From positions 2,170,001 through 2,234,000 of the forward strand of contig NZ_CP082164.1 of NCBI RefSeq assembly GCF_023101685.1: a DNA stretch of 64,000 bases, given 5' to 3'. Origin of the DNA: Bradyrhizobium sp. 186 (GTDB lineage: Bacteria > Pseudomonadota > Alphaproteobacteria > Rhizobiales > Xanthobacteraceae). The position numbers and the translations under genes are program-made. Below the pieces are notes generated by a model, which was given only the letters and a program-made list of their open reading frames with translations, ran no database searches and was not told where the DNA came from. Positions 1-64,000 of this stretch are shown here, in pieces; position 1 is the stretch's first letter; every line of letters starts with the position of its first letter.

Positions 1-276
1 CGGCGCGGGCAGGAAATTCTGCGCGCGCCGCTCGACGATTCGTAGGCCCTGCTCGGCGAGCTTCAAGTCACGGATCACCTGCGGATTGAGCAGGCTGACA
101 GTGTAGGCCGCGACCGAATTGCGGAAACCCGGATGAAACTCTTCCGTCACCGCGGCCCCGCCGACCACCTTGCGGCGCTCGACGACGTGCACGCGCAGAC
201 CCGCCATCGCGAGATAGGCCGCGCAGGTGAGGCCATTGTGGCCAGCGCCAATGATGACGACGTCGGTTTCGGTCAT
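1..276 (-). CDS. NAD(P)/FAD-dependent oxidoreductase, phytoene-dehydrogenase-like (3' part beyond window)
   Basis: The reverse strand starts at ATG 274-276 and stays open to the window edge, giving the first 92 residues. The N-terminus is a classical Rossmann dinucleotide-binding fold: VVIIGAGHNGL at residues 6-16 (GxGxxG), followed by a strand ending VVERR, then VGGAAVTEE, the pattern of the phytoene desaturase / PYROXD2 amine-oxidoreductase family. The catalytic part lies outside the window, so the substrate cannot be told. It is divergent from the spermidine-synthase fusion gene at 494. The family is well supported by the N-terminal motif; the function is not known. Confidence 0.85.
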   Translation of the reverse strand, partial: MTETDVVIIGAGHNGLTCAAYLAMAGLRVHVVERRKVVGGAAVTEEFHPGFRNSVAAYTVSLLNPQVIRDLKLAEQGLRIVERRAQNFLPAP

Positions 277-300
277 GAAAGGTTCAAGCTGTTCCACGTT

Positions 301-378
301 CATTCCGGGATGGTCCGAAGGACCAGACCCGGAATCTCGAGATTCCGGGTTCGCCTCTTCGAGGCGCCCCGGAATGAC
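301..378. repeat. palindromic intergenic repeat, family B (GTCATTCCGGG type)
   Basis: The element begins ATTCCGGGATGG and ends CGCCCCGGAATGAC, with an internal inverted pair around CCCGGAATCTCGAGATTCCGGG. It sits in the divergent gap between the oxidoreductase and the fusion gene. A shorter relative is at 11184-11222. Probably a REP-like dispersed element; no coding role is seen. Confidence 0.6.
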
Positions 379-493
379 ACCTGTATATCAGGCATTCCTC
401 GCCACAACATCACGACAGCATTTATTGCCCGTTCAGGCGCCTTGTGCTCCATTGCGCGCGCCCGGCGCCCGCCGGGGTTAAGCCGGAGCTTCC

Positions 494-2773
494 ATGGATT
501 CGATCGTGCAACCCGCCGCCACGGAGCAGCCGTCCACGTCACGCAACCGGCTGCTGCTGACGGTCTATACGGCTGCGATTTTCGTCAGCGCGCTGCTGCT
601 GTTCTCTGTGCAGCCGCTGTTCACGAAAATGGTGCTGCCGCGGCTCGGCGGCTCGCCGGCGGTGTGGTCGGTGGCGATGGTGTTCTTCCAGTCGCTGCTG
701 CTCGCGGGCTATGCCTATGCGCATCTGCTGATGCAGATCAAAAATCGAGTCGTTCCCGTCGTGGTGCATCTGGTGCTGCTGATCGCCGCCTTCGCCACGC
801 TGCCGCTCGGCATCGCCGGGGCGTATGGCGAGCCGCCCGCTTCGGGCTATGCGTTCTGGCTGCTCGGCCTGTTCGTGGTCTCGATTGGCCTGCCGTTCTT
901 CGCGCTGGCTGCCAACAATCCGCTGCTGCAAGCCTGGTTCGTCCGCACCGGCCATCCGGCCGGGCACGATCCCTACTTCCTCTATGCCTCCTCCAACATC
1001 GGCAGTTTCCTTGCGCTTTTGTCCTACCCGTTCCTGCTGGAGCCGATGTTCACGCTACACACGCAGAACCGGTTCTGGACCGGCGGCTACGGCGTCTTGA
1101 TCCTCCTGATCGCCGCCTGCGGCGCGCTGCTGCTGCGCTCACCGGCGCAAGCCTCTGTCATCACCCAGGCAGATGATCCGAATGCGCCGGCGCCCGGCCT
1201 GGTGACACGGCTGCGCTGGATCTTCCTCGCCGCGGTTCCCTCGGGCCTTCTCATCGCCGTGACCGCGCACATCTCCACCGACGTGGCGGCGGCACCGCTT
1301 CTGTGGGTGTTGCCGCTGTCGCTGTATTTGTTGACCTGGGTGGTGGTGTTCCAGTCGCGGCCGCTGTTGCCGCACAAATGGATGCTGATGCTCCAGCCGG
1401 TCGCGATCGCGGGCGTCATCTTCCTGCTCGCCTTCGGCGGCGAGCAGAATTTGCTGCTGACGCTCGGCGGTCATCAATTGTGCTTCTTCGTCATCGCCAT
1501 GGCCTGCCATGGCGAACTGGCGCGGACGCGGCCGCCCGCAAAATATCTCACCGGCTTCTATGTCGCGCTGTCGTTCGGCGGCATGGTCGGCGGCCTGTTC
1601 GCAGGACTTGTTGCGCCGTTCACCTTCTCCTGGATCGCCGAATATCCGATACTGGTCGCGCTCGCCGCGCTGTGCCGGCCCTCGGTGAACGAGCGCTTCG
1701 CTGGTCTCGTCAAATGGTATTGGCTGGTGCTCGCCGCGCTGGCGGTGGCGCTGGTCGTGCCGTCATACACCACGGGCAGTCTCTCGACCTGGTTCGAGGA
1801 TCACCGCGTCTGGGTCGCCGGCGCCGTCGGCGTGCTTGCAGCGCTTCTGGCGCTCGCGCTCAATGCCGGCCGCTGGAAGATCTTTGCCACCGTCGCGCTC
1901 GCGCTGGCGTTGATCCGGATCTATCCGGCGGACGAGGGCCGCGTCATGACCGTGCGCAGCTTCTTCGGCGTGCACAAGATCGTGGTGACACCCGGTGGCT
2001 ATTTCCATGTGCTGATGCACGGCACCACGATTCACGGTGCCGAGCGCTTCCGCAACAATGACGGCACGCCGGTCCTCGGCCGGCCGGAGCCGATCACCTA
2101 CTACCACAAGGACGGCGGCATCGGTCAGGCCGTCACCGCGATCCGCGAGCGCAAGGGTGCGCCGCTGAAAGTCGCCGCGATCGGCGTCGGATCGGGCACG
2201 CTCGCCTGCGCCGCCGAGCCCGGCGAGAGCTGGAAGTTCTTCGAGATCGACCAGTCCATGGTCGACGCCGCGCGCGATCCCAAGAATTTCCGTTACATCT
2301 CGAGTTGCGCGCCCGACCTGAAGCCGGTGATCGGCGACGCGCGTCTCACCTTTGCGAAGGAACCGGACGGCGCCTACGATCTCATCATCGTCGACGCCTA
2401 TTCGTCGGATGCGATCCCGATCCATCTGGCGACCGAAGAGGCGATGAAGATCTACAAGGACAAGCTCGCCCCGCACGGCGCCGTCGTGATGCACGTCTCC
2501 AACCGGCATCTCGATCTCGAGCCCGTGGTGGTCGGCATTGCGGATGCCAACGATCTCAAGAGCTGGGTCTACAACGAGGATTCGGGCCGCGACGCCGATT
2601 ACATCTTCTCCACCGACGTCGTCATCTCCGCGCGTGACGCGGCCGACGTCGGCAAGCTCGCGTCCTCCAAGCAGTGGGAGGAGACCGAAGCCGACGACAC
2701 GGTGCGGGTCTGGACCGACGACTATTCCAACATCCTCGGCGCGCTCTACCGGCGTCTGAAGGACGGGGAGTAG
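494..2773 (+). CDS. Membrane protein fused to a spermidine synthase-like domain
   Basis: 759 residues. The first roughly 470 residues are strongly hydrophobic with many membrane spans, such as VYTAAIFVSALLLFSVQPLF near residue 25. The C-terminal ~250 residues form a spermidine-synthase/methyltransferase-like domain: glycine-rich IGVGSGTLAC with the acidic FEIDQSMVDAARD after it, then VDAYSSDAIPIH. This 'fused spermidine synthase' architecture is common in proteobacteria, but its substrate is unestablished. A true polyamine role is uncertain because it stands alone with no AdoMet decarboxylase nearby. The ATG at 494 gives a plausible short cytoplasmic head. The stop codon lies in a 15-bp tandem duplication (2771-2800). 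Confidence 0.85.
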   Translation: MDSIVQPAATEQPSTSRNRLLLTVYTAAIFVSALLLFSVQPLFTKMVLPRLGGSPAVWSVAMVFFQSLLLAGYAYAHLLMQIKNRVVPVVVHLVLLIAAFATLPLGIAGAYGEPPASGYAFWLLGLFVVSIGLPFFALAANNPLLQAWFVRTGHPAGHDPYFLYASSNIGSFLALLSYPFLLEPMFTLHTQNRFWTGGYGVLILLIAACGALLLRSPAQASVITQADDPNAPAPGLVTRLRWIFLAAVPSGLLIAVTAHISTDVAAAPLLWVLPLSLYLLTWVVVFQSRPLLPHKWMLMLQPVAIAGVIFLLAFGGEQNLLLTLGGHQLCFFVIAMACHGELARTRPPAKYLTGFYVALSFGGMVGGLFAGLVAPFTFSWIAEYPILVALAALCRPSVNERFAGLVKWYWLVLAALAVALVVPSYTTGSLSTWFEDHRVWVAGAVGVLAALLALALNAGRWKIFATVALALALIRIYPADEGRVMTVRSFFGVHKIVVTPGGYFHVLMHGTTIHGAERFRNNDGTPVLGRPEPITYYHKDGGIGQAVTAIRERKGAPLKVAAIGVGSGTLACAAEPGESWKFFEIDQSMVDAARDPKNFRYISSCAPDLKPVIGDARLTFAKEPDGAYDLIIVDAYSSDAIPIHLATEEAMKIYKDKLAPHGAVVMHVSNRHLDLEPVVVGIADANDLKSWVYNEDSGRDADYIFSTDVVISARDAADVGKLASSKQWEETEADDTVRVWTDDYSNILGALYRRLKDGE

Positions 2774-2800
2774 GACTCAAGTTCGTAGGACTCAAGTTCG
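2771..2800. repeat. Two-copy 15-bp tandem repeat over the stop codon
   Basis: The unit TAGGACTCAAGTTCG occurs twice back to back. The first copy supplies the TAG stop of the spermidine-synthase fusion gene, and the family C palindromic element follows immediately. Confidence 0.8.
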
Positions 2801-2890
2801 TAGCCCGGATGGAGCGCAGCGTAATCCGGGATCACTTGCGCGCTGGGCGACGCCGGTCCCGGATTGCGCTTCGCTCCATCCAGGCTACGG
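2800..2890. repeat. palindromic repeat, family C (GTAGCCCGGATGG type)
   Basis: It starts GTAGCCCGGATGGAGCGCAG and ends in the inverse form (CGCTTCGCTCCATCC...GGCTAC), with inner arms AATCCGGG / CCCGGATT. A second copy with the same ends is at 63775-63886. It lies between the convergent fusion gene and glycerophosphodiesterase, where it could also act as a bidirectional transcription stop (inference). Confidence 0.8.
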
Positions 2891-2911
2891 GAAAGCGCCC
2901 GTGGATGGCCT

Positions 2912-3951
2912 CTACGGCTCGACCGGCGTCCCCGCGGGCAACGCAATCCCCTTCTCGCCGGCGACCTGCCGCAACAGGTCCGGGAGGTCGGAGATGATGC
3001 CGTCGACGCCGGTCTCGATCATGCGCGCCATGTCCTCGGGCTTGTGACCGTCCACACCACGACGCGCAGTCCGAGCGCATGGGCCTCCGAGACGAGCGCA
3101 GCGGTCACATCGCCGAAATAGGGCGACCAGATCGCGCCGCCCGCGGCCTTGATCGTCTGCGGCAGCGAGCCGCCGTGATCGGCGGGGCTGAAGCCCGCGG
3201 TCCAGTTGCTGGCCTTGTCGAGCACGACGGTCGGCGCCGAACCGCGCTGGAGCGTCAGGTACACGGTCGGAATCTTCGGTGCCTGCTGCTGCACGAGCAG
3301 CAGGGTCCGCCAGTCGAACGACTGGATCATGACGCGGCCGGAAACTCCCTCGGCCTCGATCACCCCGAGCAGCTTCGTGACGAAGGTCTGCGGGTCGAGG
3401 GTCTCATCCGGGTGGTTCGGATCGATCTTGGTCTCGATGTTGAAACGCATGCGGCTGTTGCCGGACTTGCGCACCAGTGCGAACACCTCGCGCAAGGTGG
3501 GAATGCGTGTCCCCGGCACGGCGCGCTGATCAGGGAATTGTTTTGTATAGGCGCTGTCCGGCCGGATCTGGCCGACATCGTATGTCCTGACCTCGGCGAA
3601 CGGCAATTTCACGAAGGGTGTGCCGGGCGGAGCGACGTAGGCGCCGGTCGCATCCCGTGCGAGATCGGGATTGAGCCCGCGCTCATGCGACACGACGACC
3701 TCGCCATCGGCGGTCACGCCGACGTCGAGCTCCAGCGTGTCAACGCCCATTGACAGCGCATTCGCGAACGCCGGCAGCGTGTTCTCTGGCAACAGCGCCC
3801 GCCCGCCGCGATGCGCCTCGAGATCGAAAGTCGAATCAATAGCCATCGCTCGTCCGGCAATGAGAACCGAGATCACAGTCAAAATTGTCGCAGCACGTGA
3901 TGGCATGGCGGCTCGGAGGGCAAGCGAAAAAGGGCGGCATTTTGAACGCAT
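2912..3951 (-). pseudogene. Glycerophosphodiester phosphodiesterase, C-terminal frameshift
   Basis: Family features are clear: an N-terminal signal peptide (the better start is ATG 3904-3906, giving MPSRAATILTV...), LEAHRGGRALLPENTLPAF (the GDPD HRG and ENT motif), TLELDVGVTADGEVVVSHE (ExD and the H), then FNIETKID. The open frame ends early at 3019 after VVVWTV. Dropping into the next frame at about 3044-3048 continues the family's usual ending (kPEDMARMIETGVDGIISD) and stops at TAG 2912-2914. One A appears missing in the coding sense, where GTCACAAGCCC stands for an expected GTCAACAAGCCC. The lost tail includes the conserved final GxDGIISD strand of the TIM barrel, so the unshifted product is probably inactive. 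The predicted role is periplasmic hydrolysis of glycerophosphodiesters. A sequencing error is possible. Confidence 0.8.
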
Positions 3952-4067
3952 TTTGGCACGTCCGACCCATTCTACAGGCTTTCGCGGCTGTTGAAACCTT
4001 GGGCGGCGGCTTGGGTTGCGCTCGCGCGGCGGTTATGTACTCATAGCCGCCGCCCTGGAATCCGACC

Positions 4068-5027
4068 GTGCAACAGAAACGCGATCACCGCATCATCCGC
4101 AGCCGGCATTTTCACCGGATGCAACGGCGGCATTTCATCATCTTTGACGTGCTGCCCTTCGCCGGCACATTGATGGCACTAGGCCTGTTGTTCTACCGCC
4201 CGATCGGTGTGACGGAACTCGGCCTGTTGTTCGGCTTCTGGCTGATCACCGGCCTCGGCCTCACCGTCGGCTATCACCGCCTGTTCACTCACCGCGCATT
4301 TGCGACGTCCACTGCGATGAGCGCGATCCTGATCATCATGGGATCGATGGCCGGACGCGGTCCGATGCTGTCCTGGGCGGCGATGCACCGGCGCCACCAC
4401 GAACTGTCCGATCACGACGGCGATCTGCATTCGCCGCGGCTGCATGGCGACGGCCTGCTCGGCCGTCTGCGCGGTTTCCTGCATGCGCACCTGACCTGGA
4501 TGATCGAGCATGATTATCCCAATGTCGCACACTACGTGCGCGATCTGATGGCGAGCCGGACTTTGGTCGCGGTCAACAGCTACTACTACAGCTGGGTCGC
4601 GCTCGGCCTGTTGTTGCCGGCCGCGATCGGAGGCCTTGCCACCATGAGCCTGTGGGGCGCGCTGAGCGGCTTGCTCTGGGGCGGCATCGTCCGCATGTTC
4701 GTGGTCGAGCAGACCATGTCCGCCATCAACTCCATCATGCACACATTTGGCGCGCAGCCTTTCGTGACCCGCGACGACAACAGCCGCAATCTCGGCGTGA
4801 TGGCCTGGCTCGCCTGGGGCGAGGGCTGGCACAACAACCACCACGCCTTCCCATATTCCGCGGCCTTCGGGCTGCGCTGGTTCGAGTTCGATCCCGGCTT
4901 CATCTTCATCCGCACGCTGGAGGCGCTCGGACTGGCCTGGGACGTCAAGGTGCCCAGCGAAGAGAAGATCGCCCGGCGCATGCTGCGGCAGCCGGGCGAT
5001 GCCATGTCCGACCTGGAAACGGGCTGA
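4068..5027 (+). CDS. Acyl-CoA / fatty acid desaturase, first gene of the acyltransferase operon
   Basis: 319 residues from GTG 4068 (a weak start; ATG 4119 is an alternative). It has the three histidine boxes of membrane di-iron desaturases of the stearoyl-CoA delta-9 type: HRLFTH at about 70-75, HRRHH at 107-111 and HNNHH in the C-terminal third (GEGWHNNHHAFP). Hydrophobic spans sit before and between the boxes. It would introduce a cis double bond into a fatty acyl chain at the inner membrane. The MBOAT gene follows 46 bp downstream on the same strand, so it may supply or modify the acyl chain used by that system. That functional link is an inference from gene order. Confidence 0.88.
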   Translation: MQQKRDHRIIRSRHFHRMQRRHFIIFDVLPFAGTLMALGLLFYRPIGVTELGLLFGFWLITGLGLTVGYHRLFTHRAFATSTAMSAILIIMGSMAGRGPMLSWAAMHRRHHELSDHDGDLHSPRLHGDGLLGRLRGFLHAHLTWMIEHDYPNVAHYVRDLMASRTLVAVNSYYYSWVALGLLLPAAIGGLATMSLWGALSGLLWGGIVRMFVVEQTMSAINSIMHTFGAQPFVTRDDNSRNLGVMAWLAWGEGWHNNHHAFPYSAAFGLRWFEFDPGFIFIRTLEALGLAWDVKVPSEEKIARRMLRQPGDAMSDLETG

Positions 5028-5073
5028 GCGTTATCGACCGGCGCAAGGCCGGTGATGACGCGGCTTTGATCCG

Positions 5074-6456
5074 ATGCTGTTCAACGATTACCCCTTTCTC
5101 CTGGTTTTCCTGCCGGCGGCGCTGCTGATCTACCGCCTCGCCGATCCCTATCCGGGCTTGCGCATCGGCGTACAGGTCGCGCTGTCGCTTGCCTTCTACG
5201 CCTGGGGCAGCCCGTCCTTCATCCCGCTCCTGGTCGCTTCGATCGCGATCAACTGGCTCGCCTCGGTCGTCTATGGCCGCATGAAATGGTCCGGTGTGAT
5301 CACGCTGGTAATCGTGCTCGATCTCGCCGTGCTGGCGCTGTTCAAATACGCCAACTTCGGGCTCGCCAATCTCGGGCTTGTGTTCGGCACGAAGCTGCCG
5401 ACGCTCGACATCGGGCTGCCGCTCGGCATCTCTTTCTTCACCTTCCATCACGTCATGTATCTGGTCGATCTGAAGCGCGGCAAGGCGCCGCTCTATGCGC
5501 TCGACCGCTACGCGCTCTACATCGCCTTCTTCCCGCAGGCGATCGCGGGGCCCTTGGCGCGCTGGTCGGAGGTGATGCAACAGTTCGGCCGACAGGTCTA
5601 TGTGCCGGGCTGGCAGCGCCAGTTCTGCATCGCGACTTGCTTCATCGCGCTCGGCCTGTTCGAGAAGGTCGTGATCGCCGACAGCATCGCGCATCTGCTC
5701 GATCCCATCTATGCGCAGGCGGCGAGTGGACCGCTCGCGCGTGGAGACGCGTGGCTCGCCTTCTGCTTCTCCTTCCAGATCCTGTTCGATTTCTCCGGCT
5801 ATTCCGACATCGCGATCGGCCTCGGCCTGCTGTTCGGCGTGCAACTGCCCTATAATTTCAATGCGCCGCTGCGCTCGACCAATATCCAGGATTTCTGGCA
5901 GCGTTGGCACATCACTTTGATGCTGTTCCTGCGCGACTACGTGTTCTACCCGCTGGTCAATTTGCGCCTGCTGCCGCGGCGCTGGCTGCCGGTCCAGTTC
6001 TTCGGTGCGATGATGATCACGATGGCGCTGTGCGGCCTGTGGCACGGTGCAAGCTGGGCCTTTGTGCTGTGGGGCATGCTGCACGGCCTCGCATTGGTAG
6101 CCTGCGCGCTGTGGCGCCGCTACGGCCCGGATTTCCCGTCCTGGCTCGGCTGGGCACTCACCGTGCTGTTCGTGCTCGCAACCGGCGTGATCTTCCGCGC
6201 CGGATCGGTCGAGGCGGCTTGGTACGTCTTTTCCGGGCTCGTTTCGCCGCTGCCGCTCGATCGCGGACAACATCTGTGGCCGCTGATCGCGGCGCCGCTG
6301 TTCGCCTTCCTGTTGCCGGCGAGCCAGGACATCGTCGCCGTATTCACCCGCCGCCCGAATCCAGTGCTCGCGGGTGTGCTCGGCGTCGGACTGTTCGCAT
6401 TGCTGCTCCATATGGGTGGTCGGGATCTCCATGAGTTCGTCTATTTCAAGTTCTGA
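5074..6456 (+). CDS. MBOAT family O-acyltransferase (AlgI/DltB-like)
   Basis: 460 residues and polytopic, opening with the MLFNDYPFLLVFLP head typical of AlgI/PatA/DltB proteins. Family marks: LPLGISFFTFHHVMYLVD at about 115-132, FFPQAIAGPLAR at about 152-163, FSGYSDIAIGLG at 240-251, FWQRWHITL at 274-282, and GLWHGASWAFVLWGMLHG with the invariant catalytic His at 324. Known relatives move acyl groups across the inner membrane onto extracytoplasmic hydroxyls (alginate O-acetylation, D-alanylation of teichoic acid). It overlaps the next gene by 26 bp, indicating translational coupling. A ligase and carrier protein encoded tail-to-tail just downstream suggest that acyl-ACP is the donor (inference). 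Confidence 0.92.
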   Translation: MLFNDYPFLLVFLPAALLIYRLADPYPGLRIGVQVALSLAFYAWGSPSFIPLLVASIAINWLASVVYGRMKWSGVITLVIVLDLAVLALFKYANFGLANLGLVFGTKLPTLDIGLPLGISFFTFHHVMYLVDLKRGKAPLYALDRYALYIAFFPQAIAGPLARWSEVMQQFGRQVYVPGWQRQFCIATCFIALGLFEKVVIADSIAHLLDPIYAQAASGPLARGDAWLAFCFSFQILFDFSGYSDIAIGLGLLFGVQLPYNFNAPLRSTNIQDFWQRWHITLMLFLRDYVFYPLVNLRLLPRRWLPVQFFGAMMITMALCGLWHGASWAFVLWGMLHGLALVACALWRRYGPDFPSWLGWALTVLFVLATGVIFRAGSVEAAWYVFSGLVSPLPLDRGQHLWPLIAAPLFAFLLPASQDIVAVFTRRPNPVLAGVLGVGLFALLLHMGGRDLHEFVYFKF

Positions 6457-7444
6457 TACTGATCCCGGTTGGGGCCGGAGCCTGCTGGTGTGCCTGGGCA
6501 CGCTGATCGGCGCTGCAATGCTGGTGCTCGCGCTGATGGTGCTGGTCGATCCCTATGACAGCGGCAAGCTCGGACTGCTCGGCATCGACGGCGTCGATAA
6601 TCGCCTCACGCAGATCACGGCCGCGAGCCGCGCGAGAGACCTGAATTTCAACGCCGCCATCGTCGGCAACTCGACCGCGCAGATGATCGAGCCGACCGCG
6701 CTGTCGCAGGCGACGGGCCTGCACTTCGTGCAGCTTTACATGACCGGCGCAATTCCGCGTGAACAGCTCGCGGTGCTCGACTTCTTCCTGCGGAATCACA
6801 AGCAAGTGGGCGCGCTGGTGATCGCGGCCGATCCGGGCTGGTGCGTGCATGCGCGGCCGAAGGAGGAGGGCGGCGTCCCATTTTCCTATTGGCTCTATGA
6901 CGAGAGCGTCGTCACCTACGCGGTGCGGCTGATCTCCTGGCAGGCGATCGAGCAGGCCTTTCAGCGGCTGAGCATCGGGCTTGGCCGCCGGCAGCGGATG
7001 AATCCGGACGGCTTCGTCAGCTATGAGGACATCTGGCCGCCCGGCCAATTCAAAGAGGTCGGCTGGCCCAGGGATCCCGTGCCGACAACGTCCACCGAGA
7101 TGCGGGCGGCATTTCCCGAGATCGTCGCGCTGACGGATATCGTCAGGAAGTTGCCGGCCGATGTGCCGGTCGTCATCATCGTGCCGCCGACCTTTGCAGC
7201 CACGGTGCCAAAACCCGGCACGGAAACGGCGCTGGAGCGCAGCGCCTGCGATGCTGCGCTGAAGGCGGTCGTGGCCGGACGGCCGCGCAGCAACTTTGTC
7301 AACTATCGCGTCGACAACGCGCTGACCCGCGATCGCGACAATTTCGCCGATTTCATCCACTACCGCTCGAGACTCGCGGGCCTGATCGAGCAGGGGATTA
7401 TCGCGAGTCTGCGCGACGGAGCGAAGGCGCGGATCGATTTCTGA
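6431..7444 (+). CDS. Membrane-anchored SGNH-like protein (DltD/AlgX-like partner of the MBOAT enzyme)
   Basis: 337 residues from ATG 6431, inside the end of the MBOAT gene. One N-terminal membrane segment (residues ~17-39) is followed by an extracytoplasmic domain. The start of that domain carries VGNSTAQ with Ser81 in the place of the SGNH block I nucleophile. Near the C-terminus, DFIHY (Asp307, His310) matches the DxxH block V. Overall similarity to a named family is low, so the SGNH call rests on these two motifs, the size and the pairing with an MBOAT enzyme. In alginate and dlt systems such a partner (AlgJ/X, DltD) completes acyl transfer outside the membrane. By analogy it would hand the acyl group to, or take it from, a periplasmic acceptor. 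Confidence 0.7.
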   Translation: MSSSISSSDTDPGWGRSLLVCLGTLIGAAMLVLALMVLVDPYDSGKLGLLGIDGVDNRLTQITAASRARDLNFNAAIVGNSTAQMIEPTALSQATGLHFVQLYMTGAIPREQLAVLDFFLRNHKQVGALVIAADPGWCVHARPKEEGGVPFSYWLYDESVVTYAVRLISWQAIEQAFQRLSIGLGRRQRMNPDGFVSYEDIWPPGQFKEVGWPRDPVPTTSTEMRAAFPEIVALTDIVRKLPADVPVVIIVPPTFAATVPKPGTETALERSACDAALKAVVAGRPRSNFVNYRVDNALTRDRDNFADFIHYRSRLAGLIEQGIIASLRDGAKARIDF

Positions 7445-7470
7445 GCCGCGTCCGGCTCAAGCTATCCGGC

Positions 7471-9171
7471 TCAAGCTATCTCTTGGAAACTGCCGTCGAG
7501 CCAGAGCCTGCGCGCCAGCTTGCGCTGAATCTTGCCGCTCGTGGTCTTTGGCAGGCTGCCTGGACGGATCAGCGCGATGTGGCGTGCGGAGAGCTCGTGG
7601 CTGTCGGCTACGGCCTCGCGGATCTGCCCCTTGATCTCCGCGGTGTCGATCGTGCTCCTCGCGGTGCGCTCGACCTCCTGGACGATCACGAGCGTCTCTT
7701 CGCCGCTCTCATCAGGCACCGAGAACGCCGCGCCGCAGTTTTCGCGCAAGCCTTCGTCGAGCGACTGCACCGTGCACTCGATGTCCTGCGGATAATGGTT
7801 GATGCCGCGGATGATGATGAGGTCCTTGATCCGCCCGGTGACGAACAGCTCGCCGTTTTCGTCAAGGAAGCCGAGATCGCCGGTGCGCAGCCACGGGCCA
7901 TCCTCGCCGGCGATCTCGACGTTCAGCCCCTCGCGCGTTGCCTCCTCATTGCGCCAATAGGCACGAGCGACATTTGCGCCGCCGACCCAGATCTCGCCCA
8001 CGCGGTCGGTGGGTAGCCGCGCGCAATTCTCCGGCTCGACGATCGCAATTCGCTCGCCGGCAAGCGCGCGGCCGCAGCCGACCGCGATCTGCGTATCGTC
8101 GGCGTCGGGGGCCGCTTCGGCTGTATGAGCCTGAAGCCCCGCGCGGCTGACGCTGCGCGTGACGTAACCGCCGCCGCGCCCTCCGCCGGAAATCAGCAGC
8201 GTCGCTTCCGCCATGCCATAAGCCGGATACATCGCGCGTGGATTGAAACCGTGCGGCGCAAATGTCTCGATGAACTGCGCGATGGTGTCGGCACGCACCG
8301 GCTCCGCGCCGTTGAGCGCGATTTTGAGCGAGGACAGATCGACGCCGTCCATCTGATCGGCGCGATAGCGGCTGACGCAGAGGTCGAAGCCGAAATTCGG
8401 GCTGCACGCCACTTCCGCGCGATAATGCGAGATCGCGCGCAGCCAGCCGAGCGGCCGCTGCATGAACGCGTTCGGTGCCATCAGCACGCAGGTCGCACCC
8501 ACATAGAGTGCTTGCAGCGCGTTCAGGATCAGCCCCATGTCGTGATAGAGCGGCACCCAATTGACGTAGGTCGATTGCCTGGTGTTGCCGAGCGCGAGCC
8601 GGATCATCTTGAGATTGGCGAGCAAATTGGCATGGCTCACCATCACGCCCTTGGGTTCGGATGTGGAGCCGGAGGTGTATTGCAGGAAGGCGATGTCGCC
8701 CGATGCCGGCTCGGGAAGTTCGATTGTCTCACCGTCGGCCGCGGTGAGGTCGACTTCGATCCAGCGGATGTTCTCCTGCTCAAAGCGCGCCTGCAAATCG
8801 CCGCGCAAAGCCAGCGCGGAGGTGGTCAGCGCCACCGCCGGTGCGCAATTGGCGAGGATCGCGGCGCTGGCATCGCGGGCGCTGTTTCGCCGCGGCATCA
8901 TCATCGGTACGGCAATGACGCCGGCCATCAGGCAGCCGAAGAACGCGACCATGAACTCGATGCCGGGCGGGAATACCAGGACCGCGCGGTCACCGGGCCG
9001 GGCGGCCGCGGTCAGGCGCGTGGCGAGCGCGCGCGCGGCGTCGTGCAACTGGCGGAAGGTGAGGGCTGCTTCCTCCGTCCCGCGATCGGAGACGAAGACG
9101 TAGGCGCGATCCTCGCTCTGGTCCGCCGCACGCCGGGCCAGGAGTGCCACGAGCGAGCGGAAGGTTTCCAT
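7471..9171 (-). CDS. Fatty-acyl-AMP ligase (FAAL-type, AMP-binding)
   Basis: 566 residues. Adenylate-forming enzyme motifs: LQYTSGSTSEPKGV at 163-176 (P-loop), WVPLYHDMGLI at 205-215, CSPNFGFDLC at 256-265, a YGMAEATLLISG motif, GEIWVGGANVARAYW, WLRTGDLGFL and GRIKDLIIIRGINHYPQDIE, with a PKTTSGKIQR end. The HDMGLI and PNFxxDLC signatures and the length are those of FAAL enzymes. These make fatty-acyl-adenylates and load them onto a carrier protein instead of CoA. The ACP gene is 26 bp upstream on the same strand and is the obvious partner. It is convergent with the MBOAT operon (26 bp between stops). No polyketide or peptide synthase accompanies it, unlike most FAAL loci. Confidence 0.9.
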   Translation of the reverse strand: METFRSLVALLARRAADQSEDRAYVFVSDRGTEEAALTFRQLHDAARALATRLTAAARPGDRAVLVFPPGIEFMVAFFGCLMAGVIAVPMMMPRRNSARDASAAILANCAPAVALTTSALALRGDLQARFEQENIRWIEVDLTAADGETIELPEPASGDIAFLQYTSGSTSEPKGVMVSHANLLANLKMIRLALGNTRQSTYVNWVPLYHDMGLILNALQALYVGATCVLMAPNAFMQRPLGWLRAISHYRAEVACSPNFGFDLCVSRYRADQMDGVDLSSLKIALNGAEPVRADTIAQFIETFAPHGFNPRAMYPAYGMAEATLLISGGGRGGGYVTRSVSRAGLQAHTAEAAPDADDTQIAVGCGRALAGERIAIVEPENCARLPTDRVGEIWVGGANVARAYWRNEEATREGLNVEIAGEDGPWLRTGDLGFLDENGELFVTGRIKDLIIIRGINHYPQDIECTVQSLDEGLRENCGAAFSVPDESGEETLVIVQEVERTARSTIDTAEIKGQIREAVADSHELSARHIALIRPGSLPKTTSGKIQRKLARRLWLDGSFQEIA

Positions 9172-9197
9172 TTTGGTTGCGCCGGCTTCAGCCGCCC

Positions 9198-9452
9198 TCA
9201 GGCAGCGGAGGGGATGGCGCGCTTGTCGGCGAGAAATCGCGACAGCGCCTCGACGGTAGGATGGTCGTAGAAGTCGTCCGTCGATAGTTCGAGGTCGAGC
9301 TTCTCCTCGAGTTCCATCATGAGGTAGACCAGCATCGCCGAATCGAGCCCGAGACGGTTGAATTTCGTGGCGGTGTCGACCCGGTCCCTCGAGATTCGCA
9401 GGATATTTGCCAGGGCGGTAACGCAGAAATCCGAAATCTGCTCGCGTGTCAT
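9198..9452 (-). CDS. Acyl carrier protein, partner of the FAAL
   Basis: 84 residues from ATG 9450-9452 (a longer in-frame start at 9506 lacks a good ribosome site). The phosphopantetheine site is GLDSAM, with Ser38 as the attachment point, followed by a helix II rich in E/L and a C-terminal DDFYDHPTVEALSRFL typical of PKS/Dlt-type carriers. Gene order ACP then FAAL suggests one operon in which the ligase loads fatty acid onto this ACP. With the MBOAT and SGNH-like genes next door, it would fill the DltC position. Confidence 0.92.
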   Translation of the reverse strand: MTREQISDFCVTALANILRISRDRVDTATKFNRLGLDSAMLVYLMMELEEKLDLELSTDDFYDHPTVEALSRFLADKRAIPSAA

Positions 9453-9745
9453 GTCATTTCCCAGAAACAATCGGAACGACAATACGGGCGACCCTACGGT
9501 TGTCAATTTGGCCAGAACGCCACAGCGTTGAAGGTTGGGGACTGTTGCTTCCCTTCGTCGGTTTGCTGCTCAATTCATGCACAGTTGCCGCGATTTCCCG
9601 AGGTCGACAGCGGCCAGCGTGGCGGCGGCGTTCGATTCGCTCGTCGCGCAAACGAATGCGGTGACCGAAACCGAACGCCAGGCGCGGGCTCCTGGCACGT
9701 AAAAGCTGGAAGATTTTGGAGCGGCAGCTCCGCGCTCAAGTCGCG

Positions 9746-10546
9746 TCAGTTCTGGTAATAGCCGCGCGGCTGATAATACTGCCGGGGCTGTTGCTGCTGA
9801 TAGTAATAGCCCTGCTGGCCATAGCCCTGGTCGTAAGTCGGCTGCGTCTGGTAGACCTGCGCGCCGTAGACGCGGTTGTTCGTGCGCGGCGCCGGATAGC
9901 GCGCGCCGGTGTCGCTGCCGTCGGCCGGATAGATGTAGCTGTCGTCCTGCGGCATGTAGCGGCGGGCGGGCTGCGCCGGTGGCGTCAGATTCACGGGGTC
10001 GCCGGCAGCGCTGTACTGCTCTTCGGCCGGCTGCGGAGCGCGGGCAACGGCATTGTTGGTGCGGCCGCGCGGATTGCGTGCGAGGGCCACCTGGGACGAG
10101 CCGGTCAGCGTCACCGTGGTGTTGAGCACGCCCTGCTGCTGCACCAGCGCGTAGAGTGTCGTGGCATTTTGGCGCGACAGCCGCACGCAGCCATGCGAGG
10201 CGGGCGAGCCGAGCCGGCCGACCGAATCCGTGCCGTGGATGGCGTGCCCGATCTTGGTGAAGAAGATCGCGTGCGGCATCGGCGCGTCGTCGAATTCCTT
10301 GGAGTAGTGATCCTCTTCCATGCGGAAGGTGCGGAACGCGCCGTTCGGCGTCTCGCGCGAGGGGATGCCGGTCGACACCGGCCAGTGATAGCGCGCGACG
10401 CCGTCGACGGCGACGGTCATCTGCTGATTGTCCTTGTCGATGGTGATCTCGACCTTGGCCTGCGCGGTGCCCGCGCTCAAAAGCATCAATGAGGTGAAAG
10501 CAATGAAAAAGGATCTCATCTGGAAACGCATTTGAGGAAAACGCAT
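9746..10546 (-). CDS. L,D-transpeptidase (YkuD domain) with a Gln/Tyr-rich tail
   Basis: 266 residues from ATG 10544-10546, chosen because GGAGGCCAGGA lies just upstream. The 5' end repeats ATGCGTTT, so two further in-frame ATGs exist. A signal peptide (FFIAFTSLMLLSAGTAQA) ends near residue 30. The YkuD domain carries IHGTDS (His104) and SHGCVRLS with catalytic Cys120. The last ~90 residues are low complexity, rich in Q, Y and P, with QQQQPRQYYQP. Such enzymes form 3-3 crosslinks in peptidoglycan or attach proteins to it in the periplasm. The tail is not part of the catalytic fold and may bind the cell wall (inference). Confidence 0.9.
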   Translation of the reverse strand: MRFPQMRFQMRSFFIAFTSLMLLSAGTAQAKVEITIDKDNQQMTVAVDGVARYHWPVSTGIPSRETPNGAFRTFRMEEDHYSKEFDDAPMPHAIFFTKIGHAIHGTDSVGRLGSPASHGCVRLSRQNATTLYALVQQQGVLNTTVTLTGSSQVALARNPRGRTNNAVARAPQPAEEQYSAAGDPVNLTPPAQPARRYMPQDDSYIYPADGSDTGARYPAPRTNNRVYGAQVYQTQPTYDQGYGQQGYYYQQQQPRQYYQPRGYYQN

Positions 10547-10849
10547 TTGAATCCTGGCCTCCGGCCTGTTCACGCAAGCGCCGCGGCTCTCCGTCCCCCG
10601 GCGTGCACTATGCCTGCAATCCGGCTTTCGTTCCAGCGGCCCGCCCGCCCATCGTTAACGTGGTGCCGGGCGTAAGCAAGGCCGCTTTGTGCCGCGCCGC
10701 CTGCGGCGGTGCTGACATTTTCGCGAGCGACCAGCGCGTTCTCGACGCCGACAATTCGTCACAAAGGCGCAACCATTTGGCCGCGCCAAGCGTTGAACAT
10801 GGCCTGCCCCGACACGCGGCTTTCGCCGCCGTTTACCTTGGGATCGAAG
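10547..10849. other. Intergenic region without recognised gene
   Basis: The 303 bp between the divergent L,D-transpeptidase and the glycine-rich secreted protein show no convincing open frame, RNA gene or repeat. It should hold both promoters, but no clear -35/-10 pair was picked out. Confidence 0.5.
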
Positions 10850-11173
10850 ATGAACAAAGCTCGTATCGCCGCCGCGCAATTGCCGGCCGGTTTACCTGTC
10901 CGCCTGCTTATCGCAGCCGCTGCCATCCTCCTCGCGCTGCTGTCGCTACCGCAGCCCGGCCATGCCCAGGGCATCGTGCGCGGTGCCCAGGAGGGCTCTT
11001 ATGAAGGCAACCGGATCGGCGGCCCGGTCGGCGGTGCAGTTGGAGGCGTCGTCGGCGCCGGTGTTGGCGGGGCCGTGGGTGCGGTCGAGGGCGTGCTCGG
11101 GATTCCCCATCGTGGTCACCGCCGCTGCCGCGGTTACTATGACGGCTACAACCGCTTCCACTGCTATCGCTAA
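10850..11173 (+). CDS. Small secreted glycine-rich protein
   Basis: 107 residues from ATG 10850. A hydrophobic signal peptide (LLIAAAAILLALLSLPQPGHA) ends near residue 40. It is followed by a glycine-zipper stretch (GGPVGGAVGGVVGAGVGGAV) that could insert in or line a membrane. The basic tail, GHRRCRGYYDGYNRFHCYR, contains two cysteines that could pair. No characterised family is recognised; similar short proteins are widespread in Bradyrhizobiaceae. Function unknown. Confidence 0.7.
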   Translation: MNKARIAAAQLPAGLPVRLLIAAAAILLALLSLPQPGHAQGIVRGAQEGSYEGNRIGGPVGGAVGGVVGAGVGGAVGAVEGVLGIPHRGHRRCRGYYDGYNRFHCYR

Positions 11174-11183
11174 ATTCACCACC

Positions 11184-11222
11184 GTCATTCCGGGCTCGTG
11201 CTTCGTCGCGCCCCGGAATGAC
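11184..11222. repeat. short palindromic repeat, family B
   Basis: GTCATTCCGGG ... CCCCGGAATGAC brackets a 15-base loop region. It lies between convergent genes directly after both stops and may serve as a bidirectional terminator. It is related to the longer element at 301-378. Confidence 0.7.
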
Positions 11223-11224
11223 AC

Positions 11225-11982
11225 TTAGTTCTTCAGCCGGTAACCCGTGCGGAAGATCCACCAGATCACCACCAGGCAGATCACAAGGAACGCCAGCGTC
11301 ATGCCGAAGCTGACGGATACGCTGACATCGGCGATTTCGTAGAAGCTCCAGCGGAAGCCCGAAATCAGATAGACGACCGGATTGAGCAGCGCCACGGTGC
11401 GCCAGGCCGACGGCAGCATGTCGACGGAATAGAAGCTGCCGCCGAGGAAGGTCAGGGGCGTCACCACCAGCATCGGGATCATCTGGAGCTTCTCGAAACC
11501 GTCGGCCCAGATGCCGATGATGAAGCCGAACAGGCTGAAGGTCACCGCCGTCAGCACCAGGAAGACCAGCATCCAGATCGGATGATGGATGTGCAGCGGC
11601 ACGAACAATCCGGCGGTCGCGAGGATGATCAGGCCGAGGATGATCGACTTGGTCGCGGCCGCGCCGACATAGCCGAGCACGATCTCGAAATAGGAGATCG
11701 GCGCCGATAGGATCTCATAGATCGTGCCGACGAATTTCGGGAAGTAGATGCCGAACGAGGCGTTCGCAATGCTCTGCGTCAGCACCGAAAGCATGATCAG
11801 GCCCGGCACGATGAAGGTGCCGTAGCTCACGCCCTCGACCTGGCTGATGCGCGAGCCGATCGCAGCGCCGAAGACCACGAAATAGAGCGAGGTCGAGACC
11901 ACCGGCGAGACGATGCTTTGCAGCAGCGTGCGCCAGGTGCGCGCCATTTCGAACAGATAGATGGCGCGGACAGCGCGGTAGT

Positions 11983-11986
<4 letters not shown>
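11225..11986 (-). CDS. ABC-2 type transporter permease
   Basis: 253 residues with six predicted membrane spans. The family pattern includes [25 protein letters not shown], then [18 protein letters not shown] and [16 protein letters not shown], typical of ABC-2 exporters of the NodJ/DrrB/YadH group. The start ATG overlaps the TGA of the ATPase gene (ATGA), so the two proteins are translationally coupled. It should form the membrane part of an export pump; the substrate is unknown. Confidence 0.92.
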
Positions 11987-12906
<920 letters not shown>

Positions 12907-13181
12907 GATGGCCGGCGGGCTGGGGAAGGGATGCTGGAACCCGTCCCGGGAGGGCAGGTCAGCGGAGCCCTGAAATAGGAATGCACCTGCCCGGCCGCAA
13001 TTCCCCGGAGAAAAATGCTCTCAAAACAGGCCGTTAGATGGCAGGTTTCAGGCAAGTGTTGCGCAACAGTCACTGGCTGCGGCTAAGATTGTCGCTCACG
13101 CGGCTCTTTGTTGCGTCTGCGAGCAGGCCATGGCTACGATTCCGGCCAATTGCGAAGCATATGTCCTCAGGGAAAAGATCG

Positions 13182-13898
13182 ATGAGACCGAACGGCCGTC
13201 ACGCAGCCGGCGCCAGCCAGTTGTCCGCCATCCGTGTGTGGGCAATGGGCCTGCTCCTGCTGTCAACTGTTGCCATGAGCCCGACCGCCGCCAAGGCCGC
13301 GCCGAGCCAGGCAGCCGCCACCACGCATGTCTACCTGCTCCGCGGCGTGCTCAACATCTTCTCGCTCGGGCTCGACACGATCGGCGCCCGGCTCGAGGCG
13401 CAGGGCATTCCGGTGACGGTCGCCAACTTCGTGTCCTGGTCCTCGCTCGCCGACGAAGCGGCGATCGCCTACAAGGCCGGCCGGCTCAAGACCATCGTGC
13501 TGGTCGGGCACTCCTCTGGCGCGACCGCGCTGCCCGACATGATCGCCAAGCTCAACCGTCTCGGCGTGCCGGTGAAACTCGCGATCGGTCTCGACTCCGT
13601 GTTCAAGACGAAGCTCGCCACCGGCGCCGAGCGCTACATCAACATCTATATCGGCGACGGTCCCGGCGAGCCGGTGAAGCGCGCCGACGGCTTCCGCGGC
13701 AAGCTCGACAATGTCGACGTCCGCGGCACCGGCGTCGGCCACATCTCGATCGACAAGAACGAGGCGATCCAGCGCCGCGTCATCGCCGAGATCGACGCCG
13801 CGATCATGCGCTCGCGCGCACCGGCAGCACCGGTTGCTGAGCCCGGCGCGCCGCGGCCCGCACGAGCGGCGGCCGCGACGGCTCCTGCGCGGAACTGA
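13182..13898 (+). CDS. Secreted alpha/beta hydrolase-like protein (paralogue of the gene at 19702)
   Basis: 238 residues from ATG 13182, preceded by AGGGAAAAG. A signal peptide ends near residue 40. The core reads YLLRGVLNIFSLGLDTIG, IVLVGHSSGATALPDM with the nucleophile elbow Ser111, AIGLDSV with Asp138, and GVGHISIDK with His187. This is a credible Ser-Asp-His triad on an alpha/beta hydrolase fold. The C-terminal tail is Ala/Pro rich. A paralogue with the same blocks plus a LysM domain is encoded at 19702-20625. Substrate unknown; a periplasmic lipase or esterase role is only a guess. A hairpin terminator follows at 13931-13960. Confidence 0.75.
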   Translation: MRPNGRHAAGASQLSAIRVWAMGLLLLSTVAMSPTAAKAAPSQAAATTHVYLLRGVLNIFSLGLDTIGARLEAQGIPVTVANFVSWSSLADEAAIAYKAGRLKTIVLVGHSSGATALPDMIAKLNRLGVPVKLAIGLDSVFKTKLATGAERYINIYIGDGPGEPVKRADGFRGKLDNVDVRGTGVGHISIDKNEAIQRRVIAEIDAAIMRSRAPAAPVAEPGAPRPARAAAATAPARN

Positions 13899-13930
13899 AG
13901 CCTTTCGCCGGCAACGGCCGACTTCGTCAC

Positions 13931-13965
13931 GCCGCCGTCGGCACGCAAGTCGACGGCGGCATTGT
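13931..13965 (+). terminator. Rho-independent terminator after the secreted hydrolase gene
   Basis: Perfect 10-bp stem GCCGCCGTCG / CGACGGCGGC with a 10-base loop, followed by ATTGTTTTAC. It sits 32 bp after the stop at 13898 and before the convergent TMEM175-like gene. Confidence 0.75.
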
Positions 13966-13986
13966 TTTACTTGTGTCGCAAAGGCG

Positions 13987-14715
13987 CTAGCGCCGCACCG
14001 GCTGCGCGTCGAGACAGGACTTGTATTGGGCGGGCGTGAGCAGGCTGCGCACGCAACCCGTTGCACGCGCCTCTTCGCAATCCGCAGCGCTCAAGTCGTC
14101 GCAGAGCTGTGCCCTGTCGTCGCCGGGCGAGCCGTCCTTGGCTCCCGGTGCCTCGGGCTTCAGATAGACGAGCAGGCAGCAGCAACAAAGTCCGAGCCCG
14201 ATCAGCGGAAACTTCAACGCCACGGCAGCAGCAGCTGCGAAGATGCACAACGTCACGATCGACCGGACGCGCATGATCCTGCGCTCCCTCAGCGACACAT
14301 CCTGGTGCGGAGCGCGCTCGATCAGCTCCCAGATCAACGCGACGTAGGTGGCGTTCACGAGGAAGAAGACCGCGGCATAGAAGGCAACGGGCTGCGGCGC
14401 CAATTCGCTCACGGCCATCCAGGCCGTGGACAGCGGCAGCAGCGACACCGAAAACAGGTGCGCGAAGTTGAACCACATCAGGCGCGGAGTTGCCTCGGCG
14501 GCGTAGCGCAACAGATGGTGGTGGTTGGCCCAGACGATCGCGATGAAGACGTAGCTCACGGCGTAGCTGAGCCAGGTCGGCCAGAGCGCCAAGAGGCCCG
14601 CGAAGGTGGGCGTTTCCGGCGGTCGCAGCTCCAGGACCAGCACGGTGATCAGGACGGCAAACACGCCGTCCGAGAACGCGCTCAGCCGCTCCGGGCTCCG
14701 TCTCGCATGTGCCAT
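13987..14715 (-). CDS. TMEM175-like (DUF1211) membrane protein, putative potassium channel
   Basis: 242 residues from ATG 14713-14715. The N-terminal helix carries RLSAFSDGVFAVLITVLVLE, the conserved FSDGxFA motif that forms the pore filter region of the TMEM175 family. It is followed by IVWANHHHLLRY and further spans (WFNFAHLFSVSLLPLSTAW). Bacterial TMEM175 proteins are tetrameric K+-permeable channels. An added polar C-terminal tail with four cysteines (ending QYKSCLDAQPVRR) is unusual for the family. A CCCC run occurs in the last membrane segment (GLGLCCCCLLVYL). Confidence 0.85.
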   Translation of the reverse strand: MAHARRSPERLSAFSDGVFAVLITVLVLELRPPETPTFAGLLALWPTWLSYAVSYVFIAIVWANHHHLLRYAAEATPRLMWFNFAHLFSVSLLPLSTAWMAVSELAPQPVAFYAAVFFLVNATYVALIWELIERAPHQDVSLRERRIMRVRSIVTLCIFAAAAAVALKFPLIGLGLCCCCLLVYLKPEAPGAKDGSPGDDRAQLCDDLSAADCEEARATGCVRSLLTPAQYKSCLDAQPVRR

Positions 14716-14782
14716 GGCCGCCCCACCTCCATCGACGCCGACTCGCACCCTGCCGAACGCCGGCGGGCGATTCCAGCTCCCG

Positions 14783-15007
14783 TTAGACCGATTTGATCTC
14801 GCCGCCGTCCATGCGCAGCACCGTGCCGGTCATCCAGCGCGCGGGCGGCTCGGCGCCGGCCGCCTCCACCTGGCGGCCGACCTCGGCCAGTTGCTCGCCG
14901 CTGCGCGCAGCGAGCACGACGGCGCCGAAGTCGCGGGCAAGCCGCAAGGCGGTGGCCTTGCCGATACCCGAGCTTGCGCCGGTCACGATCGCGACGGATG
15001 CCGCCAT
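14783..15007 (-). pseudogene. Short-chain dehydrogenase with large internal deletion
   Basis: The 74-residue frame starts like a normal SDR: SVAIVTGASSGIGKATALRLA with the TGxxxGIG cofactor motif and VVLAARSGEQL. It then jumps after EAAGAEPP directly into a normal SDR ending, ARWMTGTVLRMDGGEIKSV. About 170 residues, including the catalytic Ser-Tyr-Lys segment, are absent while the frame is kept. It lies 34 bp downstream of the alpha/beta hydrolase gene and was probably the third gene of that operon. The product cannot be an active reductase. Confidence 0.85.
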
Positions 15008-15041
15008 GGTCGTCTCCTTCGGCTTCTTGGGGTGAACGGCG

Positions 15042-15893
15042 TCAGGTCAGGAGGTCGCGGATGCTCTGCGCGATCTCGCTTGCATGCGTTTCGAGCGCGA
15101 AATGTCCGGTGTCGAAGAAGCGAACCACGGCCTTGGGATTGTCCCGCTTGAACGCTTCGGCGCCGGGAGGAATGAAGAACGGGTCGTTCTTGCCCCACGC
15201 CGCGAGGAACGGCGGCTGGTGCGTGCGGAAATAGTTTTGGAACGCCGGATACAGCGCCACATTGCTCTTGTAGTCGCCGAACAGATCGAGCTGGATTTCA
15301 TCGGCACCGGGGCGCGCCAGATAGCAATTGTCGAGGTTCTGGCCGTCCGGCGACACCATCGTCGGATCGGGGACGCCGTGGGTATATTGCCAGCGCGTCG
15401 TCTCGGGCGTGAGGAACGCGCGTAGCGCATCCCGGTTCGCCGGCGACGGATCCTGCCAATAGGCCTTGATCGGGCCCCAGCCCTCGCTCAGGCCGTCTTC
15501 ATAGGCGTTGCCGTTCTGGGAGATGATGGCTGTGATCCGCTCAGGGTGGCGGAGCGCGAGCCGGAAGCCGGTCGGGGCGCCATAGTCGAACACGTAGACC
15601 GCAAACCGGTCGAAGCCGATTACCTCGGTGAAGCGCTCGATCATGCGCGCGATGTTGTCGAACGTGTAGCTGAACGTCTCGCGTGGCGGCATGTCGGACT
15701 GGCCGAAGCCGGGAAGATCAGGCGCAACGATGTGGAATTTGTCGGCGAGCAGCGGGATCAGGTCGCGGAACATGTGGCCTGCGCTCGGGAAGCCGTGCAG
15801 CAGCAGAAGTCTTGGCGCGTTCGCGGGCCCGGCCTCGCGATAGAAGACCTTGAAGCCGTCAACGTCGGCCGTGCGATATCTGGTCGGGATCAT
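15042..15893 (-). CDS. Alpha/beta hydrolase, haloalkane dehalogenase/epoxide hydrolase-like
   Basis: 283 residues from ATG 15891-15893, preceded by CGGAGGATGTC. Features: LLLLHGFPSAGHMFR (HGFP oxyanion motif), APDLPGFGQSD, YVFDYGAPTGFRLA where the elbow residue is Asp (YDYGAP-type, as in dehalogenases and epoxide hydrolases), and FFDTGHFALETH with the catalytic His. The Asp nucleophile predicts an ester intermediate with alkyl halides or epoxides, though many such proteins act on other substrates. It is likely co-transcribed with the hydrolase at 15985 and the deleted SDR. Confidence 0.88.
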   Translation of the reverse strand: MIPTRYRTADVDGFKVFYREAGPANAPRLLLLHGFPSAGHMFRDLIPLLADKFHIVAPDLPGFGQSDMPPRETFSYTFDNIARMIERFTEVIGFDRFAVYVFDYGAPTGFRLALRHPERITAIISQNGNAYEDGLSEGWGPIKAYWQDPSPANRDALRAFLTPETTRWQYTHGVPDPTMVSPDGQNLDNCYLARPGADEIQLDLFGDYKSNVALYPAFQNYFRTHQPPFLAAWGKNDPFFIPPGAEAFKRDNPKAVVRFFDTGHFALETHASEIAQSIRDLLT

Positions 15894-15984
15894 GACATCC
15901 TCCGTTGCTGATGATTGATCGGGTGGCCTTGAGAGGGCTAGCGAGGAGAGGTCCGGCGACCTCGCAGCGTGCTGTGCAGGGGGC

Positions 15985-16680
15985 TTAGTTGCCGGCGATG
16001 GAGCCGATCGCCTCGCGGATGATGTCGACGACGGCCGCGGGCGCGGTGACGATGGGTGTGTGATCGACGGCATGCGATCGCACCGTCGCCTTCATGCGCT
16101 CCGCCATGTAGCGCTGCGTCTCCGGCACGATCATGCGATCCTGTCCGGCGATCAGGAACCAGCTCGGAATGTCCTTCCAGAGCGGGCGCCCGACGGGGGC
16201 CGTGATGCAGTTGAGCGAGATCGGTCGCTGCACGGCCGCGAGCACGGCGCGATCCTCCGCAGATGCGTTTTGCGCGAAAGCCGTCGCGACGGCCGCCTCG
16301 GGCAGCCAGATCAGGCCATTGTCGTCAGGGGCAAGCTTTGGCGCCTGCGGATGCGGCGGGAGACGATAGAACACGTCTGCCACCTTCTCGCCCTCGTCGG
16401 GCGCGAGCGCGGCGACGTAGACCAGCGCCTTCACCCGTTCGGGACGCGCCAGCGCGATCACGGCGCCGGCGTAAGCGTGTCCGACCAGCACGACCGGACC
16501 TTCGGTGCGGTCCAGGCTGCGGTTGAGGGCTGCGACATCGTCGGCGAGCGAGGTCAGCGGAAGCGGCGCTGCGCGCACCCTGATGGCAGCGGCCTCGAGC
16601 GCCGTGATGACACGCGCCCAGCTTGATCCGTCCGCCCACGCGCCATGGGCCAGCACCACCGTCACATCCTTGCTCGCCAT
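15985..16680 (-). CDS. Alpha/beta hydrolase family protein with substituted nucleophile elbow
   Basis: 231 residues. VVLAHGAWADGSSW is the family's HGAWxDGSSW opening, and HAVDHTPIVTAP holds the expected C-terminal His region. The elbow reads VLVGHAYAGAVI where close families (salicylate/pyrethroid esterase, hydroxynitrile lyase group) have GHSYGG. The nucleophilic Ser is therefore Ala. Such a protein may use another residue, act as a lyase without the serine, or be catalytically dead. It is the first gene of a hydrolase operon, divergent from a CGNR regulator that may control it. Confidence 0.85.
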   Translation of the reverse strand: MASKDVTVVLAHGAWADGSSWARVITALEAAAIRVRAAPLPLTSLADDVAALNRSLDRTEGPVVLVGHAYAGAVIALARPERVKALVYVAALAPDEGEKVADVFYRLPPHPQAPKLAPDDNGLIWLPEAAVATAFAQNASAEDRAVLAAVQRPISLNCITAPVGRPLWKDIPSWFLIAGQDRMIVPETQRYMAERMKATVRSHAVDHTPIVTAPAAVVDIIREAIGSIAGN

Positions 16681-16701
16681 CTTCGTCTCCCTAGATCTTT
16701 C

Positions 16702-16774
16702 ATAACCCTCTTGAAGACTTCAATCAGGTTATTGATGAGTGACGTAACTTGTCAAGTGACGTGTTACAGGTTAT
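16702..16774. promoter_or_regulatory. Candidate operator region between hydrolase operon and CGNR regulator
   Basis: The 131-bp divergent gap holds two direct repeats CAGGTTAT (16725-16732 and 16767-16774, 42 bp apart, four helical turns), an inverted copy ATAACC at 16702-16707, two AGTGACGT (16738-16745 and 16755-16762) and an 11-bp palindrome ACTTGTCAAGT (16747-16757). The density of repeats suggests binding sites for the adjacent regulator (inference). Confidence 0.5.
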
Positions 16775-16811
16775 GTGAATTGGAATGTTTCGTCTGGCTG
16801 GGGAGCCGCGC

Positions 16812-17444
16812 ATGCAACACAGACCGCCTGCCATGTTCATTGCCGACGCGCTCGGCCTCGATTTCCTAAACTCCGTCGCGACCCCGGTCGATACGCCCGT
16901 CGAGTGGCTCGACGATGGCGATGGCCTGATCGACTGGCTCACTCAGGCCAGGCTTGTTCCGCCTGATACACTGAACGTGTTGAAGGCGCGCGCATTGCCG
17001 GGCGAACTCGACAAGGTTGCGGATCAGGCCCGCGCCTTGCGCGAGTGGTTCAGAGGCTTCGTTCGCAAGCATGCGGGCCGGCCGCTCGGACCGCAGGCGC
17101 TGCATGAGCTCGGTCCGCTGAATAGCCTTCTGGAGAGTGACGAGGCATTCAGCCAGATCGCGCCACGTGATGACGGCAGCGCTGGCGCCCTCGAGTTGCG
17201 GAGGATGCGGCGCTGGCGGTCGCCCGAGTCCCTGTTGCTGCCGATCGGCGAGGCGCTGGCGAGGTTCGTGTGCGAGGAGGATTTCGCGAATGTGAAGGCG
17301 TGCGAGGGGCATGCCTGCACGATGATGTTCGCCGACCACACCCGCAGGCGCGCGCGACGATGGTGCAGCATGGCAATCTGCGGCAACCGTGCCAAGCAGG
17401 CCGCGCATCGCAGCCGGCTCAAGACCCGTCCTATCGCTTCTTGA
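16812..17444 (+). CDS. ABATE-domain / CGNR zinc finger transcriptional regulator
   Basis: 210 residues from ATG 16812, with GGGGAG 7 bp upstream. The N-terminal ABATE-like part reads ALGLDFLNSVATP...VEWLDDGDGLIDWL. The C-terminus is the CGNR finger: CEGHACTMMFADHTRRRARRWCSMAICGNRAKQAAHRSR-like, in which two Cys, then C and the final CGNR bind zinc and contact DNA. The order of parts is that of the family. It is divergent from the hydrolase operon, a usual arrangement for its target genes. The last 14 bp overlap the end of the convergent TetR gene. Confidence 0.88.
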   Translation: MQHRPPAMFIADALGLDFLNSVATPVDTPVEWLDDGDGLIDWLTQARLVPPDTLNVLKARALPGELDKVADQARALREWFRGFVRKHAGRPLGPQALHELGPLNSLLESDEAFSQIAPRDDGSAGALELRRMRRWRSPESLLLPIGEALARFVCEEDFANVKACEGHACTMMFADHTRRRARRWCSMAICGNRAKQAAHRSRLKTRPIAS

Positions 17445-18093
17445 CCAGCTTGAGAGAACGAGTGGTTCTCTGATTGCGGTGCTTGATCGCAGCGCTCTGC
17501 GCTTCGGGTGGGCTCAGGAAGCGGACGAGCATCGTCTTCAGATGCGCCGCGCTCTGTTTGATATCCAGCTTGGGATTGCGGATCGGCATCGCGCGGGATC
17601 CGTCGATGATGGCAATCAGGATGTCCGCGGTTGCGTCCGGGTCCAGTCCTGGATCCATCCGCCCCTGGCTTTGCGCCTGGCGCAGGAAGTCACCCCACAT
17701 GCGCCGCACCGCCTCGGTGTGGCGTGCGATGATCTTGGCGAATTCCGGATTGCGGGCGGCCTCCGCGAGCCCATCCAGGTTGAGGATCTGGGCGGGACGA
17801 AACCGCAGGCTGGTTTCCTCGATATCGGCGAGCAGCGCCTCGATCACGTCCGGGGCAACCAGAATTTTTTCGAATCGCTCCGCCGAACGCGCGAGACCAA
17901 GGTCGATCATCGCCTCGATGATCGCCTCCTTGCTCGGAAAGTAGTGATAGAGGTGCCCCGGACTGATCCCGGCCTCAGCGCAGATGTCCGTCGTGCTGGC
18001 GCCACGGAAGCCGTCCCTGGTGAAGCAGCGGATCGCCGCGCCGAGGATCTCCCCGCGCTTCTGCTTATGCTTGACGGGGTCGACTTTCCTCAA
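17431..18093 (-). CDS. TetR family transcriptional regulator
   Basis: 220 residues. The N-terminal helix-turn-helix spans about residues 10-57: ILGAAIRCFTRDGFRGASTT, then AEAGISPGHLYHYFPSKEAI, which is near-consensus for TetR. The C-terminal ligand domain (TetR_C_6-like) has ADIEETSLRFRPAQIL. The tail is basic (KHRNQRTTRSLKLVKKR). It is divergent from the lipoprotein gene at 18258. A small palindrome in that gap (18210-18223) could be its operator. Ligand and targets unknown. Confidence 0.92.
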   Translation of the reverse strand: MRKVDPVKHKQKRGEILGAAIRCFTRDGFRGASTTDICAEAGISPGHLYHYFPSKEAIIEAMIDLGLARSAERFEKILVAPDVIEALLADIEETSLRFRPAQILNLDGLAEAARNPEFAKIIARHTEAVRRMWGDFLRQAQSQGRMDPGLDPDATADILIAIIDGSRAMPIRNPKLDIKQSAAHLKTMLVRFLSPPEAQSAAIKHRNQRTTRSLKLVKKR

Positions 18094-18157
18094 TGCGCGC
18101 GTCTCCTATCCCTTGGACGTCCCAATTAGCACGACGGTCCGCCACGAGAAAATCAAA

Positions 18158-18232
18158 ATTAGAGAGTTCCATCTATTTATGTTGACGGGCGGCAAGGGGT
18201 GTGAGAATGATTACTAGAGTAATCTCTCTAAT
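18158..18232. promoter_or_regulatory. Inverted repeats in the TetR/lipoprotein divergent gap
   Basis: ATTACT-AG-AGTAAT (18210-18223) is a perfect 6+6 palindrome. ATTAGAGAG (18158-18166) and CTCTCTAAT (18224-18232) are inverted 9-mers 57 bp apart. The stretch is more AT-rich than its surroundings. These are candidate TetR binding sites. Confidence 0.4.
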
Positions 18233-18257
18233 AAATTGTCCGAGCGCGAGCGGGACC

Positions 18258-19133
18258 ATGCGCTTTCAATGGGCGGCCCTGATGTGTGTCACGCTTGCTG
18301 GCGGTGGGTGCGCGACCGCGCCGCTCGAACGAGCCGGCTCGCTCAGGAGCTACGACCGGATGTCGGACGCGAACGGGCTGGTGACGCGATCGCAGATCCG
18401 CGTGAACAGGAAGGACGTGCTGGCGGCGAAAACAATCCGGATCGCATCGACAGTCTTTCCCGCGCGCACCGACGTTGCGCTGAACGAAAAGGAGCGGCGT
18501 CTGGTCGCCAACGCCATCAGCCGCGAGCTTTGTCTCCGCTTGAGCGAGCGCTTCCGCATCGTTTCATCCGATGCCGACGCGGACCTCACGGTGCAGGCGA
18601 CGGTCACTCATGCGGCGCCGACCAACCCGACCGCCTCCGGCGCGTCGAAAGCACTGTCGATTGCCAAGACCGTTGCGCTTCCCGCCGTGCCTGTGCCGGT
18701 GCCGAGGCTTCCGGTCGGGCTCGGCAGTCTGTCGGTCGAGGCGGAAGCGCGCGACTTCGCCGGATTTCGGAAGGCGGCGATGGTCTGGGCGCGCGGCGCC
18801 AACTCCATCACGAATTCTCCGCGGGTCGCCAACGAGGGCGATGCATACGATCTCGCGAGCGATTTCGGCGCCGACTTCGCCAAGCTGGTTGCGACCGGAG
18901 AATCTCCGTTCGGCGGCGTCCCTGCGCTGCCGCCCATGGACAGCATTCCCGTGCGGCTCGGCGGCGCGCCCAAATATGTCGCGTGCGAGGCATTCGGACG
19001 GTTTCCAGGCGTGACCGGCTTCGCGGGGCAGGGGCTCGGGCTGCCGCCTGCCTGGACGGATTCCGGCGCCAAGGACAATCCGGTCCCGGCACCGGCGCCT
19101 GAGGTGAATTCAGAACAGACACTCACGCAATGA
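18258..19133 (+). CDS. DUF3313-like lipoprotein
   Basis: 291 residues from ATG 18258. The signal peptide ends in the lipobox LAGGGC, so the mature protein starts with Cys18 carrying lipid. Next comes YDRMSDANGLVTRSQIRVN, typical of the DUF3313 group of outer-membrane lipoproteins. The rest has no catalytic motif. Its stop overlaps the next start as ATGA, so it is coupled to the second lipoprotein gene. Role unknown; probably an envelope structural or assembly factor. Confidence 0.8.
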   Translation: MRFQWAALMCVTLAGGGCATAPLERAGSLRSYDRMSDANGLVTRSQIRVNRKDVLAAKTIRIASTVFPARTDVALNEKERRLVANAISRELCLRLSERFRIVSSDADADLTVQATVTHAAPTNPTASGASKALSIAKTVALPAVPVPVPRLPVGLGSLSVEAEARDFAGFRKAAMVWARGANSITNSPRVANEGDAYDLASDFGADFAKLVATGESPFGGVPALPPMDSIPVRLGGAPKYVACEAFGRFPGVTGFAGQGLGLPPAWTDSGAKDNPVPAPAPEVNSEQTLTQ

Positions 19134-19558
19134 CGAACTCACGATATGGGTTGCCGCGGTGCGACGACCGAAGGTCCGGCTTCGGCCGCCGCAGATCCCT
19201 GGCTGCCATGGCCGCTGCCTTGGCTGCTGTCTTGACGCTGTCGCTGGCGGCGTGCGCGTCGACCACGGATCTCCCGCCAGCCTATCATCCGCCGCAACCG
19301 CCCAGCGCCCAGGCAGTGAAGGAGGGCGTCAAGAAGGGAGCGGCAGAAGCCAAGCTGACCGGAGGACTCGAGACATCTGCTGTCCGTGACACCAACCACG
19401 GGCCGGGATCGTACTTCGTCTGCCTGAGGCAGAGCGGCCCGTCGGCAAGTCGACGCCCCGCCTATTCGGTCTTTTTCGACGACGACAATTACAAGGGAAT
19501 CCAGAGTTCGGTGATTTCCGAGGCCTGCGAAGCCGAGCCATGGGTTCCCTTCAATTAA
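19130..19558 (+). CDS. Small hypothetical lipoprotein
   Basis: 142 residues. After a basic head (RRSGFGRRRSLAAM) a hydrophobic stretch ends in LSLAACAS, a good lipobox. The mature part has SYFVCLRQSG and YSVFFDDDNYKGIQSS and two further Cys that could form a disulfide. It is translationally coupled to the DUF3313-like gene (ATGA overlap), so the two lipoproteins may act together. No named family recognised. Confidence 0.75.
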   Translation: MTNSRYGLPRCDDRRSGFGRRRSLAAMAAALAAVLTLSLAACASTTDLPPAYHPPQPPSAQAVKEGVKKGAAEAKLTGGLETSAVRDTNHGPGSYFVCLRQSGPSASRRPAYSVFFDDDNYKGIQSSVISEACEAEPWVPFN

Positions 19559-19701
19559 TGCCACGATACCGGGGCAGTCAGAGTGAGCGCCCCTGTCGAC
19601 GGGCGTCACGGCCCGGGTTCCGTGCCCCAAATTCCACCCAATCGATGGTCACTAAGCGCCTTGGGGAGGCCTCTGCCTTCCGAGGTGGGACTGCTGGACT
19701 G

Positions 19702-20625
19702 ATGATTGATTTAAGGCGGTTAGTCGTGCTGGCAGCGGTCGCGCTGCTCGCTTTGAGCCCCGGCATGGCCGCGGCGTCGCCCGCCAAGACGAAGGCCGCC
19801 GCGGTCGCGCCCGCCGCTCCGTCGCCCCCGCCGGTCGAGCCTCTGCCGCCGCCGAAGATCTACCTGTTCCGCGGCGCGATGGGGCCGATCTTCTCCACCG
19901 GCATGGACCGGCTCAGCGAGAAATTGACGCAGGCCGGCTTCTCCGCCGACGTCAACGAATTCACCATCTGCCGATGGATCGGCGATCGTGCCATCTCCAG
20001 CTACAAGGAAACCCCGGCGCCGATCGTGCTGATCGGCCATTCCATGGGCGGGTTGTGCTCGGTCGTCATCTCCGAGATGGCGGCCAAGGAGAACATTCCG
20101 GTCAGCCTCGTCATCACCATCGATCCCGCGCATGCGACCGGCGACGTGCCGCTCAATGTCGAGCGCTTCATCAACATCTTCCTCTCCGATAGCGTGCTCG
20201 GCGGCGGCGACGTCGTGACCAAGCCCGGCTATCGCGGCCATTATGCGAGCTTCGACCTGAAAGAGAACTCGCGGGTCAGCCACATCAACATCGAGAAGTC
20301 CGACGATATCCATCGCCAGATCATCGACATGGTGCGGCAGTTGCCGCGGATTCAGGCACAGGCCGATGCCGTGCCGCTGCGCTACCTCGTGCCGGGGGAC
20401 ACGCTGGTCGAATTGTGGGATAGCGGCGTGCGGCTCCCGGTCCGCCGGGGCGACACCATGGAGAGCATCGCCGCGGCCAATCGCGTGCCGTTGTGGACAC
20501 TCGTGCAGAGCAATTCGCTGCCGGAGAACGCACCGCTCACGCCGGGTCAGTCCATCATCGTCCCGCGCCATCTGACGCCGCCCGAGCCGGCCGCCGCCAT
20601 GGCGACGCCACCGGGCCGGAGGTAG
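19702..20625 (+). CDS. Secreted alpha/beta hydrolase-like protein with C-terminal LysM domain
   Basis: 307 residues from ATG 19702 (an upstream extension to 19540 overlaps the lipoprotein gene and has no signal peptide). Signal peptide to about residue 26, then a Pro-rich linker. The hydrolase core parallels the protein at 13182: IYLFRGAMGPIFSTGMD, IVLIGHSMGGLCSVV with Ser114, ITIDPAH with Asp141, and SHINIEK with His194. The last part (about 242-289: LPVRRGDTMESIAAANRV...PLTPGQSIIVP) is a LysM fold, which binds peptidoglycan or chitin-type sugars. A cell-wall-tethered hydrolase in the periplasm is the simplest reading. Substrate unknown. Confidence 0.82.
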   Translation: MIDLRRLVVLAAVALLALSPGMAAASPAKTKAAAVAPAAPSPPPVEPLPPPKIYLFRGAMGPIFSTGMDRLSEKLTQAGFSADVNEFTICRWIGDRAISSYKETPAPIVLIGHSMGGLCSVVISEMAAKENIPVSLVITIDPAHATGDVPLNVERFINIFLSDSVLGGGDVVTKPGYRGHYASFDLKENSRVSHINIEKSDDIHRQIIDMVRQLPRIQAQADAVPLRYLVPGDTLVELWDSGVRLPVRRGDTMESIAAANRVPLWTLVQSNSLPENAPLTPGQSIIVPRHLTPPEPAAAMATPPGRR

Positions 20626-20681
20626 GCACCTTATCGCTGCGGAAGCGGCGTTTCTTGAACGGGCGGACGTTCCACAAACTC

Positions 20682-20767
20682 GTCATGCCCGGGCTTGTCC
20701 CGGGCATCCACGTCTTTGTTTCTACGTGGAAAGAACGTGGATGGCCGGGACAGGCCCGGCCATGACG
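20682..20767. repeat. nested palindromic repeat, family A copy 1
   Basis: GTCATGCCCGGGCTTGTCCC ... GGGACAGGCCCGGCCATGAC, with inner arms GGCATCCACGT / ACGTGGATGG. Copies at 45378-45462 and 61733-61817 share the arms but differ in the loop, as expected for a transcribed stem-loop or REP-like mobile element. Confidence 0.85.
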
Positions 20768-20790
20768 AAGAGCGCGAGATTTATCGACCC

Positions 20791-20930
20791 TCAAACGTTC
20801 GACCCGTTGATCGCGTCGATCGCGGCGTCGGTCACCTCTTTCGTCGTCGCCTTGCCGCCGACATCCGGCGTCAGCACGCCGGCCGCGCAGACGCGCTCGA
20901 CGGCCGCCATGGCGGCAGCGAGCCTAGGCG
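20791..20930 (-). pseudogene. C-terminal remnant of a tartrate dehydrogenase / isopropylmalate-dehydrogenase-type enzyme
   Basis: Reverse-strand codons ending at TGA 20791-20793 read AAAMAAVERVCAAGVLTPDV, then GGKATTKEVTDAAIDAING. This is the ending of tartrate dehydrogenase/decarboxylase and related beta-decarboxylating dehydrogenases (TPDxGGxAxTxEV). Upstream of about 20930 the similarity is lost and the sequence becomes the LysR promoter region. So about 90% of the gene is missing. It is too short to be functional. It sits beside a LysR regulator that may once have controlled it. Confidence 0.7.
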
Positions 20931-21004
20931 GTGAGAGAGACGCAATTGGCGCTGGTTTATACAAGAAAATGATATAATCCTCTCACAGGCGAGAGGACCG
21001 GCGA

Positions 21005-21922
21005 ATGGAATTGTATCAGCTCCGATGCTTCGTGGCGGCGGCCGAGCAGTTGCATTTCGGCCGGGCAGCGCAGCATCTTCAGATGCTGCCCTCTGCGCTC
21101 GGACGTCAGATCAGGCTGCTGGAGGAGGATTTGGGAACGCGGCTGTTCGCGCGGACGACGCGCGCGGTGTCGCTCACCGAGGACGGCGCGACGCTGCTTC
21201 GCGACGCGCGTGCCATCCTCGCCCGTGTCGAGGCGGTCGAGAGCAATTTGCGCAACCGCTCGCGCGCAGGGGCTGCTCGAAAACTCCGGGTCGGTGCGAT
21301 CGACAGCGCGGCGGCCGGGCTGTTGCCGTCGCTCTTGCGCGATTTCCGCGCCAAGCATCCGGAAGTCGCGGTGCAGCTTCTTGAAGACAAGACCGTCCGG
21401 CTGCTGCCAAAGATCCTGACCGGCGCGCTCGATCTCGCCATCGTCCGTCCGCCCGACAGCGCGGACAAGCGGCTCGAATTCCGCCACCTCCTGCTGGAGA
21501 CGGCGATCGTGGCGTTCCCGCAGCGGCACGCGCTGGCCGCGCGCAACTCGATCACGCTGGCGGAGATCGCCGAGGAGGCGATGCTGGTGCCGGACCGCCG
21601 CTCCAGGCCGCACAGCCATGACCTCACCATAAAGCTGTTCGAGCAGGCCGGCTTGACGCCGCGCATCGTGCAGGTCGCCGATGAGAAGCAGACCATCATC
21701 AATCTGGTGGCAACGAAGCTCGGGGTCGCGATCGTGCCGCGCTGGACGACGCGGATGGCGGTCACCGGCGTGCGCTTCGTGTCGCTCCGGCCGAAGCAGA
21801 GCGGTCCCGTCGGCCGGCTGCCTCTTGCTGCGGCATGGCTGCGCGGCTCACGCGACCCGGCCCGCGATGCGATGCTGTCTGTGCTCGAGGCGCGCCTGCG
21901 CAGCTATGCGCGGGACGCCTGA
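21005..21922 (+). CDS. LysR family transcriptional regulator
   Basis: 305 residues. The N-terminal winged HTH is standard: MELYQLRCFVAAAEQLHFGR, AAQHLQMLPSALGRQIRLLE, LGTRLFARTTRAVSLTEDG. An effector domain follows from about residue 92 (KLRVGAIDSAAAGLLPSLL; GALDLAIVRPP; LGVAIVPRW). The gene lies 38 bp before an aspartate-dehydrogenase gene on the same strand. It is divergent from the tartrate dehydrogenase remnant, so it may regulate either. An AT-rich ATATAAT sits about 25 bp before the ATG. Confidence 0.93.
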   Translation: MELYQLRCFVAAAEQLHFGRAAQHLQMLPSALGRQIRLLEEDLGTRLFARTTRAVSLTEDGATLLRDARAILARVEAVESNLRNRSRAGAARKLRVGAIDSAAAGLLPSLLRDFRAKHPEVAVQLLEDKTVRLLPKILTGALDLAIVRPPDSADKRLEFRHLLLETAIVAFPQRHALAARNSITLAEIAEEAMLVPDRRSRPHSHDLTIKLFEQAGLTPRIVQVADEKQTIINLVATKLGVAIVPRWTTRMAVTGVRFVSLRPKQSGPVGRLPLAAAWLRGSRDPARDAMLSVLEARLRSYARDA

Positions 21923-21960
21923 GAGGCTATGACACCAGCCTGGACAGAAGGTGTGACGCG

Positions 21961-22789
21961 ATGACGGATGAGAGAGCTTCGAAGCCGAGCGACTTGCGGG
22001 TTGCCATCGCAGGACTGGGCTCGATCGGCACCAAGATCGCGACCGCCATCGATCAGGGCATCGAGGGACTGACGCTGTCCGCCGTGGCGGTGCGTGATCC
22101 CGCAAAGCATCAGGCATTGCTCGGTAGCCTGCGCCGCCCGCCGTCGGTGCTGCCGATCGACCAGCTCGGCGACGCCGCCGACATCGTGGTCGAGTGCGCG
22201 CCGAGCCGGCATCTGCGCTCCATCGTGGAGCCCGCGGTGAAGCGCGGCAAGGCCGCGATCGTCGTCAGCGTCGGCGCGCTGCTCGACAATTCCGATCTCA
22301 TCGATCTCGCCCGCGCCAATGGTGGCCGCATCATCGTGCCGACGGGCGCACTGATCGGGCTCGATGCCGTGAACGCTGCGGCGGTCGGCACCATCCATTC
22401 GGTGAAAATGGTCACGCGCAAGCCGATCGACGGGCTGAAGGGCGCCCCGTTCATAGTCGACAACAATATCGATATCGACAATCTGCGCGAGCCGCTCAAG
22501 CTGTTCGAGGGCACCGCGCGCGAGGCGGCAAAAGGATTTCCGGCCAATCTCAACGTCGCGGTGGCGCTGTCGCTCGCGGGCGTCGGGCCCGACCGCACCT
22601 CCGTGCAGATCTGGGCCGACCCGACCGTGACGCGCAACGTTCACCGCATCGAGGTCGAGGCTGATTCCGCGCGCTTCGATGTCGATCGAGAACATCCCCT
22701 CCGAAAATCCCAAGACCGGGATGATCACGGCGCTGTCCGTGATCGCGCTGCTGCGCAAGCAGCGCGCTACGCTCTGCGTCGGGACGTAA
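21961..22789 (+). pseudogene. nadX: Aspartate dehydrogenase (NadX-like), frameshifted near the 3' end
   Basis: From ATG 21961 the frame encodes RVAIAGLGSIGTKIATAID (NAD Rossmann GxGxxG), IVVECAPSRHLRSIVEP, VVSVGALLDNSDL, IIVPTGALIGLDAVNAA and FPANLNVAVALSLAGVGPDR, the signature of L-aspartate dehydrogenase, which feeds NAD synthesis or nitrogen metabolism. After EVEADSARF the frame becomes unrelated and ends at 22797. Two bases appear missing at about 22677. The shifted frame restores the family ending (MSIENIPSENPKTGMITALS and on to TAA 22787-22789). About 37 C-terminal residues are scrambled in the unshifted product. A sequencing error is an alternative. Confidence 0.8.
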
Positions 22790-22793
22790 ACTT

Positions 22794-24095
22794 TTAAGCG
22801 CCTGTCACACGCCAGATCACGTTGCCGACGTCGTCGGCCATCAGCAGCGATCTGTCGGGACCGATCGCCACGCCGACCGGACGGCCGTAAGATTCCTTCT
22901 CGTCCGGCGCCAGGAAGCCCGACAGGATGTCGCGCGCAGGACCAGAGGGGCGGCCGTTCTCGAACGGGATGAACACGACCTTGTAGCCGGAGAGCGTGCT
23001 CCGATTCCACGAGCCGTGCTGGCCGATCACCATGCCGTCCGGAAAACCCGGCAGCGTGCCTGATGGCATCCAGCACAGGCCGAGCGAGGCGGTGTGGCCG
23101 CCGAGCGCGTAGTCGGGTGTGATCGCCTTGGCGACGAGCGCCGGATCCTGCGGCACGCGATCGTCCACCGTCTTGCCCCAGTAGCAATAGGGCCAGCCGT
23201 AGAAGCCGCCGTCGCGCACCGAGGTGAGATAGTCGGGCGGCGTCTCGTCGCCGAGGCCGTCGCGCTCGTTGACGACGGTCCAGAGCACGTTCGTGTTCGG
23301 CTCCCAGGCGAGGCCGACGGGATTGCGCAGGCCGGCACCGAAGATGCGGTGCGTGCCGGCGACGAGATCGAGCTCGTAGACGGCGGCGCGGCCTTCCTCG
23401 ACCTCCATGCCCATCTCGGCGATATTGGTGAGCGAGCCGACGCCGGCATAGAGCTTCTTGCCGTCTGGGCTTGCGAGCAGGCTCCGCGTCCAGTGTCCGC
23501 TCGGCTTGAAGGTGGTGAGCCTTTTGCCCGGTGCGGTGATGCGATCGGCGTTCGCGACGTAGGGAAACGCCTTCACGCCGTCGGTGTTGCCGACATAGAA
23601 GGTGTCGCCGACCAGCGCCATGCCGAAGGGCTGGCTCAGGTTTTCCATGAAGGCACTGCGCTGTTCGGCAACGCCGTCACCGTCCTTGTCGCGCAACAGC
23701 GTGATGCGGTTGGCGCTGACGCCGAGCGCCGCGGCGCGCCGCATCGTCGCCTGCATCGCGTAGTGAAACACGGACCTCGGCGCTCCCGCGATCTGCGTCG
23801 CTTCCGCAATCAGCACGTCGCCGTTGGGCAGCACCTCGATCCAACGCGGATGGTCGAGCCCGGTCGCGAACGCATTGACCTTGAGCCCGGGCGCGACTGT
23901 CGGCTTCTGTCCCTCGCTCCAGCCCCTGGCCGTCGGCATCTTCAAGGTCGGCAGCGCCCCTTGCGGCTTCGCCTCCGGGATCGCCGGCGCTTGGCCCCAG
24001 GCCGGCGCGGGCCCAGTGCCCGACAGCTTCCGCCATTGCAGCGCGATGCCGCCGACGAATGCGACGAACTGCGCAAAGATGCTGGAAAAGGTCAT
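22794..24095 (-). CDS. L-sorbosone dehydrogenase-type / PQQ-dependent sugar dehydrogenase family protein
   Basis: 433 residues from ATG 24093-24095 with AGGGGA 5 bp upstream. One N-terminal membrane anchor or signal (IFAQFVAFVGGIALQW) precedes a six-bladed beta-propeller. Markers: HPRWIEVLPNGDVLIAEA, NRITLLRDKDGDGVAE, AGLRNPVGLAWEPNT, YGWPYCYWG, GLCWMPSGTLPGFPDG, GQHGSWNRS. These fit periplasmic aldose/sorbosone dehydrogenases that use PQQ. Convergent with the broken aspartate dehydrogenase (stops nearly adjacent). No PQQ genes lie nearby. Substrate uncertain. Confidence 0.88.
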   Translation of the reverse strand: MTFSSIFAQFVAFVGGIALQWRKLSGTGPAPAWGQAPAIPEAKPQGALPTLKMPTARGWSEGQKPTVAPGLKVNAFATGLDHPRWIEVLPNGDVLIAEATQIAGAPRSVFHYAMQATMRRAAALGVSANRITLLRDKDGDGVAEQRSAFMENLSQPFGMALVGDTFYVGNTDGVKAFPYVANADRITAPGKRLTTFKPSGHWTRSLLASPDGKKLYAGVGSLTNIAEMGMEVEEGRAAVYELDLVAGTHRIFGAGLRNPVGLAWEPNTNVLWTVVNERDGLGDETPPDYLTSVRDGGFYGWPYCYWGKTVDDRVPQDPALVAKAITPDYALGGHTASLGLCWMPSGTLPGFPDGMVIGQHGSWNRSTLSGYKVVFIPFENGRPSGPARDILSGFLAPDEKESYGRPVGVAIGPDRSLLMADDVGNVIWRVTGA

Positions 24096-24356
24096 GAAAA
24101 TCCCCTGTTGAACGTGTGGCACTGTCCAACGCCGGATCGTCCAAGCCCCGCGCGGGCTCAGACCTAATCTTCGCCTGATGTTGACCTCTCCAGATCAACG
24201 ATGGGATGTCGTCGTGCCTTTTTGCGTGCGCATCCAACTTGGTGGCGGCAAAAAGGTCAACCGGTGCCGGCCTGCTTCCGGCCGCCTGGGGCGCAGATGG
24301 CAGCACGTCGAATTTGCATGGCACGGATGCAAGAGGTCCGCTTTTGTGTGAGGCGA

Positions 24357-24566
24357 TCAGCGGCCGATCTGCCGCTCCAGCCCCCGCGCCGCGCGAAACT
24401 CATCGAGGTGATGGATGTTCGGCGCGAGCGCCGCTTCCTTGGACAGCAGATGATAGACGCGAGCGACCGTGCGCTGCTTCTGCTTCGTCCGCCCGGGCGG
24501 CAGCCCCCGCGCCTTGCGCACCGCGGCGATCGCGTGCTCGCGAAAATAATCGTAGGAGTCCGACAT
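24357..24566 (-). CDS. Small conserved hypothetical protein
   Basis: 69 residues from ATG 24564-24566, with a GGACTCC...ATG context. The sequence starts MSDSYDYFREHAIAAVRKAR, is basic in the middle (GRTKQKQRTVARVYH), and is predicted helical throughout. No cysteine and no membrane segment. The even charge pattern looks like a real cytoplasmic protein rather than a shadow frame. No function assigned. The 260 bp between it and the dehydrogenase start hold nothing recognisable. Confidence 0.6.
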   Translation of the reverse strand: MSDSYDYFREHAIAAVRKARGLPPGRTKQKQRTVARVYHLLSKEAALAPNIHHLDEFRAARGLERQIGR

Positions 24567-24656
24567 GGCTCGATGCTCTGCGGCTGGTGCGTGCGTCGAG
24601 GGAGTAACGGGTAAGCAGAAAGGCGGTTCCTGGCTGAATGTTCCAACCTGCTGATC

Positions 24657-24755
24657 CCTCACCGTCATCCTTCGAGGCTCGGCCAGCGATGCATTCGCAT
24701 CGCAAAACCTCGCACCTCCAGCGACAATGGCTTCGCCATTGCGCGGGGATGACGG
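24657..24755. repeat. palindromic repeat, family E (CACCGTCATCCTTCGAGG type)
   Basis: It begins CACCGTCATCCTTCGAGGCTC, has inner stems GCGATGCATTCGCATCGC and CAATGGCTTCGCCATTG, and ends GGGGATGACGG. Two small perfect hairpins within one larger inverted pair. It fills the gap between the small protein and the methyltransferase. Confidence 0.7.
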
Positions 24756-24813
24756 AGTCAGCAGCAATGCCGTTGCTGGCGGTGTGAAGGAAACTCCCGC
24801 GCTCGCTCTTCCC

Positions 24814-25440
24814 TCAGCGCGGCGACAGGAACGGGATGATCATCGGGACGCGGCGGCAATAGGCGCTGTAGGCGTCTTCGCCGAGCTCCTTGGACAGAAA
24901 CACCTCTTCCATCCGCCCCTTCTGCCACATGCCGAGCGAGATCAGGATCGCGCCGAGGATCGCCGTCACGGTGCCGACCGCGATGCCGGTGGCGAGCATG
25001 CCGGCGATCAGGCCGGTGTAGATCGGATGACGCACGATGCCGTACGGGCCGGTGTCGACGACGCGGTGGTCTTCCTTGTGGGTGATGGTGTTGGACCAGA
25101 ACTTTCCGAGATGCAGCCGTCCCCACCAGGTGAAGGAGATGCCGGCAAGCACGATCAGGGCAACGATATAGACGCCGGTATTGCCGAACACCCAGAGCGG
25201 CTTCTCGCCGAGCACTTCCGCCGTCCACGGCGTGAACAGGATGCCGCCCACCAGGATCGGGATACGATAGCGGCCGGATTCCAGCGTCATCACCTGCTTC
25301 TGGGTGCGGCCCTGCCAGAACGAGGCGCCGACCCAGCTTGCGAGCCAGGCGAGCCAGATCAGTGCGAGCAGTTGCGTCGGCCAGGTCGTGGTCCAGCCAC
25401 CCCAGGCGACAGAGAGAAGCTTGCTGAAATCAAAGGACAT
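24814..25440 (-). CDS. Isoprenylcysteine methyltransferase-like membrane protein
   Basis: 208 residues with about five membrane spans. The C-terminal half carries the ICMT/phospholipid methyltransferase motif: VDTGPYGIVRHPIYTGLIAG (GPYxxxRHPxYxG), then EVFLSKELGEDAYSAYCRRV (EExxLxxxxGxxYxxYxxxV). It binds S-adenosylmethionine at the membrane face. Bacterial members methylate phospholipids, other lipids or small molecules. It is followed on the same strand by an epimerase gene upstream (30 bp), suggesting shared lipid or isoprenoid chemistry (inference). Confidence 0.88.
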   Translation of the reverse strand: MSFDFSKLLSVAWGGWTTTWPTQLLALIWLAWLASWVGASFWQGRTQKQVMTLESGRYRIPILVGGILFTPWTAEVLGEKPLWVFGNTGVYIVALIVLAGISFTWWGRLHLGKFWSNTITHKEDHRVVDTGPYGIVRHPIYTGLIAGMLATGIAVGTVTAILGAILISLGMWQKGRMEEVFLSKELGEDAYSAYCRRVPMIIPFLSPR

Positions 25441-25470
25441 GCGGAAAGGTTCTTTGGGTTGGGCGGCAGC

Positions 25471-26502
25471 TCAGCTGGCGCGCGAGGAGAGCGCGTGACG
25501 CTCGATATTGCCGGACGCTGACGCGCCGCCGCGGGCGAGCAGATGGGTGATGGTTTCGCGCAGCACGGGCTCGATCGGACGCGGCGAATAGCCGAGCTCG
25601 GTACGCGCCTTGCCAATCGAGAGGTCGCTCGCGGCGAGCGCGATGCGCACGCCCTCGGCGGTGCCATTGGGCGGCCGGCGCGTGATGCGATCGGAGAAAT
25701 ATTCGAGCATGATGCCGGAGAGCTCGGCGATCTTGCCGGGAACGACGACTGGAAACTGCCGGCGGCCGCTCATCGCGGACATCATCCGCAGGATCTGGCC
25801 GAGCCTGACGCAATCGCCGCCGAGGATGTAGCGCTGGCCGATGCGGCCGCGTTCCATGGTCAGCACCAGGCCCATGGCGACGTCGCGCACGTCGACGAGA
25901 TTGACCAGGAAGTTGAGGTGCGGCTGCACCTTCTTCTGAAGGAAGTACCACAGCATCGCGGTCGGCGGCGTCAGATTGTGGTCGGCAGCACCGATCGGCA
26001 TGGTCGGCGTGCCGATGACGAGCGGGAAGCCCGCAGAAGCGGCCTTCGCCGCATGATGCTCGGCGAGCGACTTCGATCGCGTATAGGCGCCGGGCATCGC
26101 CTCGGCCGGCTGGAGCGCCTCCTCGGCGGCAACGCCGTTGAGCTTCGAATAGGGGAACAGGATCGATTCCGTCGAGCAGTGCAGAAAGCGCGACACGCCG
26201 CGCTTCATCGCGGCCGCGAGCACGACCTCGGTGCCGCGGCAATTGACGTGGTAAAAGTCTTGCTTGTTGGCGACCCACATCCCGGGCAGGCCGGCGAGGT
26301 GATAGACCTGATCGACACCGGCAAGCGCGGCATCGACCGCGGCACCGTCCAGCACCGAGCCATGGGCATATTCAACGTCCGCGTTCGCCGGGGCCGGTGG
26401 ACGGACATCGAGAATACGCACCCGCTGCCCACGGGCGCGGAGCGCTTCGACGAGATGATGTCCGATGAAGCCGCTGCCACCGGTAACCAGTACGAGAGCC
26501 AT
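25471..26502 (-). CDS. NAD-dependent epimerase/dehydratase (extended SDR)
   Basis: 343 residues. VLVTGGSGFIGHHLVEALR at 4-22 is the GxxGxxG cofactor motif, and DQVYHLAGLPGMW the HLAG strand. STESILFPYS and YTRSKSLAEHH provide the Ser and the YxxxK pair. The profile resembles sterol/hopanoid-associated epimerases and 3-beta-HSD-like extended SDRs, but the exact substrate cannot be told. Lies between the ICMT-like gene and the Mpo1-like gene, all on the reverse strand with gaps of about 30 bp, so probably one operon of lipid-related enzymes. Confidence 0.88.
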   Translation of the reverse strand: MALVLVTGGSGFIGHHLVEALRARGQRVRILDVRPPAPANADVEYAHGSVLDGAAVDAALAGVDQVYHLAGLPGMWVANKQDFYHVNCRGTEVVLAAAMKRGVSRFLHCSTESILFPYSKLNGVAAEEALQPAEAMPGAYTRSKSLAEHHAAKAASAGFPLVIGTPTMPIGAADHNLTPPTAMLWYFLQKKVQPHLNFLVNLVDVRDVAMGLVLTMERGRIGQRYILGGDCVRLGQILRMMSAMSGRRQFPVVVPGKIAELSGIMLEYFSDRITRRPPNGTAEGVRIALAASDLSIGKARTELGYSPRPIEPVLRETITHLLARGGASASGNIERHALSSRAS

Positions 26503-26531
26503 GAAGAAGGTTTGCTGTTCCGCTCTGGAAG

Positions 26532-27050
26532 CTATCGGGTTGAAAGGGAATTGGTCGGAAGAGGCGCCAAAATCGCGGCAAGGTCGCGACGGAAGCCCAG
26601 TGCAATGAATAATTTCGCCATGACAAACACCGGTCCAAGCAGGAAATGGGTGGGATGGTCGACCATCGAAGGTTGCCGCTCCTCGAATACCCGATGGCCG
26701 ATGATCTGCGCGGCGACGCCGAACCCAATCAGCACGGCAAAAATCGACCACATCATGGCGATCGAGACCTGATTGCCGATCGCGGTTGCGACCGAAAGCA
26801 GCACAATCATCGCCACGAGGATGCCGAGGCCAATCCCGGCGTCCAGCATCAGCCAATAGACCAGCACCGGCAGGGCTAGAATCACCGCCAGGCTCACCTC
26901 GATCCCGAACACATTGAAATGCACCAGCGTCAACGGCAGCACCGCCCCGGTGAAGAGCAGGAGGATTCCGACCACGTGCATCGCGCAATTCCAGGGATCG
27001 CGATGATATTCGACGTAGTCGGCCAGTTGGCGTTGAAAAGAGCCAGCCAT
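26532..27050 (-). CDS. Mpo1-like (DUF962) membrane dioxygenase-type protein
   Basis: 172 residues from ATG 27048-27050. The head YHRDPWNCAMHVVGI (His16, His25) and the later DHPTHFLLGPVFVMAKL contain the histidines conserved in Mpo1. The yeast enzyme is an Fe2+ dioxygenase for alpha-oxidation of 2-hydroxy fatty acids. Four hydrophobic segments lie between. Bacterial members are usually uncharacterised. The role here may concern 2-hydroxy fatty acids, which rhizobial lipid A contains (inference). Confidence 0.85.
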   Translation of the reverse strand: MAGSFQRQLADYVEYHRDPWNCAMHVVGILLLFTGAVLPLTLVHFNVFGIEVSLAVILALPVLVYWLMLDAGIGLGILVAMIVLLSVATAIGNQVSIAMMWSIFAVLIGFGVAAQIIGHRVFEERQPSMVDHPTHFLLGPVFVMAKLFIALGFRRDLAAILAPLPTNSLSTR

Positions 27051-27222
27051 CTTGGTCTCGTGCAGCAGGGGATCGGGGAAGGACGAATAGAGGCTATAGC
27101 ACCGGACTGGGCAGTGCACAAACCTGCGCTTTTGTCGCGCAAGGCCCTAGCCTCGCGCCCGGGACAGGTAGCAAAACGATCAGGACTTCAAAGGGTTCCG
27201 GTAGAGACCGGGATGCGCCCGC

Positions 27223-27897
27223 TCAGCGTTTCTTGGCGGGCTTTTTCGTCGCAGGCGCAGGTGCCGCAGCCGGACGCGCAGGCTCCTCCTCCGGAAGCTT
27301 GGCAAAGGTCAGGATCTGCAACTGGCCGTTGACGGCCGAGGTCGGCCGCGCGCGGTCGAGAAATTGCTCCTCGCCGAGGCCGATCGGATGGAGCCGCTTG
27401 GTCGATATCTTGAACGTGTTCACCAGCACGTCGCGGATCGCGTCCGCACGGCGCTGGCTCAGGATCGCATTGGCTTCCCGCGTCTTCGAATTGGATTCGA
27501 CGCGGCCGACGATCAGGAACGTGTAGGGCAGCAGCGAGGCATGAACCAGCGCATCCGCGATGCGGCCGACGGCCTGATAGGAGGCCGGCTGGATGATCGG
27601 CGTATCGGCGTCGAACTGGATCTGCGCGGTGAAGGTGGGCAAATTGGCGAGGTCGGACACGATCAGCGGCCGGTTCACCGGCCCCGGATCGTTCTTGATC
27701 CTGGCCTTGGCCCGCTCCATCACCTGCTGCTTCAGCGCGGGGATGTCGATCTCGGCGGCCTGTTCGAAATGGTTGAGCTTGCCGACGATGTCGTCGCGGG
27801 TCGGCGGCGCCGTCTGCGCGCTGGCTGCCCCCGCGAGCAGGGCCAGGCCGAGCGCGATGCCAAGTCCGGCGGTGCTAAGCCCGGTTGCGCGCATCAT
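27223..27897 (-). CDS. OmpA-like domain periplasmic protein
   Basis: 224 residues; tandem ATG ATG at 27892-27897. The signal peptide (LGIALGLALLAGAASA) ends near residue 27. A C-terminal OmpA/MotB-like fold follows: FTAQIQFDADTPIIQPASYQ, then FLIVGRVESNSKTREANAIL, SQRRADAIRDVLV and RLHPIGLGEEQFLD. It binds peptidoglycan in other members. Its tail is Ala/Pro/Lys rich. The start overlaps the stop of the upstream Cys-rich gene (ATGA), so the two are coupled. Confidence 0.88.
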   Translation of the reverse strand: MMRATGLSTAGLGIALGLALLAGAASAQTAPPTRDDIVGKLNHFEQAAEIDIPALKQQVMERAKARIKNDPGPVNRPLIVSDLANLPTFTAQIQFDADTPIIQPASYQAVGRIADALVHASLLPYTFLIVGRVESNSKTREANAILSQRRADAIRDVLVNTFKISTKRLHPIGLGEEQFLDRARPTSAVNGQLQILTFAKLPEEEPARPAAAPAPATKKPAKKR

Positions 27898-28310
27898 CGA
27901 TATCCCGCGTCGTCGACGGCCTTCAGGCAGTTGTTGCTGATGCCCTTGGGCGTCGAGATCAGGCAGGGGACCGCCTTGCTGGTCTCTTTGGTCGAGCCAT
28001 TGCAGACCTTGACGATCTCGCGCTGGCAGGCGTTCGCCACCGTGACGCGGGCAGCGACGCGCTTCTGGATCGCATCGAAGGCGCCGAGATAGTCGCTCTG
28101 GCACTGTGGGGAGAGCACGTCGCGGTTGCGGGACAGGCACTCCTTGAGGCGGGTCGAGTCCGGATTGACGCCGCGGCAATTCGCGACGATTTCCGCACCG
28201 CAACTTTTGGCCAGCATCCCGATCGAATCGCCAAAGCTCATGGTCTCCGCCGCCGCAAGCGACGGCATAACCGATGCCAGCACGATCAATGTAATGGAGC
28301 CCCGGACCAT
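27894..28310 (-). CDS. Secreted cysteine-rich repeat protein
   Basis: 138 residues from ATG 28308-28310. A signal peptide (GSITLIVLASVMPSLAAAE) is followed by cysteines at regular spacing: SCGAEIVANCRGV, LKECLSRNRDVLSPQC, ACQREIVKVC, PCLI, NNCLK. This is the pattern of the Cys-rich GLG1-type repeats found in small secreted proteobacterial proteins. Four disulfides are plausible in the periplasm. Coupled by overlap to the OmpA-like gene. Function unknown. Confidence 0.8.
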   Translation of the reverse strand: MVRGSITLIVLASVMPSLAAAETMSFGDSIGMLAKSCGAEIVANCRGVNPDSTRLKECLSRNRDVLSPQCQSDYLGAFDAIQKRVAARVTVANACQREIVKVCNGSTKETSKAVPCLISTPKGISNNCLKAVDDAGYR

Positions 28311-28398
28311 GGGTGCATCTGATACGGGGAAGTTCGCGATGGTCAAGGGCTGTTCGGACCAGAACTGTCGACAGCCCGACCGGTGCGGCGAACAGTCC

Positions 28399-28689
28399 TC
28401 ACTCCGCGGCGTCCGCGCGGACCGGCAATTCGATCAGGGCGACCATGTAGTTCCTGAGGTCGTCGGCCACGTCCGGATCGGCCTTGAGTTCGGTCAGCGT
28501 TCTGGGCCGGGGAAGCTCGCGGCCATCCTCGGTCAGATCTTCCGCATAGAGCTCGAGAGCCTCGGGCGCATTGTGCAAGGCCTCGTCGATGTCGTCGCCG
28601 CCGGAAATGCAGCCGGGCAGGTCGGGAAACCACACGCCAACGGCATGGTCCGGGCCAGCGTCTTCGATAATGGCAATGTAGTGCGCCAT
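28399..28689 (-). CDS. hicB: HicB family antitoxin
   Basis: 96 residues. The N-terminal HicB fold reads YIAIIEDAGPDHAVGVWFPDLPGC with the conserved FPDLPGC, then SGGDDIDEALHNAPEALELY. The C-terminal half has no obvious ribbon-helix-helix or HTH motif, so DNA binding is unclear. Antitoxins of this family neutralise HicA mRNA interferase. Here the upstream hicA is broken, so hicB is an orphan that may persist by chance or protect against other HicA toxins (inference). Confidence 0.88.
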   Translation of the reverse strand: MAHYIAIIEDAGPDHAVGVWFPDLPGCISGGDDIDEALHNAPEALELYAEDLTEDGRELPRPRTLTELKADPDVADDLRNYMVALIELPVRADAAE

Positions 28690-28696
28690 GTCGACC

Positions 28697-28890
28697 TCAG
28701 TCGGGCCTCCAGCCCGCGCCCTTTATAAATGGCACGGACGCCCCTTTCCCACGTCCTTCTTGGGGTGCGGAATGACAAGCGTATCGCCCGAGACGGGACT
28801 TTTGAACACGTGGTGTGAGCCGGTCACGCGCACGAGCTTCTATCCCTCTCGCTCCAGGCGCCGAATGATGTCACGGCTTGCGGTCAGCAT
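28697..28890 (-). pseudogene. hicA: HicA toxin, nonsense mutation plus frameshift
   Basis: From ATG 28888-28890 the frame reads MLTASRDIIRRLEREG, then TAG where HicA has a conserved Trp, then KLVRVTGSHHVFKSPVSG and TLVIPHPKKDVGKG. This is the HicA double-stranded RNA-binding fold with its catalytic His (GSHHxF). After KG the family ending (VRAIYKG) appears in another frame, so at least one frameshift follows. The toxin is inactive unless the stop is read through. It ends just before the intact hicB start. Confidence 0.8.
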
Positions 28891-28964
28891 GACGTCCCCC
28901 AGGATTCATCTGACCAGAAAACTAGATTATGACAAGCGGCGTTAAGCGAGCGAGACGCGAGTGC

Positions 28965-31589
28965 TCACGCCCGCTGAACAAAACTGTCGACGACCTTCTT
29001 CTCACCCGCCTTGTCGAAGGCAATCGTGAGCTTGTTGCCGTCGATCCTGGTTACGCGGCCGTAGCCGAATTTCTGGTGGAAGACGCGGTCGGAGAGGGAG
29101 AATTCCGAGGTCGTGCCGGTGGATTTGGCGACCAGCTCGCCCTCGATCGTCATCGGCCCGCGACGCCGTGAGGAGAAGCTGCCAAAATCGGGCGAGGACG
29201 ACGAGGACGAAAACGACGAGGCCTCTTCCTCCAAGCCGCCGCCGCCATTGCGGCCGCCGCCCCGGTTGCGGTTGGCTTGTGAACGATTGGCTTGGGCGCG
29301 CTGCCAGCCCGGCGTCGTATAGCTCGACCCGAACGCCTCCATGTCGTCGAAGCGCGAGGCGCCGTAGCCGCCGGTGCCACCCCAGGCCGAACCGCCCTTG
29401 GATTCCGTGATCTCGACATTGGCCGCCGGCAATTCGTCGAGGAAGCGCGACGGGATCGTGGTCGACCAGGTGCCATGGATGCGCCGGTTGGTCGCAAAAT
29501 AGATTTTTGCGCGGCGGCGGGCGCGGGTCAGGCCGACGTGGCCGAGCCGGCGCTCTTCCTCGAGCCCGGCACGGCCCTGTTCGTCCAGCGTGCGCTGGCT
29601 CGGGAACAGGCCTTCCTCCCAGCCGGGCAGGAAAACGTTGTCGAATTCGAGCCCCTTGGCCGAATGCAGCGTCATCAGCGACACCGCATCGTCCTCGGCG
29701 CCGCTGTCGCGATCCATCACCAGCGAGATGTGCTCGAGGAACCCTTGCAGATTCTCGAACTCCTCCATCGAGCGCACCAGCTCCTTCAGGTTCTCCAGCC
29801 GTCCCGCGGCATCCGCCGAACGATCCTTCTGCCACATCTCGGTGTAGCCGCTCTCGTCGAGCACGATCTGGGCCAGATCAGTGTGCGCGGTGACCTCGCG
29901 CTGGGCGCGCCAGCGGTCGAACTGGGCGACGAGGGCGCGTAAGGACCCACGCGCCTTCGGCTTCAGCTCGTCGGTCTCCACCACGGCGCGTGCGGACTCG
30001 AACAGCGGAATGCGGCGCTTGCGGGCGTGATCGTGCAGCATCTGCACGGTGGCATCGCCAAGCCCGCGTTTGGGGGTGTTGACGATGCGCTCAAAGGCGA
30101 GGTCGTCGGCGGGCGAATTGATGACGCGCAAATAGGCCAGGGCGTCGCGGATTTCGGCGCGCTCATAGAAGCGCGGGCCGCCGATCACGCGATAGGGCAG
30201 GCCGAGCGTGACGAAACGATCTTCGAACTCGCGCATCTGGTAGGAGGCGCGCACCAGGATCGCGATCTCGTTGAGCTTGTCGCCCTGGCGCTGGATCTGC
30301 TCGATCTCCTCGCCGATGCCGCGGGCTTCCTCTTCCGAATCCCACGAGCCGGTCACCGTGACCTTCTCGCCGTCCTGGTCCTCGGTGCGCAGCGTCTTGC
30401 CGAGCCGGCCTTCATTGTGCGCGATCAGATGCGAGGCAGCGGCCAGGATGTGACCGGTCGAGCGGTAGTTGCGCTCGAGGCGAATGACCTTGGCGCCGGG
30501 AAAATCGTGGTCGAAGCGCAGGATGTTGTCGACCTCGGCGCCGCGCCAGCCATAGATCGACTGGTCGTCGTCGCCGACGCAGCAGATGTTTTTGACGTGG
30601 GTCTTCTCCCTCTCCCCGTCCTTCACGGGGTCGCGACGAGCTTCGCTCGCGCTGAGAGGGTCGGGGTGAGGGGCTGTCTCCACGAGCGCGGTGCTTGGAG
30701 AGTCCCCCTCACCCGCCGTGCTGCGCACGTCGGCCTCTCCCCGCAGGCGGGGAGAGGCAATAGAAGAGGGCGCCTGCGACAACAGCCGCAGCCACAGATA
30801 CTGCGCAACGTTGGTGTCTTGGTACTCGTCGACCAGGATGTATTTGAAGCGCTGCTGGTACTGCCGGAGAATATCCGGGTGCTCGCGGAAGATGCGGATG
30901 TCTTCGAGCAGCAGATCGCCGAAATCGGCGGCGTTCAGGATCTTCAGCCGCTCCTGGTAGCTCGTATAGAGCTTGCCGCCCTTGCCGTTGGCGAAGACAG
31001 CGGCTTCGCCGGAGGGCACCTGCGACGGCGTCAGGCCGCGATTCTTCCAGCCGTCGATCAGGCCGGCCAGCATGCGCGCCGGCCAGCGCTTGTCGTCGAT
31101 GTTCTCGGCCTGAAGAAGCTGCTTCAACAGCCGGACCTGGTCGTCGACGTCGAGCACGGTGAAATTGGACTTGAGCTGCGCCAGCTCGGCATGGCTGCGC
31201 AGGATGCGGCCGCCGATGGAGTGGAAGGTGCCGAGCCACGGCATGCCTTCGACGGCGTGGCCGAGCATCTGGCCGAGCCGATGCTTCATCTCGCGGGCGG
31301 CCTTGTTGGTGAAGGTCACCGACAGGATCTCGCTTGGGCGGGCGCGGCCCTGGCTCAGGATGTGGGCGATGCGGGTGGTCAGCACGCGCGTCTTGCCGGT
31401 GCCGGCGCCGGCCAGCACCAGGACCGGACCGTCCAGCGTCTCCACCGCCTCGCGCTGCTCGGGATTGAGCCCGGACAAATATTTCGGCCCGACCGAGGCG
31501 CGAGCACGCGCGGCGATGCCGCCCGCGGCAGGCTGGTGGTCGGGGACATTCTGAGAGACGATTTTGCTTGGCTCGGTCATGCGAATCAT
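28965..31589 (-). CDS. uvrD: ATP-dependent DNA helicase UvrD/PcrA with in-frame palindromic element
   Basis: 874 residues from ATG 31587-31589 (31580 is an alternative start). SF1A helicase motifs: LNPEQREAVE (Q motif), LAGAGTGKT at 59-67 (Walker A), SVTFTNKAAREMK, LVDEYQDTN (motif II), CCVGDDDQSIYGWRGA (III), RLERNYRS (IV), MTLHSAKGLEFDNVF (V), VGLTRARR (VI). Unwinds DNA in nucleotide excision and mismatch repair. Unusually, about 57 residues are inserted between motif II and the KNICCVGDDDQS segment. This stretch is encoded by a family D intergenic repeat (30605-30765) that keeps the frame. The C-terminus ends in the usual Tudor-like SLSDRVFHQKFGYGRV domain. Confidence 0.93.
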   Translation of the reverse strand: MIRMTEPSKIVSQNVPDHQPAAGGIAARARASVGPKYLSGLNPEQREAVETLDGPVLVLAGAGTGKTRVLTTRIAHILSQGRARPSEILSVTFTNKAAREMKHRLGQMLGHAVEGMPWLGTFHSIGGRILRSHAELAQLKSNFTVLDVDDQVRLLKQLLQAENIDDKRWPARMLAGLIDGWKNRGLTPSQVPSGEAAVFANGKGGKLYTSYQERLKILNAADFGDLLLEDIRIFREHPDILRQYQQRFKYILVDEYQDTNVAQYLWLRLLSQAPSSIASPRLRGEADVRSTAGEGDSPSTALVETAPHPDPLSASEARRDPVKDGEREKTHVKNICCVGDDDQSIYGWRGAEVDNILRFDHDFPGAKVIRLERNYRSTGHILAAASHLIAHNEGRLGKTLRTEDQDGEKVTVTGSWDSEEEARGIGEEIEQIQRQGDKLNEIAILVRASYQMREFEDRFVTLGLPYRVIGGPRFYERAEIRDALAYLRVINSPADDLAFERIVNTPKRGLGDATVQMLHDHARKRRIPLFESARAVVETDELKPKARGSLRALVAQFDRWRAQREVTAHTDLAQIVLDESGYTEMWQKDRSADAAGRLENLKELVRSMEEFENLQGFLEHISLVMDRDSGAEDDAVSLMTLHSAKGLEFDNVFLPGWEEGLFPSQRTLDEQGRAGLEEERRLGHVGLTRARRRAKIYFATNRRIHGTWSTTIPSRFLDELPAANVEITESKGGSAWGGTGGYGASRFDDMEAFGSSYTTPGWQRAQANRSQANRNRGGGRNGGGGLEEEASSFSSSSSSPDFGSFSSRRRGPMTIEGELVAKSTGTTSEFSLSDRVFHQKFGYGRVTRIDGNKLTIAFDKAGEKKVVDSFVQRA
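30605..30765. repeat. palindromic repeat, family D, inside the uvrD coding sequence
   Basis: Arms CTCTCCCCGTCC...ACGGGG at one end and GGCCTCTCCCCGCAGGCGGG at the other, with the inner segment GTCTCCACGAGCG...CCCTCACCCGCC. The same ordered blocks are found in the intergenic element at 35962-36090. On the coding strand it encodes about 53 residues (from IASPRLRGEADV to PVKDGERE). Confidence 0.85.
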
Positions 31590-31833
31590 TGGCCCCACGA
31601 TGGCACCGCGGGGTGACGGAAGGGAGCCTTCATAACAGGGATTACCGCCTATATGGGGTGGCGGCGAGGGGTTTTCCACGTACGCCGAACGCTGATTTGT
31701 TCCTGCGGGGTGCGCGAATTTCGCCCCACTTCAGGTCGGAACCATCGTTTCCCGGTCGAGATTGTCTCTGCAACCGTGGCGCGGTGGTCAGCCGCGCCGA
31801 TCGCGGACAGATATCGAGACGGAGGTTCGGATC

Positions 31834-32007
31834 ATGCTAGGCTGGGTTGTGACGTTTCTGGTTATCGCACTGATCGCCGGTATTTTGGGCTTCGGCGGCA
31901 TCGCCGGCGCTTCGGTCGAAATCGCCAAGATCATCTTCTTTATCGCCGTCGTGCTGTTCCTGGTCTCGGCCGTGTTCGGATTGGTCCGTGGCCGCACCAG
32001 GGTCTAG
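31834..32007 (+). CDS. DUF1328 small membrane protein
   Basis: 57 residues with a strong ribosome site (GGAGG, 8 bp before the ATG). The sequence consists of two membrane helices: [20 protein letters not shown] and [20 protein letters not shown], joined by AGASVEI, with a basic RGRTRV end. This is the standard form of the DUF1328/YtjA family, which is stress-associated in other bacteria. Function not known. Stops 3 bp from the end of the convergent thioesterase gene. Confidence 0.93.
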
Positions 32008-32010
32008 CGC

Positions 32011-32502
32011 CTATCGCTTCGAGGGCATCGCGATGTTTCGGCCGATGCCCTCGGGCCGCGGCACGGTGCTGTGGGCTCTAACGACCGCAGCGATACGATC
32101 CTGGATGTCGGGCGGAAACGGTGCGACCTTGCGCAAATTCATGTCCATGTGAAGGGACATGTTCTCGGAGGTGGCCGACAGCCAGCCTTCGGTCGCGTGA
32201 CGCAGCTCCTCGAACGTGTGCAGCCGCTTGTCGTCGGCTTCCAGCAGCCACACCGAAATCTGCACGGGATCGCCGAGATGGATCTCGCGCAAGTAACGCA
32301 CATGGCATTCGGCGGTGAAGGTCGAGCCGTGGCGCTCTTTCATATAAGTCGGTCCGACGCCAAGCTCGAGCCAAAGCTGGTCGATCGCGCGATCGAACAT
32401 CACGTTGTAATAGGCCATGTTGAGGTGGCCATTGTAGTCGATCCATTGCGGCTCGATCTGCATGATTGATGAGCGGAACGGCTCAGCGGCGGTCTCCGGC
32501 AT
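32011..32502 (-). CDS. Hot-dog fold acyl-CoA thioesterase (betainyl/4HB-CoA thioesterase-like)
   Basis: 163 residues. WIDYNGHLNMAYYNVMFDRA is the 4HBT signature in which Asp acts as the catalytic residue. It is followed by ECHVRYLREIHLGDPVQIS and the beta-strand LHTFEELRHATEGWLSAT. The overall length matches single hot-dog thioesterases. Hydrolyses a CoA thioester in the cytoplasm; relatives act on betainyl-CoA in carnitine breakdown. No carnitine genes lie beside it, so the substrate is open. Confidence 0.87.
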   Translation of the reverse strand: MPETAAEPFRSSIMQIEPQWIDYNGHLNMAYYNVMFDRAIDQLWLELGVGPTYMKERHGSTFTAECHVRYLREIHLGDPVQISVWLLEADDKRLHTFEELRHATEGWLSATSENMSLHMDMNLRKVAPFPPDIQDRIAAVVRAHSTVPRPEGIGRNIAMPSKR

Positions 32503-32582
32503 GTTTCCTTCCCTAGCGATGCGTCCGGTCGCTTGACTTGACCGGTCAGATGTCCTTTGCCACGGTCCTTCTGTCGGGAGGA

Positions 32583-34013
32583 ATGTCCGTGGGTACGACC
32601 ATCACCAATAATCCGCCGCGGCCGCAGCCGAAAGCCCTCGCGAGCGCGCTGGAACAGCTTGCCGCACGGTTCGGCAACCGCCTCATCACCTCGCAGGCCG
32701 TCCGCCAGCAGCACGGCCATACCACGACATGGATCGCCAACCAGCCACCGGACGGCGTGGTGATGGCGCAGGAGACCGCCGACATCCAGGACGTGGTGCG
32801 GATCTGCGCGAAAAACGGCGTGCCCGTCATCGCCTTCGGCACCGGCACCTCGCTGGAGGGCCAGGTCAACGCGCCCGCGGGGGGCATCTCGATCGACCTG
32901 CGCGACATGAACAAGGTGCTGGCGGTGCATGCCGAGGACCTCGACTGCGTGATCCAGCCCGGCGTCACCCGCAAGGCGCTGAACGAGCATCTGCGCGACC
33001 AGGGCCTGTTCTTCCCGATCGACCCCGGCGCGGACGCTTCGCTCGGCGGCATGGCTTCGACGCGCGCCTCCGGCACCAATGCGGTGCGCTACGGCACCAT
33101 GCGCGACAGCGTGCTGGCGCTGAAGGTCGTGCGCGGCGACGGCGAGATCATCACGACCGGCACGCGCGCCAAGAAGTCTTCCGCCGGCTACGACCTGACG
33201 CATCTCTTCGTCGGTGCCGAAGGTACGCTCGGCATCATCTCCGAACTAACCATCCGTCTGCGCGGCATTCCCGAGACGATCGCGGCCGGCGCGGTGTCGT
33301 TCGAGACGGTGCACGGGGCGTGTCAGGCGGTGATCCTGGCGATCCAGACCGGCATTCCCGTGGCGCGCATCGAGCTGCTCAATGCCGCGCAGGTGAAGGC
33401 CTGCAACGCCTATTCGAAGCTGACACTGCCGGAGACGCCGCTGCTGCTGATGGAATTCCACGGCAGCGAGATCGAGGTCGCCGAGCAGTCCAAGGCGTTC
33501 GGCGAGATCGCGAAGGAGTGCGGCGGCGGCGATTTCTCCTGGACCACCAAGCCGGAGGATCGCACCAAACTGTGGCAGGCGCGGCACGACGCCTATTGGT
33601 CGGTGAAGGCGCTGCGGCCCGGCGACAGCATCGGCGTGGTCGCGACCGACGTCTGCGTGCCGATCTCGCGCCTGGCCGAATGCGTCGGCGAGACCGAGGA
33701 GGATCTGAAGCGGCTCAACCTGCTGTCGCCGATCGTCGGCCATGTCGGCGACGGCAATTTCCACTGCTCGCTGGTCTGCGATACCAACGACGCCGACGAG
33801 ATGGCGCGCGGCGAGGAGTTCATGCATCGCCTGGTCGAACGCGCGCAGGCGATGGACGGCACCTGCACCGGCGAGCACGGCATCGGCCAGGGCAAGCAGA
33901 AATACCTCGAGGCGGAACTCGGCCCCGAGGCGCTGGACGCGATGCGCGCACTGAAGAAGGCGCTCGATCCGCAGAATATCTTCAACCCCGGCAAGATCGT
34001 CCCGCAGGCGTAG
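32583..34013 (+). CDS. FAD-binding oxidoreductase, D-lactate dehydrogenase (cytochrome)-like
   Basis: 476 residues from ATG 32583; GTG 32589 sits better spaced to GGGAGGA and may be the true start. FAD PCMH-type domain: VIAFGTGTSLEGQVNAPAGG, IDPGADASLGGMASTRASGT, NAVRYGTMRDSVLALKVV. C-terminal cap motifs: IVGHVGDGNFHCSLV and GTCTGEHGIGQGK, with the metal-binding and active-site His. Oxidises D-lactate or another D-2-hydroxyacid and passes electrons to cytochrome or quinone. Divergent from the thioesterase gene by about 80 bp. Confidence 0.92.
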   Translation: MSVGTTITNNPPRPQPKALASALEQLAARFGNRLITSQAVRQQHGHTTTWIANQPPDGVVMAQETADIQDVVRICAKNGVPVIAFGTGTSLEGQVNAPAGGISIDLRDMNKVLAVHAEDLDCVIQPGVTRKALNEHLRDQGLFFPIDPGADASLGGMASTRASGTNAVRYGTMRDSVLALKVVRGDGEIITTGTRAKKSSAGYDLTHLFVGAEGTLGIISELTIRLRGIPETIAAGAVSFETVHGACQAVILAIQTGIPVARIELLNAAQVKACNAYSKLTLPETPLLLMEFHGSEIEVAEQSKAFGEIAKECGGGDFSWTTKPEDRTKLWQARHDAYWSVKALRPGDSIGVVATDVCVPISRLAECVGETEEDLKRLNLLSPIVGHVGDGNFHCSLVCDTNDADEMARGEEFMHRLVERAQAMDGTCTGEHGIGQGKQKYLEAELGPEALDAMRALKKALDPQNIFNPGKIVPQA

Positions 34014-34116
34014 CGCGGCCTGCCGCGTCGCGGTCGCGGAACTTTCGGCGGCGAGGCCGGTTCCAATACCCGTCAGTTTCCGATGCCTCAATGGCGCGGC
34101 TCTGCGGGAGGATGCG

Positions 34117-35445
34117 ATGTTGCGACCGGTCATTGGAATTGCCGTGATGGCGCTTGCCTGCATGCTGGCTGGCACGGCTCTGGGGAAGGGCGGAGGTGGG
34201 GGACATGGCGGTGGGCATGGAGGCGGTCACGGAGGCGGTCACGGAGGGGGCCATGGCGGTGGCCATCATGGTGGCGGCCATTTCGGCGGTCACGGTTTCG
34301 GGCACGCGCATGGTGGCGGCGGGCATCATGGCGGTGTGCGGTTCGCAACCGGAGCCCGACATGGTGGCCCGAACTTCGGTCACATCCGCAATGCAGCCAT
34401 CCGTCCCGCGAATTTCCGCAACGCCCTCAACGAGCACTCCGGCGCGTTCCGCAACGGCCGGCTGATCAGCAATCCGGCGGCGCGGGCCCAGATCGCAGCC
34501 GCGGCCGCACTTGTCGGCTGGCATGGCGCAAGCAGCGGATGGTGGCAACATGCAGGGGGCGGCTATGGCTGGGTCGGACCGCTGTTCTGGCCGTTCGCCT
34601 ATAACGACCTCTACGACTACACGATCTGGGGCGACGGTCTCGGCTTCTGGGGCTACGGCTATCCGGACATCTATGCCGGCATCTTCGGGCCCTATGGCTA
34701 TGACCGTCTCTCGGCCTATCTGCCGCAACGTCCGCAGGGACGACGGCAAGCGCGAGGCGTTGCGCTCGATCAGCTTTGCGGCAGCGATCGCCGCGAAATC
34801 GTCGGTGTGCCGATCGACCAGATCGCAGCCGCGGTGCTGCCGACGGACGCGCAAGGCGCAAGCCTCGACGACCTCGGCAATGCCTCGATCCAGGCGGCGG
34901 AGATGATCCGCGCGTCCTGTCCGGCGCAGGTCGCGGCGACGGCGCCCGGTCGTCTGGCGGCGATGCAGCAGCGCATCGAGGCGATGGAGAAAGCCGTCGA
35001 CCTCGTTCAGCCCGCACTGGATAAATTCTATGGCTTGCTTACCGACGAGCAGAAGGCGCGCTTCAATGCGCTGGCCGAGGATCAGCGTCGCGCGACGGCT
35101 TCCAACAATGCCAGTGGATCGCTGGTCCAGAATTGCGGAGCGTCTGCTGCACTCGATTGGCCCGGCGCCGACATCGAGGCGAGGCTTCATCCCGACGGCA
35201 CCCAGCGCGCTGCGCTGCAGGTGCTCCAGGATACCAGCGCCAAGGTCAGCGCATCGCTCAAGGCGGCCTGCCAGCCCAACGACGTGATGACGCCGCCGGC
35301 GCGAATGGCCGCGATCCGCAAGCGGCTCGACGTGATGCTGGATGGCGTCAAATCGGTGCGCGCTGCGCTCGAGGATTTCTATGCCACGTTGAACGACGAG
35401 CAGAAGGCGCAGTTCGAGGCGATCGGACCACGTCGGACGTCCTGA
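34117..35445 (+). CDS. Secreted Gly/His-repeat protein with two Spy-like (LTXXQ) modules
   Basis: 442 residues. After a signal peptide (VMALACMLAGTALG) come GHGGG repeats (residues ~25-75), rich in His and likely to bind metal. A Trp/Tyr/Gly-rich middle follows (GWWQHAGGGYGWVGPLFWPF). The C-terminal half has two similar helical modules, each with CPAQ/CQPN, RLxAMxxRI or RMAAIRKRLD, and the motif LTDEQKARFN or LNDEQKAQFE. This LTxxQ motif marks the Spy/CpxP periplasmic chaperone fold. Probable metal-linked envelope stress chaperone (inference). The tandem arrangement is uncommon. Confidence 0.8.
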   Translation: MLRPVIGIAVMALACMLAGTALGKGGGGGHGGGHGGGHGGGHGGGHGGGHHGGGHFGGHGFGHAHGGGGHHGGVRFATGARHGGPNFGHIRNAAIRPANFRNALNEHSGAFRNGRLISNPAARAQIAAAAALVGWHGASSGWWQHAGGGYGWVGPLFWPFAYNDLYDYTIWGDGLGFWGYGYPDIYAGIFGPYGYDRLSAYLPQRPQGRRQARGVALDQLCGSDRREIVGVPIDQIAAAVLPTDAQGASLDDLGNASIQAAEMIRASCPAQVAATAPGRLAAMQQRIEAMEKAVDLVQPALDKFYGLLTDEQKARFNALAEDQRRATASNNASGSLVQNCGASAALDWPGADIEARLHPDGTQRAALQVLQDTSAKVSASLKAACQPNDVMTPPARMAAIRKRLDVMLDGVKSVRAALEDFYATLNDEQKAQFEAIGPRRTS

Positions 35446-35569
35446 ACGTGTCGCGAGCCACGGACTGTGGCGGAAAAAACCGCCTCGCCGATCTCACTAC
35501 GGTTCTCTATGCTGGGCGCGGTTTGAAGCACGACAATGCGGTGGCCGGAAGACCACAGGTGGCGGGGTA

Positions 35570-35932
35570 ATGAAGTGGTTCGCAAGGAAGCAGCCGGCGG
35601 ACATCCGGGATGAAGCGATCGAGTGGCCGCTCGGCGACATCGAGGCAGCCGATCGTATCCGCGCGATCTGTGAGGCCGCAGCTGCGAGCGCGGCAGGCTC
35701 GGGGCGCAACAACAAGCGCGAAAGCGAACGCTATGAACGCGCCGCGCGTTCTGCGATGGAAATCGCGATGAAGATCTCGGACGACCTGATGCGCGACGAC
35801 GCGGTCCGTCGCATCGTCGATCTCTGCATGAAGGCCAACGACATCAAGACCGCGCAGATCCTGTTTCGCGCAATCCACGCCAGCTGGATCCGCGAGACGG
35901 TGCAGCGGGATCATCCGGCGCTGTCGCAGTAA
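35570..35932 (+). CDS. Hypothetical protein, alpha-helical
   Basis: 120 residues. Composition is helical and charged: AADRIRAICEAAAASAAGSG, RNNKRESERYERAARSAMEI, DDAVRRIVDLCMKANDIKTA. No signal peptide, no membrane span, two cysteines. Starts at ATG 35570. No known family recognised. Codon use fits its neighbours. Confidence 0.7.
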   Translation: MKWFARKQPADIRDEAIEWPLGDIEAADRIRAICEAAAASAAGSGRNNKRESERYERAARSAMEIAMKISDDLMRDDAVRRIVDLCMKANDIKTAQILFRAIHASWIRETVQRDHPALSQ

Positions 35933-35961
35933 AGGCTGATTGTTGCCACGAGGAAGGTGCG

Positions 35962-36090
35962 CTCCCTCCCCCGCTTGCGGGGGAGGGTTGGGGAGAGGGT
36001 GTCTCCACCAGCGATATATCGCGAGTGGATAAAGCCCTCACCCGCCACGCTCTTGCGAGCGTGTCGACCTCTCCCGCAAGCGGGAGAGGT
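35962..36090. repeat. palindromic repeat, family D, intergenic copy
   Basis: CTCCCTCCCCCGCTTGCGGG ... CCTCTCCCGCAAGCGGGAGA, with inner segment GTGTCTCCACCAGCG...CCCTCACCCGCCACGC. It lies between convergent genes. Same family as the copy embedded in uvrD. Confidence 0.85.
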
Positions 36091-36115
36091 GAACCGAGCC
36101 CGCGGCCAACCTGAC

Positions 36116-37789
36116 TTATTCCGCTTTCGCCAGCTTGCGCACGGCTTCGTCCACGCTGTGGAAGACGTGCTCCCTTGGCAGCGCATCGAACAATCTGAAA
36201 CGTTCGAAGGCGTCCTGCGCGCGCACCGATTCCAGCCGCGCCAGCGCGACCGTGACGTCCTGCTCGCTGCACGCCTTGAAGATTTCGAGCAGGATCTGCG
36301 CGGCGGTGAAGTCGATCTCAACCATGCCGCTCGCCTCCAGCACCAGCAATTGCGGCGCGGACGTAGTGAGGACCTTGGTGACGTCGCTGCGGAAGCCCGG
36401 CGCGTTGAGGAACGACAGCGGGGCCTGGAGCCCGATCACGGCGACGCCGGCGATGCGCTCGCCGGTGATCTGCGGATGCGCCGGCCACCAGATCGTGGTG
36501 CCTGGCACGCGCTCGAACTCGACGAGCTTGGCGCGCGTCGTGCTCCAGATGCCGTGCAGCAGCGACAGCACGATGCCGAGGAACGCGCCCTGCTGGATCG
36601 GCAGCACGATGATCAGCGCGGCGGTCGCGACGATCAGCAGGAATTCGCTGAAGGATTGGCGGTAGATCGTGACGATCTGCTTCACGCGGATGATCCGCAG
36701 CGCCACGAACAGCAAAATGCCGCCGAGCGCGGCGTCCGGAACGTGCCACAACAATCCCGTCCCGAATGCGAGCAGGGCCAGCACGATCAGCGCCGCCGCA
36801 AGCCCCGCGAGCTGCGACTGTCCGCCGGTCTCGGCGACGATCCCGGTCCGCGGCGGACTGGCATTGACCGGAAACGCACCGAACAGGCCGGACAGCACGC
36901 TGCCGGCACCGGCGCCGAGAAAGTCGCGGTCGACATCGGCGGGCTTGTCGGGGTCGGACGGAAACGATCGCGTCGTCGCGGCGGTCTGGACCATCACGAC
37001 CACGGTGATCACGAAGGCGAGCGGGACCAGACGCACCCATTGCTCCGGCGCGAGGTCGGGCAAGGTCGGCCGCGGCAACGTGCCCGGCACCGCGCCGACG
37101 ACGTTGACGCCCTTGCTCTCGAGGCCGAGCCCGATCACGGCCAGCGTCGCGGCGACGAGCCCGATCAGCGCGCCGGGAATTTTTGCACTCACCTTCTCGG
37201 AGATGAAGACGACGGCCAGCACGCCGAACCCGATGCACAGCGTATAGGGATTGGTGCGCCCGAGCTCGCCGGCGAGCACGCCGATGCGATCGAGCGTCGG
37301 CCCGCTCGGCGACTCCAGTCCCAGCACACCCGGCAATTGCGACACGACGATGTGGACGGAGATGCCGGCGAGGAAGCCGACTATGACAGGCACCGACAAC
37401 AGGTTGGCGATGGCGCCGAGGCGAAAGGCGCCGCCGGCGAGCATCATCGCGCCGACCATCAGCGCCAGCGCGATCGCAAGGCCCTGATATTCGGGGGAGC
37501 CGGCGACGGCGAGCGCCGCAAGACCGCCGGCGAAGATCGGCGTGATCGTGGAATCGGCGCCGCAGGACAGGAAGCGGTTGCCGCCGAGCATCGCAAAGCC
37601 GAGCGATCCCGCCATGAAGGCGAAGAAGCCGATCTGCGGCGCAAATCCGCCGAGCCGCGCGGTGGCCATCTGTTCGGGGATCGCAATCGCCGCCAGCGTC
37701 AGCCCCGCCAAGAGATCGCCGGGCAGCGAATAGGACGCGAGTGACCGGAACAGCAGCCATGAGCTCTTGGTGGGAACGTCGTGCGGCAT
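36116..37789 (-). CDS. SulP family anion transporter with STAS domain
   Basis: 557 residues. About 12 membrane segments: LAGLTLAAIAIPEQMATARL (the SulP head), FMAGSLGFAMLGGNRFLSCG, VGFLAGISVHIVVSQLPGVLG, LSGLFGAFPVNASPPRTGI. A STAS domain occupies about residues 440-550 (VLEASGMVEIDFTAAQILLE). Transports sulfate, bicarbonate or dicarboxylates by symport. The substrate cannot be assigned. The gene is alone between a repeat and a gap. Confidence 0.93.
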   Translation of the reverse strand: MPHDVPTKSSWLLFRSLASYSLPGDLLAGLTLAAIAIPEQMATARLGGFAPQIGFFAFMAGSLGFAMLGGNRFLSCGADSTITPIFAGGLAALAVAGSPEYQGLAIALALMVGAMMLAGGAFRLGAIANLLSVPVIVGFLAGISVHIVVSQLPGVLGLESPSGPTLDRIGVLAGELGRTNPYTLCIGFGVLAVVFISEKVSAKIPGALIGLVAATLAVIGLGLESKGVNVVGAVPGTLPRPTLPDLAPEQWVRLVPLAFVITVVVMVQTAATTRSFPSDPDKPADVDRDFLGAGAGSVLSGLFGAFPVNASPPRTGIVAETGGQSQLAGLAAALIVLALLAFGTGLLWHVPDAALGGILLFVALRIIRVKQIVTIYRQSFSEFLLIVATAALIIVLPIQQGAFLGIVLSLLHGIWSTTRAKLVEFERVPGTTIWWPAHPQITGERIAGVAVIGLQAPLSFLNAPGFRSDVTKVLTTSAPQLLVLEASGMVEIDFTAAQILLEIFKACSEQDVTVALARLESVRAQDAFERFRLFDALPREHVFHSVDEAVRKLAKAE

Positions 37790-37881
37790 CGATGTGGAGT
37801 CCCCGGAGCTGCGTCAGGCGGTCAGACTACAGCATTTCCGGATCGAAAGACCGCAGATGGCGCAGGCGCTGCGCCATCAAC

Positions 37882-37913
37882 AAAAATGTCCGCAGGCGAA
37901 AAACCTGCGGACA
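37882..37913 (-). terminator. Rho-independent terminator for the caspase-like gene
   Basis: On the reverse strand, TGTCCGCAGG (stem) - TTTTTCG (loop) - CCTGCGGACA (stem), followed by TTTTTG. The 10-bp stem is perfect. It lies 25 bp beyond the stop at 37938. Confidence 0.85.
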
Positions 37914-37937
37914 TACATTCGTAACGGGGCAACGGTC

Positions 37938-39434
37938 TTAGTATCTGCCGCGATTGTAGTCGCCGTGTCCTTCTCCGCCGCGGCCGCCCATACCCATGCC
38001 CAAGCCAATTCCGACACCGATGCCGATGCCTTGCATTATGGCGCCGGGCGGCGGCCCGCGATCCGGAGGCGGCGCGCGCTCGTAGACCACTTCGTCAGAC
38101 GGAGGAGCGGGCCGGCGCCTGGGCGGCGTATCGACCACCTTGCGCTTGGGCGGCGTGTCGTCGACGCGCTTCTTGATGACCGGCGCGATCGTCGGATTGA
38201 TCGGCGTCGCCGGGGTCGAAGGCGTCGAGCACGGGCAGGTCGGAGCCATCGCGACGGCGATCGGAGCAGGGGCCGCCGCCACCGTGGCGGGCAAGGCGTA
38301 GTTACGGTTCTGCACGCGGAGCAGCAGCCTGCGCGCGGTCGCGGCGAGGTCGCTGTTGTCCCAGTTCGCGAGATAGGCCTCGAAGGAAGCGCGGGTGTTG
38401 ATCGCGGTGGCGCGCTCCCAGGCCAGCATCTGGCGCCGGCGCTCCAGGATCGTGCGCAGGCGCGGCGTGAAAGAGGCCTGCGCGTACAGCTCGACATAGG
38501 CCTGATACGCGGGAACGGTGTCGTCGGTGATCACGAGCTCGTAGGCGACCTTGGCGTCCTTGCCCTGCAAGTCCTTGCGCCAGTCCTCGACGCTGCGCGT
38601 GGCGCTCGCAAGTGCCATCGAGCCTGCGCCCGGAACAGAAGGTTGCTGACCGGTGCTGTCGCCGAAGAACTTGAAATCGGTCGTCAGCGAGGAGCTTTCC
38701 CATGGGATCTGCCGCCCGTCGGTCGATTGCGCCACGGCGACGCGAATGCGCTTGAACACTTCCTCGATCGGGATGTTCGGTTGCTTCGTGACCGAGAGCG
38801 CCGCGGTGGTGTAGGGGCTGTCGGCGCCGGAGCCGTCCTCGGCCTCGGAGCCTGGCGAGGTCGAATAGGAAATGAAGGAGCCGGGCGCGCCGGCCTTGGT
38901 GTCGACGATCGCAAGCCCGTGGCCGGCGCCGCTGAGCGCCGGGAAGGGATTGTTGCGGCAGGCATCGAGCATGAAGATGCGCGCCCGTGTCGGCAGCGCG
39001 CCTAGCGTGTTGAGCAGGTCGTTCAGCCGCACGCCCTGCAAGGGAATGTCGGCCTCGCGCTTCGGATCGAGATCGACCGGCACCAGATAGTTCTCGCCGT
39101 CGATCTGGAGGCCGTGACCGGCGTAGAACACCAGCGCGACGGTGTCGGCGCCGCTGGCGCTGACCTTGCCGGCGAAATCCGAGATCGCCGCGCGCATGTC
39201 GTTCTGCGCCAGATTGGATGCCGTGGTGACGCTGAAGCCGGCATTGCCGAGCAGCTCCGTCATGCCCTTGGCATCGTTGGCGGCGTTGGGCAGCTCCGGC
39301 ACCGTGCGATAGGCCGATTGGCCGATCACCAGTGCAAGCCGCGCTTCGGCCGCGGCATCCGACGGCGTCATCAGTTGCGTGAGGGCAAGAAGGCCGGATG
39401 CAAGAAACAAATTGCGAAAGACTGGACGGCGCAT
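37938..39434 (-). CDS. Caspase family (C14) protein with glycine-rich C-terminus
   Basis: 498 residues. Signal peptide ends near residue 29 (TPSDAAAEA). The caspase fold follows at 30-250: ARLALVIGQSAYRTVPELPN, VALVFYAGHGLQIDGENYLV with His107, IFMLDACRNNPF with Cys159. Both catalytic residues are present. A helical middle (~270-390) is followed by a Pro/Arg-rich linker (RRRPAPPSDEVV), then a glycine-rich hydrophobic end (MQGIGIGVGIGLGMGMGGRG). An exported metacaspase-like peptidase is likely. Target unknown. A hairpin terminator follows. Confidence 0.9.
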   Translation of the reverse strand: MRRPVFRNLFLASGLLALTQLMTPSDAAAEARLALVIGQSAYRTVPELPNAANDAKGMTELLGNAGFSVTTASNLAQNDMRAAISDFAGKVSASGADTVALVFYAGHGLQIDGENYLVPVDLDPKREADIPLQGVRLNDLLNTLGALPTRARIFMLDACRNNPFPALSGAGHGLAIVDTKAGAPGSFISYSTSPGSEAEDGSGADSPYTTAALSVTKQPNIPIEEVFKRIRVAVAQSTDGRQIPWESSSLTTDFKFFGDSTGQQPSVPGAGSMALASATRSVEDWRKDLQGKDAKVAYELVITDDTVPAYQAYVELYAQASFTPRLRTILERRRQMLAWERATAINTRASFEAYLANWDNSDLAATARRLLLRVQNRNYALPATVAAAPAPIAVAMAPTCPCSTPSTPATPINPTIAPVIKKRVDDTPPKRKVVDTPPRRRPAPPSDEVVYERAPPPDRGPPPGAIMQGIGIGVGIGLGMGMGGRGGEGHGDYNRGRY

Positions 39435-39581
39435 GGTGTCACCTCCATCGGCAATGCGCGCGATGATGTCACCTTTTCTAGTCGCCCGCCATGACCCTGT
39501 CTGTGCACTGGATCACGCTCGTGGGCTTGCGACAAAATGGGGCAGGGGTCTGCCGGAGCCGACGCGCCAGGCCGTGCTCCG

Positions 39582-40502
39582 TCACGGCAGGCCGCGGTCC
39601 CAGGGCGGTTCGGGCGAAAAGCGCGCGGCGAAAAAGTCGATGAAGGCGCGCACCTTGGCGGGCGGACGACGGTCGGGCAGGTAGACCGCGTGCACCGCGG
39701 AGGTCTGGATCTCCGGCTGGTCCAGCGGAAGCGCGACGAGCGTGCCGGCGCGCAAGTCATCGGCGATGATGAAGGTCGGCTGTCGCGCGAGGCCAAGGCC
39801 GGCCAGCGTCGCCGCGCGTAGCGCATCGTCATTATTGGCGCGCAGATTGCCGCTGACCTGGACGCGGATCTCGCCGTCCGCGCCGAACAGCCATTCCGCC
39901 GCGCTGGCCTGCTGCGAAAGCGTGTAGCCGAAGCAATTATGCGCAGCGAGGTCGGACACGCTGCGCGGCGTGCCGTGCTTCGCCAGGTAAGAGGGCGCGG
40001 CGCAGACGACCATGCGGTTCGGCGCGAGCCGCCGCGCCATCATGCTGGAATCGCGCAGCTTGCCGATGCGGATCGCGAGGTCCCAGCCTTCGTCGGCGAG
40101 GTCGACAAGGCGATCGTTGAGGCCGAGCTCGATCGTGACCTCGGGATGGCGTTCCGAGAACTCCGCGATGAGCGGCGCGATCTGCCTCGTGCCGAACACG
40201 ACGGGCACGTTGACCCGCAGCAGCCCGCGGGGCTCGACGCGCTCGCGCGCGACCGCGGCGTCGGCGGTCTCCATGTCGGCGAGGATGCGCTCGGAGGATT
40301 CAAGATAGAGGCGACCGGCCTCGGTGATGGATAGCCGCCTTGTGGTGCGGTGGAACAGCTTGATCCCGAGCCGCCCCTCCAGCGCCGCAACGTGCTTGGT
40401 GACCATGGTCTGCGACAGGCCCATGGCCCGGGCCGCGCCGGACAGGCTGCCGATCGCCGCCACCTTGGCGAAGACTTCCAGGCTGGTCAGGCGGTCGAGC
40501 AA
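39582..40502 (-). CDS. LysR family transcriptional regulator
   Basis: 306 residues. N-terminal HTH: MLDRLTSLEVFAKVAAIGSL, SGAARAMGLSQTMVTKHVAA, LGIKLFHRTTRRLSITEAG. Effector domain from about 90: GLLRVNVPVVFGTRQIAPLI, GWDLAIRIGKLRDSSMMARR, FEARFSPEP-type end. This is the CrgA/AaeR subgroup. It is divergent from the DoxX gene (97 bp gap), which is its likely target. Confidence 0.93.
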   Translation of the reverse strand: MLDRLTSLEVFAKVAAIGSLSGAARAMGLSQTMVTKHVAALEGRLGIKLFHRTTRRLSITEAGRLYLESSERILADMETADAAVARERVEPRGLLRVNVPVVFGTRQIAPLIAEFSERHPEVTIELGLNDRLVDLADEGWDLAIRIGKLRDSSMMARRLAPNRMVVCAAPSYLAKHGTPRSVSDLAAHNCFGYTLSQQASAAEWLFGADGEIRVQVSGNLRANNDDALRAATLAGLGLARQPTFIIADDLRAGTLVALPLDQPEIQTSAVHAVYLPDRRPPAKVRAFIDFFAARFSPEPPWDRGLP

Positions 40503-40599
40503 GTCATCTCACTCTATTGGTATGAGGTATATTTCCAGAATAGCGGATTATCATCTAATTGAGAATAGATCATAGCTCGGTCTGAACAAGGAGACTGCT

Positions 40600-41043
40600 A
40601 TGATCGATTCCCGTACCGCTCCCTACGCCGCGCTGATGCTGCGCGTGACGCTGGGCGCGCTGTTTCTCGCCCATGCCAGCCTGAAACTATTCGTTTTCAC
40701 CCCGGCCGGCACGGCAAAATTCTTCGGCAGCCTCGGCTTCCCGCCCGAGCTCGCCTATCTCATCATGACGGTTGAAGTGCTGAGCGGCATTGCCCTGATC
40801 CTCGGCGTCTGGACCCGCTATGCCGCGCTCGCCGGCATTCCGATCCTGCTCGGAGCCATCTTCACGGTGCACGGCGCCGCCGGCTTCTTCTTCACCAATC
40901 CGAAGGGCGGTTGGGAATTCCCCGCCTTCTGGGCGATTGCGCTGGCGGCACAGGCGCTGCTCGGCGACGGCGCCTACGCGCTGCGTCCGTCGCGTGATGT
41001 CGAGGCGGCCAGCGGGCAGTTGAGCACCGCGCATTCGCGCTGA
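40600..41043 (+). CDS. DoxX family membrane protein
   Basis: 147 residues and four membrane helices. The head LRVTLGALFLAHASLKLFVF is the DoxX opening, followed by TAKFFGSLGFPPELAYLIMT, VEVLSGIALILGVWTRYAAL and FFTNPKGGWEFPAFWAIALA. AAGGAG-like CAAGGAGACTGCT lies before the ATG at 40600. Members are linked to redox stress or thiosulfate handling; their activity is not settled. Divergent from a LysR regulator and closed by a strong terminator. Confidence 0.92.
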   Translation: MIDSRTAPYAALMLRVTLGALFLAHASLKLFVFTPAGTAKFFGSLGFPPELAYLIMTVEVLSGIALILGVWTRYAALAGIPILLGAIFTVHGAAGFFFTNPKGGWEFPAFWAIALAAQALLGDGAYALRPSRDVEAASGQLSTAHSR

Positions 41044-41070
41044 CGCCACCGGCATTGTCGTCCAAATCCG

Positions 41071-41108
41071 GAGCCGCGGGCGTGATCCCGCGGCTCTTGC
41101 TTTTCTGT
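41071..41108 (+). terminator. Rho-independent terminator after the DoxX gene
   Basis: Perfect 10-bp stem GAGCCGCGGG / CCCGCGGCTC with a 6-base loop, followed by TTGCTTTTCTG. It is 28 bp after the stop at 41043. Confidence 0.85.
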
Positions 41109-41408
41109 TGCGTACCAAACCAATCAATATGCGTTCGGCATTGATCCATACCTGAATTGGATCGATCCGCGTCATCTCGCGCCGCGGGTCTTTCGGCTGC
41201 GGGGCCATCGCACCGCATTTCACGAAAACATCGGCAAACACAGGCATTCCGGGGCGATCTCTGCCGGCGCGTCGGCACCCCGCGCCGCTCGCTGCAGCGC
41301 CGGCCGCAATCCTTGCCTGCGCCGTCGCTTTGGCCATACAGTCGAGCCGACACGCCGCGACAACGATCGCGGTTGCGAAAAAAGAATACTTTGGGGAGAG
41401 ACAGCACC
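41109..41408. other. Leader region of the TRAP operon
   Basis: The 300 bp between the terminator and the TRAP binding protein start contain no convincing gene. An in-frame TTG extension from 41157 is rejected because it would bury the Tat signal. A good ribosome site (TTGGGGAGAG) lies just before ATG 41409. Confidence 0.5.
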
Positions 41409-42440
41409 ATGACCATCGTGCCCGTCAGCCGTCGCACGTTCATCAAGTCGTCGACGGCGGTGACCGCCGGCCTGATGTTGTCTCCCGCCATCATCGGCCG
41501 CGCCGAAGCTGCGACGATGAAGCTGAAATGCTCCTCCTCGCTGCCGAATGATCCCAAATATGCCAACGGCCGCGTCTACTACGATAATCTGGTCAAGAAC
41601 CTGAAGGCGAACGGGCTCGGCGAGCAGGTCGAGGTCGCCTTCTTTCCGGACAACCAGCTCGGTCAGGAAATCGACGTCATCAATTCGGTCAAGCTCGGCG
41701 TCATCGACCTCATGGTGTCGGGCTCGTCGATCTCGGCCAATCTGGTGCCGCTGGTCGGCACTTACGACCTCGGCTTTCTCTTCTCGAGCTTCCCGCAGCA
41801 GACCAAGGCGTTCGACGCCGGCGCCGCCAAGCCGGTTGAGGACGCCCTGCTCAAGGGCGGCAACATCCGGATCATCGCCTGGGCCTATAATTTCGGCTCA
41901 CGCAGTGTGTTTGCGAAGAAGCCGGTGAAGACGCCGGAGGATCTCGCCGGTCTCAAGATCCGGACGCTGCCAAATCCCGTCATCACGGAATGCCTGCGGC
42001 TGATGGGGGCCGCCGCGACGCCGCTGGCGTTCGGCGAAATCTACACAGCGTTGCAAGCCGGCGTGCTGGACGGGCTGGAGCACGATCCGCCGACGATCCT
42101 GGCCAGCAAGTTCTTCGAAACGGCAAAATTCTATGCTCTGACGCAGCACAATTTCTCGCCGCTCGCGATCTACTTCAGCGACATGACCTACAACCGCATG
42201 GATCCGAAGCTCCGCGACGGCTTTCTCGATGCCGCCAAGAAGGCCGCGGCCGACACGCGTGCGCATGGGCTTGCGGTCGAGAAGGAGGCGCTGTCGGCTT
42301 TGACCGAGAAGGGCGTGACGGTGGCCGAATGCGACCGCGAGGCGTTCAAGAAGCGCGTGGCGCCGCAGGCCGAAAACTTCATGAAGGCGCGGCCGGAATC
42401 CAAGCCCATCATCGACATCATCCGCGCGACGCAAGCCTGA
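41409..42440 (+). CDS. TRAP transporter substrate-binding protein (DctP)
   Basis: 343 residues from ATG 41409. A twin-arginine signal (SRRTFIKSSTAVTAGLMLS) directs it to the periplasm through Tat. The mature DctP fold has MKLKCSSSLPNDPKYANGRV, VAFFPDNQLGQEIDVINSVK, IIAWAYNFGSRSVFAKKPVK, GLKIRTLPNPVITECLRLMG and ALQAGVLDGLEHDPPTI. The conserved Arg that pairs with an organic acid carboxylate is present (KIRT). First gene of a three-gene TRAP/dehydrogenase operon. A sugar acid or 2-hydroxy/2-keto acid is a plausible ligand (inference from the third gene). Confidence 0.93.
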   Translation: MTIVPVSRRTFIKSSTAVTAGLMLSPAIIGRAEAATMKLKCSSSLPNDPKYANGRVYYDNLVKNLKANGLGEQVEVAFFPDNQLGQEIDVINSVKLGVIDLMVSGSSISANLVPLVGTYDLGFLFSSFPQQTKAFDAGAAKPVEDALLKGGNIRIIAWAYNFGSRSVFAKKPVKTPEDLAGLKIRTLPNPVITECLRLMGAAATPLAFGEIYTALQAGVLDGLEHDPPTILASKFFETAKFYALTQHNFSPLAIYFSDMTYNRMDPKLRDGFLDAAKKAAADTRAHGLAVEKEALSALTEKGVTVAECDREAFKKRVAPQAENFMKARPESKPIIDIIRATQA

Positions 42441-42476
42441 GATGGCCAAGCCTGAGATGGCCAAGTCTGAGATGGC
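42432..42476. repeat. Three-copy 15-bp tandem repeat at the TRAP gene junction
   Basis: The unit CAAGCCTGAGATGGC occurs three times (third copy with one change). It spans the stop of the binding-protein gene and the start of the permease gene, creating several in-frame ATGs and the head MAKPEMAKSEMAM. Confidence 0.85.
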
Positions 42477-44331
42477 GATGACAGGCGCCGTATCCCTCTC
42501 GGGCGGCCGTCACGGAAGCATCACCCTCCTGCTTCGCTTGAGCGACGCGAGCGCGGCCGTCCTGCTGGCCGCCGACCTCCTGGTGGTGTGCGCCTCCGTG
42601 CTGCTGCGCTTCCTGTTCAACGCACCGGTCGAATGGTCGGACGACGTCGCGCGCGGGCTGATGGTCGGGTCGGCCTTCTTCGGCGCGGCGAGCGCGCTCG
42701 CGCGCGGCGAGAATGTCGGCGTGTCCTTCTTCCGCGATCTGGCTCCGGTGCGGCTGCAGGCGCTGGTCGACGCGGCCAGTGCGCTGCTGGTGGTGCTGAT
42801 CTCGGGCTACGTCGCCTGTCACGCGATCAAGCTGGGCTCGCTGACGGCGGGGCAGACCACCGGATCAGGGCTGCCGCTGGAGCTGACTTTCTATCCGATG
42901 GGCGTCGGCGCGCTGTTCATGACGGTGTTCGCGATCGATCAGCTCTGCGCCCGGCCGCTTCCCGACATCGTCAGGGGCCTCGTTGCGATCGCCGTGGTGA
43001 CCGGCCTCTACCTCGCCTGGGATTATCTGTCGCCGTCATCGGTGCCGTCGGCGGGCATCCTGATGCTGATCGGCTTCTTCGCAACGCTGTTCGGCGGCTT
43101 GCCGATCGGATTTGCGCTGGCGCTGGCCGCGCTGATCTTCATCTGGGTCGAGGGCGCGCTGCCCGGCGTCATCTTCGCGCAGCAGATGGCGCGCGGCATC
43201 GACAATTTCGTGCTGCTCGCGATCCCGTTCTTCATCCTCGTCGGCTATCTCATGGAAGCCAACGGCATGTCGGTGCGCCTGATCGAGCTGTTGCAGCGCG
43301 CCGTCGGCCGCATGCGCGGTGGGCTGAATGTCGTGATGGTGGCTTCGATGGTGCTGTTCTCGGGCATCTCGGGCTCGAAGATGGCCGACGTCGCCGCCGT
43401 CGGCTCGGTGCTGATCCCGGCGGCGCGCCGCTCGAAGCAGAATCCGGGCAGCGCAGTGGCGCTGCTCGCGGCATCCGCGGTGATGGCGGAAACCATTCCG
43501 CCCTGCATCAACCTCATCATCCTCGGTTTCGTCGCCAATTTGTCGATCGGCGGCCTTTTCATCGCGGGGCTGTTGCCGTCGGCGCTGATGGCGCTGGTCC
43601 TGATCGTTGTCTCCATCATCTTCGGCAAGCGCCCGGCCGCGGCCGAGGAGGTGGAGCCGCAGATTCCGGTGTCGGGCCTGTGGAGCGGCGCGATCGCCTC
43701 GTTCGGCCTGATCTTCATGATCTTCTTCGGCTTCAAGAGCGGCTTTGCCACGGCCACCGAAATCTCGGCCTTCGCCGTCGCCTATGCGCTCGTCGTCGGC
43801 AGCGTGGTGTTCCGCGAGCTCAGCTTCAAATCGGCCGCGCACAGCTTTGTCCAGGCGGCGACGCGTGCGGGCCTCGTGCTGTTCATCGTCGCCGCCGCGC
43901 AGTCGCTCGCTTTCACGCTGACCTTGCAACAGGTGCCGCATGCGGTCGGCGATTTCATGCTTGGATTGTCCAAGACCAGCGGCGTCTGGCTGTTCATCCT
44001 GCTCGCGATCGCCGTTCTGATCGTGATGGGCTCGGTGCTGGAAGGCGCGGCTGCCCTCATCATCTTCGGGCCGCTGCTGTTGCCGGTCGCCGTGCAGCTC
44101 GGCGTCGATCCCCTGCATTTCGGCGTCGTGCTTGTCATCGCGATGGGCATAGGTCTGTTCGCGCCGCCGCTCGGGCTCGGACTCTACGGCGCCTGCCTGA
44201 TCGGCAACGTCCCGATCGAGCAGACGGTGAAGCCGATCATGGGCTATCTAGGCCTGTTGCTGCTCTGTCTGCTGGTGATCGCGTTCGTGCCGTCGCTCAG
44301 CACCGCGCTGCCGCACGCGTTCGGCTACTGA
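42442..44331 (+). CDS. TRAP transporter permease, fused DctQ-DctM
   Basis: 629 residues. The N-terminal ~170 residues are the four-helix DctQ part (NAPVEWSDDVARGLMVGSAF). The remainder is the large DctM part, with GGLPIGFALALAALIFIWVE, RGIDNFVLLAIPFFILVGYL, GISGSKMADVAAVGSVLIPA, SAVMAETIPPCINLIILGFV and GLFAPPLGLGLYGACLIGNV. The fused form is common in TRAP systems. It starts one base after the DctP stop inside a tandem repeat; ATG 42478 is also possible. It imports the DctP ligand using a Na+ gradient. Confidence 0.92.
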   Translation: MAKPEMAKSEMAMTGAVSLSGGRHGSITLLLRLSDASAAVLLAADLLVVCASVLLRFLFNAPVEWSDDVARGLMVGSAFFGAASALARGENVGVSFFRDLAPVRLQALVDAASALLVVLISGYVACHAIKLGSLTAGQTTGSGLPLELTFYPMGVGALFMTVFAIDQLCARPLPDIVRGLVAIAVVTGLYLAWDYLSPSSVPSAGILMLIGFFATLFGGLPIGFALALAALIFIWVEGALPGVIFAQQMARGIDNFVLLAIPFFILVGYLMEANGMSVRLIELLQRAVGRMRGGLNVVMVASMVLFSGISGSKMADVAAVGSVLIPAARRSKQNPGSAVALLAASAVMAETIPPCINLIILGFVANLSIGGLFIAGLLPSALMALVLIVVSIIFGKRPAAAEEVEPQIPVSGLWSGAIASFGLIFMIFFGFKSGFATATEISAFAVAYALVVGSVVFRELSFKSAAHSFVQAATRAGLVLFIVAAAQSLAFTLTLQQVPHAVGDFMLGLSKTSGVWLFILLAIAVLIVMGSVLEGAAALIIFGPLLLPVAVQLGVDPLHFGVVLVIAMGIGLFAPPLGLGLYGACLIGNVPIEQTVKPIMGYLGLLLLCLLVIAFVPSLSTALPHAFGY

Positions 44332-44343
44332 AGGAGTCTTGCC

Positions 44344-45321
44344 GTGATGGTCCTGTTGGCTCACACGCCGGAGATGCGCCGGAATTACTACGGCGATCGC
44401 AGCCTCAACGGCCTGCGCGCGATCGCCGAGGTGATCCTGCACGAGGGCGATCAGCCGCTCGATGCAGCTAGCCTCGTCAACGCGGCGAAGGATGCCGACA
44501 TCATCGTCGCCGATCGCATGACGGAAGGCCGCGGCGAGATCTTTCCGCAACTGCCGCGCTTGCGCGCCTTCGTCCGCTGCGCCGTCGATATCCGTAATAT
44601 CGACGTCGAGGCCGCATCAACGGCCGGCGTGCTCGTGACCCGCGCCGGTCCCGGCTTCGTGCAGGCGGTGGCCGAGCTCGCGCTCGGCTTCATGGTCGAT
44701 CTGTCACGCGGCGTGTCGCGGGCGACGGCCGACTACCAGGCCGGCCGCAGGCCTGAAGCACGAATGGGCCGCCAGCTCGCCGGCAGCCGCGTCGGCATCA
44801 TCGGCTACGGCAGCATCGGGCGCTATCTCGCCGAGGTCGCGAAGGTGCTGTGCATGGAGGTGCTGGTGTCCGATCCCTTCGCGACCGTCAGCGACAGCGC
44901 CATCAGGCAGGTCGCGCTGGACGAACTCATGGCGGCGTCGGACTACGTCGTATGCCTCGCCGTTGCCAACGAGCAGACCGAGAAGCTGATCGGGGAGGCG
45001 GCGCTGGCGCGCATGCAAAGGCACGCCGTCTTCATCAATCTCTCGCGCGGCAATCTCGTCGACGAGGCCGCGCTCGCGCGGGCGCTGCTGGAGGGCCGCA
45101 TCGCCGGTGCGGCGATGGATGTCGGCCGCGCAGCCGACCAGATGCCGACCCCGGAACTAGCGAAGCTGCCAAACGTCATCGCGACGCCGCATGTCGGCGG
45201 CCTGACGCCGCAGGCGATCGAATACCAGTCGCTGGAAACCGTGCGGCAGGTGGAAGCGATCGTCAAAGGCGAGATCCCGCCGGGCGCGGTCAATGCCGAC
45301 CGCTGGATGCGGCGGCCCTGA
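44344..45321 (+). CDS. D-isomer-specific 2-hydroxyacid dehydrogenase
   Basis: 325 residues from GTG 44344 (ATG 44347 next), preceded by AAGGAG. NAD-binding: RVGIIGYGSIGRYLAEVAKV (GxGxxG). Catalytic residues: NLSRGNLVDEAAL holds the Arg, the Asp/Glu falls in GAAMDVGRAADQMPTPELAK (usual ExD-type position), and TPHVGGLTPQAIEYQS carries the His. It oxidises or reduces a 2-hydroxyacid or 2-ketoacid and would process the substrate brought in by the TRAP transporter 13 bp upstream. Confidence 0.92.
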   Translation: MMVLLAHTPEMRRNYYGDRSLNGLRAIAEVILHEGDQPLDAASLVNAAKDADIIVADRMTEGRGEIFPQLPRLRAFVRCAVDIRNIDVEAASTAGVLVTRAGPGFVQAVAELALGFMVDLSRGVSRATADYQAGRRPEARMGRQLAGSRVGIIGYGSIGRYLAEVAKVLCMEVLVSDPFATVSDSAIRQVALDELMAASDYVVCLAVANEQTEKLIGEAALARMQRHAVFINLSRGNLVDEAALARALLEGRIAGAAMDVGRAADQMPTPELAKLPNVIATPHVGGLTPQAIEYQSLETVRQVEAIVKGEIPPGAVNADRWMRRP

Positions 45322-45377
45322 AAGGGCAAGGCTATCGCAGATGACGTGGACGCTTTGTGCGCTGAAGCTTCAACGCC

Positions 45378-45462
45378 GTCGTGGCCGGGCTTGTCCCGGC
45401 CATCCACGTCTTACCCAGCGGGACGAAGAACGTGGATGCCCGGGACAAGCCCGGGCATGACG
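45378..45462. repeat. nested palindromic repeat, family A copy 2
   Basis: GTCGTGGCCGGGCTTGTCCC ... GGGACAAGCCCGGGCATGAC, with inner arms GGCCATCCACGT / ACGTGGATGCC. It lies between convergent genes (TRAP operon and binding protein). Confidence 0.85.
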
Positions 45463-45504
45463 GCCTCCTGCATTCGCTTATTCCGTTGCCGGGCCGAACG
45501 GGCG

Positions 45505-46671
45505 CTACAGCCCGTCGACCGCCCTGAACGTCCCGTCCTTCTGGATCACCGTCAAAAACACCTTCGGTGGGGTCTCGATTGCGCGCGTGCCGACGGTGAC
45601 GATGCTGCCGCTGATGTCGAAGCGGCCGAAATCGTTGATGGCGCGGAGCAGGCCGGCCCGCGTCGGATTCGGTCCGGCCTTTTCCAGGGCCGCGGCCGCG
45701 AGGCGGCCGGACAGATAGCCTTCGAGCGACACGAAGTCGGGGGCAAGCGTCGGATCGTACGCCTGCTGCGCCGCCTGGTAGTCGGCGACGAGCTTCAATG
45801 AGCGATCCCAGGGAAACGGCACGACCTGCGAGACGATGACGCCTTCGCCGTCGGGACCGAGCTCGCGGGCGAGCGCATTGGCGCCCACGAAGGAGACGTT
45901 GACGAAGGTCGGATTGAAGCCGCTGCGATGCGCGAGCTTAATGAATTCGGCGCAGGGACCATAGGTCCCGACCATGACGATGGCCTCGGGCTCGGTGCGC
46001 TTGAGCATCCGCCAGGCCGAGCCGACCGCGCGGGTGTTGCGCTCGAAGGTGCCTTCGGCGGCGAGCTCGAGGCCGCGCTTGGCAAGCGCGCGCTTCACGC
46101 CGGCGAGACCGTCGCGGCCGAAGGAATCGTCCTGGTAGAAGATGCCGATGCGGGTGAACCGGCGATCCTCCGTGAGGTGCTTGATCCACGCTTCGGCCTC
46201 CGCGCTATAGCTCGCGCGAATGTTGACCACGTTCGAGAGTTCGAGGTCGCGCAAAAATTCGGCGCCGCTGAACGGACCGATGAAGGGCACGTTCCTGGCA
46301 CTGGTGATCGGAATGGTCGCCATCGCGGTCGGCGTGCCGACCGCGCCGATCAGCGCGAACACCTTGTCGTCCTCGATCAGCCGCAGCGTCTGCACCACCG
46401 AACGGTCGGGATCGTAGCCGTCGTCGCGGCTGACGAGTTGCAGCTTGCGGCCGTGGACGCCACCCTTCGCGTTGATCTCGGTGAACGCCGCGACGATGCC
46501 TTGCCGCATGCGCTGTCCGAGCGCGGAGGAGGGGCCCTCGAGCGCGGCGGCCTGGCCGAACAGGATCGCATCGTCGCTGACGCCGATTTCCTCGCCTCTG
46601 GCCGTGAGCATGGTCGCGGCTAGGAGCGCGATGGTCAGGCCGATGCATGTCGCTGATCGAAATCGATACAT
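45505..46671 (-). CDS. ABC transporter substrate-binding protein (branched-chain amino acid/LivK type)
   Basis: 388 residues from ATG 46669-46671. Signal peptide to about residue 26 (IGLTIALLAATMLTARG). Type I periplasmic fold: ILFGQAAALEGPSSALGQRM, GIVAAFTEINAKGGVHGRKL, VFALIGAVGTPTAMATIPIT, VPFIGPFSGAEFLRD, IGIFYQDDSFGRDGLAGVKR, EAIVMVGTYGPCAEFIKLAH, FVSLEGYLSGRLAAAALEKA. Many orphan members bind aromatic acids or serve as sensors. No permease or ATPase lies next to it, so a sensory role is possible. Confidence 0.9.
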   Translation of the reverse strand: MYRFRSATCIGLTIALLAATMLTARGEEIGVSDDAILFGQAAALEGPSSALGQRMRQGIVAAFTEINAKGGVHGRKLQLVSRDDGYDPDRSVVQTLRLIEDDKVFALIGAVGTPTAMATIPITSARNVPFIGPFSGAEFLRDLELSNVVNIRASYSAEAEAWIKHLTEDRRFTRIGIFYQDDSFGRDGLAGVKRALAKRGLELAAEGTFERNTRAVGSAWRMLKRTEPEAIVMVGTYGPCAEFIKLAHRSGFNPTFVNVSFVGANALARELGPDGEGVIVSQVVPFPWDRSLKLVADYQAAQQAYDPTLAPDFVSLEGYLSGRLAAAALEKAGPNPTRAGLLRAINDFGRFDISGSIVTVGTRAIETPPKVFLTVIQKDGTFRAVDGL

Positions 46672-46987
46672 CAGGAAGTCTTGCCGGGTGCAGGGAGCAG
46701 CTCCGCTAAAGATATCTCGGCAGCATGAATCGGCGATGTATCGGCGGCTCCGTACTACTCCGGGGAAAACCGGCAACTTACTTCCATAAAGTTCGCGTCA
46801 TTCCTGCACTTCATTAACTAAGCCGCGCAATGCGAAGCGGCAGGGTATCGAAGTTGTGCAGTTCTTAACCGCGGTCCTGTTCCGATAGTAGCTCCGGCAG
46901 CTCAACCACAGGTTCGGTTTGTCGCAGAGAGGGGACTGCGGTTTCAGGATGGGCGATCGCGATCAAAATGATCAGGATCGGAGACGC
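46672..46987. other. Divergent intergenic region, no gene
   Basis: The 316 bp between the binding protein and the CHASE1-GGDEF-EAL gene hold the two promoters. It is a little more AT-rich than its surroundings around 46770-46870 (TTACTTCCATAAAG; TTCATTAACTAAG). No repeat or clear operator found. Confidence 0.45.
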
Positions 46988-49378
46988 ATGACCGGACGGC
47001 GGCGTCTTGCGCCGCTGTTCGGGCTGTATCGTCCTGCACTGGTTGCAGCCGGCGTCGGTCTGCTGTTCTCGCTGGTCGGCGCCGCCGCGGTGGCGCGATG
47101 GGAGGACCGCGTCAACAGGATCGAGTTCGAGAACGCGGCCGAAACCCAATCCCTCATCATGCAGAACGGCATGAACGAGTATATCAGTCGGCTCGTTGCG
47201 CTGCGCACCCTGTTCGAATCGGCCAACGAGGAAATCACCCGCAGCGAATTCGAGACCTTCAGCGCCCGCCTGTTCGAGCGCCATCCGGGCATGCTGCGCG
47301 TTGCCTGGCTGCCGCGGGTCAACCGCAAGGAGCGCGCCCAATACGAGGCAGCCGCGATCGCGGACGGCGTCTCCAGCTATCGCATCAAGTCGCTCCAGGG
47401 CGAAGGCTTTGCAACCGCGCCGCAGAGCGACGAGTATTTTCCGATCTTCTATTCGACGCAGCCGAAGACCTCACTCGTCTACGGCATGGACTACGCAACC
47501 GTTCCGGATCGCCGTGCTGTCCTCGGGCGAGCGCGGGACAACGACGGGATCGCATCGTTGCGGACGGAGCTCTATGGTCCCCGCGAGAACGGCCAGTTGC
47601 CGAACGTCATGGCTGTGGTGCCGGTCTATGCCAAGGGCACCTCGCGCGACACGGTCGCCGACCGGCGCCGCAATCTGGCGGGCTTCGTCGTCGGCATCTT
47701 CGACCTGCCACTGCTGATGCAATCCATTCGTGTGACGACTGGAGCAAGCCCGGCGGTCAGCGTGAACGTCTATCCGCCGTTCACCGGGCGGATCGTCAGC
47801 ATGGAGCACGCGCTGCCGGATTATTCCTCGGCGGCCACCGCCCCGCAGTCGATGCGCGATGTCGCGCAAGGCCTGCACTGGTCGGGCCAGCTCAAGATCG
47901 GGGACACCGACTGGCAGGTGCGCGCGATGCCGACGCCCGGCGGTCCGCTGGAGATGACTTACGACCGCGCGGTCGCGGTGCTCATCGTCGGCATGCTGCT
48001 TACGCAGTCACTTGCGACCTATCTCATGCTTGCAAGCCGCAATTCGCGGCGGCTGTCGCTAGCGAACCGCCGGGTACTCGAGCTCGCCCAGACCGACATC
48101 CTCACCGGCTTGCCGAACCGCGCCTTCTTCCTCGCCCGGCTCGACGAGCTCAATGGCCGGTTGAAGGACCGCGGTCCGACGTTCTCGATCCTGATGCTCG
48201 ATCTCGACCGCTTCAAGAACGTCAATGACTCCCTTGGTCACGGTGCCGGCGATGTGCTGCTGCGCCAGGTGGCGCAGCGGCTGAAATCGGCGTTGCGGGC
48301 GAGCGACGTGCTGGCGCGGCTCGGCGGCGACGAATTCGCCATCATCCAGGAAGACTGCGAGGATCAGCGCGCCGGCTCGACAGAGCTGGCGGGACGGATC
48401 GCAAAGCTCGTAGCCGAACCTTTCCTTCTGCCCGGACATCGCGTGGAGATCGGCACCAGCATCGGCATTGCGATCGCTCCGGATCACGGCAGCGACCAGG
48501 AGCAGTTGCTGAAGAAGGCGGACCTCGCGCTCTATCGCTCAAAATCGGCGGGCCGCAACTGCTTCACGATCTACGATGAGGCGATGTCGGCCGAGCTCGA
48601 GGCCCGCAACACGCTGGAAGGCGATCTGCGCGACGCCATCGCGCGCTGCCAGCTCGAAGTGCACTACCAGCCGTTCGTCGATGCAATCTGCGGCGAGCGG
48701 CGCGGTTTCGAGGCGTTGGTGCGCTGGCGGCATCCGACGCGCGGACTGATCCCGCCGGACCAGTTCATACCGCTTGCGGAGGAGACCGGGCTGATCGTGC
48801 CGCTCGGCGAATTCGTGCTGCGGCGCGCCTGCGCGGATGCCGCGGCCTGGCCTTCCGATCTGATGGTTGCCGTGAACCTGTCGCCGATCCAGTTCAAGGA
48901 AGCCGATCTGTTCGAGGTGATCCGGGCCGCGCTGGGGGATTCCGGGCTGCCGCCGCAACGGCTCGAGATCGAGGTCACCGAATCGGTCCTGCTGGAGCGT
49001 GGCGCCGAGAACCACGCTTTCATCGAGCAGCTCAAGGGCATCGGCATCGAGCTCGCGCTCGACGATTTCGGCACCGGCTATTCGTCGCTGAGCTATCTGA
49101 TTGCGTTCCCGTTCGACAAGATCAAGATCGACAAGTCGTTCATCCGCAACCTCACCCATCAGCCGCGCAGCTCGGCGATCATCTCCTCGATCGTGACGCT
49201 GGCGCGCGGCCTCGACATGTCTGTTACAGCCGAGGGTGTCGAGACCTGCGAGGAGTTCGAGCGGTTGAGGGCGCTCGGTGTCAACTTCGCACAGGGCTAT
49301 CTGTTCGGCCGCCCGCAGCCGGTCGACCGGATCGAGTTCGATGCGCCTGTCCAGCCTTCGCAGCTCGACGCCGCTTGA
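46988..49378 (+). CDS. CHASE1-GGDEF-EAL cyclic-di-GMP enzyme
   Basis: 796 residues from ATG 46988 (GGAG 5 bp upstream; earlier in-frame starts exist). One membrane helix (YRPALVAAGVGLLFSLVGAA), a periplasmic CHASE1-type sensor (EYISRLVALRTLFESANEEI; MLRVAWLPRVNRKER), a second helix (AVAVLIVGMLLTQSLATYLM), then GGDEF with LARLGGDEFAI and an intact inhibitory I-site RASD five residues before it. EAL domain: GFEALVRWRHPTRG, EVTES, LDDFGTGYSSLSYL, KIDKSFI, AEGVET. Both catalytic sets look complete, so it may both make and degrade c-di-GMP in response to an external signal. Confidence 0.93.
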   Translation: MTGRRRLAPLFGLYRPALVAAGVGLLFSLVGAAAVARWEDRVNRIEFENAAETQSLIMQNGMNEYISRLVALRTLFESANEEITRSEFETFSARLFERHPGMLRVAWLPRVNRKERAQYEAAAIADGVSSYRIKSLQGEGFATAPQSDEYFPIFYSTQPKTSLVYGMDYATVPDRRAVLGRARDNDGIASLRTELYGPRENGQLPNVMAVVPVYAKGTSRDTVADRRRNLAGFVVGIFDLPLLMQSIRVTTGASPAVSVNVYPPFTGRIVSMEHALPDYSSAATAPQSMRDVAQGLHWSGQLKIGDTDWQVRAMPTPGGPLEMTYDRAVAVLIVGMLLTQSLATYLMLASRNSRRLSLANRRVLELAQTDILTGLPNRAFFLARLDELNGRLKDRGPTFSILMLDLDRFKNVNDSLGHGAGDVLLRQVAQRLKSALRASDVLARLGGDEFAIIQEDCEDQRAGSTELAGRIAKLVAEPFLLPGHRVEIGTSIGIAIAPDHGSDQEQLLKKADLALYRSKSAGRNCFTIYDEAMSAELEARNTLEGDLRDAIARCQLEVHYQPFVDAICGERRGFEALVRWRHPTRGLIPPDQFIPLAEETGLIVPLGEFVLRRACADAAAWPSDLMVAVNLSPIQFKEADLFEVIRAALGDSGLPPQRLEIEVTESVLLERGAENHAFIEQLKGIGIELALDDFGTGYSSLSYLIAFPFDKIKIDKSFIRNLTHQPRSSAIISSIVTLARGLDMSVTAEGVETCEEFERLRALGVNFAQGYLFGRPQPVDRIEFDAPVQPSQLDAA

Positions 49379-49467
49379 CCTCGCCGCCCGATGGGCATGC
49401 GCGGAAAGCGCTTGACCCGGGTATCCCGAGATGGTCCGAAGGATCGTCCAGGGATGAAATACACAAA

Positions 49468-50769
49468 ATGCGACTTCCGTTCTTCTACGGCTGGGTCGTG
49501 GTCGCGGTGACCTTCGTCACCATGGCCATTGGCGTCAACGCGCGCACCGCCTTCTCACTGTTCTTTCCGCCGATCATCTCCGAATTCGGCTGGGAGCGCG
49601 GCGTCACCGCCGGCGCATTCTCCTTCGGCTTTGTGGTGTCGGGCGTGGTCAGCCCGCTGATCGGCCGGCTGATGGATCGCGCCGGGCCTCGCGCGGTGAT
49701 GGAGCTCGGTGTCGTGCTGATGGGAGGCGGGCTGCTGCTGGCGCCGCTGACCAGCACGCCGTGGCACCTCTATGTCACCATCGGCGTCATGGTCGGCGCC
49801 GGCAGCGTCTGCCTCGGCTATTCCGGCCAGTCGCTGTTCCTGCCGAACTGGTTCATCCGCAAGCGCGGCTTTGCCATCGGCATCGCCTTTGCCGGCGTCG
49901 GCATCGGCTCGGTGACCCTGCTGCCCTGGGTGCAGCACATGATCGAGCAAACCGGCTGGCGCACCGCCTGCACCGCGATGGGCCTGATGATCCTGATCGT
50001 GCTGGCACCGATCAACCTGTTCCTGCACAAGCGGCCCGAAGACATCGGCCTCCAGCCGGACGGCGACGCGGCGCCGTCCGCAGGCGCCGCAAAGCCGGTC
50101 TCCAACATCGTCGATCCCGTCTGGGTCGGCACCGAATGGACGCTGAGGCGAGCGGTTGCGACCGCGCGGTTCTGGTGGATCGCACTCGGCTATTTCTGCG
50201 GCCTGTACATCTGGTATGCGGTGCAGGTGCACCAGACCAAGTTCCTGCTCGATATCGGTTTCAGTCCGAGCGTCGCGGTGTGGGCGCTCGGCATCGTGAG
50301 CCTGCTCGGCATTCCCGGCCAGATTTTCCTTGGCCATGTCTCCGACCGGATCGGACGGGAATGGGTCTGGGCGATTAGCTGCGCAGGCTTTGCGATCTGC
50401 TTCGCGGCTTTGATGGCGTTGAAGTACCAGCCCTCGCTCTGGCTTATCTACGTGATGGTGTTCACGCAAGGCGCGCTCGGTTACGGCCTCACCTCGATCA
50501 TGGGCGCAGTGGTGTTCGAGATTTTCCAGGGCCGGCACCAGGGCAGCATCTTCGGAACGATCATGCTGGCGGCATTGGCCGGCGGCGCGGCCGGACCATG
50601 GCTGACCGGATTTCTCTATGATCGCGCTGGCGACTATACGCTGGCCTTCGCCATCGCCATGGTCATGAGCGGTCTGTCGGCGCTGTCGATCTGGCAGGCC
50701 GCCCCGCGCAAGGTGCGGGCCGTGGCCGGGCGGCTGCACACGGTCAAGCATGGAACCAGCGCCGAATAG
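49468..50769 (+). CDS. MFS transporter (oxalate/formate antiporter-like group)
   Basis: 433 residues from ATG 49468. Twelve predicted spans. Markers: FYGWVVVAVTFVTMAIGVNA (typical of the OxlT/monocarboxylate-like MFS group), FGWERGVTAGAFSFGFVVSG, PLIGRLMDRAGPRAVMELGV (motif A form), NWFIRKRGFAIGIAFAGVGI, LGHVSDRIGREWVWAI. Substrate probably a small carboxylate but not determined. It lies between the two c-di-GMP genes, all on one strand. Confidence 0.92.
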   Translation: MRLPFFYGWVVVAVTFVTMAIGVNARTAFSLFFPPIISEFGWERGVTAGAFSFGFVVSGVVSPLIGRLMDRAGPRAVMELGVVLMGGGLLLAPLTSTPWHLYVTIGVMVGAGSVCLGYSGQSLFLPNWFIRKRGFAIGIAFAGVGIGSVTLLPWVQHMIEQTGWRTACTAMGLMILIVLAPINLFLHKRPEDIGLQPDGDAAPSAGAAKPVSNIVDPVWVGTEWTLRRAVATARFWWIALGYFCGLYIWYAVQVHQTKFLLDIGFSPSVAVWALGIVSLLGIPGQIFLGHVSDRIGREWVWAISCAGFAICFAALMALKYQPSLWLIYVMVFTQGALGYGLTSIMGAVVFEIFQGRHQGSIFGTIMLAALAGGAAGPWLTGFLYDRAGDYTLAFAIAMVMSGLSALSIWQAAPRKVRAVAGRLHTVKHGTSAE

Positions 50770-50927
50770 GTTCCGTACGCACTGAATTGCCTTCGCCTCT
50801 TTGGCGGAATGTTAAGCATGTCGCATCTTGGCCGGACGCAACCCGGTTGCAAAAACGTCTCGATCACCTTCGGAGCGTTAGCGTCGGGCTCGTTGCCGCA
50901 TTTTCCCCGATGTTCCCGGGTCAGACG

Positions 50928-53510
50928 ATGTTCGCCACCGATTGCCTTGTGACAGAAATTCCGGACGTTCTGCTGGCTGCGCTCGAATGCGCCGACGATG
51001 GCATCGTCATCGTCGATAGCTCGCACCGCATCACGCATTTCAACGCCGGCGCGGAGCGGATCTGGAAGCTCGCGCGCACTGACGTGCTCGGTCGCGATGC
51101 CAAGGTTCTCACCCTCAAATGTCTGAAGGACCCGGTTGCGGAGTTCCGCGACGAGATCAGCCTCGCGCGGCGCGACGGCAGTCGCATCAGGGCGACTGTC
51201 ACGCTGTCCTCCGCGACCATCGATGGCGCGGTCCATCGCATCGTGTTCGCCCGCGACGTCACCGCCGAGGCCGAGCGCCGTGCGCGGATCAAGCTTCTCG
51301 ACGCCGTTTCCGACCAGACCAACCGCGCGGTGATCATCACCGACACCGAGCAGAACATCCGCTACGTCAACTCAGCGTTCACGACGCTGTTCGGCTACAC
51401 CAGCGACGAAGCCGAGGGACGCAGTGCGGCCGATCTCATCGCCGGTTGCCATACCGATCGCGCGGCCCTTGCAAAGCTGATCAAGCGCCTGATGCATGGC
51501 GGCCGCCGCGGCGAAGTCGAGGTGCTCGCCTACGACAAGGACGGCGAGGAGATCTGGGTCTGCGCCCGGATCGATGCCTTCCGCGACAAGAAGGGCCGGG
51601 TCAAGCACATCTTCGCGTTGCTCGAGGATATCACCGAGACCAAGCAGTTGCGCTCGCTCCAGCAGCTCATCATGAGCGCGCTGGCCGACGAGGTTCCGAT
51701 CGCCGAGATCGCCGACCGGCTGTGCCGCCGCGTCGAGGAGATCGCGCCCGAAGTGGTCTGTTCGCTGCTTCACGTCGATGCCGCAGGCCTGATCCACCCG
51801 CTCGGCGGTCCGAGCCTGCCCGACGACTATTCCCGCGCATTGGACGGCGTTGCGATCGGCCCCAACGTAGGCTCGTGCGGCACGGCCGCCTTCTACGGCG
51901 AGCCGGTTCTGGCCGTCGATCTCGACACCGATCCGCGCTGGCAGCCCTACAAGGCGATGCCGCTCGGGATTGGCCTGCGTGCGTGCTGGTCGACACCGGT
52001 CAAGGCCAAGGACGGCCGGGTCATCGCCACCTTCGCCTTCTACTATCGGGAATCGCGCGCGCCGAGCAACTGGCACCGGCGGATCGTCGATGCCTGCGTC
52101 AATCTCGGCGCGTTCGCGATCGAGCGCAAGGAGGCACGCGCCGAGATCGCGCGGCTCGCTTATCACGACATCCTCACCGGCCTGCCGAACCGCGCGCAGC
52201 TGCGGCACCTGATCACGACCGCGATCGACGCCTGTCCGACCGGCAGCCACGTCGCGCTGGCCTTCCTCGACGTCGACCATTTCAAGGACGTCAACGACAC
52301 GCTCGGTCACGCCGCCGGCGATGAGCTCCTGATCCAGCTCGCGCACCGCCTGCGCGAGCAGATCGGGCCCGAAGACATGCTGGGACGACTGGGCGGCGAC
52401 GAATTCGTCGTGCTGCTGCCCCATCGCAACGCCGAGGGTGCCGGGCGCGTCGCGACCGGCATCACCGAGGCGCTGGCTGCACCTTTGCGGCTTGGATCGA
52501 GGCAGATGCAGATGTCGGCGAGCATCGGCATCAGCCTTTATCCCGATCATGCCACCGACATCGACGCGCTGATGCAGCAGGCCGACGCTGCCATGTACAT
52601 GGCCAAGCAGGCGGGACGTTCGACCCATCGAATCTTCAGCGCAGAGATGAACGAGCTTGCCGAGCAGCGGCTGGCGCTGGTCGCGGCGCTCCGCCGCGCC
52701 ATCGCGGAGGGCGCTCTGACTCTCAGCTACCAGCCGCAGATCCGCAGCTGTGACGGCGCCATCCACGGCGTCGAGGCGCTGGCGCGCTGGCACGATGCCG
52801 CGCTCGGCGAGGTCTCGCCGGCAAAGTTCATCCCGCTGGCGGAAGAATGCGGACTGATCGAGCAGATCGGCCTGTGGTCGGTGCGCGAGGCCTGCCGACA
52901 GATGGCGAGCTGGCGCCGCGCCGGGCTCGACATTCCCTGTGTGTCGGTGAATCTGTCACCGCTTAATTTCCGCAATGCCGCCCTTGCTGCGCGGCTGGCC
53001 GACGTCCTCACCGAGCACGAGCTGCCGCCGGATGCGCTGATGCTCGAGATCACCGAAGGCGCGTTCATGCAGGACAGCGTCGCCGCGATCGAAACGATGA
53101 ACGCAATCCGCGCACTCGGCGTCGGGCTCTCCGTGGACGATTTCGGCACCGGCTATTCGAGCCTCAGCCGCCTCGCCCATCTGCCGATCCGCGAGTTGAA
53201 GATCGACCGCAGTTTTATGCGCGACATCGAGAAAGACGCCGGCGCGCTGGCGATCGCGACCGCCGTGGTGCGCGTGGGGCAGGGTCTCGGCATGACCGTC
53301 GTCGCCGAAGGCGTCGAGACCGAGGCGCAGCGCAAGCTGCTGGCCGAGCTCGGCTGCGACGTCGTGCAGGGCTTCCTCTATGCGCCCGCGCTCCCGCCGA
53401 TGGCGTTCGAGCGCTGGCTGATCGAGCACTGCGCCGAGCAGGCGAGGGCGATGCTGGGTCGGCTCGACGTTGCGCCGGGCGGTCCGGTTACGGCGAAGCG
53501 ATCGGCTTAG
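50928..53510 (+). CDS. PAS-PAS-GAF-GGDEF-EAL cyclic-di-GMP protein
   Basis: 860 residues from ATG 50928. Order: PAS 1 (ALECADDGIVIVDSSHRITH), PAS 2 (AVIITDTEQNIRYVNSAFTT), GAF (GSCGTAAFYGEPVLAVDLDT), GGDEF (LGRLGGDEFVVLLP), EAL (GVEALARWHDA, EITEGAF, VDDFGTGYSSLSRL, KIDRSFM, AEGVET). No membrane span, so it is cytosolic. The I-site has Gly where the Arg belongs (GPED), so product inhibition may be absent. PAS-GAF heads suggest sensing of a redox signal or ligand. Similar in order to DosP-like proteins but with no clear haem residue. Confidence 0.92.
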   Translation: MFATDCLVTEIPDVLLAALECADDGIVIVDSSHRITHFNAGAERIWKLARTDVLGRDAKVLTLKCLKDPVAEFRDEISLARRDGSRIRATVTLSSATIDGAVHRIVFARDVTAEAERRARIKLLDAVSDQTNRAVIITDTEQNIRYVNSAFTTLFGYTSDEAEGRSAADLIAGCHTDRAALAKLIKRLMHGGRRGEVEVLAYDKDGEEIWVCARIDAFRDKKGRVKHIFALLEDITETKQLRSLQQLIMSALADEVPIAEIADRLCRRVEEIAPEVVCSLLHVDAAGLIHPLGGPSLPDDYSRALDGVAIGPNVGSCGTAAFYGEPVLAVDLDTDPRWQPYKAMPLGIGLRACWSTPVKAKDGRVIATFAFYYRESRAPSNWHRRIVDACVNLGAFAIERKEARAEIARLAYHDILTGLPNRAQLRHLITTAIDACPTGSHVALAFLDVDHFKDVNDTLGHAAGDELLIQLAHRLREQIGPEDMLGRLGGDEFVVLLPHRNAEGAGRVATGITEALAAPLRLGSRQMQMSASIGISLYPDHATDIDALMQQADAAMYMAKQAGRSTHRIFSAEMNELAEQRLALVAALRRAIAEGALTLSYQPQIRSCDGAIHGVEALARWHDAALGEVSPAKFIPLAEECGLIEQIGLWSVREACRQMASWRRAGLDIPCVSVNLSPLNFRNAALAARLADVLTEHELPPDALMLEITEGAFMQDSVAAIETMNAIRALGVGLSVDDFGTGYSSLSRLAHLPIRELKIDRSFMRDIEKDAGALAIATAVVRVGQGLGMTVVAEGVETEAQRKLLAELGCDVVQGFLYAPALPPMAFERWLIEHCAEQARAMLGRLDVAPGGPVTAKRSA

Positions 53511-53538
53511 CGCTACTTTGGGCTGGCGCTTCCCAGGT

Positions 53539-54342
53539 TCAGACATTCGGTTGCAGGAACGTGCCGTATTGCTTGCTCGCGGCGACTGCGGCGGCGGCCT
53601 GTCCAATGACGCGCATCGCCGCCATCATGGGCCACGGACCAAGGCTCACCCGCCGAACGCCGACGCGGGCGAGATCCGGGATTTCGGGAACACCTTGCGT
53701 CACCATGATGTTGACCGGCAAAGGCGTGCGTTGAACGAACCTCTCGATGAGGGCGAGGTCGGTGAGGCCGGGTACGAAAATTCCATCAGCGCCGGCGTCG
53801 GAATAGATCTTCGCACGCCTTGCCGCTTCATTCAGGCATTCATCCGGCGATCCGAATTTCAGCAGAAACGGATCGGTTCTCGCATTGATGAACAGATGAA
53901 TTCCGAGTTCTTGCGCAGCGTCGCGCACAGCCTTGATCTTCGCTGCATGCTGTTCGGGACTGACGAGTTGCCGCGTTCCCCCGGATAATCCGTCTTCGAT
54001 ATTGATTCCTACGGCGCCGGCTTGCAGAATCCTGGTCGCAGACTTCGCGGCATCGTGCGGAGTGTCGCCATATCCTGCCTCCAGATCGACTGATACAGGA
54101 ACCGACACGGCCGCCGTTATCCGTGACACCAGACCCGTCACCATGTCGAACGGGACATGCTCTCCGTCCGCGTACCCAAGTGCGGACGCTACCGCCCCGC
54201 TGCTGGTTGCGATGGCCGGAGACGTCTTCGCAATGGCTTTGGCGGTGGCGGCGTCCCAGGCGTTGAACAGGACGAGGGGATCTCCTGTCCTATGAAGACC
54301 GTGAAACGTCTCGGCGTATTGCTGCTGTGTTGTGGCGTCCAT
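53539..54342 (-). CDS. Isocitrate lyase/PEP mutase superfamily protein
   Basis: 267 residues from ATG 54340-54342. PLVLFNAWDAATAKAIAKTS is the substrate-binding head, followed by IATSSGAVASALGYADGEHV, VSVDLEAGYGDTPHDAAKSA (metal Asp/Glu), AVGINIEDGLSGGT and FINARTDPFLL. This is the subgroup of PEP phosphonomutase/2-methylisocitrate lyase-like proteins lacking the lyase KKCGH cysteine motif. Probably cleaves or rearranges a 2-oxo/hydroxy acid; the actual substrate is unknown. Confidence 0.9.
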   Translation of the reverse strand: MDATTQQQYAETFHGLHRTGDPLVLFNAWDAATAKAIAKTSPAIATSSGAVASALGYADGEHVPFDMVTGLVSRITAAVSVPVSVDLEAGYGDTPHDAAKSATRILQAGAVGINIEDGLSGGTRQLVSPEQHAAKIKAVRDAAQELGIHLFINARTDPFLLKFGSPDECLNEAARRAKIYSDAGADGIFVPGLTDLALIERFVQRTPLPVNIMVTQGVPEIPDLARVGVRRVSLGPWPMMAAMRVIGQAAAAVAASKQYGTFLQPNV

Positions 54343-54397
54343 CGCGCGCACTCCTGGTCAGAGAACTCAAAGGATGTTGTGGCCACGCTATATGCGT

Positions 54398-55297
54398 TCA
54401 GTTAGGCGCGTGCGTCTTGAACCAGTCCATGATCAAGCCGGTGACTTCAGCCTCACGCTCGAGGTGCGGGAAGTGCCCAACATCGGGCAGGACAATCCGC
54501 TTATGCGGCCCCTTGAAGAGCGGCTCCTCCTTCACGGAATACCTCGCTGTCGGATCGTTGCTGCCATAGATCGTCAGCGTCGGCGTATGCATGTCGTTGA
54601 TCGGCAGCCGGCCCGCAACTCCAGCATCGACCAAGCCATTGTAGTATTTCAGCGCCGCCTTCATGGTGCCGGGAGACCTGAGCGTCTCCTTGACCGAGCG
54701 GAGATGCTCGTCGTTCTCAAAGGTCGGCGACCACAACTTCCAAAGATAGTCGACGAAGGGAAGCCCCTCGATGTTGACCGCCGAGTGAGCGCCAGGAATC
54801 GTAAAGAAATAGACATGGAAGACGGATCGAACGGAATCGGGATCGCTCCTGAGGCTCGCGATTGTGATCGGGTGGGCGGTGTTCATGACCACGGCGGCCT
54901 TGATCGCAGAGGGCGCCGTGGACAGCACCTGGAACGTCGACGTGCCGCCCCAATCCATGCCGACGACGCGTGCCTGTCCGTCGTCGCTCAGTGCGGCGAT
55001 GAGCGCTTCGAGATCCTCGCCGAGTGCGATGGGATCGAAAATGCCGTCTGCCGGGATCTCGGTCGGCGCATAGCCGCGCAAGAACGGCGAGACCGCACGG
55101 TACCCCGCATCCGCGAAGACTTGCAGCTGCTTTCGATACGACCAGGCGTTATCGGGAAAGCCATGCATGAACATGACAAGCGGCCCGCTGCCCTGCTCGA
55201 GATAGGCGAACCGCACGCCATTGGCCTGCACGTATTTCAAGGCGGGTTCGCTGCCGCTGGAATGCGGCGTTGGCACTGCGTTGCTCCGGGCATTCAT
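54398..55297 (-). CDS. Alpha/beta hydrolase, epoxide hydrolase-like
   Basis: 299 residues from ATG 55295-55297 (GGAG 8 bp upstream; other ATGs at 55303 and 55315). Core motifs: LVMFMHGFPDNAWSYRKQLQ, RAVSPFLRGYAPTE, ARVVGMDWGGTSTFQ with nucleophile Asp, and VLPDVGHFPHLEREAEV with catalytic His. A late Asp in YGSNDPTARYS completes the triad. Fits soluble epoxide hydrolases. Divergent from a MarR regulator; the palindromic operator lies between them, so it is probably MarR-controlled. Confidence 0.9.
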   Translation of the reverse strand: MNARSNAVPTPHSSGSEPALKYVQANGVRFAYLEQGSGPLVMFMHGFPDNAWSYRKQLQVFADAGYRAVSPFLRGYAPTEIPADGIFDPIALGEDLEALIAALSDDGQARVVGMDWGGTSTFQVLSTAPSAIKAAVVMNTAHPITIASLRSDPDSVRSVFHVYFFTIPGAHSAVNIEGLPFVDYLWKLWSPTFENDEHLRSVKETLRSPGTMKAALKYYNGLVDAGVAGRLPINDMHTPTLTIYGSNDPTARYSVKEEPLFKGPHKRIVLPDVGHFPHLEREAEVTGLIMDWFKTHAPN

Positions 55298-55329
55298 CTT
55301 CATTCTCCATCTCATCGTCGTTCTTTTTC

Positions 55330-55384
55330 AAATATGTGCGCAGCGCACATATTTGGTCAAGTTGTTTTTTGTGCGCTACGCACA
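55330..55384. promoter_or_regulatory. Palindromic operator pair between hydrolase and MarR gene
   Basis: AAATATGTGCGC-A-GCGCACATATTT (55330-55354) is a perfect 12-bp inverted repeat with a one-base centre. A second half-size copy TGTGCG-CTA-CGCACA is at 55370-55384. Both share TGTGCG and lie in the 100-bp gap, the second 13 bp before the MarR start. They are strong candidates for MarR binding. Confidence 0.8.
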
Positions 55385-55397
55385 TATTATTCAGCGG

Positions 55398-55907
55398 ATG
55401 GAAACTGGAATCGCGAATTTGCTGGGGGCGCTCTCGCTCGCCGTCATGGACCGTATCGAGCAGGGCGCGCGCGAGGTCATTGGCCGTGGTGGCGAGACGC
55501 CAGCCGCACTCGTCGTCATTGGCTATGGCCAGGGCATGACCAACGACAAGCTCCGGCGGATCCTTGGCCTGTCGCATTCCGGAACTGTCCGGCTGGTGGA
55601 CCGTCTGGTTTCGGATCGGCTTGTCGAACGACGGCAGGGACAGGACGGCCGTGAGGTTGCTCTGCACCTGACGGCCAAGGGCGTCGCAACCCGGAACGAT
55701 CTGATGACGTCCCGGATTTCAGCCGTCGCGTCGCTTCTGGATGTGCTGTCGCCGGCTGAAACGAAGCGGCTTGAAACGCTGCTCCATGAGCTGCTGGCAA
55801 GGCAGGACACCTCCGAGATGGATCGCTTCACGATCTGTCGGATGTGCGATGATAGCGTCTGTACGAATTGTCCGTTGCCCACAACCAAGAGCGAACGCGA
55901 TCGCTAG
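55398..55907 (+). CDS. MarR family regulator with C-terminal cysteine motif
   Basis: 169 residues from ATG 55398. Winged HTH: MTNDKLRRILGLSHSGTVRL, VDRLVSDRLVERRQGQDGRE, VALHLTAKGVATRNDL. The C-terminal tail has ICRMCDDSVCTNCPLP, i.e. C-x2-C-x4-C-x2-C, which could bind zinc or an Fe-S cluster, or act as a redox switch. Adjacent to two palindromes that match MarR operators. It likely represses the divergent epoxide hydrolase and itself. Confidence 0.9.
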   Translation: METGIANLLGALSLAVMDRIEQGAREVIGRGGETPAALVVIGYGQGMTNDKLRRILGLSHSGTVRLVDRLVSDRLVERRQGQDGREVALHLTAKGVATRNDLMTSRISAVASLLDVLSPAETKRLETLLHELLARQDTSEMDRFTICRMCDDSVCTNCPLPTTKSERDR

Positions 55908-55945
55908 CACCAACGGGTCGCTTTGCGGGCGCGCAGTCTCCCCCC

Positions 55946-56557
55946 TCAACCCGACGCCAATCCCGTCCTTCGCCTCAAATCCGTGATCGCGCGCAAAAAA
56001 CTGTCGGCTGGTGTCGTCTCCGGATCAATCAGTCGGTGCAGGCGAAAACCGTCCTCGAGCGCCAGCACGATGGAGGCCATCCATGGCGGATTCAGCGCGT
56101 CGTTCTGCCCGTTGCTCTTCAGCGTGGCCTCGACGATGTCGGCGACCAGCTTGCGCCGCGCGCGCAGGCGTTTTGCAAGCTCCGGGCGGCGCTTCTCGGC
56201 GCGCGCGACAAAGAGGATCATTTCCATGTGCAGCAGCGGCGAGCGGCCGAGTGGATCCTGCCTTGTGCGATCCATCGCCTTCAGCGCCGCGATGAAATCG
56301 TCGAGATTTTTGTGCTGCGCGAGGATGTCGAGGTTGCGACGGATCGACTGCTCGACGTGGTCCTCGAGCATGGCGATGATCAGTTCGTCCTTGCTCTTGA
56401 AATTGGAATAGAACGCCCCGCGGGTGAAGCCGGCCGCCGCCGCGATCGCCTCGATGCTGGCGCCGCCGATGCCGTCCTCCTCGAACATTCGGGCGGCCGC
56501 ATCGAACAGCCTGTCGCGCGTGTTGTCCCTGGTCGGCCTGGTTCTCACCCTTGACAT
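55946..56557 (-). CDS. TetR family transcriptional regulator
   Basis: 203 residues. HTH: RDRLFDAAARMFEEDGIGGA, SIEAIAAAAGFTRGAFYSNF, KSKDELIIAML. The C-terminal domain (EMILFVARAEKRRPELAKRL) is of the AcrR/TetR_C_39 type. Divergent from the cytochrome P450 gene, with an 11-bp inverted repeat 24 bp from its start codon. Likely controls P450 and itself. Confidence 0.93.
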   Translation of the reverse strand: MSRVRTRPTRDNTRDRLFDAAARMFEEDGIGGASIEAIAAAAGFTRGAFYSNFKSKDELIIAMLEDHVEQSIRRNLDILAQHKNLDDFIAALKAMDRTRQDPLGRSPLLHMEMILFVARAEKRRPELAKRLRARRKLVADIVEATLKSNGQNDALNPPWMASIVLALEDGFRLHRLIDPETTPADSFLRAITDLRRRTGLASG

Positions 56558-56580
56558 CGGCGCAGGTTAGGGCAGAATGC

Positions 56581-56606
56581 AACTCGATACAACAATGTAT
56601 CGAGTT
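56581..56606. promoter_or_regulatory. TetR operator between the regulator and the P450 gene
   Basis: AACTCGATACA-ACAA-TGTATCGAGTT is a perfect 11-bp inverted repeat with a 4-base centre in the 131-bp divergent gap. Its size and place fit a TetR dimer site overlapping the promoters. Confidence 0.82.
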
Positions 56607-56688
56607 GATAATTGCAGGGATGGTTACGCGACGCGGATCAGGGGCGATCCGGCGTATTCGTGTCATGCGGCAACCGATTGAGGTCACC

Positions 56689-57921
56689 ATGAACGAGCAG
56701 GTGCCAGGCGCAAACGGCGATCCGTTGTTCAACCCGCTGTCGCCGGACTTCATCCGCGATCCCTATCCGCATTACGCGCGGCTGCGCACGATCGATCCGA
56801 TTCATGTGACGCCGTTCGGCCAGTTCGTCGCCAGCCGCCACGCCGATGTCAGCCTCGTGCTGCGCGACAGGCGCTTCGGCAAGGATTTTGTCGAGCGCTC
56901 CAAGCGCCGCTATAGCCCTGCGATCATGGACGAGCCGGTCTTTCGCAGCATGAGCCATTGGATGCTGCAGGCCGATCCGCCCGATCACACCCGCCTGCGC
57001 GGCCTGGTCGTGAAAGCCTTCACCGCCCGCCGGGTCGAGGACATGCGGCCGCGCATCCAGGAGATCGTCGACCAGACCATCGACGCCGTGATCGATCGCG
57101 GCCATATGGACCTGATCGAGGATTTCGCCTTCCGCCTGCCGGTGACCATCATCTGCGACATGCTCGGCATCCCCGAGGACCATCGCGAAGTCTTCTACAA
57201 CAGCTCGCGCGATGGCGGGCGCCTGCTCGACCCCGTGCCGCTCTCGCCGGAGGAGATCGCGAAGGGCAACGCCGGCAACATGATGGCGCAGATGTATTTC
57301 CAGCAATTGTTCGAATTGCGCCGCCGCAATCCCGCTGACGATCTCATCACACAGCTCGTGCAGGCCGAGGAAGACGGCAACATGCTCACCAACGAGGAGT
57401 TGACCGCCAACATCATCCTGCTGTTCGGCGCCGGCCACGAGACCACCGTCAATTTGATCGGCAACGGCCTGTTGGCCCTGCATCGCAATCCGGACCAGCT
57501 CGCGCTGCTGAAGGCGCGGCCCGAGTTGATCACGAATGCGATCGAGGAATTTTTGCGCTACGATTCGTCGGTGCAGATGACTGGGCGTGTCGCGCTGGAG
57601 GACATCGACGATTTTGCCGGCGTCAGGATCCCCAAGGGCGAGACCGTGCTGTGCCTGCTCGGCTCGGCCAATCGTGACCCGGCGGTCTACCCGGAACAGC
57701 CCGATCGCCTCGACATCACCCGGCCCAATGTCAGGCCGCTGTCGTTCGGTGGCGGCATTCATTTTTGCCTGGGGGCCCAATTGGCGCGCATCGAGGCCGA
57801 GATCGCCATCGCCACGCTGCTGCGGCGGCTGCCGGATTTGCGCATCGACGACGTCGAGAACCCGGAATGGCGGCCGACTTTCGTGCTACGCGGGCTGAAG
57901 CAGCTGCCGGCGAGCTGGTGA
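56689..57921 (+). CDS. Cytochrome P450
   Basis: 410 residues from ATG 56689 (GAGG 6 bp upstream). P450 marks: LQADPPDHTRLRGLVVKAFT, I-helix LLFGAGHETTVNLIGNGLLA (AGxET), EEFLRYDSSVQ (ExxR), haem loop SFGGGIHFCLGAQLARIEAE with the Cys ligand. Soluble bacterial class. It needs a ferredoxin partner, none of which lies nearby. Substrate unknown; TetR control suggests induction by a foreign or lipid-like compound. Confidence 0.94.
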   Translation: MNEQVPGANGDPLFNPLSPDFIRDPYPHYARLRTIDPIHVTPFGQFVASRHADVSLVLRDRRFGKDFVERSKRRYSPAIMDEPVFRSMSHWMLQADPPDHTRLRGLVVKAFTARRVEDMRPRIQEIVDQTIDAVIDRGHMDLIEDFAFRLPVTIICDMLGIPEDHREVFYNSSRDGGRLLDPVPLSPEEIAKGNAGNMMAQMYFQQLFELRRRNPADDLITQLVQAEEDGNMLTNEELTANIILLFGAGHETTVNLIGNGLLALHRNPDQLALLKARPELITNAIEEFLRYDSSVQMTGRVALEDIDDFAGVRIPKGETVLCLLGSANRDPAVYPEQPDRLDITRPNVRPLSFGGGIHFCLGAQLARIEAEIAIATLLRRLPDLRIDDVENPEWRPTFVLRGLKQLPASW

Positions 57922-58072
57922 GGCCTGGCGTTAACCTCCGCGCGCAACAGTCGCTGTGACTTCGCCACACTTCCCTCTATATAAGAGGCTGTTCCGGCGC
58001 GCCTGAAGCCTCTCCGGCCAGGGTTGGGGGTCAAGGTTTGGCCCGGGTGCCGGCTTGGCCGAGGGGAGACCC

Positions 58073-61000
58073 GTGCAGACGACGCTGCTCGGATTGGCGA
58101 TTGCCTTCATCTTAGCGCTGCTGGCCGCGCTGATCGGGCCTTACTTCATCGACTGGAACCAGTTCAGGCCCCAGTTCGAGGCGGAGGCGACCCGGGTCAT
58201 TGGCGTTCCGGTGCGGGTGGCGGGCGAGCTCGACGCGCGGCTGTTGCCGGCGCCGACGCTGCGGCTGCGTTCGCTCACCTTCGGCGGCAACAACGATCTC
58301 GGCCGCCTGCGTGCCGACAAGCTCGACGTCGAGTTCAGCCTGAGTTCGCTGATGCGCGGCGAATGGCGCGCGACCGAGCTCACGGTCAACGGCATGTTGG
58401 TGGATCTCGGCCTCGACGCCAAGGGACGGGTCGACCTGCCGTCCGTCGCGAGCGGCACCTTCAATCTCGCTTCGCTTGCCATCGAGCGGCTGAACCTCAC
58501 CGGACGGATCGCGCTGCATGATGCCGCCAGCCGCTCGACGCTGGAATTGAACGACATTGCCTTCTCCGGCGACGTGCGCTCGCTCGCCGGCTCGGTCCGG
58601 GGCGACGGCAATTTCACCGCCGCCGGCACGCGCTATCCGTTCCGCGTCTCCTCCGGCCCGAGCGCCGACGGCAGCGCAACCCGTCTCCACCTCAATATCG
58701 ATCCGGGCGAGCGCGCCATCCTGGCCGATCTCGAAGGCGTGCTCGCCTTCGACAACCGCCTGCCGAAATTCGACGGCGCGCTGATCCTGGCCATACCCCA
58801 GCTCAAGAAGCCGGGCGAGGCCGGGCCGACGCCGTGGAAGCTCACCGCCAAGCTCAAGGCCGATCCGGCCGGAGCAAAATTCGACCAGATCGATGCAAGC
58901 TTCGGCGCTGAAGACGGCGCGCTGAAGCTCGGCGGTGTCGGCGATGTCAGATTTGGCGCCTCGCCGCTGCTCCGCGCGGTGCTATCGGCGCGCCAGGTCG
59001 ATGCCGACAAGCTGGCCGGAAAGAACGACACCGAGCCGCTGCGGATCCTGCCGGCGCTGCGCGCGGGTCTTGCGGCGATCCCGCAGGCGCCCATCCCGGC
59101 GCAGATCGAGTTCAACTCCGACCAGATCATGCTGGGCGGCCGGCCGCTCCAGAACATCACCGCGGAGCTCAAGACCGACGGCAAGTCCTGGACCTTCCAG
59201 CGGCTCGACCTGCGCGCGCCCGGCATGACGCAGGTTTCGCTCAACGGCGCAGCTCCCGGCTCCAACAGTTTCAGCGGCCGTCTCAGCGCCGAATCCTCCG
59301 ACCCGGATACGCTGGTGGCCTGGCTCCAGGGCCGCAGCGAGGTCAACCGCCGCAGCACCAGGCCGTTGAGCCTGGCAGCTGACGTGACGATCGCAGCAAA
59401 TCATTTCGCAATCGAGAAGCTGAAGGCCGAGATCGAAGGCGGCGCCGTCGAGGGACGGATCGACTTTGCGCAGACCGGCGCGAGCAAGGGCTCGCGGATC
59501 GACGCCGAGTTGAAGGCCGATCGTCTCGATCTCGACGCCGCCGCGAGTTTTGTGCGCGCGCTCGCGGGGCCGCAAGGCGAATGGCCGGAGGAAGCGCGGC
59601 TTTCGCTCGATGTCGGTCGTGCGATCTCGGCCGGACAAGAGTTGCGGCCGTTCACGGCGAAGCTCGGCTATGGCCCGGCGACGCTGGCGCTGGAGCAGTT
59701 GCGGTTCGGCCAGGCGAGCGGCGTGACCACGGAGGCGAGCGGCAGCTTCGACCGCGCCAAGGTCACCGGCCGGCTCGCGCTGAAATCGTCGGCCAATACG
59801 CTGCGCGAGCTCACCGCGCTGATCGAGCCGTTTGCGCCTTCGGTCCGCGCCCGGTTCGATGCCATCCCATCGTTGCCCGGCGCGACGCGCTTGAAGCTCG
59901 ATCTCAGTCTCGACAAGAACGCCGAACATGCCGATCGCAGCGACGCGCGCGCCGTGCTCGACCTCGATGCGCCGCAGCTCAAGGCCAGCGCGACGCTGGC
60001 CGCGCAGATGCAGGTCGCGGCGGTCAACGGCATCGACATCGACCGCTTACGCAACAGCGACTTCACGCTGGACACGAAGGTATCGATGCCACAGGCGGGC
60101 GCACTGCTGGCGCTGCTTGGCCTCGACCGCGCGGTCGCGGCGGGCGGGGGGGCGTCGCAGTTCGAAGGCAAGGTGAGCGGCGCGTGGCGACGGCCGTTGC
60201 AATTGAACGCAAAGCTCAGCGGCGGCGGGCTGGACGCGGATGCGCAAGGCAGCGTCGAATTGTCAGCACCGGGGCCGAAGGCCAGCATCAATCTGCGCGT
60301 GCGCAACGCCAATCTGGCGCCGCTGTTCGGCACCGGCCCGGCCGACAAGTCGGCGCAGAACGTCAGCCTGTCCTCCCGCATCGGCCTGTCCGGCAATCGC
60401 CTGACCTTCGACGATCTCGACAGCACCGCTTCAGGCTCGCACCTGCGCGGCCATCTCGCCATGACGCTTGATCAGGAGAAGAGCGTCGAGGGCGAAGTGG
60501 GGCTGGACACGCTCGATCTCATGCCGGCGCTCGCGATGGCGATCGGTGCCGCCGGACATGATGCCGGCGAGCCGCTGAGCGCGGGGCTCATCAGCGGCTG
60601 GCGCGGCCGGATCGCCTTCCAGGCGTTGCGCGGGAGCCTGCCGGGCGGCATCGAGGTGCGCCCCGTCGGCGGCACCATCAGGAGCGACGGCCAGTCGCTT
60701 GCGCTCGATGCCCTCAAGGGCGGCGTCGGCGGCGGCGAGATGTCGGCAAGCCTCGATGCGAGAACTGGCGCCAACGGCCTCGCGCTGAATGCGCGCATCG
60801 AACTCAGCAATGTCGATGCGACGACGCTGCGCTACCGCGATCTCGCTCTGCCGAAGGGACGCGCCTCGGTGCAGATGGCGCTGACGAGCCAGGGCCGCAG
60901 CGTCGCGGCATTGACCGGCGCGCTCGCCGGAAACGGCACGGTGACGCTGGACTCGGCTGAGATCGCCGGCCTCAATCCGCGCGCCTTCGAGCTCGCCATT

Positions 61001-61696
61001 CGCGCCAGCGACGGCGGCCAGGTCGCCGACGACAACCGGCTGCGGCAGCTCGTCGAGCCCGCGCTGTCGACCGGACCGATCGCGGTCGCCTCGGCGCAGA
61101 TACCGTTCACGATCCGCGACGGCCGCCTGCGCGTCGGTGCGACACCACTGGAGGCAAAAAACGCCCGCGCCATCGTTTCCGGTGGCTACGATATTCCCGC
61201 CGACCAGGCCGATATCCGCGCCAGCCTGACCCCGATCATGACCGGGCTGTCCGGCGCGCCGCCGGAAATCCAGCTGTTCGCTGCCGGCCCGCCCGACAGG
61301 CTGAACCGCACCGTCGATCTCGCGCCGCTGTCCTCATGGCTTGCGGTGCGCACGATCGATCGCGAGACGCGCCGGCTCGATGCCATCGAGCGCGGCGAGC
61401 CGCCGCCGGCCACCGCTGCGCTGCCGACGCTGGTCTCGCCCGACCAGGCGCCGGAGCCGTCTTTGACCGACGTGCCGATGCCCGGCCGCGATCCGCGCCG
61501 CGCGCCGCCAGCGAAGCCAAAGGCCGCACCGACGCCGAAGGCCCCGCAGGCCGCTCCCGCCGCGCCGAGCCCGCCGCTCGCAAGCCAGCAGGTCGCGCCG
61601 CTGCCGCCGCCAATCGAGGTGAGGCCGGCGCCAGGCCCGCCGCCGGCAAAGCCGAGGCCGAAGCCACCGCTGGTTTTAACGCCGTCGAATCCGTAA
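58073..61696 (+). CDS. AsmA family protein
   Basis: 1207 residues from GTG 58073 with GGGGAG 4 bp upstream (TTG 58055 is in frame). N-terminal membrane helix: LGLAIAFILALLAALIGPYF, then the AsmA head IDWNQFRPQFEAEATRVIGV, PVRVAGELDARLLPAPTLRL. The rest is repetitive beta-strand sequence rich in LxLDGR-type repeats, as in AsmA/TamB-like lipid-transfer proteins. A C-terminal Pro/Ala tail (from ~1110) is low complexity. The protein probably bridges the envelope and moves or shields lipids. Confidence 0.9.
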   Translation: MQTTLLGLAIAFILALLAALIGPYFIDWNQFRPQFEAEATRVIGVPVRVAGELDARLLPAPTLRLRSLTFGGNNDLGRLRADKLDVEFSLSSLMRGEWRATELTVNGMLVDLGLDAKGRVDLPSVASGTFNLASLAIERLNLTGRIALHDAASRSTLELNDIAFSGDVRSLAGSVRGDGNFTAAGTRYPFRVSSGPSADGSATRLHLNIDPGERAILADLEGVLAFDNRLPKFDGALILAIPQLKKPGEAGPTPWKLTAKLKADPAGAKFDQIDASFGAEDGALKLGGVGDVRFGASPLLRAVLSARQVDADKLAGKNDTEPLRILPALRAGLAAIPQAPIPAQIEFNSDQIMLGGRPLQNITAELKTDGKSWTFQRLDLRAPGMTQVSLNGAAPGSNSFSGRLSAESSDPDTLVAWLQGRSEVNRRSTRPLSLAADVTIAANHFAIEKLKAEIEGGAVEGRIDFAQTGASKGSRIDAELKADRLDLDAAASFVRALAGPQGEWPEEARLSLDVGRAISAGQELRPFTAKLGYGPATLALEQLRFGQASGVTTEASGSFDRAKVTGRLALKSSANTLRELTALIEPFAPSVRARFDAIPSLPGATRLKLDLSLDKNAEHADRSDARAVLDLDAPQLKASATLAAQMQVAAVNGIDIDRLRNSDFTLDTKVSMPQAGALLALLGLDRAVAAGGGASQFEGKVSGAWRRPLQLNAKLSGGGLDADAQGSVELSAPGPKASINLRVRNANLAPLFGTGPADKSAQNVSLSSRIGLSGNRLTFDDLDSTASGSHLRGHLAMTLDQEKSVEGEVGLDTLDLMPALAMAIGAAGHDAGEPLSAGLISGWRGRIAFQALRGSLPGGIEVRPVGGTIRSDGQSLALDALKGGVGGGEMSASLDARTGANGLALNARIELSNVDATTLRYRDLALPKGRASVQMALTSQGRSVAALTGALAGNGTVTLDSAEIAGLNPRAFELAIRASDGGQVADDNRLRQLVEPALSTGPIAVASAQIPFTIRDGRLRVGATPLEAKNARAIVSGGYDIPADQADIRASLTPIMTGLSGAPPEIQLFAAGPPDRLNRTVDLAPLSSWLAVRTIDRETRRLDAIERGEPPPATAALPTLVSPDQAPEPSLTDVPMPGRDPRRAPPAKPKAAPTPKAPQAAPAAPSPPLASQQVAPLPPPIEVRPAPGPPPAKPRPKPPLVLTPSNP

Positions 61697-61732
61697 GGCG
61701 AACTTGAGTGGAATCGAGGCCTCGCGGGAGCT

Positions 61733-61817
61733 CGTCATGCCCGGGCTTGTCCCGGGCATCCACGTTCTTCTCACCGTGCGGCGAGGCGTGGATGGCCGGG
61801 ACAAGCCCGGCCACGAC
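61733..61817. repeat. nested palindromic repeat, family A copy 3
   Basis: GTCATGCCCGGGCTTGTCCC ... GGGACAAGCCCGGCCACGAC, with inner arms GGGCATCCACGTT / GCGTGGATGGC. It follows the AsmA gene by 36 bp. Confidence 0.85.
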
Positions 61818-62029
61818 GTGGGGCAAGCTCCCGCGCCTCAAGCTCACGGCAACGCAAGCCTTCGCATACCGGCAAACATATTCCCTCGCATTTTAACGAA
61901 TTTTGCCCGGCAAAACTGATTTGCCGATTTTACCGAATTCTCGCGTTTGATCCCTAGGGTCGGTTCCAGAGGAATCCGGCGTCCTGCCGATAGAGGCAGG
62001 ACGGCTCGCCAAGAACTGGGGTGATCGAG
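61818..62029. other. AT-rich intergenic region before the DUF2336 gene
   Basis: The stretch around 61886-61950 (ATTTTAACGAATTTT; TTTGCCGATTTTACCGAATTC) is markedly AT-rich for this genome and probably holds the promoter of the DUF2336 gene. No gene seen. Confidence 0.45.
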
Positions 62030-63154
62030 ATGAACGGGGCGAAAACGCTTCTACAGGATCTGGACGACGCCATCGCGCGCGGCACCGACGAGAGCCGGAC
62101 GAAGGCGCTGTGGCATGCGACCGACATTCTGATCACCGGCCGCTACAGCGATGACGAGATCAGCATGTTCGGCGAGGTCATCGGGCGGCTTGCCGACGAG
62201 ATCGAGGTCGCCGCGCGCACGCAGCTCTCGGAATTGATGGCGGCCTGCGATCACGCTCCGCTCAACGTCATCAAGCAACTCGCCTTCGACGACGAGATCG
62301 ACGTTGCCGGTCCCGTGCTGCGCGAGTCCACCAGGCTCGACGAGAAGGTGCTGCTCGAGAACGCCATGACCAAGGGCCAGTCGCATCTGCTCGCGATCGC
62401 CCAGCGCAAATCCATCGGCGAGGCCGTGACCGACGTACTGGTCAAGCGCGGCGACCAGGAGGTCGTGACCTCCGTCGCCAGGAACGAGGGCGCGCGTTTC
62501 TCCGGCTCGGGCCTGCTCCACATGGTCAGGCGCGCCGAGGGCGACTCGATCCTCGCCGAGCAGCTCGGCCTGCGCAAGGACGTTCCGCGCCACGTTTTCC
62601 AGCAGCTCATCTCGAAAGCGTCGGAAGACGTCCGCCGCCGGCTCGAGCACGAGCGCCCCGAGATGATGGCGCAGATCCAGAGCTCGGTGACCGAAGTCAC
62701 CGGCGATTTGCAGTCCAAGTTCGGTCCCTCGTCGCGCAGCTATTTCGTCGCCAAGCGCGTGGTGACGACGCAGCACCGGCAGGGCAACCTCAACCAGGAC
62801 TCGATCTCGAACTATGCACGCCAACACCGCCTCGACGAGGTGCAGATCGGCCTGTCGCTGCTGTCGGCGCTGCCGGTCGACGTGATCGAGCGCGCGATGA
62901 TGGACCGCAACCGCGAGATATTGCTGGTGCTGTGCAAGGCGCTCGACTTTTCATGGGACACGACCATGTCGCTGTTGTTCCTCGGCGCCAAGGATCACCT
63001 GATCACGGCGCGTGAGCTCCACGACAATGAGCGCGATTTCGGCCGGCTCAAGGTCGAGACCTCGCGCAGCGTTCTGAAGTTCTACCAGTCGCGCAAGAAC
63101 AGCGCCGGCGTCGATCCCGTCACGGGTCGTCAGGGCGAGCTCCAGGTGCACTGA
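62030..63154 (+). CDS. DUF2336 domain protein
   Basis: 374 residues from ATG 62030 (GTG 62021 in frame). The family's HEAT-like helical core: TLLQDLDDAIARGTDESRTK, ALWHATDILITGRYSDDEIS, FGEVIGRLADEIEVAARTQL, LAFDDEIDVAGPVLRESTRL, ENAMTKGQSHLLAIAQRKSI, EAVTDVLVKRGDQEVVTSVA. It is characteristic of alphaproteobacteria and unassigned in function; no catalytic residues stand out. A 79-residue gene follows 34 bp downstream, likely in the same operon. Confidence 0.9.
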   Translation: MNGAKTLLQDLDDAIARGTDESRTKALWHATDILITGRYSDDEISMFGEVIGRLADEIEVAARTQLSELMAACDHAPLNVIKQLAFDDEIDVAGPVLRESTRLDEKVLLENAMTKGQSHLLAIAQRKSIGEAVTDVLVKRGDQEVVTSVARNEGARFSGSGLLHMVRRAEGDSILAEQLGLRKDVPRHVFQQLISKASEDVRRRLEHERPEMMAQIQSSVTEVTGDLQSKFGPSSRSYFVAKRVVTTQHRQGNLNQDSISNYARQHRLDEVQIGLSLLSALPVDVIERAMMDRNREILLVLCKALDFSWDTTMSLLFLGAKDHLITARELHDNERDFGRLKVETSRSVLKFYQSRKNSAGVDPVTGRQGELQVH

Positions 63155-63188
63155 GCATCATCCGGGAATTGGCAGGGGAGTATTTGCA

Positions 63189-63428
63189 ATGTTGCCTCAA
63201 TTCGGCACCGCGGTTCGCAAGAATCCGAACAAGAATCTCAACACCGATACCGGCGGGTCGGCTCCGGACAAGGCCTCGGTCGACGCCGCATGGCTCGTGC
63301 TGGAAGCCGCCAACGATCTCGGCGATCACGCCGCGATCGATGCCTGCCGCCGCGTCATCGACGCCGAGCTGAACGGCACGGTGGCGGGAAGCTCGGATAT
63401 TGATCTCGTGCTGGGGTATTTCAGGTAA
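63189..63428 (+). CDS. Small conserved hypothetical protein
   Basis: 79 residues from ATG 63189 with GGCAGGGGAG upstream. The head (FGTAVRKNPNKNLNTDTGGS) is polar; the rest is helical (VDAAWLVLEAANDLGDHAAI, DACRRVIDAELNG). No cysteine cluster or membrane span. Follows the DUF2336 gene in the same direction. Function unknown. Confidence 0.75.
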   Translation: MLPQFGTAVRKNPNKNLNTDTGGSAPDKASVDAAWLVLEAANDLGDHAAIDACRRVIDAELNGTVAGSSDIDLVLGYFR

Positions 63429-63472
63429 GCGGGCGAACGAAGTCCGCTGCTGACGCGATTGCCGTGCGTCTT

Positions 63473-63673
63473 TCACTGTCGCGCCCAGAGCCCAAAGCCG
63501 TGCCGATCCCAATGGGCCATGTTGACGGTGAGATAGGCCTTCGTGGCCTCGGGCGAGCGCACGCCGCCGAGATAGCGGGAAACTTCGGGATCGAGATGCA
63601 GCGCGGCCAAGTCCGCGAGGTGATCTTCGCGCAGTCTCTCGGCGGTCAACCTGCTGGTGCTGAAGTGATCCAT
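63473..63673 (-). pseudogene. GNAT N-acetyltransferase, N-terminal fragment
   Basis: 66 residues from ATG 63671-63673: FSTSRLTAERLREDHLADLA, ALHLDPEVSRYLGGVRSPEA, LTVNMAHWDRHGFGLWARQ, then TGA. This matches the start of RimJ/RimL-type acetyltransferases, but the acetyl-CoA-binding (R/Q-xxGxG/A) region that should follow is missing in all three reverse frames. Truncated remnant. Confidence 0.7.
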
Positions 63674-63774
63674 AGAACCAGATGGCCGCATTCCGAGTCG
63701 GTCACTATGCCGGTGAGGGCCGATGATGGCATCGTGCCCCTGTTTTGCCCGACGGGTCAACGGGCTCGCATCCC

Positions 63775-63886
63775 GTAGCCCGGATGGAGCGCAGCGCAAT
63801 CCGGGAATCAATCCGCGTGTCGAGAGTCCCGGATTGCGCCATCGGGAGGCGCTTCGCGCCGACCCGTTGGCTCCATCCGGGCTACG
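63775..63886. repeat. palindromic repeat, family C copy 2
   Basis: GTAGCCCGGATGGAGCGCAG at one end and GGCTCCATCCGGGCTACG at the other, with inner arms AATCCGGG / CCCGGATT as in the copy at 2800-2890. The last ~110 bp of the window beyond it show no gene. Confidence 0.85.
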
Positions 63887-64000
63887 ATCGATTTGCGCGA
63901 TGGGGCAACGGCTTCGCTGAAGCCACCGGTCATCACCCCGGCAACCCTCTTCTACTTTGCATGGGGTTGTTTTCGACTTTTTTACTGGAGCGAGCGCGAT

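Follow-up and report, generated by a model that had tools for sequence, protein, structure and literature searches.

What does a fatty-acyl-AMP ligase (FAAL) with its own acyl carrier protein (ACP) do beside a desaturase, an MBOAT acyltransferase and an SGNH-fold acyltransferase? The five open frames lie at positions 4068-9452 of the window, the 64,000-nucleotide stretch of Bradyrhizobium sp. 186 DNA analysed here, where a previous sequence-only reading had placed them (Table 1). As that reading described, the desaturase, MBOAT and SGNH genes are arranged tail to tail with the FAAL and ACP genes. The MBOAT and SGNH frames share 26 bases, and gaps of 26 bases separate SGNH from FAAL and FAAL from ACP. 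The ACP frame opens at 9506, and alignment favours the ATG at 9452. We propose that the cassette probably encodes a dedicated, carrier-fed envelope acylation system, in which a fatty acid passes to ACP, to a tyrosine of the MBOAT, to a serine of the SGNH protein and to an extracytoplasmic acceptor.

Table 1. Features of the five-gene locus, in window coordinates
Feature	Position	Strand	Basis or remark
Membrane fatty-acid desaturase, three His boxes	4068..5027	+	Upstream gene of the MBOAT operon; PF00487
MBOAT acyltransferase, DltB fold, catalytic His324	5074..6456	+	PF03062
MBOAT residues 287-303, carrier-docking segment	5932..5982	+	Alignment with 6bug; DltB contacts from PMC11035591
FVYFKF C-terminal hexapeptide, FxYxxF acyl-shuttle motif, Tyr457	6436..6453	+	End of the MBOAT
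SGNH-fold acyltransferase, one N-terminal membrane helix, Ser81/Asp307/His310	6431..7444	+	
FAAL	7471..9171	-	PF00501 and PF23024; FAAL models; solved relatives
ACP, phosphopantetheine site GLDS, Ser38	9198..9452	-	PF00550

By sequence family, the ligase is a FAAL and not a D-alanine:carrier ligase. It matches PF00501 (233 bits) and PF23024 in Pfam, and its five best NCBIfam matches (402-506 bits, all under the cut-offs) come from FAAL models, apart from one NRPS/PKS model. The solved relatives include 7r7f, 3kxw, FadD32, FadD23 and FadD28; 'Polyketide synthase' is the name given to the top three solved entries. The best family and structure matches are FAALs and PKS-linked domains, in agreement with the FAAL hallmarks recognized earlier, and DltA is absent among the best 25 of 105 NCBIfam models and the best 60 of 212 chains. 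FAALs are distinguished by a characteristic insertion. The ligase has a 41-residue span after YGxAE, a length found in 32 of 34 loci, and its alignment with 7r7f crosses the insertion region with just a one-residue and a two-residue gap. At E <= 1e-20, the only match to the FAAL in its own genome is the FAAL itself. The ACP matches PF00550 (56 bits), and G[LF]DS is present in 33 of the 34 locus ACPs, the motif being unmatched in L028. The active-site residues named by the sequence-only reading proved invariant: His324 of the MBOAT in 34 sequences, Ser38 of the ACP in 12, and Ser81, Asp307 and His310 of the SGNH protein in 41.

The MBOAT combines features of two known machineries. It matches PF03062 (69 bits) and scores 174.5 bits against the curated DltB equivalog TIGR04091, under the cut-off of 375. 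Its predicted structure has the DltB fold, with PORCN, MBOAT7, LPCAT3 and HHAT as the next matches, and C-terminal helices extend past the DltB-like core. FxYxxF, an acyl-tyrosine shuttle motif reported for PatA and DltX in PMC12148441, terminates all 57 of the 57 MBOATs from 65 loci. Phe455, Tyr457 and Phe460 of this tail are invariant in 34 sequences, and residues 455-460 are modelled with pLDDT < 50. Among frames of at least 18 aa in 3001-10500, no DltX-like frame was found, the only FxYxxF end being that of the MBOAT itself. The fused motif and the lack of a DltX-like frame in this interval suggest that the locus joins a donor side like that of Dlt to a transfer side like that of PatA. The one-to-one correspondence with Dlt drawn by the sequence-only reading needs refinement in the shuttle, which is of the PatA/AlgI type and fused. 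The C-terminal motif, the extra carrier-docking segment described below and the missing DltX-like frame had all escaped that reading.

Residues 287-303 of the MBOAT align with the start of, and with, the DltC-docking helix HC of DltB. FAAL-linked MBOATs carry 4-5 additional residues at this site: the spacing is 29-30 in 34 of 34 FAAL-linked MBOATs versus 25 in 23 of 23 unlinked ones, 'unlinked' denoting no FAAL match above 200 bits in the available flank and including one locus that stops inside the SGNH gene (L077) and one with a weak ligase match of 82 bits at a distance of about 5 kb (L056). The model shows no helix of its own for the segment, which falls within a helix (280-295), a loop and a second helix (302-324). 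Of the six positions at which DltB contacts DltC (taken from PMC11035591), the window MBOAT shares only Val305 with DltB. FAAL-linked MBOATs group in a single clade (support 100/99). The extra segment and the link to the FAAL may therefore both have come from a single ancestor instead of being causally connected.

The SGNH gene had no match in Pfam, and its profile found no solved structure by sequence at E <= 1. Its product is nevertheless modelled confidently as an SGNH fold, as the sequence-only reading had predicted for this gene, with PatB among the best fold matches and a best Foldseek E-value of 1.3e-3. A non-SGNH prediction for this gene was one of the two refuting outcomes named by that reading, and neither outcome occurred. 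Six loci (L044-L049) reveal how this protein varies relative to its partners. Their SGNH proteins are only 47-52% identical to that of the window, versus 85-94% for the desaturase, 84-90% for the MBOAT, 82-87% for the FAAL and 93-98% for the ACP. The MBOAT of these loci diverges just at its C-terminal end, where residues 437-454 are 50% identical versus 90% in L023-L038. Such joint divergence of the SGNH protein and the MBOAT tail is as predicted for a matched hand-over pair.

The cassette genes show strict linkage across Bradyrhizobium genomes. Close matches to the desaturase, the MBOAT and the FAAL, the three queries of the survey, occur in an identical set of 33 of 195 Bradyrhizobium genomes (a count uncorrected for genome kinship), with desaturase identities of at least 72%, and all 33 share one gene order and one strand pattern. 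Co-occurrence of FAAL and ACP with MBOAT and SGNH in relatives had been set beforehand as a test of the proposal, and it was found in all 30 Bradyrhizobium-type loci (L023-L052), in L054 and in three Acetobacteraceae/Rhodospirillales loci (L055, L058 and L059). The latter three have a co-directional MBOAT-SGNH-ACP-FAAL order; their ACP matches are weak (39-51 bits), and the FAAL of L055 is truncated at a contig end. No desaturase match was found in these three loci. The desaturase, which matches PF00487 (79 bits) and whose three His-box patterns were found in 29, 28 and 29 of 29 loci, was observed only in Bradyrhizobium-type loci, a refinement of the sequence-only reading. The FAAL and MBOAT trees conflict at one supported pair within Bradyrhizobium. 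When the whole class was searched at E <= 1e-115, the own genome alone matched (1 of 385); among the genomes sampled, the close form is thus rare beyond the genus. SGNH matches turned up in 7 of the 149 genomes of a family sample, and two of these seven (G056 and G012), besides the own genome, have FAAL and ACP tail to tail. Close MBOAT relatives that share the signature are numerous in public sequence collections (1,681 relatives at E <= 1e-100), and among the best 120 many carry the name AlgI or DltB.

Do the two operons form one system? It is unlikely that they are merely neighbours serving two pathways, with a JamABC-type FAAL, ACP and desaturase producing a fatty acid of alkynyl or alkenyl type, and with the MBOAT and SGNH proteins acting as an acetyl-CoA-dependent O-acetyltransferase. 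JamA (FAAL), JamB (desaturase) and JamC (ACP) are a known cassette with the same three types of enzyme, and a JamA tree of 4,990 sequences exists (both from PMC8406139). The opposite strands of the operons and the MBOAT/SGNH pairs that occur without a FAAL in other Rhizobiales also agree with separate pathways. However, in the three co-directional loci FAAL and ACP accompany the MBOAT and SGNH genes without a desaturase match, and the extra carrier-site segment is confined to FAAL-linked MBOATs. Moreover, a search for ketosynthase domains found none within 1.0 Mb that could take a polyketide starter, the nearest in the own genome being at G000:C1:3196597, and in this sense the earlier remark on the absence of a nearby polyketide synthase is borne out. 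The 13 ketosynthase matches in the genome all lie in frames of 209-460 aa.

What, then, is the acceptor? A glycan is the most likely candidate. Transfer of the chain by the MBOAT and SGNH proteins onto a lipid or a protein, yielding an acylated membrane lipid or lipoprotein, appears rather unlikely. Eukaryotic MBOATs acylate proteins and lipids, and the fold matches that follow DltB belong with this reading. No neighbouring gene points to a glycan: a Pfam scan of 20 hand-picked neighbours from nine loci, 15 from the FAAL-less L053, L056, L061, L062, L064 and L077 and five from the FAAL-linked L050, L054 and L058, gave no shared glycan pathway and mostly housekeeping genes (cysS, citramalate-synthase-like, rnr, recA and dksA). 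On the other hand, the bacterial MBOAT-SGNH pairs covered by PMC12148441 modify glycans or teichoic acids, and the exchange of the SGNH protein in an otherwise similar cassette indirectly fits a variable surface polymer. It is highly improbable that the product is instead hopanoid-lipid A, in which a carboxylated hopanoid is joined to the lipid's very-long-chain fatty acid by an enzyme noted as missing for Bradyrhizobium. That enzyme had no identity in 2017 according to PMC5613085, and ORS278 has all five cassette genes. However, ORS285 lies outside the 33 FAAL-positive genomes and apparently lacks the cassette, yet its lipid A is described as bearing hopanoid like that of ORS278 (PMC6102379). 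The cassette occurs in only 33 of the 195 genomes and in 2 of 20 with a photosynthetic reaction centre. USDA110 too has hopanoid-lipid A and is also outside the 33. Lipid A, one of the acceptors listed by the sequence-only reading, is thus disfavoured in its hopanoid-bearing form. The flanking SPD and YkuD genes were rejected as parts of the system; they are still neighbours (1.0-5.8 kb) in six of six examined genomes outside the 33, and loci L050, L054, L055, L058 and L059 gave no match to any of the four flanking genes (SPD, YkuD, GDPD and ABC transporter).

The carrier-fed acylation system that we prefer resembles several known systems in part. With Dlt (DltA, DltB, DltC, DltD and DltX), it has in common a DltB-fold MBOAT with a catalytic His and a phosphopantetheine-serine carrier, but its ligase is of the FAAL family, a desaturase is added and the host is Gram-negative. 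With the PatA/PatB, AlgI/AlgJ/AlgX and WssH-type systems, it shares the C-terminal FxYxxF and helices of the MBOAT and a separate SGNH protein with Ser/Asp/His. Those O-acetylation systems are reported to use acyl-CoA without a carrier protein (PMC12148441), whereas the cassette adds a strictly linked FAAL and ACP and a longer carrier-site segment; judged by sequence, the linked FAAL and ACP argue against a carrier-free acyl-CoA donor for its MBOAT. JamABC differs in that the cassette is coupled to an MBOAT and an SGNH protein. In the Gram-negative envelope, AlmEFG glycylates lipid A using a ligase, a carrier and an acyltransferase; it moves glycine, and its transferase is not an MBOAT. A literature search, outside which most subscription papers lay, found no report of a FAAL loader combined with an MBOAT-SGNH machine. 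The parts are known, but their combination, a fatty-acid loader on this transfer machine, seems unstudied.

In the pathway that we infer, including each chemical step, the chain length, the unsaturation and the transfer direction, the FAAL would adenylate a free fatty acid and attach it to the ACP, its dedicated carrier, through the phosphopantetheine group. Where a desaturase is present, as in Bradyrhizobium, it would introduce unsaturation into the chain on ACP or earlier. The acyl-ACP would dock on the MBOAT from the cytoplasmic side, and the MBOAT, via His324, would shift the acyl group to Tyr457 of its own periplasmic C-terminal tail. From the tail, the acyl group would move to Ser81 of the SGNH protein, which is anchored in the membrane and would transfer it onto a hydroxyl of the acceptor. 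More tentatively, a JamABC-like maker (FAAL, ACP and desaturase) may supply a long desaturated, perhaps acetylenic, chain to a Dlt/PatA-like exporter, which carries it as an MBOAT acyl-tyrosine onto a variable surface glycan through an exchangeable SGNH protein; this could be an undescribed class and the first long-chain MBOAT-SGNH machine.

The bacterial MBOAT-SGNH machines described in the literature consulted transfer acetyl from CoA or D-alanine from a carrier. If our proposal is true, the cassette would show a route for the covalent export of long hydrophobic chains and a role of FAALs beyond polyketide and peptide synthesis. A ready comparison is offered by ORS278, which carries the cassette, and ORS285, which apparently lacks it. 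The proposal would also predict that plant symbionts of this major group make an as yet undescribed acylated molecule of the envelope.

The five-gene cassette of the window (G000:C1:2170001-2234000 in a 10.77-Mb genome, with Bradyrhizobium as its closest named relatives in the searches) consists of two transcriptionally convergent units. Its desaturase, MBOAT, AMP-binding ligase and carrier are all named by Pfam and NCBIfam, and by family the ligase is classed as a fatty-acyl-AMP ligase (FAAL). Its relatives of solved structure are headed by 7r7f with two variants, named 'Polyketide synthase'; 3kxw comes next, and FadD32, FadD23 and FadD28 entries follow. No second match to the FAAL was found in the genome at E <= 1e-20. 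The genome search for ketosynthases (KS) yielded none closer than 1.0 Mb to the cassette, which bears out for KS matches the earlier claim that no polyketide synthase is nearby, and all 13 KS matches fall in frames of 209-460 aa. Thus, the cassette lacks the polyketide setting in which FAALs usually occur.

Coordinates of the cassette genes (units 1 and 2 lie tail to tail) and of other features discussed
Feature	Sequence	Coordinates	Strand	Arrangement
Membrane protein	window	494-2773		
Desaturase	window	4068-5027	+	unit 1; 46-base gap to MBOAT
MBOAT	window	5074-6456	+	unit 1; 26-base overlap with SGNH
SGNH protein	window	6431-7444	+	unit 1; 26 bases to FAAL
FAAL	window	7471-9171	-	unit 2; 26 bases to ACP
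Acyl carrier protein (ACP)	window	9198-9452	-	unit 2
Second MBOAT	own genome (L022)	G000:C1:10181371-10182636		
Solute-binding protein of ABC transporter	L054 (same contig as L014)	9072-10439		between SGNH and FAAL
Distant MBOAT match	L050	12209-14641		just past cassette
Carbamoyltransferase	L056 (contig of L017)	8996-10729		directly after MBOAT/SGNH pair
Carbamoyltransferase	L060 (contig of L016)	9087-10808		directly after MBOAT/SGNH pair

Which genes accompany the FAAL across genomes? The FAAL (E <= 1e-150) is present in 33 of 195 Bradyrhizobium genomes, and MBOATs of at least 63% identity and desaturases of at least 72% occur in exactly these 33, at distances of 995-1133 bases for the MBOAT and 42-247 bases for the desaturase and with the same strand pattern throughout (33/33). 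Weaker MBOAT matches (at most 45% identity) are found in many FAAL-less genomes, any match at E <= 1e-40 being present in 149 of 195, and in seven more genomes the desaturase search gave nothing beyond a distant match (E 1e-41 to 1e-46), which brings its total to 40/195. Among 65 collected loci, 34 (L023-L052, L054, L055, L058 and L059) match MBOAT, SGNH, FAAL and ACP together, and the co-occurrence on which the sequence-only reading depended is thereby confirmed. The desaturase accompanies 29 of the 34; L038 is not countable because its contig starts just before its MBOAT, and no desaturase match was obtained in L054, L055, L058 or L059, two of which (L055 and L059) lie on short contigs. Three of these loci, L055, L058 and L059, have all four genes on one strand as MBOAT-SGNH-ACP-FAAL, an order which argues that the genes constitute one system. 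The FAAL tree, whose outgroup is very distant, and the MBOAT tree share their main groups (L055/L058/L059, L054/G056, L039/L042 and L043/L051) and conflict inside Bradyrhizobium, where L044 pairs with L046 in the MBOAT tree versus L024 in the FAAL tree, both with support. L054 retains the tail-to-tail layout around its intervening solute-binding-protein gene.

The MBOAT differs between linked and unlinked loci at the putative carrier site. In DltB, the available text of PMC11035591 lists Met302, Val305, Ile306, Met309 and Lys312 (helix HC) and Arg317 (TMH8) as DltC contacts; upon alignment with 6bug, window MBOAT residues 292-303 fall at HC, and Val305 is the only identical contact. The spacing from the RD[YF]xF motif to the catalytic LWHG is 29-30 residues in 34/34 FAAL-linked MBOATs versus 25 in 23/23 unlinked ones, "unlinked" meaning no FAAL match above 200 bits within the flank covered (the L077 contig breaks off within the SGNH gene, and in L056 a ligase match of 82 bits lies ~5 kb away). 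Among the best 120 of 1,681 proteins matching the Rhodospirillales MBOAT of L059 at E <= 1e-100, the spacing is 29-30 in all 116 readable cases, and 119 have the FxYxxF end, the exception being a fragment. In a tree built without the segment columns, all 17 FAAL-linked MBOATs included form one clade (support 100/99), and the longer segment thus counts as a single evolutionary change whose independence extends to DltB alone. The extra segment is not a separate helix in the predicted MBOAT model. The second MBOAT of the genome has the short spacing and the C-terminus FIYFRF, and the 19.5 kb covered at its locus gave no FAAL match.

The sequence-only reading had matched the cassette to Dlt part by part. 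This likeness holds for the donor side, whereas the transfer side resembles PatAB, and the cassette is not a Dlt system as judged by its ligase, the absence of a DltX-like frame in 3001-10500 and its equivalog score. The cassette differs from PatAB in its linked carrier, and other MBOAT/SGNH pathways are without such a carrier according to the available text of PMC12148441. It resembles JamABC, as far as described in the accessible part of PMC8406139, in its FAAL, desaturase and ACP. Searches of open-access papers retrieved no description of FAAL/ACP combined with MBOAT/SGNH.

Around the parts, residues and linkage observed, a chemistry can be proposed by analogy with work on PatA, DltB/DltX and FAALs. 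The FAAL would load a fatty acid onto the ACP, and the desaturase would work on the chain. The acyl-ACP would dock on the cytoplasmic face of the MBOAT, where His324 would transfer the acyl group to Tyr457 in the C-terminal FVYFKF. The MBOAT tail would then pass it to Ser81 of the SGNH enzyme, which would acylate an acceptor outside.

Hopanoid-lipid A, among the acceptors suggested earlier, was considered as the product because its last enzyme was described as unidentified in 2017 (PMC5613085, in the part available). ORS278 (G320) carries all five cassette genes, and ORS285 (G302) and USDA110 (G329) are outside the 33 FAAL-positive genomes. Yet the accessible text of PMC6102379 jointly describes the lipid A of ORS278 and ORS285 as hopanoid-bearing, and the cassette occurs in 2 of the 20 genomes that possess a photosynthetic reaction centre. 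The cassette is therefore probably not needed for hopanoid-lipid A, and this candidate is disfavoured.

A second form, in which an MBOAT/SGNH pair has no strong FAAL match, comprises 23 loci (L053, L056, L060-L067, L069-L074, L077, L081, L082 and L084-L087) from Rhizobiales and some other Proteobacteria. It shows the short carrier-site spacing, often lies beside housekeeping genes and is presumably CoA-fed. The carbamoyltransferase genes of L056 (PF02543/PF16861 by scan) and L060 (clustering with that of L056) hint that the acceptor of these pairs might also be modified in another way.

The window cassette is flanked by a gene resembling spermidine synthase (SPD) and one encoding an L,D-transpeptidase (YkuD), which are matched in 27/30 and 28/30 of loci L023-L052, respectively, with L038 and L045 being cut contigs. 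The SPD-YkuD distance is 1.0-5.8 kb in six genomes outside the 33 versus 9.9 kb in cassette-bearing ORS278, and thus the cassette looks like a block that is acquired or lost as a whole, in most cases at a single site. Neither flank is matched around the cassette in L050 (Bradyrhizobium sp. dw_78), and so the cassette sits elsewhere there or the flanks have changed. The distant second MBOAT match of L050 (169 bits) adjoins a phage-terminase-domain gene. The membrane protein at 494-2773 of the window, which weakly matches spermidine synthase, is 80-94% identical in 7/7 of the Bradyrhizobium genomes compared, whether or not they carry the cassette.

One module of the cassette may have been exchanged. 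The SGNH proteins of six loci (L044-L049) are 47-52% identical to that of the window, although their desaturase (85-94%), MBOAT (84-90%), FAAL (82-87%) and ACP (93-98%) are as close to it as those of L023-L037; the L044 SGNH shares 78-87% identity with its counterparts in L045-L049. In the same six loci, MBOAT identity is 93% at residues 301-380 (92% in L023-L038), 76% at 381-430 and 50% at 437-454, compared with 87% and 90% in L023-L038. By these alignments, L044-L049 contain a second type of SGNH gene and MBOAT tail (from ~381 on) in an otherwise 82-98% identical cassette. Since both drop in the same loci, they change together, via recombination or joint divergence. Such a joint change fits a hand-over from the tail to the SGNH enzyme and suggests that the acceptor side varies from strain to strain.
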